In this document: positions 1 to 41,325 of the stretch, piece after piece
How positions within the stretch are numbered: position 1 is the stretch's first letter
How the letters are laid out: every line of letters starts with the position of its first letter
Assembly: GCA_016871855.1 (NCBI GenBank)
Contig: VHBQ01000025.1
Coordinates: forward strand, 1-41,325
Direction: 5' to 3'
From: Gemmatimonadota bacterium
GTDB lineage: Bacteria; Gemmatimonadota; Gemmatimonadetes; Gemmatimonadales; Gemmatimonadaceae
DNA length: 41,325 nt
Made by a program: the position numbers and the translations under genes
Notes under the pieces: generated by a model
What the model saw: the letters and a program-made list of their open reading frames with translations, nothing else
What the model was told of the DNA's origin: nothing
Databases searched by the model: none

Positions 1-1
1 G

Positions 2-1135
2 GCCGCGGCGTGCGCCGAGATTGATGCGGCGCGCCGTGGCGGCGCGTTCGTCGTGGCGCTCGACGTCCCGAGCGGGCTCGACGCCGCCACGGGCGCCCGT
101 GAGGGCGCCCCGCGCGCCGACCTCACCGTGACCTTCGGCACCGTCAAACGCGGCCACCTGCTCGCCCGCGACTGGTGCGGCCACATCGTGGTCGTCGACA
201 TCGGACTCGGCGCGCACGCGGAGTTCGACGACGGCGCGCCGGTGCTCGCCGACGCGGCCTTCGTGCGCGACGCGGTGCCGCGTATCACGGCGGACGCGCA
301 CAAGGGCGCGCGCGGCAAGGTCGTCATCGTCGGGGGTGCGCGAGGCATGGCCGGCGCGGTGCTGCTCGCTGGGCGTGCCGCCCTTCGCAGTGGCGTCGGC
401 CTCGTGAAGCTCGTCGTCGATCCGGCCAACATCGATCTGGTGCAGCGCTCGCTGCCCGAGGCACTCGCGACGGCGTGGCCGACGACCGACGCGGAGGCGT
501 CCGCGATCACGGGGTGGGGGGATGCCGTGCTCCTTGGTCCAGGCCTTGGGCGTGCCGATGCGCGCTCACTGGTGGAGCGCATCCTGCGCGCGCCGTCGCG
601 CCCGGTCGTCCTCGACGCCGATGCGCTCAACGCATTTGAGGGAGACGCCGAGTCGCTCGCCGCGCTCCTCGGGGCGCGTCGCGCGCTGATCACGCCGCAT
701 CCCGCGGAGTTCTCGCGGCTTTCGGGGCTCGCCGTCGCCGAGGTCAACGCGCGGCGCTTCGACGTGGCCGGTGAACTCGCGCGGCGCCTTGGCGCGACGG
801 TCCTGCTCAAGGGAGTGCCCACGATCGTTGCCGACCCGGCGGGTCGCAGCATCGTCTCGGCGAGTGGCACGCCGGTGCTGGGGCAGGGAGGAAGCGGCGA
901 CATGCTCGCCGGCATCGCTGTCACACTGATGGCGCAGTGCGACCACCCGGTTGAGGCTGGCGCGGCCGCGGCGTGGGTGCACGGGCGCGCCGCCGAACTC
1001 GCGGCTCCGGGCGGCGAGGTGCGCGGCGTCACGCTCGACGACGTGCTTGCCGCCCTGCGCGACGCGTGGAAGTGCGAGCAACTGGCGCGTCCGTCGCACG
1101 TGCTCGCCGAACTTCCGTTCGTCGGCGAACGGTGA
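2..1135 (+). CDS. nnr: Bifunctional NAD(P)H-hydrate epimerase/dehydratase (5' truncated)
   Basis: Repairs hydrated NAD(P)H: an epimerase domain interconverts R- and S-NAD(P)HX and a kinase-fold domain dehydrates the S form using ADP. The frame is open from base 2, so the true start and most of the epimerase domain lie left of the window. Only the end of the YjeF_N domain is present, with the typical DVPSGLDAATG motif near base 60. After HKGARGKVVIVGG (base 298 on) comes a complete ribokinase-like dehydratase domain: GPGLGR, VLDADALNAF, TPHPAEF and the nucleotide-binding GQGGSGDMLAG near base 885. A GTG at base 53 is an internal valine and not the start. The stop overlaps the next gene by 4 bp (GTGA), suggesting translational coupling. 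Assignment is secure; only length and start are unknown. Confidence 0.93.
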   Translation, partial: AAACAEIDAARRGGAFVVALDVPSGLDAATGAREGAPRADLTVTFGTVKRGHLLARDWCGHIVVVDIGLGAHAEFDDGAPVLADAAFVRDAVPRITADAHKGARGKVVIVGGARGMAGAVLLAGRAALRSGVGLVKLVVDPANIDLVQRSLPEALATAWPTTDAEASAITGWGDAVLLGPGLGRADARSLVERILRAPSRPVVLDADALNAFEGDAESLAALLGARRALITPHPAEFSRLSGLAVAEVNARRFDVAGELARRLGATVLLKGVPTIVADPAGRSIVSASGTPVLGQGGSGDMLAGIAVTLMAQCDHPVEAGAAAAWVHGRAAELAAPGGEVRGVTLDDVLAALRDAWKCEQLARPSHVLAELPFVGER

Positions 1136-2715
1136 ACGTGCTGGCGCCCGCGGCGCGGAGGCGCACGTCGTGGCGCTCGTGCGCGCCCGCAAGGCGGGCC
1201 GTGCTGAGCGCGGTGCTGGGTGCGTCGCTCGCCGCCTGCGGTCCACCGCCGGCGGGGCAGGGCGGCGCCATCGCGCCGCGCCGCGCCCTGTCCGGCGCAA
1301 TACTCCGCGAAGACCGTGTGGTCCTCACGCGCGGCACGGTGATTCGCGCGATCGGCGTTTCGCGCCGCTGGGTGTACGCCGTGACGAACGACGCCGTGCT
1401 CGTGCTGGATCGTGATCGCAACACGTGGCTGCCGCCGTTCACGCGCGAGGCGGGCTTCGATCCGTCGATGGTGCGCCGCGTTGCGGTGGATCCCGACGAC
1501 GAAAGCGCGTGGCTCCTCACGCAGACCGGCGCGTGGACGCTTTCCCCGCTCACGGGCTATCTGGGGCGTGCGCCCGCAGGCCCCGCGCCCTCACGCCTCC
1601 GCGCGGGGTCCCTCGACCAGGTGTATCGCGAGTTTCCTTCGGTGCAGGCGTTCAGCGCCCTGCTCACGCGCGACGACGCGTCGCTTGCCGCCTACCCGGT
1701 GATTGCTGGCGCGCGCTCGCCGGATCGCACCGAGGTCTGGCTTGGCACCGAGGGGGGCGGGCTGTTCCAGGTGGACCCGCTCTTCAACCGCGCCACGCCG
1801 CGCCCGTATGGTCTCGCGGTGTCAGGCGCGGGCGCGCTGGCGCGCGCCGCCGATGGGGTGTGGATCGCCCCGGCCTCGCGCGCGCTCGAGCCCCGCCTCG
1901 CCGTGACGTTCGCCACGCAGGATCTACAGCAGTTCCGCTGGCTCGATGACGCGATGCGCCGCGGATTCGGCGGCGCGCGGGCCACGGCGCTCGACGCGCG
2001 CGGCGGCACGCTCTGGATGGGAACGACGCGCGGACTCTACCGCGTCGCATCCGCGGGCACAGGCGCGCGTGCCTTCACGCCGATGGCTGGCCTCCCCGGC
2101 GACGTGGTGCTCAGCGTGCTCGCGCGCGGCGAAGGCGTTTGGGTGGGCACCGCCGAAGGGCTGGCCTTTCTCCCCACCGATTCCGCCGAAGGACGCGGCG
2201 GGCGCGCGTTGCTTATCGAGGCGCCACGGGCGCACATGCGCGGACTGCTCGCGACCGGCGACACGCTGTGGATGGCGAGCGACGCCGGGGTGTTGCTGCT
2301 GCCGCCCGGTGGCGATCGCGCCGTGATCCCCGCCGCGGCCGCTGCGCAGCCGCGCCTGCGCCAGTCGGCGCGCGCGCTGGCCGCGGCCGACTCGCTCGTC
2401 TTTGTGGCGCTTGCCGACGCCGTGCTCGCCTTCTCGCGGCGCGACGGCGCGTGGACGGAGCCGTGGCCGGCTGTCCCGTGGCGCGCGGTCGGTGAGATCG
2501 TCACCATTGCCGCCGACGCACGGACCATCTGGGCCGGCGGGCCGTTCGGTGTGCTCGCCGTGGATCGCGCCACCGGGGGGTCGCGCATCCTGCGCGCCGG
2601 GAGCGATCTTCCGGATGCCGTCACCAGCGTGCTGCTCGACGGACCATTCGCCTGGATAGGCACCCTCGGCGGCGTGGTCCGCGTCCGCCGCGCCAGCGAC
2701 GGACAGTTGCCCTGA
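1132..2715 (+). CDS. Lipoprotein with two-component-regulator-type beta-propeller repeats
   Basis: Predicted lipid-anchored protein of 527 aa, probably periplasmic or surface-facing. The GTG start overlaps the preceding stop. An Arg-rich n-region and hydrophobic stretch lead to a lipobox LAAC with Cys36. The rest is a series of about 40-residue repeats ending in patterns such as LWMGTTRGLYRV, VWVGTAEGLAFL, LWMASDAGVLLL, IWAGGPFGVLAV and AWIGTLGGVVRV. These are the W(V/M/I)GT..GL blades of Reg_prop propellers, normally found in the sensor part of hybrid kinases. Here no kinase or membrane domain follows, so the propeller stands alone. A long open frame extends upstream of 1132, but that part overlaps nnr and is GC-driven. 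Ligand and role are unknown. An alternative start at GTG 1201 would remove most of the signal peptide. Confidence 0.8.
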   Translation: MNVLAPAARRRTSWRSCAPARRAVLSAVLGASLAACGPPPAGQGGAIAPRRALSGAILREDRVVLTRGTVIRAIGVSRRWVYAVTNDAVLVLDRDRNTWLPPFTREAGFDPSMVRRVAVDPDDESAWLLTQTGAWTLSPLTGYLGRAPAGPAPSRLRAGSLDQVYREFPSVQAFSALLTRDDASLAAYPVIAGARSPDRTEVWLGTEGGGLFQVDPLFNRATPRPYGLAVSGAGALARAADGVWIAPASRALEPRLAVTFATQDLQQFRWLDDAMRRGFGGARATALDARGGTLWMGTTRGLYRVASAGTGARAFTPMAGLPGDVVLSVLARGEGVWVGTAEGLAFLPTDSAEGRGGRALLIEAPRAHMRGLLATGDTLWMASDAGVLLLPPGGDRAVIPAAAAAQPRLRQSARALAAADSLVFVALADAVLAFSRRDGAWTEPWPAVPWRAVGEIVTIAADARTIWAGGPFGVLAVDRATGGSRILRAGSDLPDAVTSVLLDGPFAWIGTLGGVVRVRRASDGQLP

Positions 2716-2742
2716 GCTTCCTCTACCTCCTCCTCGTCCCTC

Positions 2743-3695
2743 TTGACTCACCTTAAGCACCTCCCGCTCGGCTACGGCGGCGAGTTCGCCATCATCTCGG
2801 CGGCGCTCAAGCGTTGGGGGGCGCTGGCCTCGGGGATCGGCGACGACTGTGCGGTGCTCGACGTCCCCGCGGGGGAGCGCCTCGTGCTGAGCGTGGACAC
2901 GGCCGTCGAGGGCGTCCACTTCCGGCGGACGTGGCTCTCGCCTGAGGAGATCGGCTATCGCGCCACGATGGCCGCGCTCTCTGATCTGGCGGCGATGGCC
3001 GCCACTCCGATGGGCGTCGCCATCGCCCTCACGCTTCCCACCGGTTGGAAGGACGAGTTCCTCGCGCTCTGCGATGGTATCGGCGAGGCGACGAAAGCGG
3101 TGGGCGCGCGCATCATCGGCGGCGATCTGTCGCGCGGCGCTGACTTGTCGCTGTCGCTGACCGTCGTCGGCCACGTGGCGACGCCGCTTTCGCGCGAGGG
3201 CGCCCGACCCGGCGACGCGATCTGGGTCACCGGGGCGCTCGGCGGGCCGCTGCTTGCCCTGCGCGCCTGGGAGCGCGGCGAGACTCCGGACGCGACGGCA
3301 CGCGCGCGATTCGCACGCCCCACGGCGCGCTTTGACGCGGCGCGCTGGCTCCTCGCGCACGGTGCAACGGCGGGGCTCGACCTCAGCGACGGCCTGCTCT
3401 CCGACGCGGGGCACCTCGCCGCGGCGGGCGGCGTGCAGCTCGTCGTGAATCTCGACCGGCTTCCCGCGTTGGCCGGCGCCACCGCTGAGGACGCGGCGCA
3501 GAGCGGCGAGGAGTACGAGCTGCTCGTGACGGGCCCTGCGTCGCTCGACGCCAAGGCATTCGAGGCGGCGTGCGGCCTGCCGATCACCTGCATCGGCGCG
3601 GTGGTCCCGCCGCTCCCAGGCGAGCCGCTGGTGGAGGCGCTGCGCCACGGCGCGCGCGTTGCGGTCCCGCGCGGGCACGATCACTTCCCGTCACC

Positions 3696-3699
<4 letters not shown>
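2743..3699 (+). CDS. thiL: Thiamine-monophosphate kinase
   Basis: Phosphorylates thiamine monophosphate to thiamine pyrophosphate with ATP, the last step of thiamine cofactor synthesis. The 318 aa match the usual ThiL length (about 310-350). Visible family motifs in order are GEF near the N-terminus, GIGDDCAVLD (metal and ATP site), SVDTAVEGVHF, ALSDLAAMAATPMG, GGDLSRG and DLSDGLLSD. The start is a TTG. It is chosen because ThiL proteins begin just before the GEF motif and the first in-frame ATG lies far inside the conserved core. No Shine-Dalgarno is visible; the upstream tract is C/T-rich. The stop overlaps plsC by 4 bp. No THI box lies in front of this gene, although one controls the TonB receptor at 13.3 kb. 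Confidence 0.93.
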
Positions 3700-5841
<2,142 letters not shown>

Positions 5842-5850
5842 ACGGCGAAC

Positions 5851-5998
5851 TGATACCACGAAGTACGAAGGGCGCGAAGGGGCACGAAGGAAGGCCAATG
5901 GTAACAACCGCGCGCCACGCGGACTCCCGCGTGGCGCGCTGTCGTTCCCCCAGTTGCGGTCGTCTTCGTGTCCCTTCGCGCCCTTCGCTCTTTGTGGT
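5851..5998. repeat. Nested intergenic inverted repeat, copy 1
   Basis: Between eno and the FtsB-like gene. The outer arms (5851-5890 and 5964-5998) are an imperfect inverted repeat built from CGAAG-rich units: the left arm has ACCACGAAG and GGGCACGAAGG, the right arm CTTCGTGTCCC and TTTGTGGT. Inside lies a perfect 13-bp stem (5910-5922 with 5927-5939) and a 4-base loop ACTC, followed by GTCGTTCCCCCAG. The same architecture recurs at 31608-31751, including the inner hairpin and the GTCGTTCCCCCAG tag. No open frame of interest lies inside. A folded element of this kind may also stop transcription after eno, but it has no T tract. Confidence 0.8.
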
Positions 5999-6043
5999 CG
6001 CCGTGTTTCAGCTCGCCAAGCTAAATCGTCATCTGTATACCCT

Positions 6044-6367
6044 ATGCCGCCCAAGAGACCCGCCCCCGCCAAGTCGCCCCTCGCCCTCGCGGCGCTCGCC
6101 GCGCTGGCCCTCGGCGTGGCCTACTTTGCCGTGCAGGGCGGGGAGTACGGCACCACCGACCTGCTGCGCCAAGGGCGCCGGATGGCCACGCTGCGGGTGG
6201 AGGTGGATTCGCTGCAGCGCGTCGTCGACAGCCTCAATGCCTGGAAGAAGGCCATCGAAACCGACCCCGTGGTGCAGGAACGGCTGGCCCGCGAGCAGTT
6301 CGGGATGGTGCGGGGAGAGAAGGAGATGCTGTACCGGTTTGCCGAGGATTCGCGCGGTCGAAAGTGA
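6044..6367 (+). CDS. Septum formation initiator family protein (FtsB/DivIC-like)
   Basis: Small bitopic division protein of 107 aa; family members bridge FtsL and FtsQ/DivIB at the septum. ATG start. A short Pro/Lys/Arg cytoplasmic tail (residues 1-11) is followed by one membrane segment (about 12-27), then a coiled-coil stretch with LRVEVDSLQRVVDSLNAWKKAIE. The family-typical end AREQFGMVRGEKEMLYRF corresponds to the (L)GMV.PGE motif of FtsB. Its place directly after eno agrees with the frequent eno-ftsB neighbourhood. A TGTATA sequence lies a few bases before the ATG and could be a -10 box of a leaderless transcript, but the spacing is short. The open frame continues upstream into the inverted repeat, which is not coding. 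Confidence 0.82.
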   Translation: MPPKRPAPAKSPLALAALAALALGVAYFAVQGGEYGTTDLLRQGRRMATLRVEVDSLQRVVDSLNAWKKAIETDPVVQERLAREQFGMVRGEKEMLYRFAEDSRGRK

Positions 6368-6393
6368 CGGTGGACGGCAGACGGTAGACGGTG
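6366..6393 (+). repeat. Heptamer tandem repeat (GACGGTN type)
   Basis: Four consecutive 7-base units close to GACGGTG, GACGGCA and GACGGTA, overlapping the stop of the FtsB-like gene and lying upstream of the initiator tRNA promoter. The same unit, also four times, occurs in frame inside ileS at 40367-40394. Confidence 0.75.
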
Positions 6394-6411
6394 GATTTCG
6401 CCGGAATTCTC

Positions 6412-6440
6412 TTGCCTCGGCGCACTGCCCCCCTTACTAT
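6412..6440 (+). promoter_or_regulatory. Promoter of initiator tRNA-Met
   Basis: -35 TTGCCT (6412-6417), 17-bp spacer, -10 TACTAT (6435-6440). Start of transcription would fall near 6447-6451, just before the mature tRNA 5' end at 6452. Confidence 0.7.
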
Positions 6441-6451
6441 TCGTGTATTGA

Positions 6452-6525
<74 letters not shown>

Positions 6526-6532
6526 CTCAGGC

Positions 6533-6562
6533 AAACGGCCGGTCCACTGGACCGGCCGTTTT
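6533..6562 (+). terminator. Intrinsic terminator after tRNA-fMet
   Basis: Perfect 14-bp inverted repeat (6533-6546 with 6548-6561) running into TTTT. It starts 8 bases after the tRNA and also separates it from the converging minus-strand gene ending at 6617. Confidence 0.85.
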
Positions 6563-6616
6563 GCGTTTCGGTGCAGCGCGCCATGACGGCGCCGCGAGGG
6601 CATCGGGTCGGCGCCG

Positions 6617-7219
6617 TTACCGCCCGCTCGCCGATGCGATCAGCACCACGAAGCGACGCCCGCTCACGATGAACGGCATGCCTTCGGGGGCGCGCTGGGC
6701 CATGGCCTCGGCGAGCTTCGGGTCGTCTCCCGTCACGCTGATGCCGATGACGCGAGCGCCGGTGACGGTGTCGGCCGCGTACTCCCACGCCAGCCGATAG
6801 CGCGCGCGGGCGAACGACACGTCGCCGGGGAGGAAGGCCAGCATCCCGGGCGGCACGACGCCGGCCCGACCCGGAGGCGGCCATTGCCGCTGCGCGGCCT
6901 GGTAGTACAGCAGGGCGGCGGTCCGCGCCTGCTCGGCGTCGTTCAGGGCGGCGGCGGCATCGCCCCAGCGGCGCCAGCCGTCGGGCCGCGGGGCGATCAG
7001 CCGAATGGCGATCACGGCCAGCGCGATCCACGTCGCCCAACGAATGAGACCGGCGTTCGCCGTGGACCACGGCACGTCCGCGCGTTCTGGCGCGCGGGCC
7101 TCGGTGACGCGCGCACGCCGGCGTCCGTCGGGGCGAGGCTCCGATGGGCGCGCCCCGCTTCGCGGTTCGCGCGAGCGCTCACCCGTGCGCGGCTCGGAGC
7201 CCGGTCCCGGTCCGGTCAT
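6617..7219 (-). CDS. Hypothetical single-pass membrane protein, second gene of a pair
   Basis: Not recognised. 200 aa from an ATG that overlaps the stop of the upstream gene (ATGA), so the two are probably co-translated. Residues 1-50 are a polar Arg/Glu/Pro/Gly-rich cytoplasmic tail; one membrane segment lies at about 57-76. The remainder (77-200) is a small soluble domain with a helix (DAAAALNDAEQARTAALLYYQAA) and strands ending in GRRFVVLIAS. Size, one N-terminal membrane helix followed by helix and sheet, and pairing with a similar neighbour recall pseudopilins. However, no prepilin cleavage site is visible and the long N-tail is atypical, so this remains a loose suggestion. A longer frame upstream of 7219 overlaps the neighbour and is rejected. 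Confidence 0.68.
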   Translation of the reverse strand: MTGPGPGSEPRTGERSREPRSGARPSEPRPDGRRRARVTEARAPERADVPWSTANAGLIRWATWIALAVIAIRLIAPRPDGWRRWGDAAAALNDAEQARTAALLYYQAAQRQWPPPGRAGVVPPGMLAFLPGDVSFARARYRLAWEYAADTVTGARVIGISVTGDDPKLAEAMAQRAPEGMPFIVSGRRFVVLIASASGR

Positions 7220-7752
7220 CGCGATGGCCCGCCGCCGCTCAGCAGCGCGTTGAGCGATTCGATGGAATCGTACGTGACGGACGCCGCGCCGTCTGACGCG
7301 GCGAGCGTGAATCGGTCGGCGTCGACCACCACGTAGCGCACCCCGTTGCGCACGTCCCCACCGGCCTCGGCCAGCGTTTCGGGGAGACGCCCCACGGCGT
7401 CGCGAAACGCGATGATCCGGGCGGCGTCGAGCGCGAGGGTCAGGCGCAGGGCGACGACGCGCTGCTCCGCCGGGCGCGCTGGAGTTTGCAGGCGGGGCAG
7501 CCAGGGCGGCGGTGCGAAGAGCATCCACCCGGCGATCGCGACGGTCAGGCCCGCGTTGACTGCACGCAGCAGCGGGCCGCGGTCCACCGGCGGCTTGGCC
7601 TGCTTGGCCATGGCCTCGCGCGCCTGGTCAGTCGTGATCGACTGCGCGATCTCGTACGCCCGTTGCAGCGCCTGCTTGCGCAGGTCGGCCTCGTTGGGCG
7701 GCACGTAGTTCTCGTCCGGGTACGGACGCTTGAAGAGATCGTCTTGGGGCAT
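7216..7752 (-). CDS. Hypothetical single-pass membrane protein, pseudopilin-like C-terminus
   Basis: Not firmly recognised. 178 aa; ATG at 7752 preferred over the adjacent TTG at 7755. Residues 1-60 are polar and charged (DLFKRPYPDENYVPP, then a helix rich in Gln/Ala/Glu), a membrane segment lies at about 64-81, and a Pro-rich linker follows. Residues 100-165 (ALDAARIIAFRDAVGRLPETLAEAGG, later YDSIESL) resemble the pattern of soluble pseudopilin domains, where a helix is followed by GRLP and a small sheet. No prepilin peptidase site is seen. It forms an overlapping pair with the next gene and sits between two tRNA genes that read the other way. Confidence 0.7.
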   Translation of the reverse strand: MPQDDLFKRPYPDENYVPPNEADLRKQALQRAYEIAQSITTDQAREAMAKQAKPPVDRGPLLRAVNAGLTVAIAGWMLFAPPPWLPRLQTPARPAEQRVVALRLTLALDAARIIAFRDAVGRLPETLAEAGGDVRNGVRYVVVDADRFTLAASDGAASVTYDSIESLNALLSGGGPSR

Positions 7753-7838
7753 CAATCAATGACGATTGGCGCGGGGAGACCGTTGCGAAAGTGGGGACGG
7801 CGGCAGCGAACCGCCGTGGCGGCGCGTCGTCGAGGGGT

Positions 7839-7866
7839 TTGAGTCGGCGCACGCTCCCGGTATATT
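7839..7866 (+). promoter_or_regulatory. Promoter of the second CAU tRNA
   Basis: -35 TTGAGT (7839-7844), 16-bp spacer, -10 TATATT (7861-7866), about 11 bases before the mature tRNA. The same -35 hexamer is used by the riboswitch promoter at 13104. Confidence 0.7.
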
Positions 7867-7877
7867 AATAGGCTTGC

Positions 7878-7951
7878 GGCTGGGTAGCTCAGCTGGTGAG
7901 AGCGCACGACTCATAATCGTGAGGTCGAGGGTTCGATCCCCTCCCCAGCTA
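7878..7951 (+). tRNA. Elongator tRNA-Met (CAU)
   Basis: Cloverleaf of 74 nt without encoded CCA. Acceptor 7878-7884 with 7944-7950 (first pair G-T), D stem GCTC/GAGC, anticodon stem CACGA/TCGTG with loop CTCATAA (CAT at 7912-7914), T loop TTCGATC, discriminator A7951. Lacks the three G:C pairs of the initiator. A CAU anticodon could instead be lysidine-modified tRNA-Ile2, but the acceptor and body resemble elongator Met genes more closely. Confidence 0.88.
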
Positions 7952-7962
7952 CTCCGAAGTCC

Positions 7963-7997
7963 GACCCCGCTGGCGGAACCCGCTGGCGGGGTCGCAC
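7963..7997 (+). terminator. Probable terminator after tRNA-Met
   Basis: 8-bp GC-rich stem GACCCCGC/GCGGGGTC (7963-7970 with 7986-7993) enclosing a smaller GCGG/CCGC stem, followed by only a short T run. Position right after the tRNA supports the call; the weak T tract lowers confidence. Confidence 0.55.
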
Positions 7998-8008
7998 GTT
8001 TCAGGATC

Positions 8009-9496
8009 TTGTCTGCCACCGCCCCCCGCCCGGCGCGACCGTGTCGCGTGCTGGTCACCGGTGCCACCGGCTATATCGGCGGCCGGCTGGTGCCGTACCT
8101 CCTCGAACGCGGCCACCTCGTGCGCTGCGTGGCGCGCAGCCCTGAACGCCTCGCGGCCCACCATTGGTCCGGCGTTGAGATCGTGCACGCCGACCTGGAA
8201 GAGCCGGCGGTCTTCTGGAACGCGCTCGATGGCATCGAGGTCGCGTACTACCTGGTGCATTCGATGGCGGTGGGCTCCGCCTATCGCGAACGCGACCGCC
8301 AAATGGCGCTGCATTTCGCCGAGGCCGCCGCGCGCGCGGGCGTCCAGCGCATCGTCTACCTCGGCGGCCTGGGGGATCAGGAAGAGGCGCGCGAAGCGCA
8401 CCTGGCGTCGCGCCAGGAGGTGGGGCGGTGCCTAGCCTCCACCGGGGTCCCCGTCGTCGAGTTCCGCGCAGCCGTGATCGTCGGGTCGGGGAGCGCGAGC
8501 TTCGAGATGATCCGTCACCTCGTGGATCGCCTCCCGGTGATGATCGCCCCCACGGCGATCAACACCCGCTGCCAGCCGATCGGTATCCGATCGGTGCTCG
8601 AATACCTCGTAGCGGCGCTTGATCATCCCACGGCGCAGGGTGTCTACGAGATAGGCGGCACCGACGTCCTCACCTACCTCGAGATGATGCGCCGGTACGC
8701 ACGCATTCGTGGGCTGCGCCGCCTCATCGTGCCGTTCCCGGTGCCGCTCCCCAAGCTTGCTGGCCACTGGGTCGACTTGGTGACGCCTATTCCGTTCAGC
8801 ATCGCGCGCCCGCTGGTGGAGAGCCTGAACACGCAGGTGGTGGTGCGCAGCGACGCGGCGCGCACGACCTTCGCGGTGCGCCCCACCGGCTACGACGACG
8901 CCGTGCGGCTCGCGCTGGCGCGTATGCAGGAGGGCCGCGTCCCCACGACGTGGGCGTCGAGCCTGTCGTCCTACTCGCCCGGACAGGGCGACGCCGACTT
9001 CCTCAGCGCGCACGAAGGAATGATGCTCGACCGCAAGCGCCGCGTGGTGGCCGCGCCGCCGGAGCGCCTCTTCGAAGAGATCTGCCGGCTGGGCGGCGAC
9101 GCGGGATGGCCGGCGGGCAACTGGCTCTGGCAGTTGCGCGGCTTGATGGACCGCCTCACCGGCGGCGTCGGGATGCGCCGCGGGCGCCGGCATCCGCGCG
9201 AACTGCGCGTCGGCGATCCCGTGGATTTCTGGCGCGTCGAGGCGCTTGAACCGCCGACGCTGCTGCGTCTGCGCGCCGAGATGAGGCTCCCCGGAAGCGC
9301 GTGGCTGCAGTTCGAGGTCCAGCCGGACCCGCAGGGGAGCCGCGTCGAACAGACAGCATTCTTCGAGCCGCACGGTCTGCTTGGCGCGCTCTACTGGTAC
9401 GCGGTGCTGCCGTTCCACCGATTCGTCTTTCCCGGAATGGTCAACTCGATCAAGGCACGCGCCGAGGGGCGGGAACAGCCCCTCGGCGCGGCGTGA
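8009..9496 (+). CDS. SDR-type NAD(P)-binding protein with C-terminal DUF2867 domain
   Basis: Two-domain protein of about 495 aa. The N-terminal part (to about residue 320) is an atypical short-chain dehydrogenase/NmrA-like Rossmann domain with VLVTGATGYIG at residues 14-24, YYLVHSMAVGS and IVYLGGLG. From about residue 330 a DUF2867 region follows (GMMLDRKRRVVAAPPERLFEEICRLGGDAGW, FWRVEALEPPTLLRLRAEM), ending in ALYWYAVLPFHRFVFPGM, a probable helix. Such fusions are widespread in actinobacteria and related GC-rich genomes; substrate is unknown. The start is uncertain: TTG 8009 is two bases from an AGGA, and GTG 8048 is possible but begins right at the first strand of the Rossmann fold. The upstream open frame overlaps the tRNA and is rejected. 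Confidence 0.85.
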   Translation: MSATAPRPARPCRVLVTGATGYIGGRLVPYLLERGHLVRCVARSPERLAAHHWSGVEIVHADLEEPAVFWNALDGIEVAYYLVHSMAVGSAYRERDRQMALHFAEAAARAGVQRIVYLGGLGDQEEAREAHLASRQEVGRCLASTGVPVVEFRAAVIVGSGSASFEMIRHLVDRLPVMIAPTAINTRCQPIGIRSVLEYLVAALDHPTAQGVYEIGGTDVLTYLEMMRRYARIRGLRRLIVPFPVPLPKLAGHWVDLVTPIPFSIARPLVESLNTQVVVRSDAARTTFAVRPTGYDDAVRLALARMQEGRVPTTWASSLSSYSPGQGDADFLSAHEGMMLDRKRRVVAAPPERLFEEICRLGGDAGWPAGNWLWQLRGLMDRLTGGVGMRRGRRHPRELRVGDPVDFWRVEALEPPTLLRLRAEMRLPGSAWLQFEVQPDPQGSRVEQTAFFEPHGLLGALYWYAVLPFHRFVFPGMVNSIKARAEGREQPLGAA

Positions 9497-9556
9497 AGCG
9501 GCGCGGGCGCGCACGGCGCGTCGGCGCGAGCGGTTCGCGCGACGCCCGGCGCGACG

Positions 9557-10105
9557 CTACTTGCCCGTCGAGTCCTTCACGGTGAGGTCGATGTAGAAGC
9601 CGGTCGTCGGCTTCACTCCCGGCTTGGTCGCGCGCGGCAGGCGCACCGGCTTCGGCCCCAGCGACTTGGCGTACTTGTACAGCGCGCGCAGGTCCTGATC
9701 GCTGAACTTCGACGCGTCGTGCCACGGCATCGGGAGGTTTCCCTGCCCGTGGTCGGCGGTGCGCATGATGTCCACCCACTCATCCTCGGAGTGGCGGTCC
9801 GCCACCTGCCGTAGATTCTTGCCGTACGTCGTTCCCCACGGTCCGTAGTACCCCACGGGGTTTCCCGTCAGCTGGTCTTCCTTGGGCACGTTCCCCTTCT
9901 TGTCCACCCACCCCGTGGTGTGGCAGTCGTGGCACGACGCGACGGTCATCAGGTACTCGCCGGCCGCCTCCGGGCTCGCGGCCTGCACGAATGGCCTGGC
10001 GTCCTGCGTCCGCACGTTTGCGGTGGCCGGGGCGGTGACGGTGAGGGCGACGAGCGCGCTGCCAGCGAGGCTGCCGGCGAGCAGGAACAGGCGGGACCGC
10101 GTCAT
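9557..10105 (-). CDS. Periplasmic monoheme cytochrome c
   Basis: Exported c-type cytochrome of 182 aa. Signal peptide with positive n-region (MTRSR), hydrophobic core and cleavage probably near ATAN (residue 30). A single heme-binding CHDCH lies at residues 58-62. The likely distal ligand is Met126 in GNLPMPWHD. The C-terminal helix (FSDQDLRALYKYAKSLGP) is typical of class I cytochromes with a cbb3/dehydrogenase-partner look. One of the few genes here with a clear Shine-Dalgarno: AGGAG, 9 bases before the ATG. A TACTAT sequence at 10158-10163 on the minus strand could be its -10 box. No redox partner enzyme is encoded next to it. Confidence 0.9.
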   Translation of the reverse strand: MTRSRLFLLAGSLAGSALVALTVTAPATANVRTQDARPFVQAASPEAAGEYLMTVASCHDCHTTGWVDKKGNVPKEDQLTGNPVGYYGPWGTTYGKNLRQVADRHSEDEWVDIMRTADHGQGNLPMPWHDASKFSDQDLRALYKYAKSLGPKPVRLPRATKPGVKPTTGFYIDLTVKDSTGK

Positions 10106-10186
10106 GCAGCGAAACTCCTGAAAGAAAGGGTCACGGGCGCGCCACAGGCGCGCGACGGAGAATAGTACACGGCCGCGCGCGCTTTG

Positions 10187-12988
10187 TTAGCCGTCGACCT
10201 TCAGGTGGGGCTGGGCGGAGGCGACGCCGCGATCGATGGCCCGGTCGAGCGCCGCGCGCACGTCGTCGAGCTTAGTGGGCTTGCTCACGAAGTCGTCCAT
10301 CCCCGCAGTCAGCGCGCGATCGCGCTCCTCGGCAAGCGCGCTCGCCGTCAGCGCAATGATCTGCACGTGGCGCCCGCGGCGCTCCGCCGCGCGCACGCGC
10401 CGTGTCGCCTCGTAGCCGTCAAGGTGGGGCAGGTGGCAGTCCATCAGCACGACGTCGTACTCGCGCAGCAACGCCTTGTCCACCGCCTGCAGACCGTCAG
10501 TCGCCAACTCGACCTCGCAGTTGAGCGACTCGAGCATCTTGCGCGAGATGATCTGGTTGACCTTGTCGTCCTCGACGAGGAGCACGCGCAGGCGTGCCCG
10601 CGCCTTGGCGCGCGGCATCGGGAGTGAGCTCTGCCGGGCGGCATCGCGCGCCGACGCGACCTGCTCGGCGAGCAGGTGCTGCGTAAGAAGCGGTGCGTTG
10701 GCCGGGGGCGGGCCGCCCGCGCGACGGGCGAGCACAGCCTCGATCATCTGCTGCAAGGTGTCGGCACGCAGTGGCTTGGGGAGGTATCCGTCAAAGCCGG
10801 CCGCGCGGAACTTCATCGCGTCGCCGCGAATGGACGCCGAGGTGGCGATGATAAGTCCGAGGCCATCGTGCGCGCGGTCCGCGCGCACGACGCGCCCCAC
10901 GCCCTCACCGTCCGCGCCGGGCATCATGTAGTCCACGACGGCAACCAAGTACGGGTCGCCCTCGCCATGCGCGCGGCGGATCTCCTCGAGCGCGGCGTTG
11001 CCGTCCATCGCGCTTCCCACGCGCATGCCCCACGAGGTCAGCCGCTCGCGCAGCACGCGCAGGCCGACGTCGTTGTCGTCGATGATCAGCGCGCGCACGC
11101 CCCGCAACTCGTGAGCCGGCGGCGGCAGCGGCACGGCGTTGGGATCAAGCGGCAGCGTCACGTGGGCGCGGAAGACGGAGCCGACGCCGAGCGTGCTTTC
11201 CACCGCGAGTTCGCCGTGCATCAGGTCCACGAGGCGCTTGCTGATGGACAGGCCGAGGCCGGTGCCGCCGAAGCGACGGGTGGTGGACTGGTCGCCCTGC
11301 TCGAATGGCGAGAAGAGCCGCGCCACGCGATCCGGGGCGATCCCGATGCCCGTGTCGTGCACGCTGAGGGTGATCGCGGCGTGCCCGTCGGCGGCCGGCT
11401 GCCCCTCGACCTCGATCAGGACGTGGCCGTGCTCGGTGAACTTCACCGCGTTGCCGGCGAGGTTGAGGAGGACTTGGCGCAGGCGTCCGCTGTCGCCGAT
11501 CAGCCGGCGCGGCGTTTCGGGCGCGATGCGCACCACGATCTCCGTCCCCTTCTCCCGCGCCCGTGGCGCGATGAGATCGGCGACCTCAGCCACGGCGATG
11601 TGCAGGTCGAATGGGATGGGGTCGAGCCCCAGCTTGCCCGCCTCGATCTTGGAGAAGTCGAGGATGTCGTTGATGACGCTCAGCAGGTGGTCCGCCGAGC
11701 GCTGCGCGGTCTCAAGGTACGATCGCTGCTCGGCGGTGAGCGTGGTCTCGGCGAGAAGCGCGTTCATCCCGATCACGCCGTTCATTGGCGTGCGGATCTC
11801 GTGGCTCATCGTCGCCAGAAACTCGCTCTTTGCGCGCGACGCGGCTTCTGCCTGGTCCTTGGCCGCGCGGAGCGACGCCTCGGCGGCCTTGCGCAGGGTG
11901 CGCTGGCGCTGCGCCCGTCGGCGGTTGGCGACAGCGACGAGACCGTTGAGCAACAGGACGCCGCACAGCGTGCCGTAGAGCCACCGCAGAATGCGCGCCT
12001 GCGCGAAGGCCTCGGCGACCTCGAGTTCGAAGACCAGCCCGGCGTCGATCTCCGGGATGAACGTCCACGAACCGACGACGGTTGCACCGCGGTAGTTGCG
12101 GTAGCCGCGCATATCCACATCGGTCGAGCCCTGCGTCACGAGCGAGGCGGCGCGCGTGAGCGGCCATTGCGCGGCCGTCGCCGGCGTCACCGTGCGTCCC
12201 TCAAGTGGCGAGCCAGGGTCTCGCACGGGCTCCTGGAAGGCCGGCGAGCCGGACCCCGGCGCCTGCACGCCGGATCGCATGAGCGACGAGCCGAAGCGCG
12301 GCACGCTGGCGAAGAGCCCGTCCCGTCGGACCAGATAGACATCGCCGGTGCGCCACGTCTGGCTCACGTCGATGCGCACGGCCATCGGCGCGTCGAAGGT
12401 CACGGCTCCCAGGTGACGGCCTCGGGCGTCCTGCACCGGCGTCGCGATGGTGACGAACGGTTCGCCGGCTAGCAGTCGTTCGCCCGAGACCTCGGCGTCG
12501 CGCGGCAGCGGAGACGGCGCGCTGACCACCGTGTTGCTGGCGACGGCGCGATGCAGGCGCGGCGTGTCGCGCCAGCGCGCGGCCGCCTCCTCGCGCGAAA
12601 GCCCGATGGCCAGCGCGACGCGGCCCGTCGAGTCCACCAGCGTCCAGTTGAGCCACCCCTGCGTCTTGAGCGCGGTGGCCAGCGCGCGCTCGGCGGCGCG
12701 AATGGCGGCCGCGTCTCCGCGCCCCTCAAGCTGGCCTCGCAGGGCGGGGAGCACGTCGGGGGCGCTGGCGAGGGCGACGCTCGCCCGCACGAGGTCGCGA
12801 TGCCAGCGGTGGATCTCGGCGCGCCGTTCATCGCGGCGTGAAGTGAGCAGCGCCTCGTCGGCCTCGCGGATGCGCGCCTCGAGCAGAGCAAGCGACACGG
12901 CGCCAACGATCACGGTGAGAGAGAGCGTGACCCAGACGAAGGCGCGCGCGGCGGCGCGAGAATTGAGGAGGTCGCGAATGAGAGGCAT
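10187..12988 (-). CDS. Hybrid sensor histidine kinase with two receiver domains
   Basis: Inner-membrane sensor of 933 aa. A membrane segment (about 17-37) and a second (about 333-354) bracket a periplasmic sensor of about 290 residues that looks like a double-Cache domain ([25 protein letters not shown]). Then come HisKA with phosphorylatable His396 in [10 protein letters not shown], and HATPase_c with NAVKF (N-box), DTGIGI and GGTGLGLSI. The first receiver has Asp686 (VVDYMMPG) and the second Asp850 ([11 protein letters not shown]) with Lys903 near the end. No Hpt domain and no DNA-binding output are present, so the phosphate must pass to a separate protein. It diverges from the TPP-riboswitch/TonB receptor unit; its partner regulator is not in the window. 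No Shine-Dalgarno at the ATG. Confidence 0.92.
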
Positions 12989-13103
12989 CGTCAGTCGGTG
13001 AAGGTGGCCCCATGAACGCGGGGAGGCAAGCCGGAGGCGCCGAAGTGGCCTGCGCCGAAGGACCGCCGTCCCGCGCGCCTCGCACCGGCAGGTCGTCGGC
13101 CCG

Positions 13104-13132
13104 TTGAGTCATCCTTCGCGCGGCATTACCAT
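13104..13132 (+). promoter_or_regulatory. Promoter of the TPP riboswitch transcript
   Basis: -35 TTGAGT (13104-13109), 17-bp spacer, -10 TACCAT (13127-13132). Expected start near 13139, three bases before the first paired base of the aptamer at 13142, a good positional fit. Confidence 0.65.
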
Positions 13133-13141
13133 TCACAGATA

Positions 13142-13226
13142 GCCGCCAGGGGTGAGGCGCGCGGCTGCGCCTCTGAGAAAGTCCCTTGGAACCTGATCCG
13201 GATCACACCGGCGTAGGGAGTGCGGC
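13142..13226 (+). promoter_or_regulatory. TPP riboswitch (THI-box)
   Basis: Thiamine-pyrophosphate aptamer. Conserved elements appear in the right order: P1 strand GCCGC (13142-13146), GGGGTG (13149-13154), a variable GC hairpin, CTGAGA (13173-13178), ACCTGATCCGGAT (from 13191), ACCGGCGTAGGGA (from 13207) and the closing P1 strand GCGGC (13222-13226). It is followed by a terminator hairpin 20 bases later, so TPP binding most likely causes premature termination. An alternative pairing is visible: GAGTG (13218-13222) with CACTC (13255-13259) plus GGCG (13224-13227) with CGCC (13248-13251). It would break both P1 and the terminator and would serve as antiterminator when TPP is absent. Aptamer call is from conserved sequence; the switching mechanism is inferred. 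Confidence 0.93.
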
Positions 13227-13246
13227 GTGTCGCGGCGGTCCCCGTT

Positions 13247-13279
13247 GCGCCACCCACTCGGCCGGGTGGCGCTTTGTAT
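13247..13279 (+). terminator. Terminator of the TPP riboswitch expression platform
   Basis: 9-bp GC stem (13247-13255 with 13264-13272), 8-base loop, then TTTGTATT. It lies between the aptamer and the start codon at 13337 and overlaps the putative antiterminator pairing. Confidence 0.8.
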
Positions 13280-13336
13280 TGGGCGTCGCCTGGACGGGCC
13301 CACTTCCGGATCGCAACCGTGCAACGCGAACCGGCC

Positions 13337-15382
13337 ATGCCATCTCTCATCCTTCTCGTCGCGGCGTCGCTGGCCGTGCAGGCCCCGCAAACGCCCGACT
13401 CGGCGCGCGCCGCGCGCACCGACACGCTGGAACGGGTGACCGTGCGCGCCGTGCGCGCGGGCGGCGCGGCCCCGGTGACCGAGCGCACGATCACGCGAGA
13501 GGAGCTGCAGCGCGGGTACGCGGGGCAGGACGCGCCGCTCCTGTTGACCCGCGTGCCGGGGATCACGGCGTATTCCGAGAGCGGCTCGTTCACCGGGTAC
13601 AGCTACCTGCGCTTGCGCGGGCTTGACCAGAACCGCATCAGCCTCTCCTTCGACGGGATTCCGCTCAACGATCCCGAGGATCAGGCGTTCTATTTCTCCA
13701 ACGTGCCCGACTTCGCGAACAGTGTGCAGTCGGTGCAGGTGCAGCGCGGGACCGGCACGAGCGCATTCGGCGCGGCCTCGTACGCGGGCTCCGTCAACTT
13801 CCAGTCACTCGACCTTGCGGCCGCGCCGCGTGGCGGGGAGCTGCAGCTCACCGCGGGCGCGTTCGACACGCGTCGCGCGGCGCTGCAATGGCGTTCGGGG
13901 CTGACCGGTGGCCGCTGGGCGATGGCGGCGCGAGCCTCCGCGCACGAGACCGACGGATTCCGGCGGAACTCGGGGAACAACGCCTCGTCGGGCTTTCTCT
14001 CCGCGGCGTGGTACGGCGATCGCGATGTGGTGAAGTTCACCGCGTTTGCCGGGCTGTCCAAGCTGCGCTCGTCGTACTACGCCGCCGACGAGGCGACGGT
14101 GCGCGCCGATCCCCGCGCGAATCCGATGTCCCCGAACGAGCGCGACCGGTTTGCGCAGGTCTTCTGGAATCTGCAGCACGTCCGCGCCGTGGGCGCGCAC
14201 GCGGTCTGGACCACGACCGTGTATCGCCAGGGGGCGGGGGGGTGGTTCGACGTCCGCGTGGATCCCGACCTCTGGCGGTTCAACCTGTCGTACACGTGGC
14301 ACGGCGCGCTGAGCACGTACTCGTATCGTCGTGGCGCGGTGGCGGTGGACGCCGGCGCGCACGTGATGCGCTACCATCGGGACCACTTCCTCACGATCTG
14401 GCCGGAACTTGGCGACCGAGTGTACGACAACACCGGTCACAAGAACGAGCAGTCGGCCTTCGGGAAGGTGCAGTGGACGCGCGGCCGCGCGACGTGGTTT
14501 GGCGACTTGCAACTTCGTCGAGCCGCGTTTCGCTACGAACCCGTGGTCGCCCTGTCGGCGGGCGCGCCGGCCTCGGCGGAGCCGTCGGTGGACTGGGTGT
14601 TCCTGAATCCGAGAGTCGGCCTGTCCTGGCGGCAGGCGGCGCGCCTTTCGCTGTTCGTCTCGGTCGGATCGGTGCGGCGCGAACCGACGCGGGACGACAT
14701 GTTCGCCGGCTCGGACCATCTCGACGCCAGCAATGCGCCGTCCATCCTGCCGCTCGACCGGGTGCGCCCCGAGCATGTCGTGGACTACGAAGCGGGGGCG
14801 ACTTGGACGACCGCGACTCTGCGGGCCTCAGCCAACCTGTTCGCCATGGAGTTTCGCGAGGAAATCGCCGCGGTAGGCGCGCTCAGCCTCACGGGGTCGC
14901 CCCTGCGGGTAAACGTCGGCGGCTCGCATCGGCGCGGCGTTGAGGCCGAGGTGCGGTGGCAGGCGACGCCGGCGTTGGCGATCGACGCGGCAGTTGCCCT
15001 GACCGAGGCGCGCATCAAGCGATTCGTCAACGCCGGCACCGGCGAGGCCTATCGCAACGTGCGCTCCCGGCTCACGCCGCGGGTTGTGGCGACGCAAGGT
15101 GTCGTCTGGCAGATGGGCCGCGGCATTTCCCTGGAGAGCGAGGCGCGCCAGGTCTCGGCGTCGCCGCTGACGAACACCGGCGACCGACGCGCGACACTGT
15201 CGGCTTACGTGCTCTTGGACGGCGGGCTGTCGTGGGTCCGCGGCGCGGCAAGCCTGTCCGTGCGGCTGCACAACGTGCTGGACCGCCTGGCGTTCGGCGG
15301 CGGCTACGCGAGCGAGGGGACGAACTACGTCTTTCCGTTCGCGACGCGCCACCTGATGGTGACCGTGCGGCGTCGCTTCTAA
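13337..15382 (+). CDS. TonB-dependent outer-membrane receptor, probable thiamin/thiamin-precursor uptake
   Basis: Outer-membrane beta-barrel of 681 aa with an N-terminal signal peptide (about 16-20 residues). The plug domain has the typical run RGLDQNRISLSFDGIPLNDPE, then VQRGTGTSAFGAASYAGSVN. A barrel of alternating strands follows, with the C-terminal phenylalanine (final RRRF) needed for outer-membrane assembly. Known family role: active uptake of a scarce solute driven by TonB-ExbB-ExbD. Because a TPP riboswitch with terminator stands directly upstream, the solute is probably thiamin, its phosphates or a precursor; this is inference from regulation, since barrel sequence does not show specificity. 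ATG at 13337 is chosen since earlier in-frame codons lie in the terminator. No inner-membrane thiamin transporter is present nearby. Confidence 0.9.
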   Translation: MPSLILLVAASLAVQAPQTPDSARAARTDTLERVTVRAVRAGGAAPVTERTITREELQRGYAGQDAPLLLTRVPGITAYSESGSFTGYSYLRLRGLDQNRISLSFDGIPLNDPEDQAFYFSNVPDFANSVQSVQVQRGTGTSAFGAASYAGSVNFQSLDLAAAPRGGELQLTAGAFDTRRAALQWRSGLTGGRWAMAARASAHETDGFRRNSGNNASSGFLSAAWYGDRDVVKFTAFAGLSKLRSSYYAADEATVRADPRANPMSPNERDRFAQVFWNLQHVRAVGAHAVWTTTVYRQGAGGWFDVRVDPDLWRFNLSYTWHGALSTYSYRRGAVAVDAGAHVMRYHRDHFLTIWPELGDRVYDNTGHKNEQSAFGKVQWTRGRATWFGDLQLRRAAFRYEPVVALSAGAPASAEPSVDWVFLNPRVGLSWRQAARLSLFVSVGSVRREPTRDDMFAGSDHLDASNAPSILPLDRVRPEHVVDYEAGATWTTATLRASANLFAMEFREEIAAVGALSLTGSPLRVNVGGSHRRGVEAEVRWQATPALAIDAAVALTEARIKRFVNAGTGEAYRNVRSRLTPRVVATQGVVWQMGRGISLESEARQVSASPLTNTGDRRATLSAYVLLDGGLSWVRGAASLSVRLHNVLDRLAFGGGYASEGTNYVFPFATRHLMVTVRRRF

Positions 15383-15410
15383 GCCCAGCGGCGCCTATCT
15401 TCCACCATCC

Positions 15411-15704
15411 ATGAACCCGCCCCCTATCCCTCGCGGCGAACGCTCCCGACTCGACGGACTGGCCTTCGGGCTGCTCGCGCTCGGTGTCGTCGCCTTCCTT
15501 TCGCTCTCGACGCTGCATCGTGTGCAGCGCGAGCGTGCCGATCAGGCGGCGACGGTCGTCGCCCTTGGGCAGGACGTGCGGCTCGATCTCAAAGGGGCGC
15601 ACATCGCCGTCAAGGAGTTCGTCGCCGGCGCGACGAACGTGAATCCGGCCATCGATGTGGACGCGCGCTACGCGCACGCGCTGCGGTTGATCGACCAGTT
15701 GTAG
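15411..15704 (+). pseudogene. N-terminal part of the hybrid kinase, cut off by an in-frame TAG
   Basis: 97 aa starting at an ATG 28 bases after the TonB receptor stop. Contains a membrane segment (about residues 14-34, GLAFGLLALGVVAFLSLS) and the beginning of a helical periplasmic domain (VQRERADQAATVVALGQDVRLDL). It ends at TAG 15702-15704. The same reading frame continues without any other stop through 15705-15791 into the kinase at 15792. A TATCTT sequence about 9 bases before the ATG may be a -10 box of its own. On its own this would be a membrane stub; joined across the TAG it supplies TM1 and the first half of the sensor domain of the following gene. Confidence 0.75.
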
Positions 15705-15791
15705 GACGCGACCAGCTCCGCCTCCGCGCTGTCGTCGCCGCTGGGCGCCGATCCGCTGGCGGCCGACCGGCTCTCCAGCCTTCGGGCGCGA

Positions 15792-18488
15792 GTGTCCGCG
15801 TTGCGCGAGCTGGCCATCGCGTGCGCCGCGGCCGCGCGTTCGGGCCGGCCAGCCGAACCGTCGCTCGCGCGCCGCTACGACGCCGCGCTGGACGCGGCGT
15901 TGCTCGAGGCACGCGGCGTCAGCGAGATGCTGCTCGCCAGAGTCGCCCGCTTCGCCATGCTCGCGAAGCGGATGGACGCCGTCGCCGACGTCGTCGTGGC
16001 CTTGGTCTTCGTGCTGAGCGCGGCGCTGATCTGGCGCCAGCGGCGCCGGCAGGCCGGCGAACTGCGTCGATTGTCAGAGGAGGGGACCTCCTCGGCGCGC
16101 GACGCGCTCTCCCGCGAGGCACGCGCCCGCGCCCTGCTCAACTCCACCATCGACGCCATCATCGCCTCAGACGAGCTGGGTCGCATCACCGGCTGCAACC
16201 CGGCGGCCGAGCGTCTCTTCGGCTACGCCGAGCGCGAGCTGCTGGGCCAGCAGGTGCGCGAGTTGACCGGCGAACCCTATCGCTCGCGGTCGCCTGAGGT
16301 GCTCGGCGCGTACTTTGCGCGGGCGCGCGAGAGCAGCCGTGGGGTAACCGAAATCGTGACGGGGCGCCGCCGGGACGGTCGAGAGATGGTCCTCGACATG
16401 TCGTTGAGCGCGGTCACGGTCGGCGGTGAACTCTCGTACATGGCCGTCGTGCGCGACATCGGCGAGCGTGTCGCCGCGGAACAGCGCTTCCAGGCGATTT
16501 TCGACCACGCCACGTCGGCGCACTTCCTGCTGCGCGGCGCGTCGGTCACCGACTGCAACGAGGCCGCCGTGCGGCTGTTCGCCGCGACCGACAAGGGCGC
16601 GCTCTCGGCGCTTGACCTGCCCGCGCTCCTCCCCGAGCACCAACCCGATGGCGACGTTTCGGCGACGGTGGCCGAGGGGCACCTCGCGCGTGACCGGGCC
16701 CACGGCGCGCATGTGGTGGAACTGCAGTGCCGCCGGCTCAATGGCGAGCTGTTCGCCGCGGAGATGACCTACACCCCGGTCGAACTCGAGGGAGAGGCGA
16801 TCACGCTGCTTGAGGTTCGCGACCTGACCGAACGCCGGCAGAGCGAGCAGGCGCTGGTGGTCGCCAAGGAGACCGCCGAGAACGCCGCGCGCGCCAAGAG
16901 CCAGTTCCTCGCCACGGTGTCGCACGAGGTGCGCACGCCGATGAACGGCATCATCGGCATGACGGGGCTGCTGCTCGAAAGCGAGCTGGACGAGCAGCAG
17001 CGGCAGTACGCGCACGCCATCAAGACGTCGTCCGACTCGCTGCTCACGATCATCAATGACATTCTCGATTTCTCGAAGGTCGAGGCGGGCAAGCTGACCC
17101 TCGAGCCACTGCCGTTCGATCTGGTCGGCACGTTGGAAGAGGCCTGCGACATCATGGCGCCCGCCGCCGATGAAAAGCGGCTGGCGCTGGCGCTGCATGT
17201 CGGCCGCGGGGTGCCGACGCGGCTGGTGGGCGACGGCGGACGCATCCGTCAGATGGCGCTCAACCTCCTGTCCAACGCCGTAAAGTTCACAACGTTTGGC
17301 CACATCGTGCTGGAAATCGAGGTGATCGAGCGGCGCGGATCCGACGCGATGGCGCGGCTCTCGGTGCACGACACAGGCATCGGCGTGCCCGAGGCGGTGC
17401 AGTCGCGCATTTTTGAGGACTTCTCGCAGGCCGATGCCTCGATGTCACGCCGCTTCGGCGGCACGGGACTCGGGCTGGCCATCACCCGTCGGCTGGCCGA
17501 GATGATGGGCGGCGCGGCCGGCTTCCGCTCCGTGGAGGGGCGTGGATCCTCGTTCTGGGTGACGCTGCGACTGAGCGTGCCGCCCGACGCCCATGAGGCG
17601 TCGCCCGCGCCAGACCTGGCGGGGCGTCGAGTGCTGGTGGTGGACGCCCACGATGTCACGCGGCGCGCCATCGCGCAGCGCATCGAGGGATTTGGGGCGA
17701 CGGTGGATACCCGGGCGATGGCCGACCACGGGCTCCAGCTGCTCCGTCAGGGTGCGGCGGGCGGGCAGCCGTACGACGTCGCCTTCGTCGAGTACGGCAT
17801 TCGCACGGCGGAGAACGACGACTTTGTGCAGGCGATCCGCCGCGAGCGCGCCATTGCCATCACGCCACTGGTGCTGCTCGTGCGGTCGAGCGACGGATTT
17901 GCGGCCGGCGCGGCGGCGCCCGTCGGGTACGTGGACATGGTCACCAAGCCGGCGCGGGGCAAACCGCTGCTCGCGGCCATGCGCGCCGCGCGCGCCGCGC
18001 GCGAGCGACATCGCAACCCCGAAGAGATCACCGACCCCAAGCCGATCCCGCGTCGGAAGTCGAGGGTTCGCTCCGCCGCGGACGCGAAGGCGAGCGCGGC
18101 CTTCAGTGGGATGTCCATCCTGCTCGCCGAGGACAATCCCGTCAACCAGATGGTGGCCAAGGCGATGCTCGAGCGCGCGGGATGTGTGGTGCAGGTGGCC
18201 GCGGACGGCGCGGCGGCGGTGAAGACATCAGAGGGGGAGGCGTTCGATCTGATTTTCATGGACTGCCAGATGCCGGTCCTCGACGGCTACGCAGCGACGG
18301 CCGCCATCCGCCGGCGGGAGGGCGACGCGGCACACACGCCGATCATCGCGATGACCGCGAATGCCATGCCGGGCGACAGGGAGCGCTGCCTCGCCGCCGG
18401 TATGGACGACTACATCGCCAAGCCGATCGACGACGCGGTGCTGCGCGCGGCGCTCGAGAAGTGGGGCGCGCAGGGATCCGTGGAGTGA
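15792..18488 (+). CDS. Hybrid sensor histidine kinase with two PAS and two receiver domains (5' end separated by TAG)
   Basis: As an intact frame from GTG 15792 it is 898 aa. The rest of a helical periplasmic domain (1-60) is followed by a membrane helix (64-81), and two PAS domains (about 115-225 and 230-345). HisKA has His378 in [10 protein letters not shown]; HATPase_c has NAVKF, DTGIGV and GGTGLGLAI. The first receiver (about 612-735) carries Glu667 (FVEYG) where the phosphorylatable Asp should be. The second, normal receiver has Asp824 (FMDCQMP) and Lys877. In-frame coding continues upstream to 15411 except for one TAG; the joined protein would be 1025 residues with two membrane helices. 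Translation from 15792 is doubtful because it lacks a Shine-Dalgarno and would start in mid-domain. The gene may be a recent nonsense allele. No output domain, so it must act through a partner. Confidence 0.85.
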
Positions 18489-18489
18489 C

Positions 18490-18519
18490 AAGCGGGCGGC
18501 GCCGAGGCGCCGCCCGCTT
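18490..18519. terminator. Bidirectional terminator between hybrid kinase and FKBP gene
   Basis: Perfect 14-bp GC-rich stem (18490-18503 with 18506-18519) in the 63-bp gap between two converging genes. T tracts are short on both strands. Confidence 0.75.
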
Positions 18520-18551
18520 CGCGTTCTGCCGGGACGTTCCGGAACGGCGGC

Positions 18552-19052
18552 TCAGCGTACCTGCAGCAGCTTGATCTGGAAGACGAGCACCGCGTTTGCC
18601 GGGATCGATCCCGAGCCGCCCTCGCCGTATCCCAGTGCGGGGGGAATGACGAGCTGCCTCGTCCCACCGACTTTCATGCCCTGCACGCCCTCGTCCCATC
18701 CCTTGATCACGCGGCCGGCGTTCAGCAGGAACTCGAAGTACGGTGGAGTCCGCTTCTCGGTGGCGTCGAACTGCACGCCGTTCACGAGCCATCCGCTGTA
18801 CTCGACCCGCACCGTGAAGCCTGCCGCCGCCGTCGTGCCCGTCCCGCTGACGACGTCCTTGTAGTAGAGCCCGCTCGCCGTCTTGGTCATCGACGCCAGC
18901 GTCACGTTGAGCGACGGGTGATACGCCGTGGTGGCCGGATCCGACGTGTAGACATTGGTGTCCACCGGCGCGGTGGTGCCGGAGCTGCCGCTGTTGCAGC
19001 CCGCGAGGGCGACGGCGGCGAGGGCGATCAGGACGGGACGGACGGCGCGCAT
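18552..19052 (-). CDS. FKBP-type peptidyl-prolyl isomerase, lipoprotein
   Basis: Lipid-anchored proline isomerase of 166 aa, acting on folding of exported proteins. Signal peptide with lipobox LAGC (Cys19), then a Ser/Thr-rich tether to about residue 50. The FKBP domain (about 60-166) shows VRVEYSGWLVNGVQFDAT, INAGRVIKGWDEGVQGMKVGG-type core (LNAGRVIKGWDEG), IPPALGYGEGG and the final strand AVLVFQIKLLQV. These include the aromatic and Asp residues that line the FK506/proline pocket (Tyr, Phe, Asp, Trp, Tyr). It is single-gene, converging with the hybrid kinase through a shared hairpin. The 100 bases between it and the next gene downstream on the map hold no gene. Confidence 0.93.
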   Translation of the reverse strand: MRAVRPVLIALAAVALAGCNSGSSGTTAPVDTNVYTSDPATTAYHPSLNVTLASMTKTASGLYYKDVVSGTGTTAAAGFTVRVEYSGWLVNGVQFDATEKRTPPYFEFLLNAGRVIKGWDEGVQGMKVGGTRQLVIPPALGYGEGGSGSIPANAVLVFQIKLLQVR

Positions 19053-19152
19053 GGCGATGGGGACATGAGGGAGGGGCCGGCGGCAGCGTTGCCGCCCCCG
19101 ACGTCGAAAAATGCACCGGGACGCTCCCCACGTGCAGGGGGACGTCCGCGGT

Positions 19153-19515
19153 TCATACCCCTGCCGGCGGCGTGGGTGTCACCAGCCGCCGCAGGCCGCG
19201 CGCGCACGCGGCCGACGTGGCCGCGAGAAAGGCGGCGTAAGCCAGCGTGAGCACGATCAGGGAGACGCCGGACATCCGGAAGACCGTGCCGAACAACACG
19301 GAGAGGCGCCCCACGGGGCCGAGCGAGGCCGAGTAGAGCAGCAGCGCGCCCCATGCGCCGGCACCGGCGAGGGCCGTCGTGAGCACAAGGCCGCGCTCGG
19401 CAACCGCCCACGCGCCGTACGCCGCGCCGACAACCGCCACTGCCCACCAGCCAGCTGCCCAGGTGCCGATGGCAATGACGAGTATGAGTCCGAGGAGATG
19501 CGAGAGCCACCGCAT
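19153..19515 (-). CDS. Small hypothetical membrane protein, third gene of the AIM24/acylase operon
   Basis: 120 aa with about four membrane segments (roughly 4-22, 24-40, 43-62, 78-103) and a short polar end rich in Pro/Thr. Not recognised. The ATG is three bases after the stop of the penicillin-acylase gene on the same strand, so it is almost certainly co-transcribed with it. Nothing in the sequence tells whether it helps the acylase. Confidence 0.72.
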   Translation of the reverse strand: MRWLSHLLGLILVIAIGTWAAGWWAVAVVGAAYGAWAVAERGLVLTTALAGAGAWGALLLYSASLGPVGRLSVLFGTVFRMSGVSLIVLTLAYAAFLAATSAACARGLRRLVTPTPPAGV

Positions 19516-19518
19516 GGG

Positions 19519-22041
19519 TCAGCGTTCCGGTACGAAGGTGAGCGAGAAGCGCGGCGACGGCAGTTCGGCAGGGCTCCGCGGGAAGCGCAGCGTGTCGAGC
19601 ACGCCCGCGGTCCACGACGGCAGGCGATCAGCATAGCGGTCGCTCACCGGATTGCCGGATTGCCCGCCCGGATACGTCCCCCAGGCGCGGATGTCCGGGC
19701 TGAGCTCGACGACAAAGCGCCAGCTCGCGCCGTGCGTGCCGCTGCCGTCCGACGGACTCAGCGTGCCTCGGCCCGACGGCATCGGGAGGCGCGACCGGCC
19801 CAGTCCGGGGATTCCCAGCATGTGGTTGATGGTTGCCGTGCGGATGTTCGACCAGCGCCAGCGCGGCCCCGGCGGACCGTGGCGCCGCACAACTTCGCGA
19901 TACGCGGCGCCGATGCTCGCGACCAACACGCTATCGCGCGTCTCGCGCACCGTCGTGGCGCGCGCGTCCCACCACGGCGACGATTCGTCGCGCATCAGCT
20001 GCGCAAGGATCGTGGCGCTGGGCGTCGGCGCGCGGCGCACGTTGGTGGCGCCGCGCAGCTCGTCCCACGTTCGCTGGCTGAGCTCCTGCATCATCGCGTC
20101 GTACAGCACCGCGCGTTCGTTGTCGGGCGTGAAGCGTCCGTCCCACTCCCGGAGCAGCGCCGCGCCGCGCACCGCGGCCGTGTCGGTCTGGCCGCGCGCC
20201 GCCAGCCGCGCCACGGCGTCGAACATCGGCAGCGTGAACAGCTCCGTCTGCGCGCTCACCGGGTCGGTCTGATAGCGGCGCATCGCGTCCGGCGTCACCG
20301 CGGAGTCGGCGCGCAGGAGGGCGTTGATGCGCATCGCGCGGAAGGGCGACGGCCAGTTCGATCCGAGGTAGCCGGGATCAACGATTGGATCCTTCGGCTG
20401 TTGGTTCGCCGATGCGAGATAGCCCTGCGCCGGATCCAGCGCCTGCGGATAGCGGTCGAGCGGCCAGTACCCCTGCCAGTCGTTCGCGCTGCGCGTGCCG
20501 TCGGCAATGCGGTCGCCCCGCACCCCCGCGCCGCGGATCGGATAGGAGCCCGTGGATCGAATCGCGATGTGGCCGGCGGTATCGGCGGTGAGGAAGTTCT
20601 GCGCGGGCGCCACGTACGCGCCCATCACCTGCATCCACTCCGCGACCGAGTGCGACTGGGCGGCATCGCGGAGCAGGCGTCCCTCGTCGGACACCTCGAG
20701 CGCCGTCCAGCGGCGCGAGAGCCACTTGCCCGCCGTCCGAATCATCGGCCCGCGGTGCGTGTGGTAGATCGTGTCCGTGCGCAGCACGCGCCCGCTCTTG
20801 CCGCGGAACGCCTCAATGCGCCGCTCCACTGGGCGCCATGCGCCGTCTACTTCGTACCGTGTCGGCCGGCGCCGATCGTCCACCTTCTCCTCGTAGTAGT
20901 CGAGAACATCCGCGCCGGTGTTCGTGGCCGTCCACGCCATCGATCGGTTGAAGCCGATCGGGACGATCGGGCCGCCCGGGATCGTCACGCCGTACGTGTC
21001 AATGGCGCCCGGCACCTGCAGGTGCACCTCGTACCAGACGGACGGCAGGGTCAGCTCGAGATGTGGGTCGCCGCTCAGGAGGGCGCGACCCGCGGCGGCC
21101 CGCGACGGCGCCACCGCCCAGTTGTTGCTGCCGACTGCCACCTCGCCCGTGCCACGCAGCCCCGCCAGCACCGGCGAGTCCATGTCCCGTTCCATCGCCT
21201 GTGCGATGACCAGCTTCGCGCTGTCGTGCGGGGCGGGCGGTGGGAGGACGCCGCCGGCAAAGCGCGGCGCGCGCCGGCCCTCGACGGGCTGGATGGGCTC
21301 TTGGATCGGCGCGTTGGAGGGGAACAGGGCATCCGCGGCCTTCTCGCCGACCATCGCCTCCACCCGTGCGCGCCGCAGTTCCTCATCGTTCCACGCCAAG
21401 GTCAGCGACATGCGCGCGAGCAGGTAGTACGTGTACTCCGCCCGCCACGGCTGCGGGCGCGCGTTCAGCAGGCGATACTCGAACGGGAGTTCGTCGCGCG
21501 ACATCTGTTCGATGTAGGCGTTCACTCCCGCGGCGTACGCTTCCACCAGCGCGCGATGCGCCGACGTGTCGGGAATCGCGTTCCACTTGCGCATCGCGCC
21601 CCATGCGAGCCCCTGCGCGCGCGCCTCGCGGTCCGCCTCGAGCGCGGTGGCACCGGCCATCTCGGAAAGCGTGCCAGCCACGGCGCGCGTCTGCAGCTCC
21701 ATCTGGAACAGCCGGTCTCGCGCGACGACGAAACCGAAGGCGCGCATCAGGTCGGCCTCGTATCGCGCGAAGATGTGCGGCACGCCCCGCTCGTCGTAGC
21801 GTACCGCGACGCTGTCGCGCAGCCCAGCGAGGCGCAGCGAGGCATCGCGCGGCAACTCGGCCGTGCGCGCCACGGCCCAGATGCCGTGCGCTGGATCGAG
21901 GAACGGTCCGAGCGGAGGCACTCGGCCAATCGGCTTCGCCCCGATCCAGAGCGCGCCGGCCAGCGCCGCGCCCGAGAGCAGGATCGACGCGACCTGGCCG
22001 GCGCGTGCCACGACGGGGTGCACGGGGGCGCGGTTGCTCAT
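19519..22041 (-). CDS. Penicillin acylase family (S45) hydrolase
   Basis: N-terminal nucleophile hydrolase of 840 aa; relatives cleave amide bonds of penicillins, acyl-homoserine lactones or other N-acyl compounds in the periplasm. A hydrophobic segment at about 17-35 serves as signal or membrane anchor. The alpha part has VRYDERGVPHIFA and GFVVARDRLFQMEL. Autoprocessing is expected before Ser305 in VGSNNWAV, which becomes the N-terminal nucleophile of the beta subunit. SGDPHLELTLPSVWYEVHL and WTATNTGADVLDYYEE follow in the beta subunit. Family length is normal (about 750-850). The start ATG overlaps the stop of the AIM24-like gene (ATGA). Substrate cannot be read from sequence. Confidence 0.93.
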   Translation of the reverse strand: MSNRAPVHPVVARAGQVASILLSGAALAGALWIGAKPIGRVPPLGPFLDPAHGIWAVARTAELPRDASLRLAGLRDSVAVRYDERGVPHIFARYEADLMRAFGFVVARDRLFQMELQTRAVAGTLSEMAGATALEADREARAQGLAWGAMRKWNAIPDTSAHRALVEAYAAGVNAYIEQMSRDELPFEYRLLNARPQPWRAEYTYYLLARMSLTLAWNDEELRRARVEAMVGEKAADALFPSNAPIQEPIQPVEGRRAPRFAGGVLPPPAPHDSAKLVIAQAMERDMDSPVLAGLRGTGEVAVGSNNWAVAPSRAAAGRALLSGDPHLELTLPSVWYEVHLQVPGAIDTYGVTIPGGPIVPIGFNRSMAWTATNTGADVLDYYEEKVDDRRRPTRYEVDGAWRPVERRIEAFRGKSGRVLRTDTIYHTHRGPMIRTAGKWLSRRWTALEVSDEGRLLRDAAQSHSVAEWMQVMGAYVAPAQNFLTADTAGHIAIRSTGSYPIRGAGVRGDRIADGTRSANDWQGYWPLDRYPQALDPAQGYLASANQQPKDPIVDPGYLGSNWPSPFRAMRINALLRADSAVTPDAMRRYQTDPVSAQTELFTLPMFDAVARLAARGQTDTAAVRGAALLREWDGRFTPDNERAVLYDAMMQELSQRTWDELRGATNVRRAPTPSATILAQLMRDESSPWWDARATTVRETRDSVLVASIGAAYREVVRRHGPPGPRWRWSNIRTATINHMLGIPGLGRSRLPMPSGRGTLSPSDGSGTHGASWRFVVELSPDIRAWGTYPGGQSGNPVSDRYADRLPSWTAGVLDTLRFPRSPAELPSPRFSLTFVPER

Positions 22042-22832
22042 CCGCGGTCGCCGCCAAGGATGTCGCCGAGCGGGCCAAGCACGCCGCCCTCATCGCGGCG
22101 CTGTCCCATGCCCAGCCGCGACGCGGCGATGATCTTGTCGGCCATGCGCGCGAACGGCAGGGTCTGCAGGATGACCTTGCCCGGGCCGGTGAGGTGCACG
22201 AAGAAGAGGCCCTCGCCGCCGAAGAGCGCGTTCTTGATCCCCGGCACAGTACGGATGTCGTAGTCGATGGAGGCCTGCATCGCCACGAGGGTACCGGTGT
22301 CCACGCGAAGCGTCTCACCCGGGCGCAGTTCCTTTTCCACCAGCGCGCCGCACGCGTGCACGAAGGCCAACCCGTCGCCCGAGAGGCGCTGCAGGATGAA
22401 CCCCTCGCCGCCGAAGAAACCGGCGCCGATCCGGCGGGTGAAGGCGATGTCGAGGCTCACGCCACGCGCGGCGCACAGGAACGAGTCCTTCTGCGCGATG
22501 ATCTGGCCGCCCCATTCGCGCAGGTCGAGCGCCTTGATCTTGCCAGGAACGGGCGCCGCAAACGCGACATCCTGCCGTCGCGTGCCGGCGTTGCCGAACA
22601 TCGTGATGAAGAACGACTCGCCCGTCAGGATGCGCTTGCCGGCGCCGAGCAGCTTGCCGAAGAGGCCGCCCGCCTGGTTGTTGGGGTCGAGTGTCGTCGC
22701 CATCTGGATGCCGTCTTCCATGTAAAGCATCGCGCCGGCCTCGGCGATGACGCCCTCGCCAGGGTCGAGCGTGATGATGACGCCCTGGAGGTCGTCGCCG
22801 ATGAGTCTGTAGTCGATGATGTCAGCGGGCAT
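22038..22832 (-). CDS. AIM24 / TIGR00266-family protein
   Basis: 264-aa cytoplasmic protein of the AIM24 family, whose bacterial members have a double-stranded beta-helix-like fold and no established activity. Typical features are the start DIIDYRLIGDDLQGVIITLDPGEGVIAEAGAM with its conserved Glu-Ala-Gly-Ala-Met, a glycine-rich loop (GGLFGKLLGAGKRILTGESFF), the repeat-like pairs GAGFFGGEGFILQRLSG and ALFGGEGLFFVHLTG, and a C-terminal tail ending near GGDRG. ATG at 22832 with a purine-rich Shine-Dalgarno (GAGG) 8 bases before it. First gene of a three-gene overlapping operon. Upstream lies a 26-bp G-rich tandem repeat. Confidence 0.88.
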   Translation of the reverse strand: MPADIIDYRLIGDDLQGVIITLDPGEGVIAEAGAMLYMEDGIQMATTLDPNNQAGGLFGKLLGAGKRILTGESFFITMFGNAGTRRQDVAFAAPVPGKIKALDLREWGGQIIAQKDSFLCAARGVSLDIAFTRRIGAGFFGGEGFILQRLSGDGLAFVHACGALVEKELRPGETLRVDTGTLVAMQASIDYDIRTVPGIKNALFGGEGLFFVHLTGPGKVILQTLPFARMADKIIAASRLGMGQRRDEGGVLGPLGDILGGDRG

Positions 22833-22851
22833 TGCGAGTACCTCTTCCTAG

Positions 22852-22925
22852 GTGCAGGGAGCAGGGAACAGAGTGGGGTGCAGGGGGGAGGGAACAGGGT
22901 GGGGTGCAGGGGCCGGGTGGTGGGG
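22852..22925 (+). repeat. G-rich tandem repeat, 26-bp unit
   Basis: Two complete 26-base units (22852-22877 and 22878-22903) beginning GTGCAGGG and containing GGGAACAG, plus a partial third unit to 22925. It fills the gap between the nitronate-monooxygenase-like gene and the AIM24 operon. The many GGG runs on the plus strand could form a G-quadruplex. Confidence 0.8.
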
Positions 22926-22926
22926 A

Positions 22927-23922
22927 TTACAAGGCTGACTGCCGTGCGCTGTCGAAAGAACGCACGATTTCACCCGCGGGTTGCACGGCGTCAATCGTCG
23001 CAACGCTGCGGCCGGCTTGCCAGTACTCACTCGAGCCGGATCCTTCGCGCTGCTGGTCGCGCTTCAGGCGCCAGAGGCCGCGCAGGCCGAAGTACGAGCG
23101 CGCCCAGTGCTTGGTCTTGCGCCCCTTGAACATCCAGCGCCAGAACGCGTTGATCTCGGTGCCGAGCCGCTGAATGTACGGCGTGTTGATGACGGCGACG
23201 GGGACGCCCGTCAGGCGCTGCGTCGCCACGATGTCGCGTTCCGCGGCGGCTACGATGGCCTGCTTGTACGACTCGCTCGTGCGGCACTCGGTGGCGGCGA
23301 TGAAGCGCGTCCCGCACTGCACGGCGGCGTAGCCGTGGCGCAGGACGTCCACGAACTCGCCCGCGCTTCCCACGCCGCCGGCGGCGACGATGGGGAGGCC
23401 GAGCGGAAGCAGCTCGTCGAGCAGGGCGCGCGGATCCTTGTTGCCGAGGTGGCCCCCCGCGCGGTCGTTCACGGCGATCAGACCGTCCACCCCCACGTCG
23501 CGCCCCTTCTCGCCCCACCGATGATTGATCACGTCGTGGTAGACCACGCCGCCGGCGGCATGCACCTTGTCCACCACCCAGCGCGGATTGCCCAGCGAGG
23601 TAATGAAGAAGCGTACGCCCTCCTCGAGGGCGATGTCCACCCAGCGGATCATCCGCTGTTCGTACACCTTCGACGACTTCTCGACGAGGGCGTTGAAGCC
23701 GATGGGGCGCCCGCCGGCGAGCCGGTTGATGAGCCGCAGCCCCTCGCGGTACTCGTGGCCATGCACGTACGTGAGCGAAATGGGCTGCACCACGCCGATG
23801 CCGCCGGCCGCCGATACGGCCGCGACGAGTTCGGGGTTGGAGCAGGGATACATCGGCCCGCAGATGAGCGGCACCGTCGCGCCGGTCTGGGCGAGGAAGC
23901 GGTCCTGCCACTCGTGGTTCAT
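22927..23922 (-). CDS. Nitronate monooxygenase / 2-nitropropane dioxygenase-like flavoprotein
   Basis: FMN-binding TIM-barrel oxidoreductase of 331 aa. Seen in sequence: PLICGPMYPCSNPELVAAVSAAGGIG at the N-terminus, AGGHLGNKDPRALLDELLPLGLPIVAAGGVGSAGEFVDVLRHG, and VQCGTRFIAATEC, the phosphate-binding loops of this family. Members oxidise nitronates or reduce enoyl thioesters (FabK), and sequence alone does not separate these. The ATG overlaps the stop of the hotdog-fold gene, so both are made together; a thioester-linked substrate is therefore attractive but is inference. The Arg/Lys-rich segment FKGRKTKHWARSYFGLRGLW in the last third is an unusual basic stretch. A longer open frame upstream overlaps the neighbour. 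Confidence 0.87.
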   Translation of the reverse strand: MNHEWQDRFLAQTGATVPLICGPMYPCSNPELVAAVSAAGGIGVVQPISLTYVHGHEYREGLRLINRLAGGRPIGFNALVEKSSKVYEQRMIRWVDIALEEGVRFFITSLGNPRWVVDKVHAAGGVVYHDVINHRWGEKGRDVGVDGLIAVNDRAGGHLGNKDPRALLDELLPLGLPIVAAGGVGSAGEFVDVLRHGYAAVQCGTRFIAATECRTSESYKQAIVAAAERDIVATQRLTGVPVAVINTPYIQRLGTEINAFWRWMFKGRKTKHWARSYFGLRGLWRLKRDQQREGSGSSEYWQAGRSVATIDAVQPAGEIVRSFDSARQSAL

Positions 23923-24398
23923 TCGCGCACCGGGCCCAGCTTCCAGGTGACGGTCGCGCGGGCAACAATGTCGCCGGCCGCGTCGGACACGTCCGAGAGA
24001 TACTCGTATTCGCCGGCGGCGAGGTCGGCCGGCACCACGCACCGGCTCTCCGCCACGAGCACGCCGCGCCCCTTCTTGAAGTACTCGATGGTGATCTTTG
24101 TGACGATGCCGCGCATCCCGGCGGGGAGCGCGGCCAGCATCGCCAGCCCGCTCGCCATCTCGGCGACGTTCATCAGGGCAATGGCATGCACCGAACCCAG
24201 ATGCTGGCGGAGCCCGCGCCGTTCGACGATGCGCACGCGCGCGTGCCCGGGCTCGAGGAGCAGCACGCGCGGCGACACCGAGCCGGAGTACGGGACCATC
24301 CACCCGAGCAGCTTGCTGAAGATCCAGCCGCCGCCGGGGAGGGCGGAGAGTTGCCGCCAGCGTTTCAACACGGTCGCGCCGGGCGCGTCATTTCGCAT
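23919..24398 (-). CDS. Hotdog-fold protein, DUF4442 family
   Basis: 159 aa. The pattern MVPYSGSVSPRVLLLEPGHARVRIVERRGLRQHLGSVHAIALMNVAEMASGLAMLAALPAG is that of DUF4442/PaaI-like hotdog proteins, with the central helix after HAIALMN. TVTWKL-type final strands follow. Relatives are acyl-CoA thioesterases or bind acyl chains; activity here is not shown. ATG at 24398 is preferred to a TTG two codons earlier. First gene of a two-gene overlapping unit with the flavoprotein. Divergent from oligopeptidase B across 116 bp. Confidence 0.8.
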   Translation of the reverse strand: MRNDAPGATVLKRWRQLSALPGGGWIFSKLLGWMVPYSGSVSPRVLLLEPGHARVRIVERRGLRQHLGSVHAIALMNVAEMASGLAMLAALPAGMRGIVTKITIEYFKKGRGVLVAESRCVVPADLAAGEYEYLSDVSDAAGDIVARATVTWKLGPVRE

Positions 24399-24514
24399 CG
24401 GCAAAAACTAACGCCTGCCCCTTCGGGGAACCACGCCCACGTAGATTGCATCCGTATCTGCATCGCCATCCCAATCGAAATCCGAATCCGAACTCCGCAT
24501 CCTAATCGCCGTCG

Positions 24515-26590
24515 ATGTCCGATCTGCCGCCCGAAGTTCGCCCCGCACCTCCAGTCGCCGAGCGCCGGCGCACGGTCCTGACGCTCCACGGTGAAGCCCG
24601 CCTGGACGACTACGCCTGGCTCCGCGAGCGCGACAACCCCGAGGTGACCGCCTACCTCGAGGCGGAGAACGCGTACACCGCGGCGATGACAGCGCACACC
24701 ACGCCGTTGCAGGAGCAGCTCTATGCCGAGATGCTCGCCCGCATCCAGGAGGATGACGCGACCGTGCCCGTCCCGCGCGGCGAGTGGCGGTACTACACGC
24801 GAACGGAGAAGGGCAAGGCGTATCCGATCTTCTGTCGGATGGCACAGGCAGAGGCGGGGGCAGCGAGCAGCGGAGCAGCGGAACGGGCACGGGAGCACGT
24901 GATCCTCGACCAGAACGCGGAGGCCGAGGGGCGCGAGTTCTACCAGCTCGGCGCGTTTGAGGTCAGTCCCGACCACCGCCTGCTCGCGATCCTCGAGGAC
25001 ACCGCCGGCTACGAGGACTTCACGCTCCGCGTCCGCGACCTCTCTACGGGGGAGTGGCTCCCCGATCGCCTGGAGAAGCTGGGCTTCGGACTGGCCTGGG
25101 CGTCGGACAGCCGGACGATCTTCTACACGACCACCGACGAGGCCAAGCGCTCCGATCGCGTCTGGCGTCACGCGCTGGGCGCGCCGCGCGATCAGGACGC
25201 CGAAGTCTTCCACGAGCCCGGTGTGCTGAACAACGTCGGCGTCCACCGCGCGCGGTCCGGAACCCACGTTGTGATCACGTCGGCCTCGTTCACCGATGGC
25301 GAGGCGTGGTTGGTGGACGCCGTGCGCCCGGCATCGCCGCCCGCACTTGTGCGCGCGCGGCGCGCGCAGGTGGAGTACGATGTGGAGCCGGGCGACGGCT
25401 GGCTCTACGTCTGCACCAACGAGGAGGCGCCCAACTTCAAGGTGATGCGCGCGCCGCTCGACCGCCCCGGCGCGTGGGAAGAGTGGCTGGAGCACCGCCC
25501 CGACACCTTCGTGGAAGGCGTGCTCGTCTTCAAGCGGTTCGTCCTCGTGCAGGAACGCCGGTCCGGCCTGCGCACGCTGCGCGTGACCGACGTCGCGCGC
25601 AACGAGACGCACTACATCGAGTTTCCGCAGGCGGCGTATGGCGTGCAGCTCGGCGCAAACCCCGAGTTCGACCAGCAGGCGCTCCGGTTCACGTACTCCT
25701 CACTCGCCACGCCAGACACGGTCTTCGACTACGATCTGGCCACGCGCGCGCGCATCGAGCGCAAGAAGGAGCCAGTGCTCGGCGGCTTCGACGAGTCGCG
25801 CTACGCCATCGAGCGCTTGGAGGCGACGGCCCGCGACGGCACCCGCGTGCCCATTTCGCTGGTATACCGAACGCCCTTCGCCCGCGACGCATCGCGTCCG
25901 CTCCTGCTGTACGCCTACGGGTCGTACGGCTTCACCATGGAGCCGACGTTCAACTCCCAGCGTATCTCGCTGCTCGATCGCGGCTTCGTTTACGCCATCG
26001 CCCACGTGCGCGGTGGCCAGGAGATGGGGCGCGCCTGGTACGACGACGGCAAGATGATGAAGAAGCTGAACACCTTCACCGACTTCATTGATGTCGCCGA
26101 GCATCTGGTGCGCGAGCGGTACACGTCGCCGGAGCGATTGGCGGCAAACGGCGGAAGCGCCGGCGGCTTGTTGATGGGCGTCGTCGCGAACCTCCGCCCC
26201 GACCTGTTCCGCACCATTGTGGCCGACGTGCCGTTCGTGGACGTGATCAACACGATGCTCGACGACTCCATCCCGCTCACCGCGCAGGAGTGGCTGCAGT
26301 GGGGGAATCCGCAGGAGTCCGAGGCGTACGCGTACATGCGCCAGTACTCACCGTACGACAACGTGACCGCGCAGGCGTACCCGCGCCTGCTCGTCACCAG
26401 CGGCGTGAACGATTCGCGCGTGGCGTTCTGGGAGCCCGCCAAGTGGGTGGCGAAGCTGCGGGTGACCTCAACCGGGACGCAGCCGCTGCTCCTCAAGATG
26501 AACATGGGGGCAGGGCACGGCGGGGCGAGCGGGCGCTACGAGCGCCTGCGCGAGACGGCGTTCAGGTACGCGTTCATTCTGGAGCAGTAG
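24515..26590 (+). CDS. ptrB: Oligopeptidase B (prolyl oligopeptidase family S9A)
   Basis: Serine peptidase of 691 aa cleaving short peptides, in this subfamily after basic residues; no signal peptide, so cytoplasmic. An N-terminal helix and beta-propeller (to about 415) precede an alpha/beta-hydrolase domain. The catalytic triad is visible: Ser548 in GGSAGG, Asp633 in SGVNDSRV and His668 in GAGHGG. EWLQWGNP and YAYGSYGF are typical of the PtrB branch. Residues about 111-125 form an Ala/Glu/Ser-rich low-complexity stretch encoded by near-repetitive AGCAGCGGAGCAGCGGA sequence, longer than usual for the loop before VILDQNAEAEG. Divergent from the hotdog gene; the 116-bp gap has an ATCC/ATCG-rich tract ending in CCTAA ten bases before the ATG. 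Converges on the amidase with a 7-bp gap. Confidence 0.93.
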   Translation: MSDLPPEVRPAPPVAERRRTVLTLHGEARLDDYAWLRERDNPEVTAYLEAENAYTAAMTAHTTPLQEQLYAEMLARIQEDDATVPVPRGEWRYYTRTEKGKAYPIFCRMAQAEAGAASSGAAERAREHVILDQNAEAEGREFYQLGAFEVSPDHRLLAILEDTAGYEDFTLRVRDLSTGEWLPDRLEKLGFGLAWASDSRTIFYTTTDEAKRSDRVWRHALGAPRDQDAEVFHEPGVLNNVGVHRARSGTHVVITSASFTDGEAWLVDAVRPASPPALVRARRAQVEYDVEPGDGWLYVCTNEEAPNFKVMRAPLDRPGAWEEWLEHRPDTFVEGVLVFKRFVLVQERRSGLRTLRVTDVARNETHYIEFPQAAYGVQLGANPEFDQQALRFTYSSLATPDTVFDYDLATRARIERKKEPVLGGFDESRYAIERLEATARDGTRVPISLVYRTPFARDASRPLLLYAYGSYGFTMEPTFNSQRISLLDRGFVYAIAHVRGGQEMGRAWYDDGKMMKKLNTFTDFIDVAEHLVRERYTSPERLAANGGSAGGLLMGVVANLRPDLFRTIVADVPFVDVINTMLDDSIPLTAQEWLQWGNPQESEAYAYMRQYSPYDNVTAQAYPRLLVTSGVNDSRVAFWEPAKWVAKLRVTSTGTQPLLLKMNMGAGHGGASGRYERLRETAFRYAFILEQ

Positions 26591-26597
26591 GCGCCCG

Positions 26598-28262
26598 CTA
26601 CCCCAGGCTCCTCAGGTAGGTTGGCGCGCGCCGCGCCCTGGTCACCTGTTCGAACGCGAAAGCGTACGAGATCAACGCGCCTTCGCTCCACGCCTTCCCG
26701 ATGAAGCTCAGCCCCACGGGGAGTCCGTGCACCATGCCCATCGGCACGGTGATGCTCGGGTAGCCGGAGACCGACGCGTACGTCGTGTCGCCGCCGGTGA
26801 AGTGGTCGCCGTTCAAGAGGTCGGTCGTCCAGGCCGGCTGGTTCGACGGCAACACGATCGCGTCGAGCCGGTGCTTGGCCATCACTGCGTCAATGCCCTG
26901 CGTGCGCGTAAGGCGCAGGCACAGCGCGCGTGCGTCGAGATACTTCTTGTCCGTCAACGGGCCGCACTTCTGCGCGCGGAGCAAGATCTCCTGCCCGAAC
27001 CACGGCATCTCGCGCGCCTTCTCGCGCTCGTTCCACGCGATCAGGTCGGCGAGCGTCTTCACCGCGACGTTGGGACCGCGCGACGCGAAATACGCGTTGA
27101 GTCCCGCCTTGTATTCGTAGTCGAGCACGGTCAACTCGGCGGGGCCGAGCTGCGATGGCGTTGGCAGTGAAGCGGGGTCGATAATGACCGCGCCGTCCTC
27201 CTTCATCGCGATGATGGCCGCCTCGAGCGCGGCGTCCACGTCGGGATTGAACCCTGCCTGCGCCCGCGCCACGCCAATGCGCTTGCCGCGCAGTCCATCG
27301 CCCTTCAGAAAGGCTGTGTAGTCGGTCCGCGCCTTGCCCGCGCTCGGCTTCGTTGCCGGATCGCGCGCATCCACACCCGTGAGCGCGCCCAGCAGCACTG
27401 CCGCATCGGCCACCGTGCGGCACATCGGGCCGGCGGTGTCCTGCGACGCCGCAATGGGAATGATTCCCGACCGACTCCACAGACCGAGTGTCGGCTTGAA
27501 TCCTACCAGCCCGCAGATCCCCGACGGCGAGATGATCGAGCCGTCGGTTTCCGTGCCGATCCCTAGCGTTGCGAAATCGGCGGCGAGCGCGGCTCCCGTG
27601 CCGGAACTCGATCCGCTCGTGTTGCGGTCAAGCACGTACGGATTGTGCGTCAGCCCGCCGCGCCCGCTCCAGCCACTCGTGGACCGCGTCGATCGATAGT
27701 TGGCCCACTCGCTCAGGTTCGTCTTGCCGAGCAGGACGGCCCCCGCCTCGCGCAGGCGCTTCACAATGAAGGCGTCCTGCAGCGGCCGGCTGTCAGCCAG
27801 CGCGAGCGAACCGGCCGTCGTGCGCATCCGGTCGGCCGAATCGATGTTGTCCTTGATGAGCACGGGGATTCCGTGCAGCGGACCGCGCACCTTGCCCGCC
27901 TTTCGCTCAGCGTCCATCGCCGCGGCGATCGCCTCGGCGTCGGGGTTGAGTTCGATCACCGCATTGATCGCCGGCCCCTGCTTGTCCATCGCCGCGATGC
28001 GCTGGAGATACCGCTCCGTCAGCGCGCGCGAGGTGAGTTCACCGCGCGCCATCATGGAGGACAGCTCGGCGGCGGTCTTCTCGAAGAGCGCGTCCTCGAG
28101 GCGCGGAGACGTCCCAATGGGGCCCGAGGACGGAGCAGACGGTGACGCGGTCGCGAGCGAGGGTGGCAGCGTCGCCGCCGCAGCGGCCGCCGCCACGCTG
28201 GCAACGAAGCCACGGCGCGACAGGTCAGAGGGAACTTGGCGGTGGTCGTGGTCGGCAGACAC
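26598..28262 (-). CDS. Amidase (amidase-signature family), Tat-exported
   Basis: Amide hydrolase of 554 aa. A twin-arginine signal (SRRGFVAS, residues 15-22) followed by an Ala-rich hydrophobic run predicts export in folded form. The Ser-cisSer-Lys triad is visible: Lys137 in VLIKDNID, the cis-Ser in SGSSSGTGAA (about 218-219) and Ser242 in GTETDGSIISPSG. The start is uncertain: GTG 28262 gives a 14-residue n-region before the RR motif, a normal length. The frame stays open for 300 bases further upstream through low-complexity DNA without family similarity. Substrate unknown. Many Tat-amidases of this type are annotated as GatA-like, but the export signal argues against a role in tRNA amidation. 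Confidence 0.9.
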   Translation of the reverse strand: MSADHDHRQVPSDLSRRGFVASVAAAAAAATLPPSLATASPSAPSSGPIGTSPRLEDALFEKTAAELSSMMARGELTSRALTERYLQRIAAMDKQGPAINAVIELNPDAEAIAAAMDAERKAGKVRGPLHGIPVLIKDNIDSADRMRTTAGSLALADSRPLQDAFIVKRLREAGAVLLGKTNLSEWANYRSTRSTSGWSGRGGLTHNPYVLDRNTSGSSSGTGAALAADFATLGIGTETDGSIISPSGICGLVGFKPTLGLWSRSGIIPIAASQDTAGPMCRTVADAAVLLGALTGVDARDPATKPSAGKARTDYTAFLKGDGLRGKRIGVARAQAGFNPDVDAALEAAIIAMKEDGAVIIDPASLPTPSQLGPAELTVLDYEYKAGLNAYFASRGPNVAVKTLADLIAWNEREKAREMPWFGQEILLRAQKCGPLTDKKYLDARALCLRLTRTQGIDAVMAKHRLDAIVLPSNQPAWTTDLLNGDHFTGGDTTYASVSGYPSITVPMGMVHGLPVGLSFIGKAWSEGALISYAFAFEQVTRARRAPTYLRSLG

Positions 28263-28664
28263 AGGGCGAAGAAGGGAAGAGACTCCTGCGTGCCGCGCAG
28301 GACGGGTCGGGAGAAGGTACCGGCGTGCCGGATAGCACGCGAGCGGACACTCCAGTGGCGCGTCGTCATTCCCCCGCAGCAGCAGTTCTCCGTGCCCTCC
28401 GCGTCTCCGTGGTAAAGCAGTAATTGTCGGCTTCGAACACTCCCCGTCCCCCGTCCCCTCCTCTACCCCGTCCCCCGTCCCTCCTACGTCAGGTGTTTTC
28501 CGTACGCGATCTAGCAATTTCGCTGAACGCGGCAGGTGGACCGCGCCGGTATTCTTCAAGGTCGCGCAACCCTGATCCTGTCGGTATTCTCAGGGCGCGG
28601 CGCCGTTCGCCGGTACGCGGCGCGGCGAGTCCTCCAGGTACTTACACCCACAATTCAGAAGCTC
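28263..28664. other. Intergenic region between divergent amidase and pntAA
   Basis: 402 bases without a convincing gene. Contents: a single TCCGTG-type repeat unit at 28388-28413 ending in CCGTGGT, related to the arms of the inverted repeats at 5.9 and 31.7 kb; a C-rich tandem tract (28439-28494); and two TATTCT sequences at 28550-28555 and 28585-28590, each preceded by CGG, which are candidate -10 boxes for pntAA although no matching -35 is evident. The open plus-strand frame before the pntAA ATG is not conserved-looking. Confidence 0.6.
28439..28494. repeat. C-rich tandem tract (CCCCGTCC units)
   Basis: Two copies of a roughly 22-base block made of CCCCGTCC units separated by TCTA. The minus strand carries several GGGG runs and could fold into a G-quadruplex in front of the amidase gene. 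Confidence 0.7.
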
Positions 28665-29783
28665 ATGACCACTCAAAACAGCGTGACAGTGGCCGTTCCC
28701 CGGGAGACCAAGCCCGGTGAGCTGCGCGTCGCGCTCGTTCCTGCAGACGCGGTTCGGCTCATCAAGGCCGGGCTGAGCGTCAAGGTCCAGGCAGGGGCGG
28801 GCAATACGGCGCACTACACCGACGCGGCGTACGAAAAGGCCGGCGCGACGGTGGTGGCTGACGCGGCGAGCCTCCTTAGCGGCGCCGACGCCGTGCTCAA
28901 GGTCCAGCCGCCGACTGTCGAAGAGGCCGGACAGATCAAGCAGGGCGCGCTGGTCATCTCGTTCCTGCAGCCCGTCGGCGACGCCGCCGTGGTGCAGGCG
29001 CTCGTGGCGCGGAATATCACGGCGCTCTCCATGAACCTCGTGCCGCGCACCACGCGCGCGCAGGTGATGGACGCCCTCTCCAGCCAGGCGACGGTCTCCG
29101 GATACCGCGCCGCGCTGATGGCGGCGCAAACGCTGCCGAAGTTCCACCCGATGCTCACGACGGCCGCCGGGACCATTCCCCCAGCGACCGTCTTTGTCAT
29201 CGGCGCCGGTGTGGCCGGCCTTCAGGCCATCGCCACGGCGCGCCGCCTCGGCGCCAATGTCCGCGCCTTTGACATCCGCGACGCCGCGCGCGAAGAGGTG
29301 CTCAGCCTCGGCGCGACCTTCGTGGCCAGCGAGTTGGTCAGCAAGGAGAGCCAGGACGCCGGCGGCTACGCCAAGGAGCAGACCGAGGACAAGCAGGCCG
29401 CCATCAAGGCCGCGCTCACCAAGCACGTGGCCGAGTCGGACTGCCTGATTCTCTCGGCGTCGGTCCCCGGCAAGAAGGCGCCGGTGCTCGTCACCGAGGA
29501 GATGGTCAAGGGAATGAAGCACGGCGCGGTCATCGTGGATCTCGCGGCGGAGCAGGGCGGCAACTGCGCCGTCACGAAGCCCGGCGAGACGTACGTCACC
29601 AGCGGCTTCGTCACCGTCTGCGGCCCGGTCAACGTGGCCAGCAGCATGCCGACGCACGCCAGCCTGCTGTACAGCAAGAACACGGCGAGCGTGCTGCAGT
29701 ATCTCGTCAAGGACGGCGCCATCGTTCTCAACCCAGAGGATGAGATCGTGAAGGCCATGAGCGTGAAGGGAGGTGCCCAGTGA
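28665..29783 (+). CDS. pntAA: NAD(P) transhydrogenase subunit alpha, part 1 (NAD-binding)
   Basis: Domain I of proton-translocating transhydrogenase, binding NAD(H) on the cytoplasmic side; 372 aa. Seen: VAVPRETKPGELRVALVP at the N-terminus (shared with alanine dehydrogenase), QPVGDAAVVQALVARNITALSMNLVPR, the Rossmann loop VFVIGAGVAGLQAIATARRLGA, and HGAVIVDLAAEQGGNCAVT. ATG at 28665. The stop overlaps the GTG of pntAB. This is the three-polypeptide form of the enzyme, as in Rhodospirillum and several other phyla, rather than the fused PntA of E. coli. Confidence 0.95.
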   Translation: MTTQNSVTVAVPRETKPGELRVALVPADAVRLIKAGLSVKVQAGAGNTAHYTDAAYEKAGATVVADAASLLSGADAVLKVQPPTVEEAGQIKQGALVISFLQPVGDAAVVQALVARNITALSMNLVPRTTRAQVMDALSSQATVSGYRAALMAAQTLPKFHPMLTTAAGTIPPATVFVIGAGVAGLQAIATARRLGANVRAFDIRDAAREEVLSLGATFVASELVSKESQDAGGYAKEQTEDKQAAIKAALTKHVAESDCLILSASVPGKKAPVLVTEEMVKGMKHGAVIVDLAAEQGGNCAVTKPGETYVTSGFVTVCGPVNVASSMPTHASLLYSKNTASVLQYLVKDGAIVLNPEDEIVKAMSVKGGAQ

Positions 29784-30091
29784 CTGACGCCCTGATTGGC
29801 GGCATTGTCGTCTTCGTGCTCGCGAGCTTCGTGGGCTTCGAAGTGATCAACAAGGTTCCGTCGCTCCTGCACACCCCGCTGACGTCGGCGTCCAACGCGA
29901 TCTCCGGCATCACGATCGTCGGCTCGATGGTCGTGGTTGGGATGATCACGCCGGAGCTGTCGAACGTGTTCGGGGTGATCGCCGTCATCTTCGCCATGAT
30001 CAACGTGGTCGGCGGCTATCTCGTGAGCGACCGCATGCTGGCGATGTTCGGGGCCGACAAGAAGAAGGACGAGAAGGAGGCCAAGTCATGA
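29780..30091 (+). CDS. pntAB: NAD(P) transhydrogenase subunit alpha, part 2 (membrane)
   Basis: 103 aa with three membrane segments (about 5-21, 37-55, 60-82) and a charged C-terminal tail (KKKDEKEAKS). It forms part of the proton channel (domain II). GTG start overlapping the pntAA stop, with Shine-Dalgarno GGAGG 6 bases upstream; stop overlaps pntB (ATGA). Confidence 0.93.
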   Translation: MTDALIGGIVVFVLASFVGFEVINKVPSLLHTPLTSASNAISGITIVGSMVVVGMITPELSNVFGVIAVIFAMINVVGGYLVSDRMLAMFGADKKKDEKEAKS

Positions 30092-31491
30092 TGCAGCACG
30101 TGGCTGAACTCGCCTATCTCCTTGCGGCCATCATCTTCATCATTGGCCTCAAGTGGCTCTCGTCGCCCGTAAGGGCGCGCAAGGGCAACATGCTCTCCGC
30201 GGTCGGCATGCTGATCGCGATCCTCGTGACCCTGCTCGACAAGCAGATCGTATCGTACGGCCTCATCGCGATTGGCCTGCTCGTCGGTTCGGTGCTGGGC
30301 GTCTGGATGGCGCGCGCGGTCAAGATGACCGCCATGCCCCAGATGGTCGGCCTCCTCAACGGCTTCGGCGGCGGCGCCTCGCTGCTTGTCGCGGCCGCCG
30401 AGTGGTACCGGCTCATCCAGCCGGGCCAGCTGCTGACCACTGGCACGGCGGTGACCATCTACCTGTCGTCGCTCGTTGGCGGCGTGACCATCGCCGGTTC
30501 GGTGGTCGCCGCGCTCAAGCTGCAGGGGTGGGTGGTGCCGGATCGCCCGGTGCTCTTCCCGGGGCGGCATGCCCTCAGCATCGGACTCATCCTGACCGTC
30601 ATCGCGATGGGCGTCTACCTGGGCTACAACCCCGGGACGATGTGGGCGTTCATCGTGCTGAACCTCGCGTCGATGATCCTCGGCATCCAGCTCGTGATCG
30701 CCATCGGCGGTGCCGACCAGCCGGTCGTCATCTGCCTGCTGAACAGCTATTCAGGCATCGCCGCGGCGATGACCGGGTTCGTGATCAACAACCACGGTCT
30801 GATCATCACCGGCGCCCTCGTGGGCGCGTCGGGTATCATCCTCACCAACATCATGTGCAAGGCCATGAACCGTTCCATTTGGAACGTGCTCTTTGGCGGC
30901 GTGGGCGTGGTGGTGGCGGGGAGCGGTGGCGACAAGGGCGCGGCGCTGCGGGCCAAGGGCGTGCGCACCATCACTCAGGAAGACACGGCCGCCCTGCTCG
31001 GCTACGGCAAGCTGGTAATCGTGGTTCCCGGCTACGGCATGGCCGTGGCGCAGGCCCAGCACCAGGTGCGCGAGTTGGCCGACCTGCTGCATAAGCGGGG
31101 GGTGGAGGTGCTGTATGCCATTCACCCGGTGGCCGGCCGCATGCCGGGACACATGAACGTGCTCCTGGCCGAGGCGAACGTCCCCTACGAGGCCCTGCTG
31201 GACCTCGACGCGATCAACCCGAACTTCGACCGCGCCGACGTGGCCATCGTGATCGGGGCCAACGACGTGGTCAACCCGGCGGCCCGGCACGACACCAGCA
31301 GCCCGATCTACGGCATGCCGATCCTGGACGCCGACAAGGCCCAGCACATCATCGTCATGAAGCGCTCGATGAACCCCGGCTTCGCCGGCATCGAGAACGA
31401 GCTCTTCTACGACTCCAAGACGCAGATGCTGTTCGGCGACGCCAAGAAGACCCTCCTTGGCCTGATCAACGAGGTCCGGACGCTGGAGTAA
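30088..31491 (+). CDS. pntB: NAD(P) transhydrogenase subunit beta
   Basis: 467 aa. The first 270 residues are membrane helices of domain II. The C-terminal domain III binds NADP(H) on the cytoplasmic side, with the motifs VIVVPGYGMAVAQAQHQV, HPVAGRMPGHMNVLLAEA, IGANDVVNPAAR and the KRSMNPGFAGIENELF loop. Together with the other two subunits it makes NADPH from NADH at the expense of the proton gradient. AGGAGG lies 7 bases before the ATG, which overlaps the pntAB stop. A strong hairpin follows the stop. Confidence 0.96.
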   Translation: MMQHVAELAYLLAAIIFIIGLKWLSSPVRARKGNMLSAVGMLIAILVTLLDKQIVSYGLIAIGLLVGSVLGVWMARAVKMTAMPQMVGLLNGFGGGASLLVAAAEWYRLIQPGQLLTTGTAVTIYLSSLVGGVTIAGSVVAALKLQGWVVPDRPVLFPGRHALSIGLILTVIAMGVYLGYNPGTMWAFIVLNLASMILGIQLVIAIGGADQPVVICLLNSYSGIAAAMTGFVINNHGLIITGALVGASGIILTNIMCKAMNRSIWNVLFGGVGVVVAGSGGDKGAALRAKGVRTITQEDTAALLGYGKLVIVVPGYGMAVAQAQHQVRELADLLHKRGVEVLYAIHPVAGRMPGHMNVLLAEANVPYEALLDLDAINPNFDRADVAIVIGANDVVNPAARHDTSSPIYGMPILDADKAQHIIVMKRSMNPGFAGIENELFYDSKTQMLFGDAKKTLLGLINEVRTLE

Positions 31492-31513
31492 CCTCCGGCC
31501 GATAGGCAGGAAA

Positions 31514-31552
31514 CCGCGGGGCCCGGGAGCTACTCCCGGGCCCCGTGGCTTT
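31514..31552 (+). terminator. Terminator of the pnt operon
   Basis: Perfect 13-bp GC stem (31517-31529 with 31533-31545), extendable by three pairs, loop of 3 bases, then GTGGCTTTC. The T run is short but position (22 bases after pntB) and stability support it. Confidence 0.75.
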
Positions 31553-31607
31553 CGGGGCAGGGCCTGCTGGGACTGGTGTCGGATCAGGGCAACGACAACG
31601 GCTCACC

Positions 31608-31751
31608 GCTAAGGGCGAAGGGCACGAAGGGGCACGAAGAGACCCTTTGGTGGAATGACAGAGCGCCACGCGGATGCTCGCGTGGCGCGCCGTCGTTCCC
31701 CCAGAGAAGTCCTTCGTGTCCCTTTGTGTTCTTCGCCCCTTCGTGGTATCA
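31608..31751. repeat. Nested intergenic inverted repeat, copy 2
   Basis: Outer arms 31608-31639 and 31712-31751 are imperfect inverted repeats of GGGCACGAAG-type units; the right arm ends in TTCGTGGTATCA, the inverse of the left end of copy 1 (TGATACCACGAA). Inner perfect 10-bp stem 31663-31672 with 31679-31688 (GCGCCACGCG), six-base loop, then CGTCGTTCCCCCAG as in copy 1. Confidence 0.8.
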
Positions 31752-32364
31752 GTCCCCCATCACCCACGCCGTAATGTCAGTCTCTCGGCGCACAACCTGA
31801 TGCGCGCGAGTCCGTCTCTGGTGACCCCGGCCCGGAGTCTAAGAGGCTCGAGGCGGCATCCATCACAACCCCACTCATCGACCGCGACCTGACCGCGGCG
31901 GGGCGGGGAAGGGCCGGCCGCTACAGAGGCCCGAGCACTTCAGTGTCCGTTTGAGACCGCGCGAGGGCCTCTGGGCCGCCTTTCCCTTCGCCGGAGTGCT
32001 TCCGTTTACAGATCGCGGAAGCGTGATGGACATAAGTAAAACAAAAATGCGAGCTTACATTCGTAAGCTCGCGTGGATTCTATATGCATTTGTTCGGATC
32101 TTCATGCAGGATTCGTATGCATCGCCCTGCATATCGCCTGTTTCGCGGCTGACGGCTCACATACGTAGTTCTCAACAGCCGCTGCTTCCGGCGTGGTAGC
32201 GCTTGCTGGTCGAGCGTGTGCCGCCATCGCTTCCCTTCACCAACGACCAGGTCAGTGAACTGGTCACCACGCCGTGCCCGAGGAACTGATCACAAACCTT
32301 TCGGTTCTGAATTCTCAACGCTTGTCATTTGGGCATATGGGCGCGGAGGTCGCGGAAAGCACAA
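31752..32364. other. Gene-poor region with a low-GC island
   Basis: 613 bases in which I find no convincing gene. From about 32020 to 32150 the DNA is visibly AT-richer (about 40% GC by eye) than its neighbours. It contains repeated ATGCA/TGCAT words, a 6-bp inverted repeat TGCAGG/CCTGCA (32105-32110 with 32126-32131), a 7-bp one GCGGCTG/CAGCCGC (32145-32151 with 32176-32182) and GACCAG/CTGGTC spaced by 9 (32245-32250 with 32260-32265). Short open frames on both strands show no family features. Composition suggests foreign or decayed DNA. Confidence 0.55.
32036..32072 (-). terminator. Strong minus-strand intrinsic terminator with no obvious gene
   Basis: Perfect 10-bp stem (32049-32058 with 32063-32072), loop of 4 bases. 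Read on the minus strand it runs into ATTTTTGTTTTA, the best U tract in the window. The nearest minus-strand gene starts upstream at 32.6 kb and already has its own hairpin at 32365. Confidence 0.7.
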
Positions 32365-32386
32365 CGGGCCGGCATTCGCCGGCCCG
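32365..32386 (-). terminator. Terminator after the 60-aa membrane protein
   Basis: Perfect 9-bp stem CGGGCCGGC/GCCGGCCCG with a 4-base loop; minus-strand read-out continues TTGTGCTTT. It lies 27 bases after the stop at 32414. Confidence 0.7.
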
Positions 32387-32413
32387 CGCGCCTACCCCAT
32401 CCTTAGAACGGTG

Positions 32414-32596
32414 CTACGCGCTGGCCGCCTTGCGACGCTCGATCCACCAGTCCTGGACCCAGGTCAGCGGCACGATGAACAGCGGGGTCAGGAACACGGC
32501 GAGGAGGGTGTTGATCCAGATCAACGCCATGTAGAAGGCGCTCAGGCCGATGCCGACGATCAGGGTACCGAGCGGTCCGCCGAAGTTCGTTTCCAA
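32414..32596 (-). CDS. Small hypothetical membrane protein
   Basis: 60 aa with a hydrophobic first half (GTLIVGIGLSAFYMALIWI) and a second hydrophobic stretch (LLAVFLTPLFIVPLTWV) before a basic amphipathic end (QDWWIERRKAASA). The TTG start is uncertain. The good hairpin terminator after the stop, the regular two-helix layout and an intergenic boundary shared with tilS make it likely to be real. Function unknown. Confidence 0.62.
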   Translation of the reverse strand: METNFGGPLGTLIVGIGLSAFYMALIWINTLLAVFLTPLFIVPLTWVQDWWIERRKAASA

Positions 32597-32651
32597 GGGG
32601 AAGGTCCGGGCAAGGGGTCGAGGCGCGACAAGCGCGCGGTTTCCGCGACGA

Positions 32652-32657
32652 TATCTT
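32652..32657 (+). promoter_or_regulatory. Candidate -10 box of tilS
   Basis: TATCTT six bases before the tilS ATG (32664), which would give a leaderless or near-leaderless transcript. No -35 hexamer is evident. Confidence 0.4.
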
Positions 32658-32663
32658 AGCAGG

Positions 32664-33644
32664 ATGCCGCCAATCGCGAAAGCGCTGCGTGCGCTCCCGC
32701 CGGGTTCTTACCTGCTCGCCGTCTCCGGCGGTCGGGACTCGATGGCGCTCCTCCACGCCTTCGCGGCGGAACGTCGCGGCGACCTGTCCGCCGTGGCGAC
32801 GTTCGACCACGGCACCGGCCCCGCCGCCGCCGAGGCGGTCGAGCTGGTGATTCAGGAGTGTCTGCGGCTGGGGGTTTCGGTGATTGCCGGTCGAGCCCCG
32901 GAGCGACCGGAGGCGGGACGTCTGGCGGCGGGACGTCCGGAGGCGGGTCGCTCGACAACGGGCCGCCCCACCGAGGGTCTCCTGCGCGAGGCGCGCTGGA
33001 CCTTCCTGCGGGCCGCGGCTGAGGAGCGTGCGGCGACGATTGTGACCGCGCATACCATGGATGATCAGGCCGAGACCGTTGCCATGCGGATCTTGCGCGG
33101 GGCCTCGGCGCGCGGGCTGGCTGGGATGGCGTCTCCGACGCCGGGTGTCGTGCGTCCGCTCCTTGGGGTCTCGCGCGCTGCGCTCGCCGCGTACGCGGCG
33201 GCGAACGGGGTCCGGCACGTTGAGGATCCGACCAATGCGCAGACGGCATACCTGCGGAACAGGCTCCGTGGCGATGTCCTTGGCGCTGTCGAGTCGCGCC
33301 GCCCCGGTTTTCGCGACGAGCTGATCTCGATCGGAGCGCGCGCCGCGCAGTGGCGCGCGGCGATGGTCGGTCTGGTGGACGCGCTCGATGCGCGTCGCGT
33401 GGGTGATAGCGTGGTGATCGACGCCGACGCGCTCGCCGGGCTCGCCCGTGATGCGTTGGCGGTGGCCTGGCCGGAGATCGCCGGTCGGGCCGGCGTCGTT
33501 CTCGACCGCCGCGGTGTGGAGCGGCTGTCGCATTGGACGCCGACGTCTCGCGCCGGACAGCGGGTGCCACTCTCCGGCGGCGGCACGGTGGAGCGCACGC
33601 CGCGGACCTTCGTGGTCCGGCCAGCGCGCGAAACGGCTAAGTAG
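32664..33644 (+). CDS. tilS: tRNA(Ile)-lysidine synthase
   Basis: Converts C34 of the CAU-anticodon tRNA-Ile to lysidine with ATP and lysine, so that AUA is read as Ile. 326 aa, on the short side (a reduced C-terminal region). The PP-loop SGGRDS lies at residues 21-26, followed by ATFDHGTGP, AHTMDDQAETVAMRILRGASARGLAGM and HVEDPTN. Between the second strand and REARWTFLR, residues 82-101 are an in-frame pentapeptide repeat (x-x-x-Gly-Arg four times) encoded by four 15-bp units (32907-32966). Start ATG preceded by AGG directly and by TATCTT. First gene of the widespread tilS-hpt-ftsH cluster. Confidence 0.92.
   Translation: MPPIAKALRALPPGSYLLAVSGGRDSMALLHAFAAERRGDLSAVATFDHGTGPAAAEAVELVIQECLRLGVSVIAGRAPERPEAGRLAAGRPEAGRSTTGRPTEGLLREARWTFLRAAAEERAATIVTAHTMDDQAETVAMRILRGASARGLAGMASPTPGVVRPLLGVSRAALAAYAAANGVRHVEDPTNAQTAYLRNRLRGDVLGAVESRRPGFRDELISIGARAAQWRAAMVGLVDALDARRVGDSVVIDADALAGLARDALAVAWPEIAGRAGVVLDRRGVERLSHWTPTSRAGQRVPLSGGGTVERTPRTFVVRPARETAK
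32907..32966 (+). repeat. In-frame 15-bp tandem repeat within tilS
   Basis: Four units of 15 bases; the first three are close to CCGGAGGCGGGACGT, the fourth is diverged. Codon phase gives PEAGR, LAAGR, PEAGR and STTGR. Confidence 0.8.
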
Positions 33645-33672
33645 CGATACCACGGGGGGTTGGTCCCCCTGC

Positions 33673-33678
33673 TATATT
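33673..33678 (+). promoter_or_regulatory. -10 box of a leaderless hpt promoter
   Basis: TATATT followed by TCCAGTCT and the ATG (33687). The same arrangement, TATTTT then TCTAGGCT then ATG, precedes yggS. A GGGGG/CCCCC hairpin (33655-33659 with 33665-33669) lies just upstream and may end tilS transcripts. Confidence 0.55.
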
Positions 33679-33686
33679 TCCAGTCT

Positions 33687-34238
33687 ATGGCCAACGCATC
33701 CGCCGATCCGCGCCTGATGGGGCGCGAGGTCAAGCGCATCGTTTTCTCGGAGCAGGACATCGCCGATCGCGTCGCCGCCCTGGGCCGCGAGATCGCGCAC
33801 GCCTATCCGGACGGCGAACTGCTTGCCCTCGGCCTCCTCAAGGGGAGCTTCATGTTCACCGCGGACCTCGTGCGGCACATCCCGCGCCCGCTGCAGGTGG
33901 ACTTCATCGTCGCCGGTTCCTATGGGAGCGGCACGGTCTCGTCCGGCAACGTGCGGTTGCTCTACGATCCGGAAACCAACATGGAGGGGAAGCACGTTCT
34001 CCTTGTTGAGGACATCGTGGACTCCGGGCGGACGATGCAGAAGTTGGTGGACCTCCTGGAGACGCGGCGTCCGCGGTCGCTGCAGATCTGCGCGCTGCTG
34101 CACAAGCACATCGCGGAGCACCTGGAGCATCCGGTCAGGTTCGTCGGGTTCGACGCGCCGAACGAGTTTCTGGTGGGTTACGGACTCGATCACGCCGAGA
34201 ACTTCCGGCACGTTCCCTACATCGCCAGCCTCGCCTGA
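33687..34238 (+). CDS. hpt: Hypoxanthine phosphoribosyltransferase
   Basis: Purine salvage: joins hypoxanthine (or guanine) to PRPP to give IMP or GMP. 183 aa, normal length. The PRPP loop [12 protein letters not shown] lies at residues 105-116; the flexible catalytic loop [11 protein letters not shown] at 78-88; the PPi loop LLKGSFMF at 50-57; and the base pocket near [17 protein letters not shown] at the C-terminus. The ATG is only 8 bases behind TATATT, with no Shine-Dalgarno. Between tilS and ftsH as in many bacteria. Confidence 0.95.
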
Positions 34239-34292
34239 GGGCTGGACGGTCCGACGCGCTCGGCGCGTGGGCCTTCGCTTCCTCCCCAAGAC

Positions 34293-36269
34293 ATGCCTCC
34301 GACCCCCGCACCCCCAACGCCTCCCTCGAACTTCGGCCGAGTGTCCAAGACCGTCGCCTTCTGGCTGATGGTCATCCTGCTGCCCGTCTTCATCATCCAG
34401 TACGCCGGCGGCGGCAAGGACGGCGCGAGCGAGGTGAAGTACACCGAGTACTCGCAGCAGCTACAGGCCGACAACATCCAGTCGGTGACCATCACCGGCG
34501 GAAAGGTGGTGGACGGCAAGTTCAAGTCGCCTGTGATGGTCGAGGGACAGCAGGTGCAGAAGTTCACCGTCAAGCTGCCGGTGTCGAACTCGGACAAGGA
34601 GCTGGAGAAGCTGACGGCGAAGGGCGTGATCGTGGACGCGCAGGATCCGAGCCCGTCCATCGGCGCGCTCCTCGTCAACTTGCTGCCGTGGATCGTGATC
34701 TTCGGCTTCTGGATCTTCTTCCTGCGCCAGATGCAGGCAGGGCCGAACAAGGCGTTCTCGTTCGGCAAGTCGAAGGCGAAGCTCCTGACCGGTGACACGC
34801 CCAAGGTGACCTTTGCCGACGTCGCCGGCTGCGACGAAGCGAAGGTGGAACTGCAGGAGATCATCGAGTTCCTGAAGGATCCGCAGAAGTTCACCAAGCT
34901 CGGCGGCCGCCTGCCGAAGGGCGCGCTCCTCGTTGGCCCACCCGGCACGGGCAAGACGCTGCTCGCCCGCGCGGTGGCCGGCGAGGCGGGGCGCCCGTTC
35001 TTCTCGATGTCGGGCTCCGACTTCGTGGAGATGTTCGTGGGCGTCGGCGCGAGCCGCGTGCGCGATTTGTTCGAGCAGGGGAAGACGAACGCGCCGTGCA
35101 TCATCTTCATTGACGAAATCGACGCCGTGGGGCGCCATCGCGGCGCCGGCCTCGGCGGCGGGCACGACGAGCGCGAGCAGACGCTGAACCAGCTGCTCGT
35201 CGAGATGGACGGCTTCGAGAGCAACGAAGGCGTCATCCTGGTGGCGGCCACGAACCGTCCCGACGTGCTCGACCCGGCGCTCCTGCGCCCGGGGCGCTTC
35301 GACCGGCAGATCGTGGTGGACTCGCCCGACCTGCGCGGGCGCGAGGGAATCCTGCGCGTGCACATGCGCAACAAGCCGATGGCCGATGACGTGGACGTCA
35401 CGGCCTTGGCGCGCAGCACGCCGGGGATGGCGGGCGCCGACCTGGCGAACCTCGTCAACGAGGGTGCCCTGCTCGCCGCGCGCCGCAATCACGACAAGGT
35501 CTACATGGCCGACCTCGAGGAGGCCAAGGACAAGGTGATGCTCGGCGCCGAGCGCAAGACGCTCGTCATGAAGGAGGAGGAGCGCCGGCAGACCGCGTAC
35601 CACGAGGCCGGGCACGCCGTGTGCGCGATCAAGGTCAAGGGAACGGATCCGTTGCACAAGGTGACCATCGTACCGCGCGGCCGCACGCTCGGCGTGGCGT
35701 ACACGCTCCCCGAGGACGACCGCGTTTCCATCAGCCGGTTGCAGCTGGATGCGCGCTTGATCATGGCGTACGGCGGCCGCGTGGCCGAGGAGATCGTCTT
35801 CGGGCGTGAGCGCGTGACGACGGGCGCGGCGAGCGACATTCAGATGGCCACGGCGCTGGCGCGCCGGTACGTGTCGCAGTGGGGGCTGTCCGACAAGGTC
35901 GGGCCAATCCTCGTCGGCGACAACGAGCAGGAGCTCTTCCTCGGCGCGCAGCTGATGAGCCGCCGCGAGGTGAGCGAGCGCACGGCGCAGTTGGTGGACG
36001 AGGAAGTGTCGCGCATCATCCGCGAGTCGTACGAGAAGGCGCGCGAGGTGCTCACCGAGCACCGGGCGCTGCTGGACTCGCTCGCCGGCGCGCTGCTGGA
36101 GCGCGAGACGCTCAGCCGCGACGAGATCAAGCTGCTCGTCGAGGGGCAGCCGCTCCCGCCGCGTGTGCCGCCGGGCAAGGCGTTGCCCGCCGCACCAGCG
36201 CCGGTGGCAGCGGTGGAGACCAAGCCGGTGCCGCCGGTGATTGGGGGGCCGGAGGTTCAGCCGGCGTGA
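34293..36269 (+). CDS. ftsH: ATP-dependent zinc metalloprotease FtsH
   Basis: Membrane-bound AAA protease that degrades unfolded and regulatory proteins; works as a hexamer. 658 aa. Pro-rich tail (1-14), TM1 (about 20-37), periplasmic domain, TM2 (about 126-146). The AAA domain has Walker A GPPGTGKT (215-222), Walker B IFIDEID (271-277) and second region of homology [20 protein letters not shown]. Protease zinc motif HEAGH (437-441), third ligand Asp515 in GAASDI. The C-terminus is a Pro/Ala-rich tail after the helical region. Start ATG; a C/T-rich region stands upstream rather than a Shine-Dalgarno. Confidence 0.97.
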
Positions 36270-36283
36270 CGGCGATTTGAGAC

Positions 36284-36420
36284 TTGGACCGAGGATTGCG
36301 ATTCAGGACCTCGATAGATGATCACGATTGGCGATGGCTCGGCGAATGCCGGGCCATTCGCTTGCCCGATCGACCATCTCCGTCCTCGATCGTGATCCTG
36401 AATCGCAATCCTCGGTCCAA
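36284..36420. repeat. Perfect 25-bp inverted repeat between ftsH and yggS
   Basis: Arms 36284-36308 and 36396-36420 are exact reverse complements, separated by 87 bases. The interior holds a second inverted pair (GATCACGAT 36320-36328 with ATCGTGATC 36389-36397, overlapping the right arm by two bases) and a central hairpin GCGAATG/CATTCGC (36342-36348 with 36355-36361). A half copy of the right arm lies before eno at 4517-4540. No gene inside. Confidence 0.85.
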
Positions 36421-36463
36421 ATCCTAGATCGTCCGAGACTTACGCACCACGGGCATCCCCGCC

Positions 36464-36469
36464 TATTTT
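36464..36469 (+). promoter_or_regulatory. -10 box of a leaderless yggS promoter
   Basis: TATTTT followed by 8 bases (TCTAGGCT) and the ATG at 36478, nearly identical to the hpt arrangement. A weak -35 candidate TTACGC lies 18 bases upstream (36440-36445). Confidence 0.55.
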
Positions 36470-36477
36470 TCTAGGCT

Positions 36478-37152
36478 ATGCAGGACTTGCCGGATCGTGT
36501 GGCCGAGGTGCGGGGCCGCATCGCGGAGGCCGTGCGCCGGGGCGGGCACGGGCAGGCGGTGCGGCTGGTGGCCGTGACCAAGACGCACGGGCCGGAGATG
36601 GTGGCGGCGGTGCACGCCTGCGGGGTGGACGACGTGGGCGAAAACCGCGTGCAGGAAGCGCTGGACAAGCAGGCGGCGGTCTCGGTGCCGGTGCGCTGGC
36701 ACCTGATCGGCCATCTGCAGCGCAACAAGGTGAAGGCGCTCGAGCACTTCTGGCTGCTGCACGCGCTGGACAGCGCGCGGCTGGCCGATGCGGTGTCGCA
36801 GTTCGGAACTGGGCGCGGCCGGCCGGTGGACGCGCTCCTGCAGGTGAACGTGGTGGGCGAGGACACGAAGGGCGGGTTCTCCTTGGGCGAGGTGGCCGGG
36901 GAGGCGGAGCGGTTGCGGGGCCTGCCGGGCGTGCGCGTGATCGGCGCGATGACGATGGCGCCATTCGACGCGGACGAGGCGACACTGCGGCGTTGCTTCG
37001 CCGGCGCTCGGCAGGCGCGCGAGGCGTTGCGGGCCGCGGGGCATCCCGCGGTGGAGCTGTCGATGGGCATGTCGGGCGACTACGAGATCGCGATCGAGGA
37101 AGGCGCCACGATGGTGCGGGTGGGAACGGTCCTGTTCGGGGAGAGGCACTGA
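36478..37152 (+). CDS. yggS: YggS/PLPBP family pyridoxal-phosphate homeostasis protein
   Basis: Single-domain PLP-binding TIM-barrel protein of 224 aa; relatives regulate PLP and amino acid homeostasis without known catalysis. The PLP lysine is Lys35 in VAVTKTH. Other signatures are GENRVQEALDK, WHLIGHLQRNKVK, LQVNVVGEDTKGGF, GAMTMAPF, LSMGMSGDYEIAIEEGATMVRVGTVLFG. Leaderless-type -10 8 bases before the ATG. The stop overlaps the ATG of divIVA by one base. In Gram-positive bacteria this gene begins the ylmE-sepF-ylmG-ylmH-divIVA-ileS cluster. Confidence 0.95.
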   Translation: MQDLPDRVAEVRGRIAEAVRRGGHGQAVRLVAVTKTHGPEMVAAVHACGVDDVGENRVQEALDKQAAVSVPVRWHLIGHLQRNKVKALEHFWLLHALDSARLADAVSQFGTGRGRPVDALLQVNVVGEDTKGGFSLGEVAGEAERLRGLPGVRVIGAMTMAPFDADEATLRRCFAGARQAREALRAAGHPAVELSMGMSGDYEIAIEEGATMVRVGTVLFGERH

Positions 37153-37724
37153 TGAGCGACGATGTCTTTCATCTCACGCCGGTGGACGTGCGGCGCTTCG
37201 ACTTCGGGTCGGCGCTGCGCGGCTACGACAAGGCGCGCGTAGACCAGTTCCGTGACCAGGTCGCCGAGGAACTGGAACGGCTGACGCGCGCGAACAGCGA
37301 GCTCGAGGCGAAGGCCAAGGGCTTCCACGAGCAGCTGCGCGCCTTCCGCGAGCGGGACAAGGCGCTCAACGACGCGCTGATCACCGCGCAGCAGCTGCGC
37401 GCCGAGACGCGCGAGCAGGCGGAGCGCGAGGCGCAGCTCATCCTGCGCGAGGCGCGCGCCGAAGGGGAGAAGCTGGTGGAGGAGGCGCGGCGCACCGTGC
37501 GGCGCCTGGAAGCGCAGGTGGACGCGCTGGAGCGCGCCCGCAAGGCGTACCTCGCGCAGTGGCGCGCATTCACCGAGCGTCAGGCGATGGAGCTGCGCAC
37601 CGCGGAGGAGTCGCCTGCGCCGGAGCGTCCGGAGCCGGTCGCCGACGGCGCGCCGGGCGGCGCGCGCGACAAGGCGCCGAGTTGGCTCGACGAGGGCGGG
37701 GCCGACGAGGGCGAGGCGAAGTAG
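37152..37724 (+). CDS. divIVA: DivIVA domain protein
   Basis: Coiled-coil cell pole/septum protein of 190 aa. The N-terminal DivIVA lipid-binding motif LTPVDVRRFDFGSALRGYDKARVDQF (residues 8-33, with the conserved Phe, Gly-Tyr and Val-Asp-Phe) is followed by coiled coil to about 145. The C-terminal tail is Pro/Glu/Asp-rich and ends in PSWLDEGGADEGEAK. ATG 37152 overlaps the yggS stop; a GGAGAGG Shine-Dalgarno lies just before. DivIVA is best known from Gram-positives; its finding here beside yggS and ileS keeps the Gram-positive order in an organism that has outer-membrane proteins. Exact role (growth, division or segregation) cannot be told. Confidence 0.9.
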   Translation: MSDDVFHLTPVDVRRFDFGSALRGYDKARVDQFRDQVAEELERLTRANSELEAKAKGFHEQLRAFRERDKALNDALITAQQLRAETREQAEREAQLILREARAEGEKLVEEARRTVRRLEAQVDALERARKAYLAQWRAFTERQAMELRTAEESPAPERPEPVADGAPGGARDKAPSWLDEGGADEGEAK

Positions 37725-37727
37725 CTG

Positions 37728-38579
37728 ATGACGGCAGTCCGTTTTCCCGGCGCAGAGCACGCGCACACCTCGGCCGCGGTTGATGCCGCGGTGGCCGCAG
37801 TGCGCGCGCGCACGGCGCTCGTTCCCGAGGTCGCGCTGATCCTCGGCACCGGGCTGGGCGGGCTTGGGAAGGCGATCACCGTCGAGTGCACGATTCCGTA
37901 TGCGGATTTGCCCGGCTTCCCCCTTGCGACCGTGGAGTCGCACGCCGGCCGCCTGCTCGTCGGCACGCTTGCCGGCAAGCGCGTGATGGCGATGCAGGGG
38001 CGCTTCCACCGCTACGAGGGCTACGCCCTGCAGCAGGTGACGTTTCCCGTGCGCGTGCTGCGCGCGCTGGGCGCGTCCACGCTCATTGTGTCGAACGCCT
38101 GCGGCGGGATGCACCCGCAGTGGGCGGCCGGTGACCTGATGCTGATCGCGGACCACATCAATCTGCTGGGCGACAATCCGCTGATCGGACCGCACGATGC
38201 GGCGTTCGGCGACCGTTTCCCCGACATGAGCGCGCCGTACGACGCGGCGTTGCGCGCGGTCGCGCGCGCCGTCGCCACCGAACGCGGCATCACCCTGCGC
38301 GAGGGCGTGTATGTCGCCGTGGCCGGCCCGAACCTGGAAACGCGCGCGGAATACCGCATGCTGCGCGCGCTCGGCGCCGACGTTGTCGGGATGAGCACCG
38401 TTCCCGAGGTGATCGTCGCGGTGCAGTCGGGGATGCGCGTGCTCGGGCTGTCCATCATCACGGACTTGTGCCTCCCCGACACCTTGGAGCCGGCGAACCT
38501 CGAGGCGATTCTCGCCACCGCGGGCCGCGCGGAACCGCATCTCGAAGCGCTCGTGCGCGGCGTGATGGAGCGCTTGTGA
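37728..38579 (+). CDS. punA: Purine-nucleoside phosphorylase (trimeric, PNP-I type)
   Basis: Cleaves purine nucleosides with phosphate to base and ribose-1-phosphate. 283 aa. Seen: [10 protein letters not shown], the phosphate loop [42 protein letters not shown], the ribose/base pocket [14 protein letters not shown] and [12 protein letters not shown], and ITDLCLPD. Starts three bases after the divIVA stop; its stop overlaps ileS (GTGA). It sits within the divIVA-ileS pair and in the same run as hpt, which would use the released base for salvage. Confidence 0.94.
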
Positions 38580-41325
38580 CCACGGCTGTCCCCACTTCCG
38601 CGCGTTTCGCGCCGCTGCCGCCGGAGCGCCCGGCCGACGCGGTGGAGCGCGAACTGCTCGACCGCTGGCGCGACGAGCGTCTCTTCGCGGCCTCGCTCGC
38701 CGCACGCGCCGACGCGCCGCGCTGGGTCTTCTTCGAGGGGCCGCCGACGGCCAACGGCAAGCCGGGCATCCACCATGTCTTCGCGCGCGCCATCAAGGAC
38801 CTCTTCTGCCGCCACCGGCACATGAAGGGCTTTCGCGTCGACCGTAAGGCGGGGTGGGACACGCACGGCCTCCCCGTGGAGATCGAGGTCGAGAAGGAGC
38901 TGGGGATCAGCGGCAAGCAGGACATCGAGCGCGTGGGCGTTGCCGAGTTCAATCGGCGCTGCCGCGAGAGCGTCTTCCGGTATCGCGAGGACTGGGAGAA
39001 GCTCTCCAACCGCATCGCCTTCTGGCTCGACTACGACAACGCCTACGTCACGTATCACAACACGTACGTGGAGAGCGTCTGGTGGGCGCTGTCCATGTTG
39101 CACGCCAAGGGGCTGCTCTACTCCGGGCACAAGATCCTGCCGTACTGCCCGCGCTGCGGCACGGCGCTGAGCAGCCACGAGGTGGCGCAGGGGTACGAGG
39201 ACGTCGAGGATCCGTCAGTCTACCTGCAGCTGCCGCTGCGCGACGCGGGGCCGGCGGGCGAGCGGCGCATTCTCGTGTGGACGACCACGCCGTGGACGCT
39301 CGTCTCCAACGCCGCGCTGGCGGTGAGCCCGCATCTCGAGTACGCGGAGCTGAAGCGCAAGGCGGGCGGCACGCACACGGTGATTCTCGCCGAGGCGCGC
39401 GTCCCCGCGGTGCTCGGCGGCGACTGGGCGGATCGCTGGGAAGTCGTCGCGACCTTTGCGGGGACGGCGCTCGCGGGCCAGCACTATCGGCGCCCGCTCG
39501 ACTGGCTGCCGTTCGCCGACGGCGCGCGCGAGATCATCGTCACGACCGACTTCGTCTCGGCCGACGACGGCACCGGCGTGGTGCACCTCGCGCCCGCGTT
39601 TGGCGCCGACGACTACCAGGCCGGCCAGCAGTACGACCTGGCGTTCCTCCAGCCGGTGAACGCGCGCGGCGAGTTCCCGGCGTCCATGCCGCTGGTTGGC
39701 GGGATGTTCGTGAAGGCGGCCGATCCGGTGATCATCGAGGAGCTTAAGCGGCGCGGCGTGCTGTACCGCGACGGGCGCTTCGTGCACAGCTATCCCCATT
39801 GCTGGCGCTGCAAGACGCCGCTGCTCTATTACGCCCGCTCGTCCTGGTTCGTGCGCACCACGGCCATCAAGGACGCGATGATCGCGCGCAACGCGCGCGT
39901 CGACTGGAATCCGTCGGAAGTTGGCGCGGGGCGGTTCGGCAGCTGGCTGGAGAACAACATCGACTGGGCGATCTCGCGCGACCGTTTCTGGGGAACGCCC
40001 CTGCCAGTCTGGGTCTGCGACGCCGACGCGTCGCACCGCGAGGTGATTGGCAGCTTCGCGCACCTCGCCGTGCAGACCGGGCACGCGCTGGGCGCCGACT
40101 TCGACCCGCACAAGCCGCACATTGACGGCTACACGTGGCCGTGCGCGGAGTGCGACGGGACGATGCGTCGCGTCCCCGAGGTGATCGACACTTGGTTCGA
40201 CTCCGGCTCGATGCCGTTCGCGCAATGGCACTATCCGTTCGAGCATCGCGAGGAGTTCGCGCGGCAGTACCCAGCGGACTTCATCGCCGAAGGCGTGGAC
40301 CAGACGCGCGGGTGGTTCTATTCGCTGCTGGCGATTGCGACGGGACTGGGCGATGCCTTGGAAACGGACGGTGGACGGTTGACGGTGGACGGTCGACGAA
40401 AGGCCGCCACGCGACCGCACGACACGCCGCGCGACATTGGTGCCTACGCGGTGGACGAACACCATTCGGGCGGGCACTTCCTCCCCGACGGGCGCGCGGA
40501 GCCGTACAAGGCCGTGGTCGTGAACGACCTCGTGCTCGACGCGAACGGGCAGAAGATGTCGAAGACGCGCGGCAACACGGTGGATCCGTGGGCGGTGATT
40601 GAGCGCCACGGCGCCGACGCGGTGCGCCTGTTCCTCGTGGCGTCGAGCCAAGTGTGGCTGCCGCGCCGCTTCGACGAGCAAGTGATCCGCGAGACGGCGG
40701 GGCGCTTCCTCGTGACGCTCAAGAACGTCTACAGCGGCATCTTCGCGCAGTACGCGAACTTTGGATGGGCGCCGTCGGCGGCCGATCCCGCGGTCGCCGA
40801 CCGTCCGCTGCTCGACCGCTGGATCCTCTCGCGTCTCGCCGCGGTGGAAGCGGAGGTGGACGCCGAGCTGCAGCGCTTTGACGCGACGGCGGCGTCGCGT
40901 GCGCTCATGGAGTTCGTCACCGAGGACGTGGCCAACTGGTACGTCCGCCTGTCGCGGGCGCGCTTCTACGAGGTGGACGGGGAGGGGAACCGCGCCGCGT
41001 TCGCGACGCTGCACGCGGTGCTCACCGTCGTCTCACGCCTGCTCGCGCCGTTCGCGCCGTTCATCAGCGACTACATCCATCGCGCGCTGACCGGCGCGTC
41101 GGTGCATCTCGCCGACTTCACGCGGCGCGACGTGCCGGCGCGCGACCTCGCGCTCGAGTCGGCGATGGCCGAGGTGCGGGCGTTGGCCACGCTGGGCCGC
41201 TCGGCGCGCGAGGAGGCGGGGATCAAGGTGCGCCAGCCGCTCGCGCGGCTCGTCTGCGTATCGGCGGGCGATGCGCCTTCGGCGCTCCTCGACGAGCTCG
41301 TCGCGCTGCTGGCGAGCGAGCTCAA
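38576..41325 (+). CDS. ileS: Isoleucyl-tRNA synthetase (3' end beyond window)
   Basis: Charges tRNA-Ile; 916 codons are visible and the frame is open at the right edge. GTG start overlapping punA. The class I signature appears as [11 protein letters not shown] (residues 57-67), the GxHH form known from one IleRS branch rather than strict HIGH. The zinc-like CPRCG follows, then the editing domain with [14 protein letters not shown] and a central [30 protein letters not shown] and the second signature KMSKT at 660-664 follow. Residues 598-607, 53-62 before KMSKT, are encoded by a heptamer tandem repeat, and the loop between ATGL and EPYKAVVVN is about 45 residues longer than usual. The anticodon-binding domain starts near 730. 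Confidence 0.96.
40367..40394 (+). repeat. Heptamer tandem repeat inside ileS
   Basis: Four consecutive 7-base units of the form GACGGTN, then a partial unit GACG. The unit length is not a multiple of three, yet the frame is kept on both sides. Same unit as at 6366-6393. Confidence 0.85.

Follow-up and report, generated by a model that had tools for sequence, protein, structure and literature searches.

A TonB-dependent receptor for thiamin under riboswitch control has been described in Bacteroides thetaiotaomicron. There, OMthi (BT2390) lies downstream of a TPP riboswitch and has PnuT as its partner, and the receptor is reported to be needed at low thiamin when thiamin synthesis has been deleted (PMC5613172). 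PnuT there comes with a thiamin pyrophosphokinase (TPK; tnr3), and the host makes thiamin. The predicted thiamin receptors in a survey of TonB-dependent receptors were also assigned by a riboswitch or a pnuT neighbourhood (PMC2771747); the locus analysed here is likened to them by context, not by sequence. A riboswitch-controlled thiamin receptor is thus of a known kind, and no description of one for Gemmatimonadota was found in the literature searched.

The window analysed is a stretch of 41,325 nucleotides from a metagenome-assembled genome (MAG) of the Gemmatimonadaceae, referred to below as the family; the phylum Gemmatimonadota, suggested earlier from the sequence, is borne out. On the basis of sequence comparisons, we hypothesise that it carries a TPP-repressed thiamin uptake gene, a reading to which we give a probability of nearly nine in ten. 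The locus resembles the OMthi system in having a TPP riboswitch, and a PnuC/PnuT-family gene is present in the genome. It differs in the partner enzyme: no TPK (PF04263) was found in 148 family genomes, whereas there is a ThiL, and PnuC has a NadR-kinase-like protein beside it.

The riboswitch and the receptor

The aptamer occupies positions 13138–13237 on the forward strand. A search of the whole window with the covariance model RF00059 gave a full-length match of 63.5 bits (gathering score 54.3; E = 2.5e-10), covering model positions 1–105, and the identical match was obtained from a 601-base search (E = 3.7e-12). This is the only RF00059 match in the source MAG. The check confirms the TPP riboswitch that had been predicted from the sequence. 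The family contains 137 such riboswitches in the genomes sampled, of which 92 precede the receptor found here and 34 precede thiC (126 together); the other 11 are eight thiM-type loci (four tested by Pfam, four by N-terminal likeness only), one pnuC and two without an assigned gene. Membership of RF00059 (the THI element) is supported both by the curated gathering score, which is exceeded, and by the thiamin genes downstream in relatives (thiC, thiM-type and pnuC). The leader differs from the THI element in combining, downstream of it, a terminator, a long read-through hairpin, a clamp and a start-codon hairpin.

The gene that follows (13337–15382, forward strand) encodes a protein of 681 residues, here annotated as a predicted thiamin(-phosphate) receptor. 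Its ATG at 13337 is aligned in all ten genus members compared, and the stop codon is at 15380–15382. The original description as a TonB-dependent receptor holds, with both the barrel (PF00593, 1.9e-17) and the Plug domain (PF07715, 6.7e-14) above cut-off. By eye, the N-terminus looks hydrophobic, and a TonB-box-like string can be made out. A PDB search with the receptor sequence alone gave no match at 0.001.

The receptor is found in 95 of the 148 family genomes sampled, with a riboswitch directly upstream in 92 of the 95. In the sister family four receptors were found; two were examined, and both have the riboswitch upstream. Among curated models, the receptor scores best with those for siderophore and heme receptors, albeit far below cut-off, as might be expected if the riboswitch were a decayed remnant ahead of a siderophore or B12 receptor unrelated to it. 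That explanation is extremely improbable, given that the receptor gene occurs once per genome (at E 1e-20) and almost always behind a riboswitch, and that the leader 5' of it is strongly conserved.

Thiamin uptake and thiamin synthesis

Thiamin had been proposed as the probable substrate from the riboswitch of this one gene. The case is now much stronger, in that most family riboswitches precede this receptor and most of the remainder precede thiC. Among the 148 genomes, 91 have the receptor only, 40 have ThiC only, four have both and 13 have neither (Fisher p = 2.9e-20, uncorrected for kinship). In genera g2, g13, g14 and g24, species within the same genus differ in having the receptor or ThiC. 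In the genus of the window, none of ThiC, ThiE and TPK was found in any of 11 genomes, and ThiG was above cut-off in none, with weak matches in two; the 11 genomes on which these genus-wide absences are based are 78–99% complete. Single gene absences in the source genome mean little, because the MAG is 85.6% complete. The receptor is present in 10 of the 11 and ThiL, the thiamin-monophosphate kinase that carries out the last step to TPP, in all of them. In the window, ThiL is encoded on the same contig as the receptor (2743–3699, forward strand; TIGR01379, 235.8 bits against a cut-off of 184.15, with AIRS domains). A published study describes thiamin synthesis as much less prevalent in Gemmatimonadales (PMC10469786).

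Auxotrophs thus very probably take up their thiamin through this receptor. The receptor might instead import TMP, TPP, HMP or thiazole, which also belong to thiamin metabolism, since the riboswitch senses TPP and not the imported substrate, and the thiM-type genes behind eight family riboswitches imply that precursor salvage exists in the family. We consider this improbable. With ThiE found in none of the 11 genus genomes, precursors could not be joined there, and 90 of the 95 receptor-bearing genomes also have a PnuC-family gene; a PnuT is reported to carry thiamin (PMC5613172). TMP or TPP might nevertheless be what the receptor takes up. The source genome also has a PnuC-family gene, and the order TPP riboswitch, receptor homologue, pnuC, kinase is seen in 10 loci, mostly from Acidobacteriota.

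A generic receptor and its homologues in 95 of the 148 family genomes sampled thereby gain a probable substrate. Thiamin auxotrophy is predicted for most of the 95 genomes, consistent with PMC10469786, and the near-exclusion of receptor and thiC would provide a genome-readable marker of B1 consumers and producers.

The leader and its possible switching

Receptor leaders were collected from three genera (36 in all), and 25 of them, picked by the sequence just before the ATG, were aligned; five of 13 leaders from g19 and six of 13 from g23 never entered the alignment. Pairs were counted in 17 of the 25, from two genera, after dropping G118 (from the genus of the window) and seven g23 leaders; g23 was omitted because its alignment was judged unsafe by eye. 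RNAalifold gave no useful consensus on the three genera together, and helices were therefore tested individually, by name, on two.

A strict sigma-70 scan reported no promoter at the leader, and a comparison within the genus was used instead. This upholds the promoter originally proposed, placed here at 13104–13132 (forward strand), with a -35 box TTGAGT (13104–13109), a 17-nt spacer and a -10 box TACCAT (13127–13132). All ten genus members have a -10-like box 8–10 nt 5' of the aptamer, with spacers of 16–17 nt, and seven of them have TTG at -35. The summed score of 77 for the ten (kinship uncorrected) compares with a mean of 15.2 and a maximum of 40 in 200 single-base shuffles.

The P1 helix of the aptamer is formed by 13138–13146 and 13222–13231. 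Its five core pairs are invariant in the 17 leaders, and the extended P1 is 89.5% paired overall. The intrinsic terminator predicted at 13247–13279 was also recovered, extending to 13280 (forward strand): the stem 13247–13255. 13264–13272 is followed by UUUGUAUU, and a terminator scan found two overlapping sites where 0.3 were expected. Eight of ten genus members pass the terminator criterion. Eight of the nine stem pairs never vary in the 17 leaders, and the ninth is broken in five.

A candidate antiterminator spans 13218–13259 (forward strand). Of the pairing first suggested, 13218–13227 with 13248–13259, the outer half (13218–13222. 13255–13259) and the inner half (13224–13227. 13248–13251) can both pair in 17 of 17 leaders from two genera, but equal values were reached in 237 of 500 shuffles, so that this is conservation and not proof. 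The outer stem has one two-sided change. The inner half has a competitor in a longer hairpin, 13227–13238. 13242–13253, whose basal seven pairs are 97.5% paired and upper four 81.3%, and which dominates the folding of RNA ending at 13256–13264. As a refinement, the antiterminator may consist of the outer stem closing this longer hairpin.

Three further elements of the leader (all forward strand) were absent from the original prediction. A read-through hairpin, 13259–13296 (13259–13272. 13283–13296), takes up the 3' arm of the terminator; its 14 pairs are 92.4% paired in the 17 leaders, with five pairs changed on both sides, and the window's own sequence has one mismatch. A clamp (13216–13307) pairs GGGAGUG at the 3' end of the aptamer (13216–13222) with CACUUCC (13301–13307), is 92.9% paired and has one pair with a two-sided change. 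A start-codon hairpin, 13306–13334 (13306–13314. 13326–13334), ends 2 nt before the ATG. No covariation was seen in P1, the terminator or the start-codon hairpin in the 17 aligned leaders.

We propose that the RNA begins near 13138. When cytoplasmic TPP is abundant, it would bind the aptamer and hold the extended P1; the 5' arm of the terminator would then be free, and transcription would end near 13280. In any RNA that read through, the start-codon hairpin would be able to form. At low TPP, the 3' end of the aptamer would pair onward into the candidate antiterminator and the polymerase would pass, after which the read-through hairpin and the clamp would lock this state and allow the receptor to be made.

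Some observations, among them the lack of covariation in P1, the terminator and the start-codon hairpin, count against this reading. The U tract is imperfect, two of ten genus members fail the terminator criterion, and in equilibrium folding without ligand the terminator wins (0.90–0.99) once its 3' arm is transcribed; in the full-length RNA (to 13344) it has 0.87 against 0.12 for the read-through hairpin. Antitermination would therefore have to be kinetic. In B. thetaiotaomicron, no significant change with thiamin is reported for transcripts of the riboswitch-linked receptor and pnuT (PMC5613172), which likewise counts against the proposed reading. The switch could instead be mainly translational, with TPP binding leaving the start-codon hairpin intact and the 13247–13272 stem acting as a structural spacer only. 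The weak U tract fits this, as does the start-codon hairpin, which is 99.3% paired in the 17 leaders of two genera, although these were partly chosen by pre-ATG sequence that is itself part of it. Moreover, 16 of 92 family leaders have no room for a terminator, because the script-assigned start lies no more than 20 nt from the aptamer core. We nevertheless regard a mainly translational switch as rather unlikely. An unbroken stem with a U tract is present in eight of ten genus leaders and in 14 of 92 overall, against a mean of 1.6 and a maximum of 4 in 20 shuffles, and in at least five further g19 leaders an equal stem is interrupted by a single mismatch and followed by a U-rich tail.

From the receptor to TPP

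In the uptake route that we favour, the receptor would let thiamin, or one of its phosphate esters, through the outer membrane, and the PnuC-family protein encoded elsewhere in the source genome, presumably a PnuT, would carry thiamin over the inner membrane. A kinase would then make TMP, which ThiL would convert to TPP. Two known enzymes were rejected for the phosphorylation: TPK, since PF04263 is found in none of 148 family genomes (7 of 14 control genomes are positive), and ThiK (TIGR02721), for which none of the 148 is above the curated cut-off, with 57 weak matches and one of 14 controls above.

A candidate lies outside the window. In Gemmatimonadota and Acidobacteriota, a NadR-kinase-like (AAA_28) protein is encoded beside PnuC at loci that follow a TPP riboswitch; it is fused to PnuC once, in Vicinamibacterales, and found beside thiB/thiP five times. 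From this gene context, the AAA_28 protein next to PnuC/PnuT is probably a thiamin kinase, unrelated to ThiK and TPK, that converts thiamin to TMP for ThiL to finish and has so far been taken for a nicotinamide riboside kinase. In Gemmatimonadota, Acidobacteriota and some Gammaproteobacteria, it would supply the step missing between receptor and TPP, and the annotation of many PnuC/NadR-like pairs would then be corrected.

The main rival is that it is indeed a NadR-type nicotinamide riboside kinase. Its nearest solved relatives are the ribosylnicotinamide kinase domain of NadR (PDB 8x7f, 1lw7, 6gye; best E 2.4e-24), from which it differs in that the protein of the source genome has only 179 residues, comprising the kinase part without an adenylyltransferase domain, and its relatives are linked to thiamin genes. 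Bifunctional NadR itself was rejected on this domain composition and on TIGR01526 (90.2 against 341.15 bits). A tree was built from 97 rows less one fragment, with TPP labels taken partly from a pattern scan; the label 'other' is not a negative set, because it includes family loci whose riboswitch lies beyond the sequence covered. The TPP-linked kinases are not united in a clade that excludes every unlabelled one (19 changes). They do all fall in a 74-row part of the tree, away from 22 rows consisting of Bacteroidota and one Neisseria, a split placed by midpoint rooting with support 99/75.

A TPP riboswitch ahead of a TonB-dependent receptor

The leader of the receptor gene contains a TPP riboswitch aptamer (13138–13237, + strand), which scores 63.5 bits with the Rfam model RF00059 against a curated cut-off of 54.3 (E 2.5e-10 over 41 kb, both strands) and is recovered again in a search of 601 bases (E 3.7e-12). 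The original prediction had read an aptamer here and named this model as its check. It is the only TPP riboswitch in the window, and no second one is found in the whole genome of origin (2.99 Mb in 159 contigs, 85.6% complete). It is followed on the same strand by a gene for a protein of 681 residues (ATG at 13337, stop at 15382), and matches to PF00593 (1.9e-17) and PF07715 (6.7e-14) bear out the predicted TonB-dependent receptor. The finding is real, and the first reading is right in substance: this is a known kind of system, and it is well supported.

Both flanking genes encode histidine kinases (10187–12988, − strand; 15792–18488, + strand), leaving the receptor without a thiamin gene next to it. 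Elsewhere on the contig, at 2743–3699 (+ strand), is the gene for ThiL, which phosphorylates TMP to TPP. In the downstream histidine kinase gene (15411–15704 and 15792–18488, + strand) an in-frame TAG at 15702–15704 separates off about 97 N-terminal codons, which means that translation starts later, that the gene has decayed or that the assembly is wrong here. Two tRNA genes 1.4 kb apart (6452–6525 and 7878–7951, + strand) both apparently have the anticodon CAU.

The linkage extends across the family. Using RF00059 with stricter filters, a match was found in 123 of 148 sampled family genomes, and all 137 listed places were examined. A receptor homologue lies downstream of 92 of them (identity 38–81%, the window's own receptor excluded), thiC of 34, a thiM-type gene of eight, and pnuC of one (genome G064); the last two are a third place in G117 and one at a contig end in G139. 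Four of the thiM-type genes were identified by Pfam (G086, G109, G008, G024) and four by N-terminal likeness only (G022, G069, G050, G100). Conversely, the receptor is present in 95 of the 148 genomes (E ≤ 1e-20, one match per genome), and in 92 of these a riboswitch is found on the same strand no more than 450 nt upstream. The three others are G034, G057 and G067; in the first two the receptor stands behind pnuC and a kinase gene on the same strand, so that a riboswitch further up would escape the 450-nt test. In an evenly drawn sample of 249 genomes from the phylum, the receptor occurs in 67 (E ≤ 1e-30), comprising 63 from this family and four from one genus of a sister family, where the riboswitch lies just upstream of the receptor at both loci examined.

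No description of this arrangement in Gemmatimonadota was found in searches of open-licence PMC papers. Thiamin genes were the subject of a comparative genomics paper of 2002. In Bacteroidetes an outer-membrane receptor under a TPP riboswitch (OMthi, BT2390) occurs with pnuT-tnr3, and the transport transcripts showed no significant change with thiamin (PMC5613172). A TonB receptor-like gene reportedly lies in a TPP-riboswitch operon of Variovorax (PMC10409787), and a survey of TonB-dependent transporters has predicted, unproven thiamin receptors in several clusters (PMC2771747).

Alternative helices in the leader

The predicted promoter (TTGAGT, 17 nt, TACCAT; 13104–13132, + strand) stands in the comparison of its genus, where a −10-like box lies 8–10 nt before the aptamer in 10/10 members and TTG is found at −35 in 7/10 (summed score 77; 200 single-base shuffles, mean 15.2, maximum 40), although a strict promoter scan reported none. 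From aptamer to ATG the genus alignment is strongly conserved, except in G118, which differs across the terminator.

Helices were counted on 17 leaders from two genera, 9/10 from the genus of the window and 8/13 from g19. In the predicted terminator (13247–13279) eight of the nine stem pairs are invariant, the ninth being broken in five g19 leaders. All 17 leaders allow the competing pairing originally proposed (13218–13227 with 13248–13259), and one of its pairs appears as UA, UG and CG, but this does not exceed shuffles, 237 of 500 reaching the same values. The outer half of this pairing could enclose another hairpin (13227–13238 with 13242–13253), in which the basal seven pairs are 97.5% paired and the upper four 81.3%. 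A read-through hairpin (13259–13272 with 13283–13296), formable only past read-through, is 92.4% paired and has the best covariation, with two-sided changes in 5 of 14 pairs. In the five leaders with the broken terminator pair the base is A, and in two of them this A faces U in the read-through hairpin. A clamp between GGGAGUG of the aptamer and CACUUCC (13216–13222 with 13301–13307) is 92.9% paired, and a start-codon hairpin ending two bases before the ATG (13306–13334) is 99.3% paired in leaders that were picked partly by that sequence.

Taken together, the 13227 hairpin, read-through hairpin and clamp have 8 pairs (15 cells) changed on both sides, above 500/500 shuffles, made with no correction for relatedness, and above all slid versions. 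Their covariation score exceeds 498/500 shuffles, and their number of pair types is not above the 500 shuffles. P1 (the closing stem of the aptamer), the terminator and the start-codon hairpin have no two-sided change in the 17 leaders, and are therefore conserved but unproven by covariation.

In equilibrium folding, the 13227–13253 hairpin dominates RNA ending at 13256–13264 (0.76–0.88), the terminator prevails from 13272 to 13288 even without ligand (0.90–0.99), and the hairpin returns at 13292–13300 (0.75–0.79). Longer RNA is a mixture of terminator and read-through hairpin; in RNA to 13344 these stand at 0.87 and 0.12, the clamp at 0.68 and the start-codon hairpin at 0.73. Free folding gives −101.9 kcal/mol, an enforced aptamer −92.2 and an enforced clamp with both hairpins −96.4, so a ligand bonus is required to hold the aptamer, which fits a switch turned off by TPP. 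TPP riboswitches ahead of uptake genes follow a known logic, and we infer the TPP-off direction by analogy with it; equilibrium folding alone does not give the antiterminated state, and the direction would need kinetics.

The leaders are not uniform in the family. Of the 92 receptor leaders, 14 have a terminator, defined as an unbroken stem with 5 of 8 U, where 20 shuffles give a mean of 1.6 and at most 4. The 14 comprise eight from the window's genus, three from g19, two from g23 and one other; this is an undercount, since in at least five more g19 leaders that stem recurs with a single mismatch, together with a U-rich tail. In 16 of 92 no more than 20 nt separate the aptamer core from the assigned start, and translational control is the natural reading of these; the starts come from a script and are uncertain. 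The leaders of G132, G136, G114 and G120 have a Shine-Dalgarno-like aptamer core, GGAGGGA instead of GTAGGGA. Since only about 10 nt or less lie between it and the assigned start codon in G132 and G120, the ribosome site may be masked by the aptamer itself.

Receptor and thiamin synthesis

ThiC is present in 44 of the 148 family genomes, and largely excludes the receptor: 91 genomes have the receptor only, 40 ThiC only, four both and 13 neither (Fisher p 2.9e-20, odds ratio 0.014, without correction for relatedness). ThiG, with strong matches in 41 genomes, shows the same exclusion, occurring in 2/95 receptor genomes. In genera g2, g13, g14 and g24 some species have the receptor and others ThiC, which suggests that the two have been swapped more than once. 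This family-wide exclusion is a fresh element, as, probably, is the kinase described below. A published survey likewise describes thiamin synthesis in Gemmatimonadales and Longimicrobiales as far rarer than in Palauibacterales; the word TonB is absent from its main text (PMC10469786).

Within the 11 genomes of the window's genus, ThiC and ThiE are not found and ThiG reaches its cut-off in none (two give weak matches). All 11 have ThiL, and 10 have the receptor. As neither half of thiamin is made and there is no joining enzyme, these bacteria would depend on imported thiamin or thiamin phosphates. In the eleventh genome, G124 (81% complete), neither receptor nor riboswitch was found. G081 (2.0 Mb, 91% complete) has riboswitch and receptor, and PnuC and the kinase were not found there, so that either thiamin crosses the inner membrane by a different route or the MAG is incomplete here.

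PnuC and a candidate thiamin kinase

A PnuC-family permease occurs in 109 of the 148 family genomes and in 90 of the 95 with the receptor. A gene for a P-loop kinase of about 180 residues (AAA_28) lies downstream of pnuC in 82 genomes, on the same strand and at most 300 nt away; among solved structures, this kinase comes closest to NadR kinases (E 2.4e-24). At E ≤ 1e-12 it is found in 99/148 genomes, including 88/95 receptor genomes and 10/44 ThiC genomes. Riboswitch, pnuC and kinase are consecutive in G064; riboswitch, receptor, pnuC and kinase are consecutive on one strand in G037, G061, G082 and G113; and the kinase adjoins the receptor with no pnuC nearby in G015, G031 and G043.

TPK (PF04263) is found in none of the 148 genomes by a search that matches 7 of 14 control genomes, and ThiK in none over the cut-off (57 weak matches); ThiL is found in 147 (over the cut-off in 130). 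The step from thiamin to TMP thus lacks a known enzyme among those searched. The linkage to TPP riboswitches in some relatives and in Acidobacteriota suggests that the pair is PnuT with a putative thiamin kinase, and that this is a further kind of thiamin kinase is probable (roughly 0.7). No report linking a NadR-like kinase to thiamin was found in searches of open-licence PMC papers. In the genome of origin the pair lies elsewhere (G000:C17:25036–26132, locus L160 about 7037–8133; kinase 25590–26132) with no riboswitch at that place, and the nearest tree kin of this kinase are those of its own genus, so its thiamin role is inferred from relatives.

A kinase-profile scan of species genomes was analysed for its best 80 loci, 43 by Rfam and the other 37 by pattern scan only. 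Within the stretches examined, 16 of the 43 have a TPP riboswitch and 27 do not, including all five Bacteroidota and all four Desulfovibrionaceae tested among the best 80. Among the riboswitch-less loci there are likely to be genuine nicotinamide riboside systems, an argument against taking the whole kinase family as thiamin kinases.

The first Rfam set, 15 of the best 80 preselected by a receptor or riboswitch-like pattern (mostly Acidobacteriota, two Bacteroidota), has a TPP riboswitch in 11. Ten of these have receptor, pnuC and kinase downstream of it on the same strand; L210, one of the ten, is a 4.6-kb contig labelled Methylococcaceae. The eleventh, L226, has pnuC and kinase downstream and, in between, a 161-residue ORF with a CarboxypepD_reg domain. 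L199, L205, L235 and L244 have a receptor homologue and pnuC, and no riboswitch within the stretch examined. Behind a TPP riboswitch and receptor in a Vicinamibacterales MAG, PnuC and the AAA_28 kinase are fused in one ORF of 373 residues (L206:5416–6537, + strand).

Two further Rfam sets among the best 80 have a TPP riboswitch at 1/13 and 4/15 loci, and these five are gammaproteobacterial or proteobacterial (L223, L239, L245, L248, L258). There the riboswitch comes directly after the end of the kinase gene, which is thus its neighbour but not under its control. All five have thiB and, at least in part, thiP downstream of the riboswitch; curated models identify ThiB in L258, L223 and L248, ThiP in L258 and L223, and ThiQ in L258, and in L239 and L245 the assignments are by similarity. 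Their nearest tree kin, L215 and L221, have neither riboswitch nor thiB within the stretch examined. On the other side, a divergent uracil phosphoribosyltransferase gene is present in all three loci checked (L223, L248 and L258).
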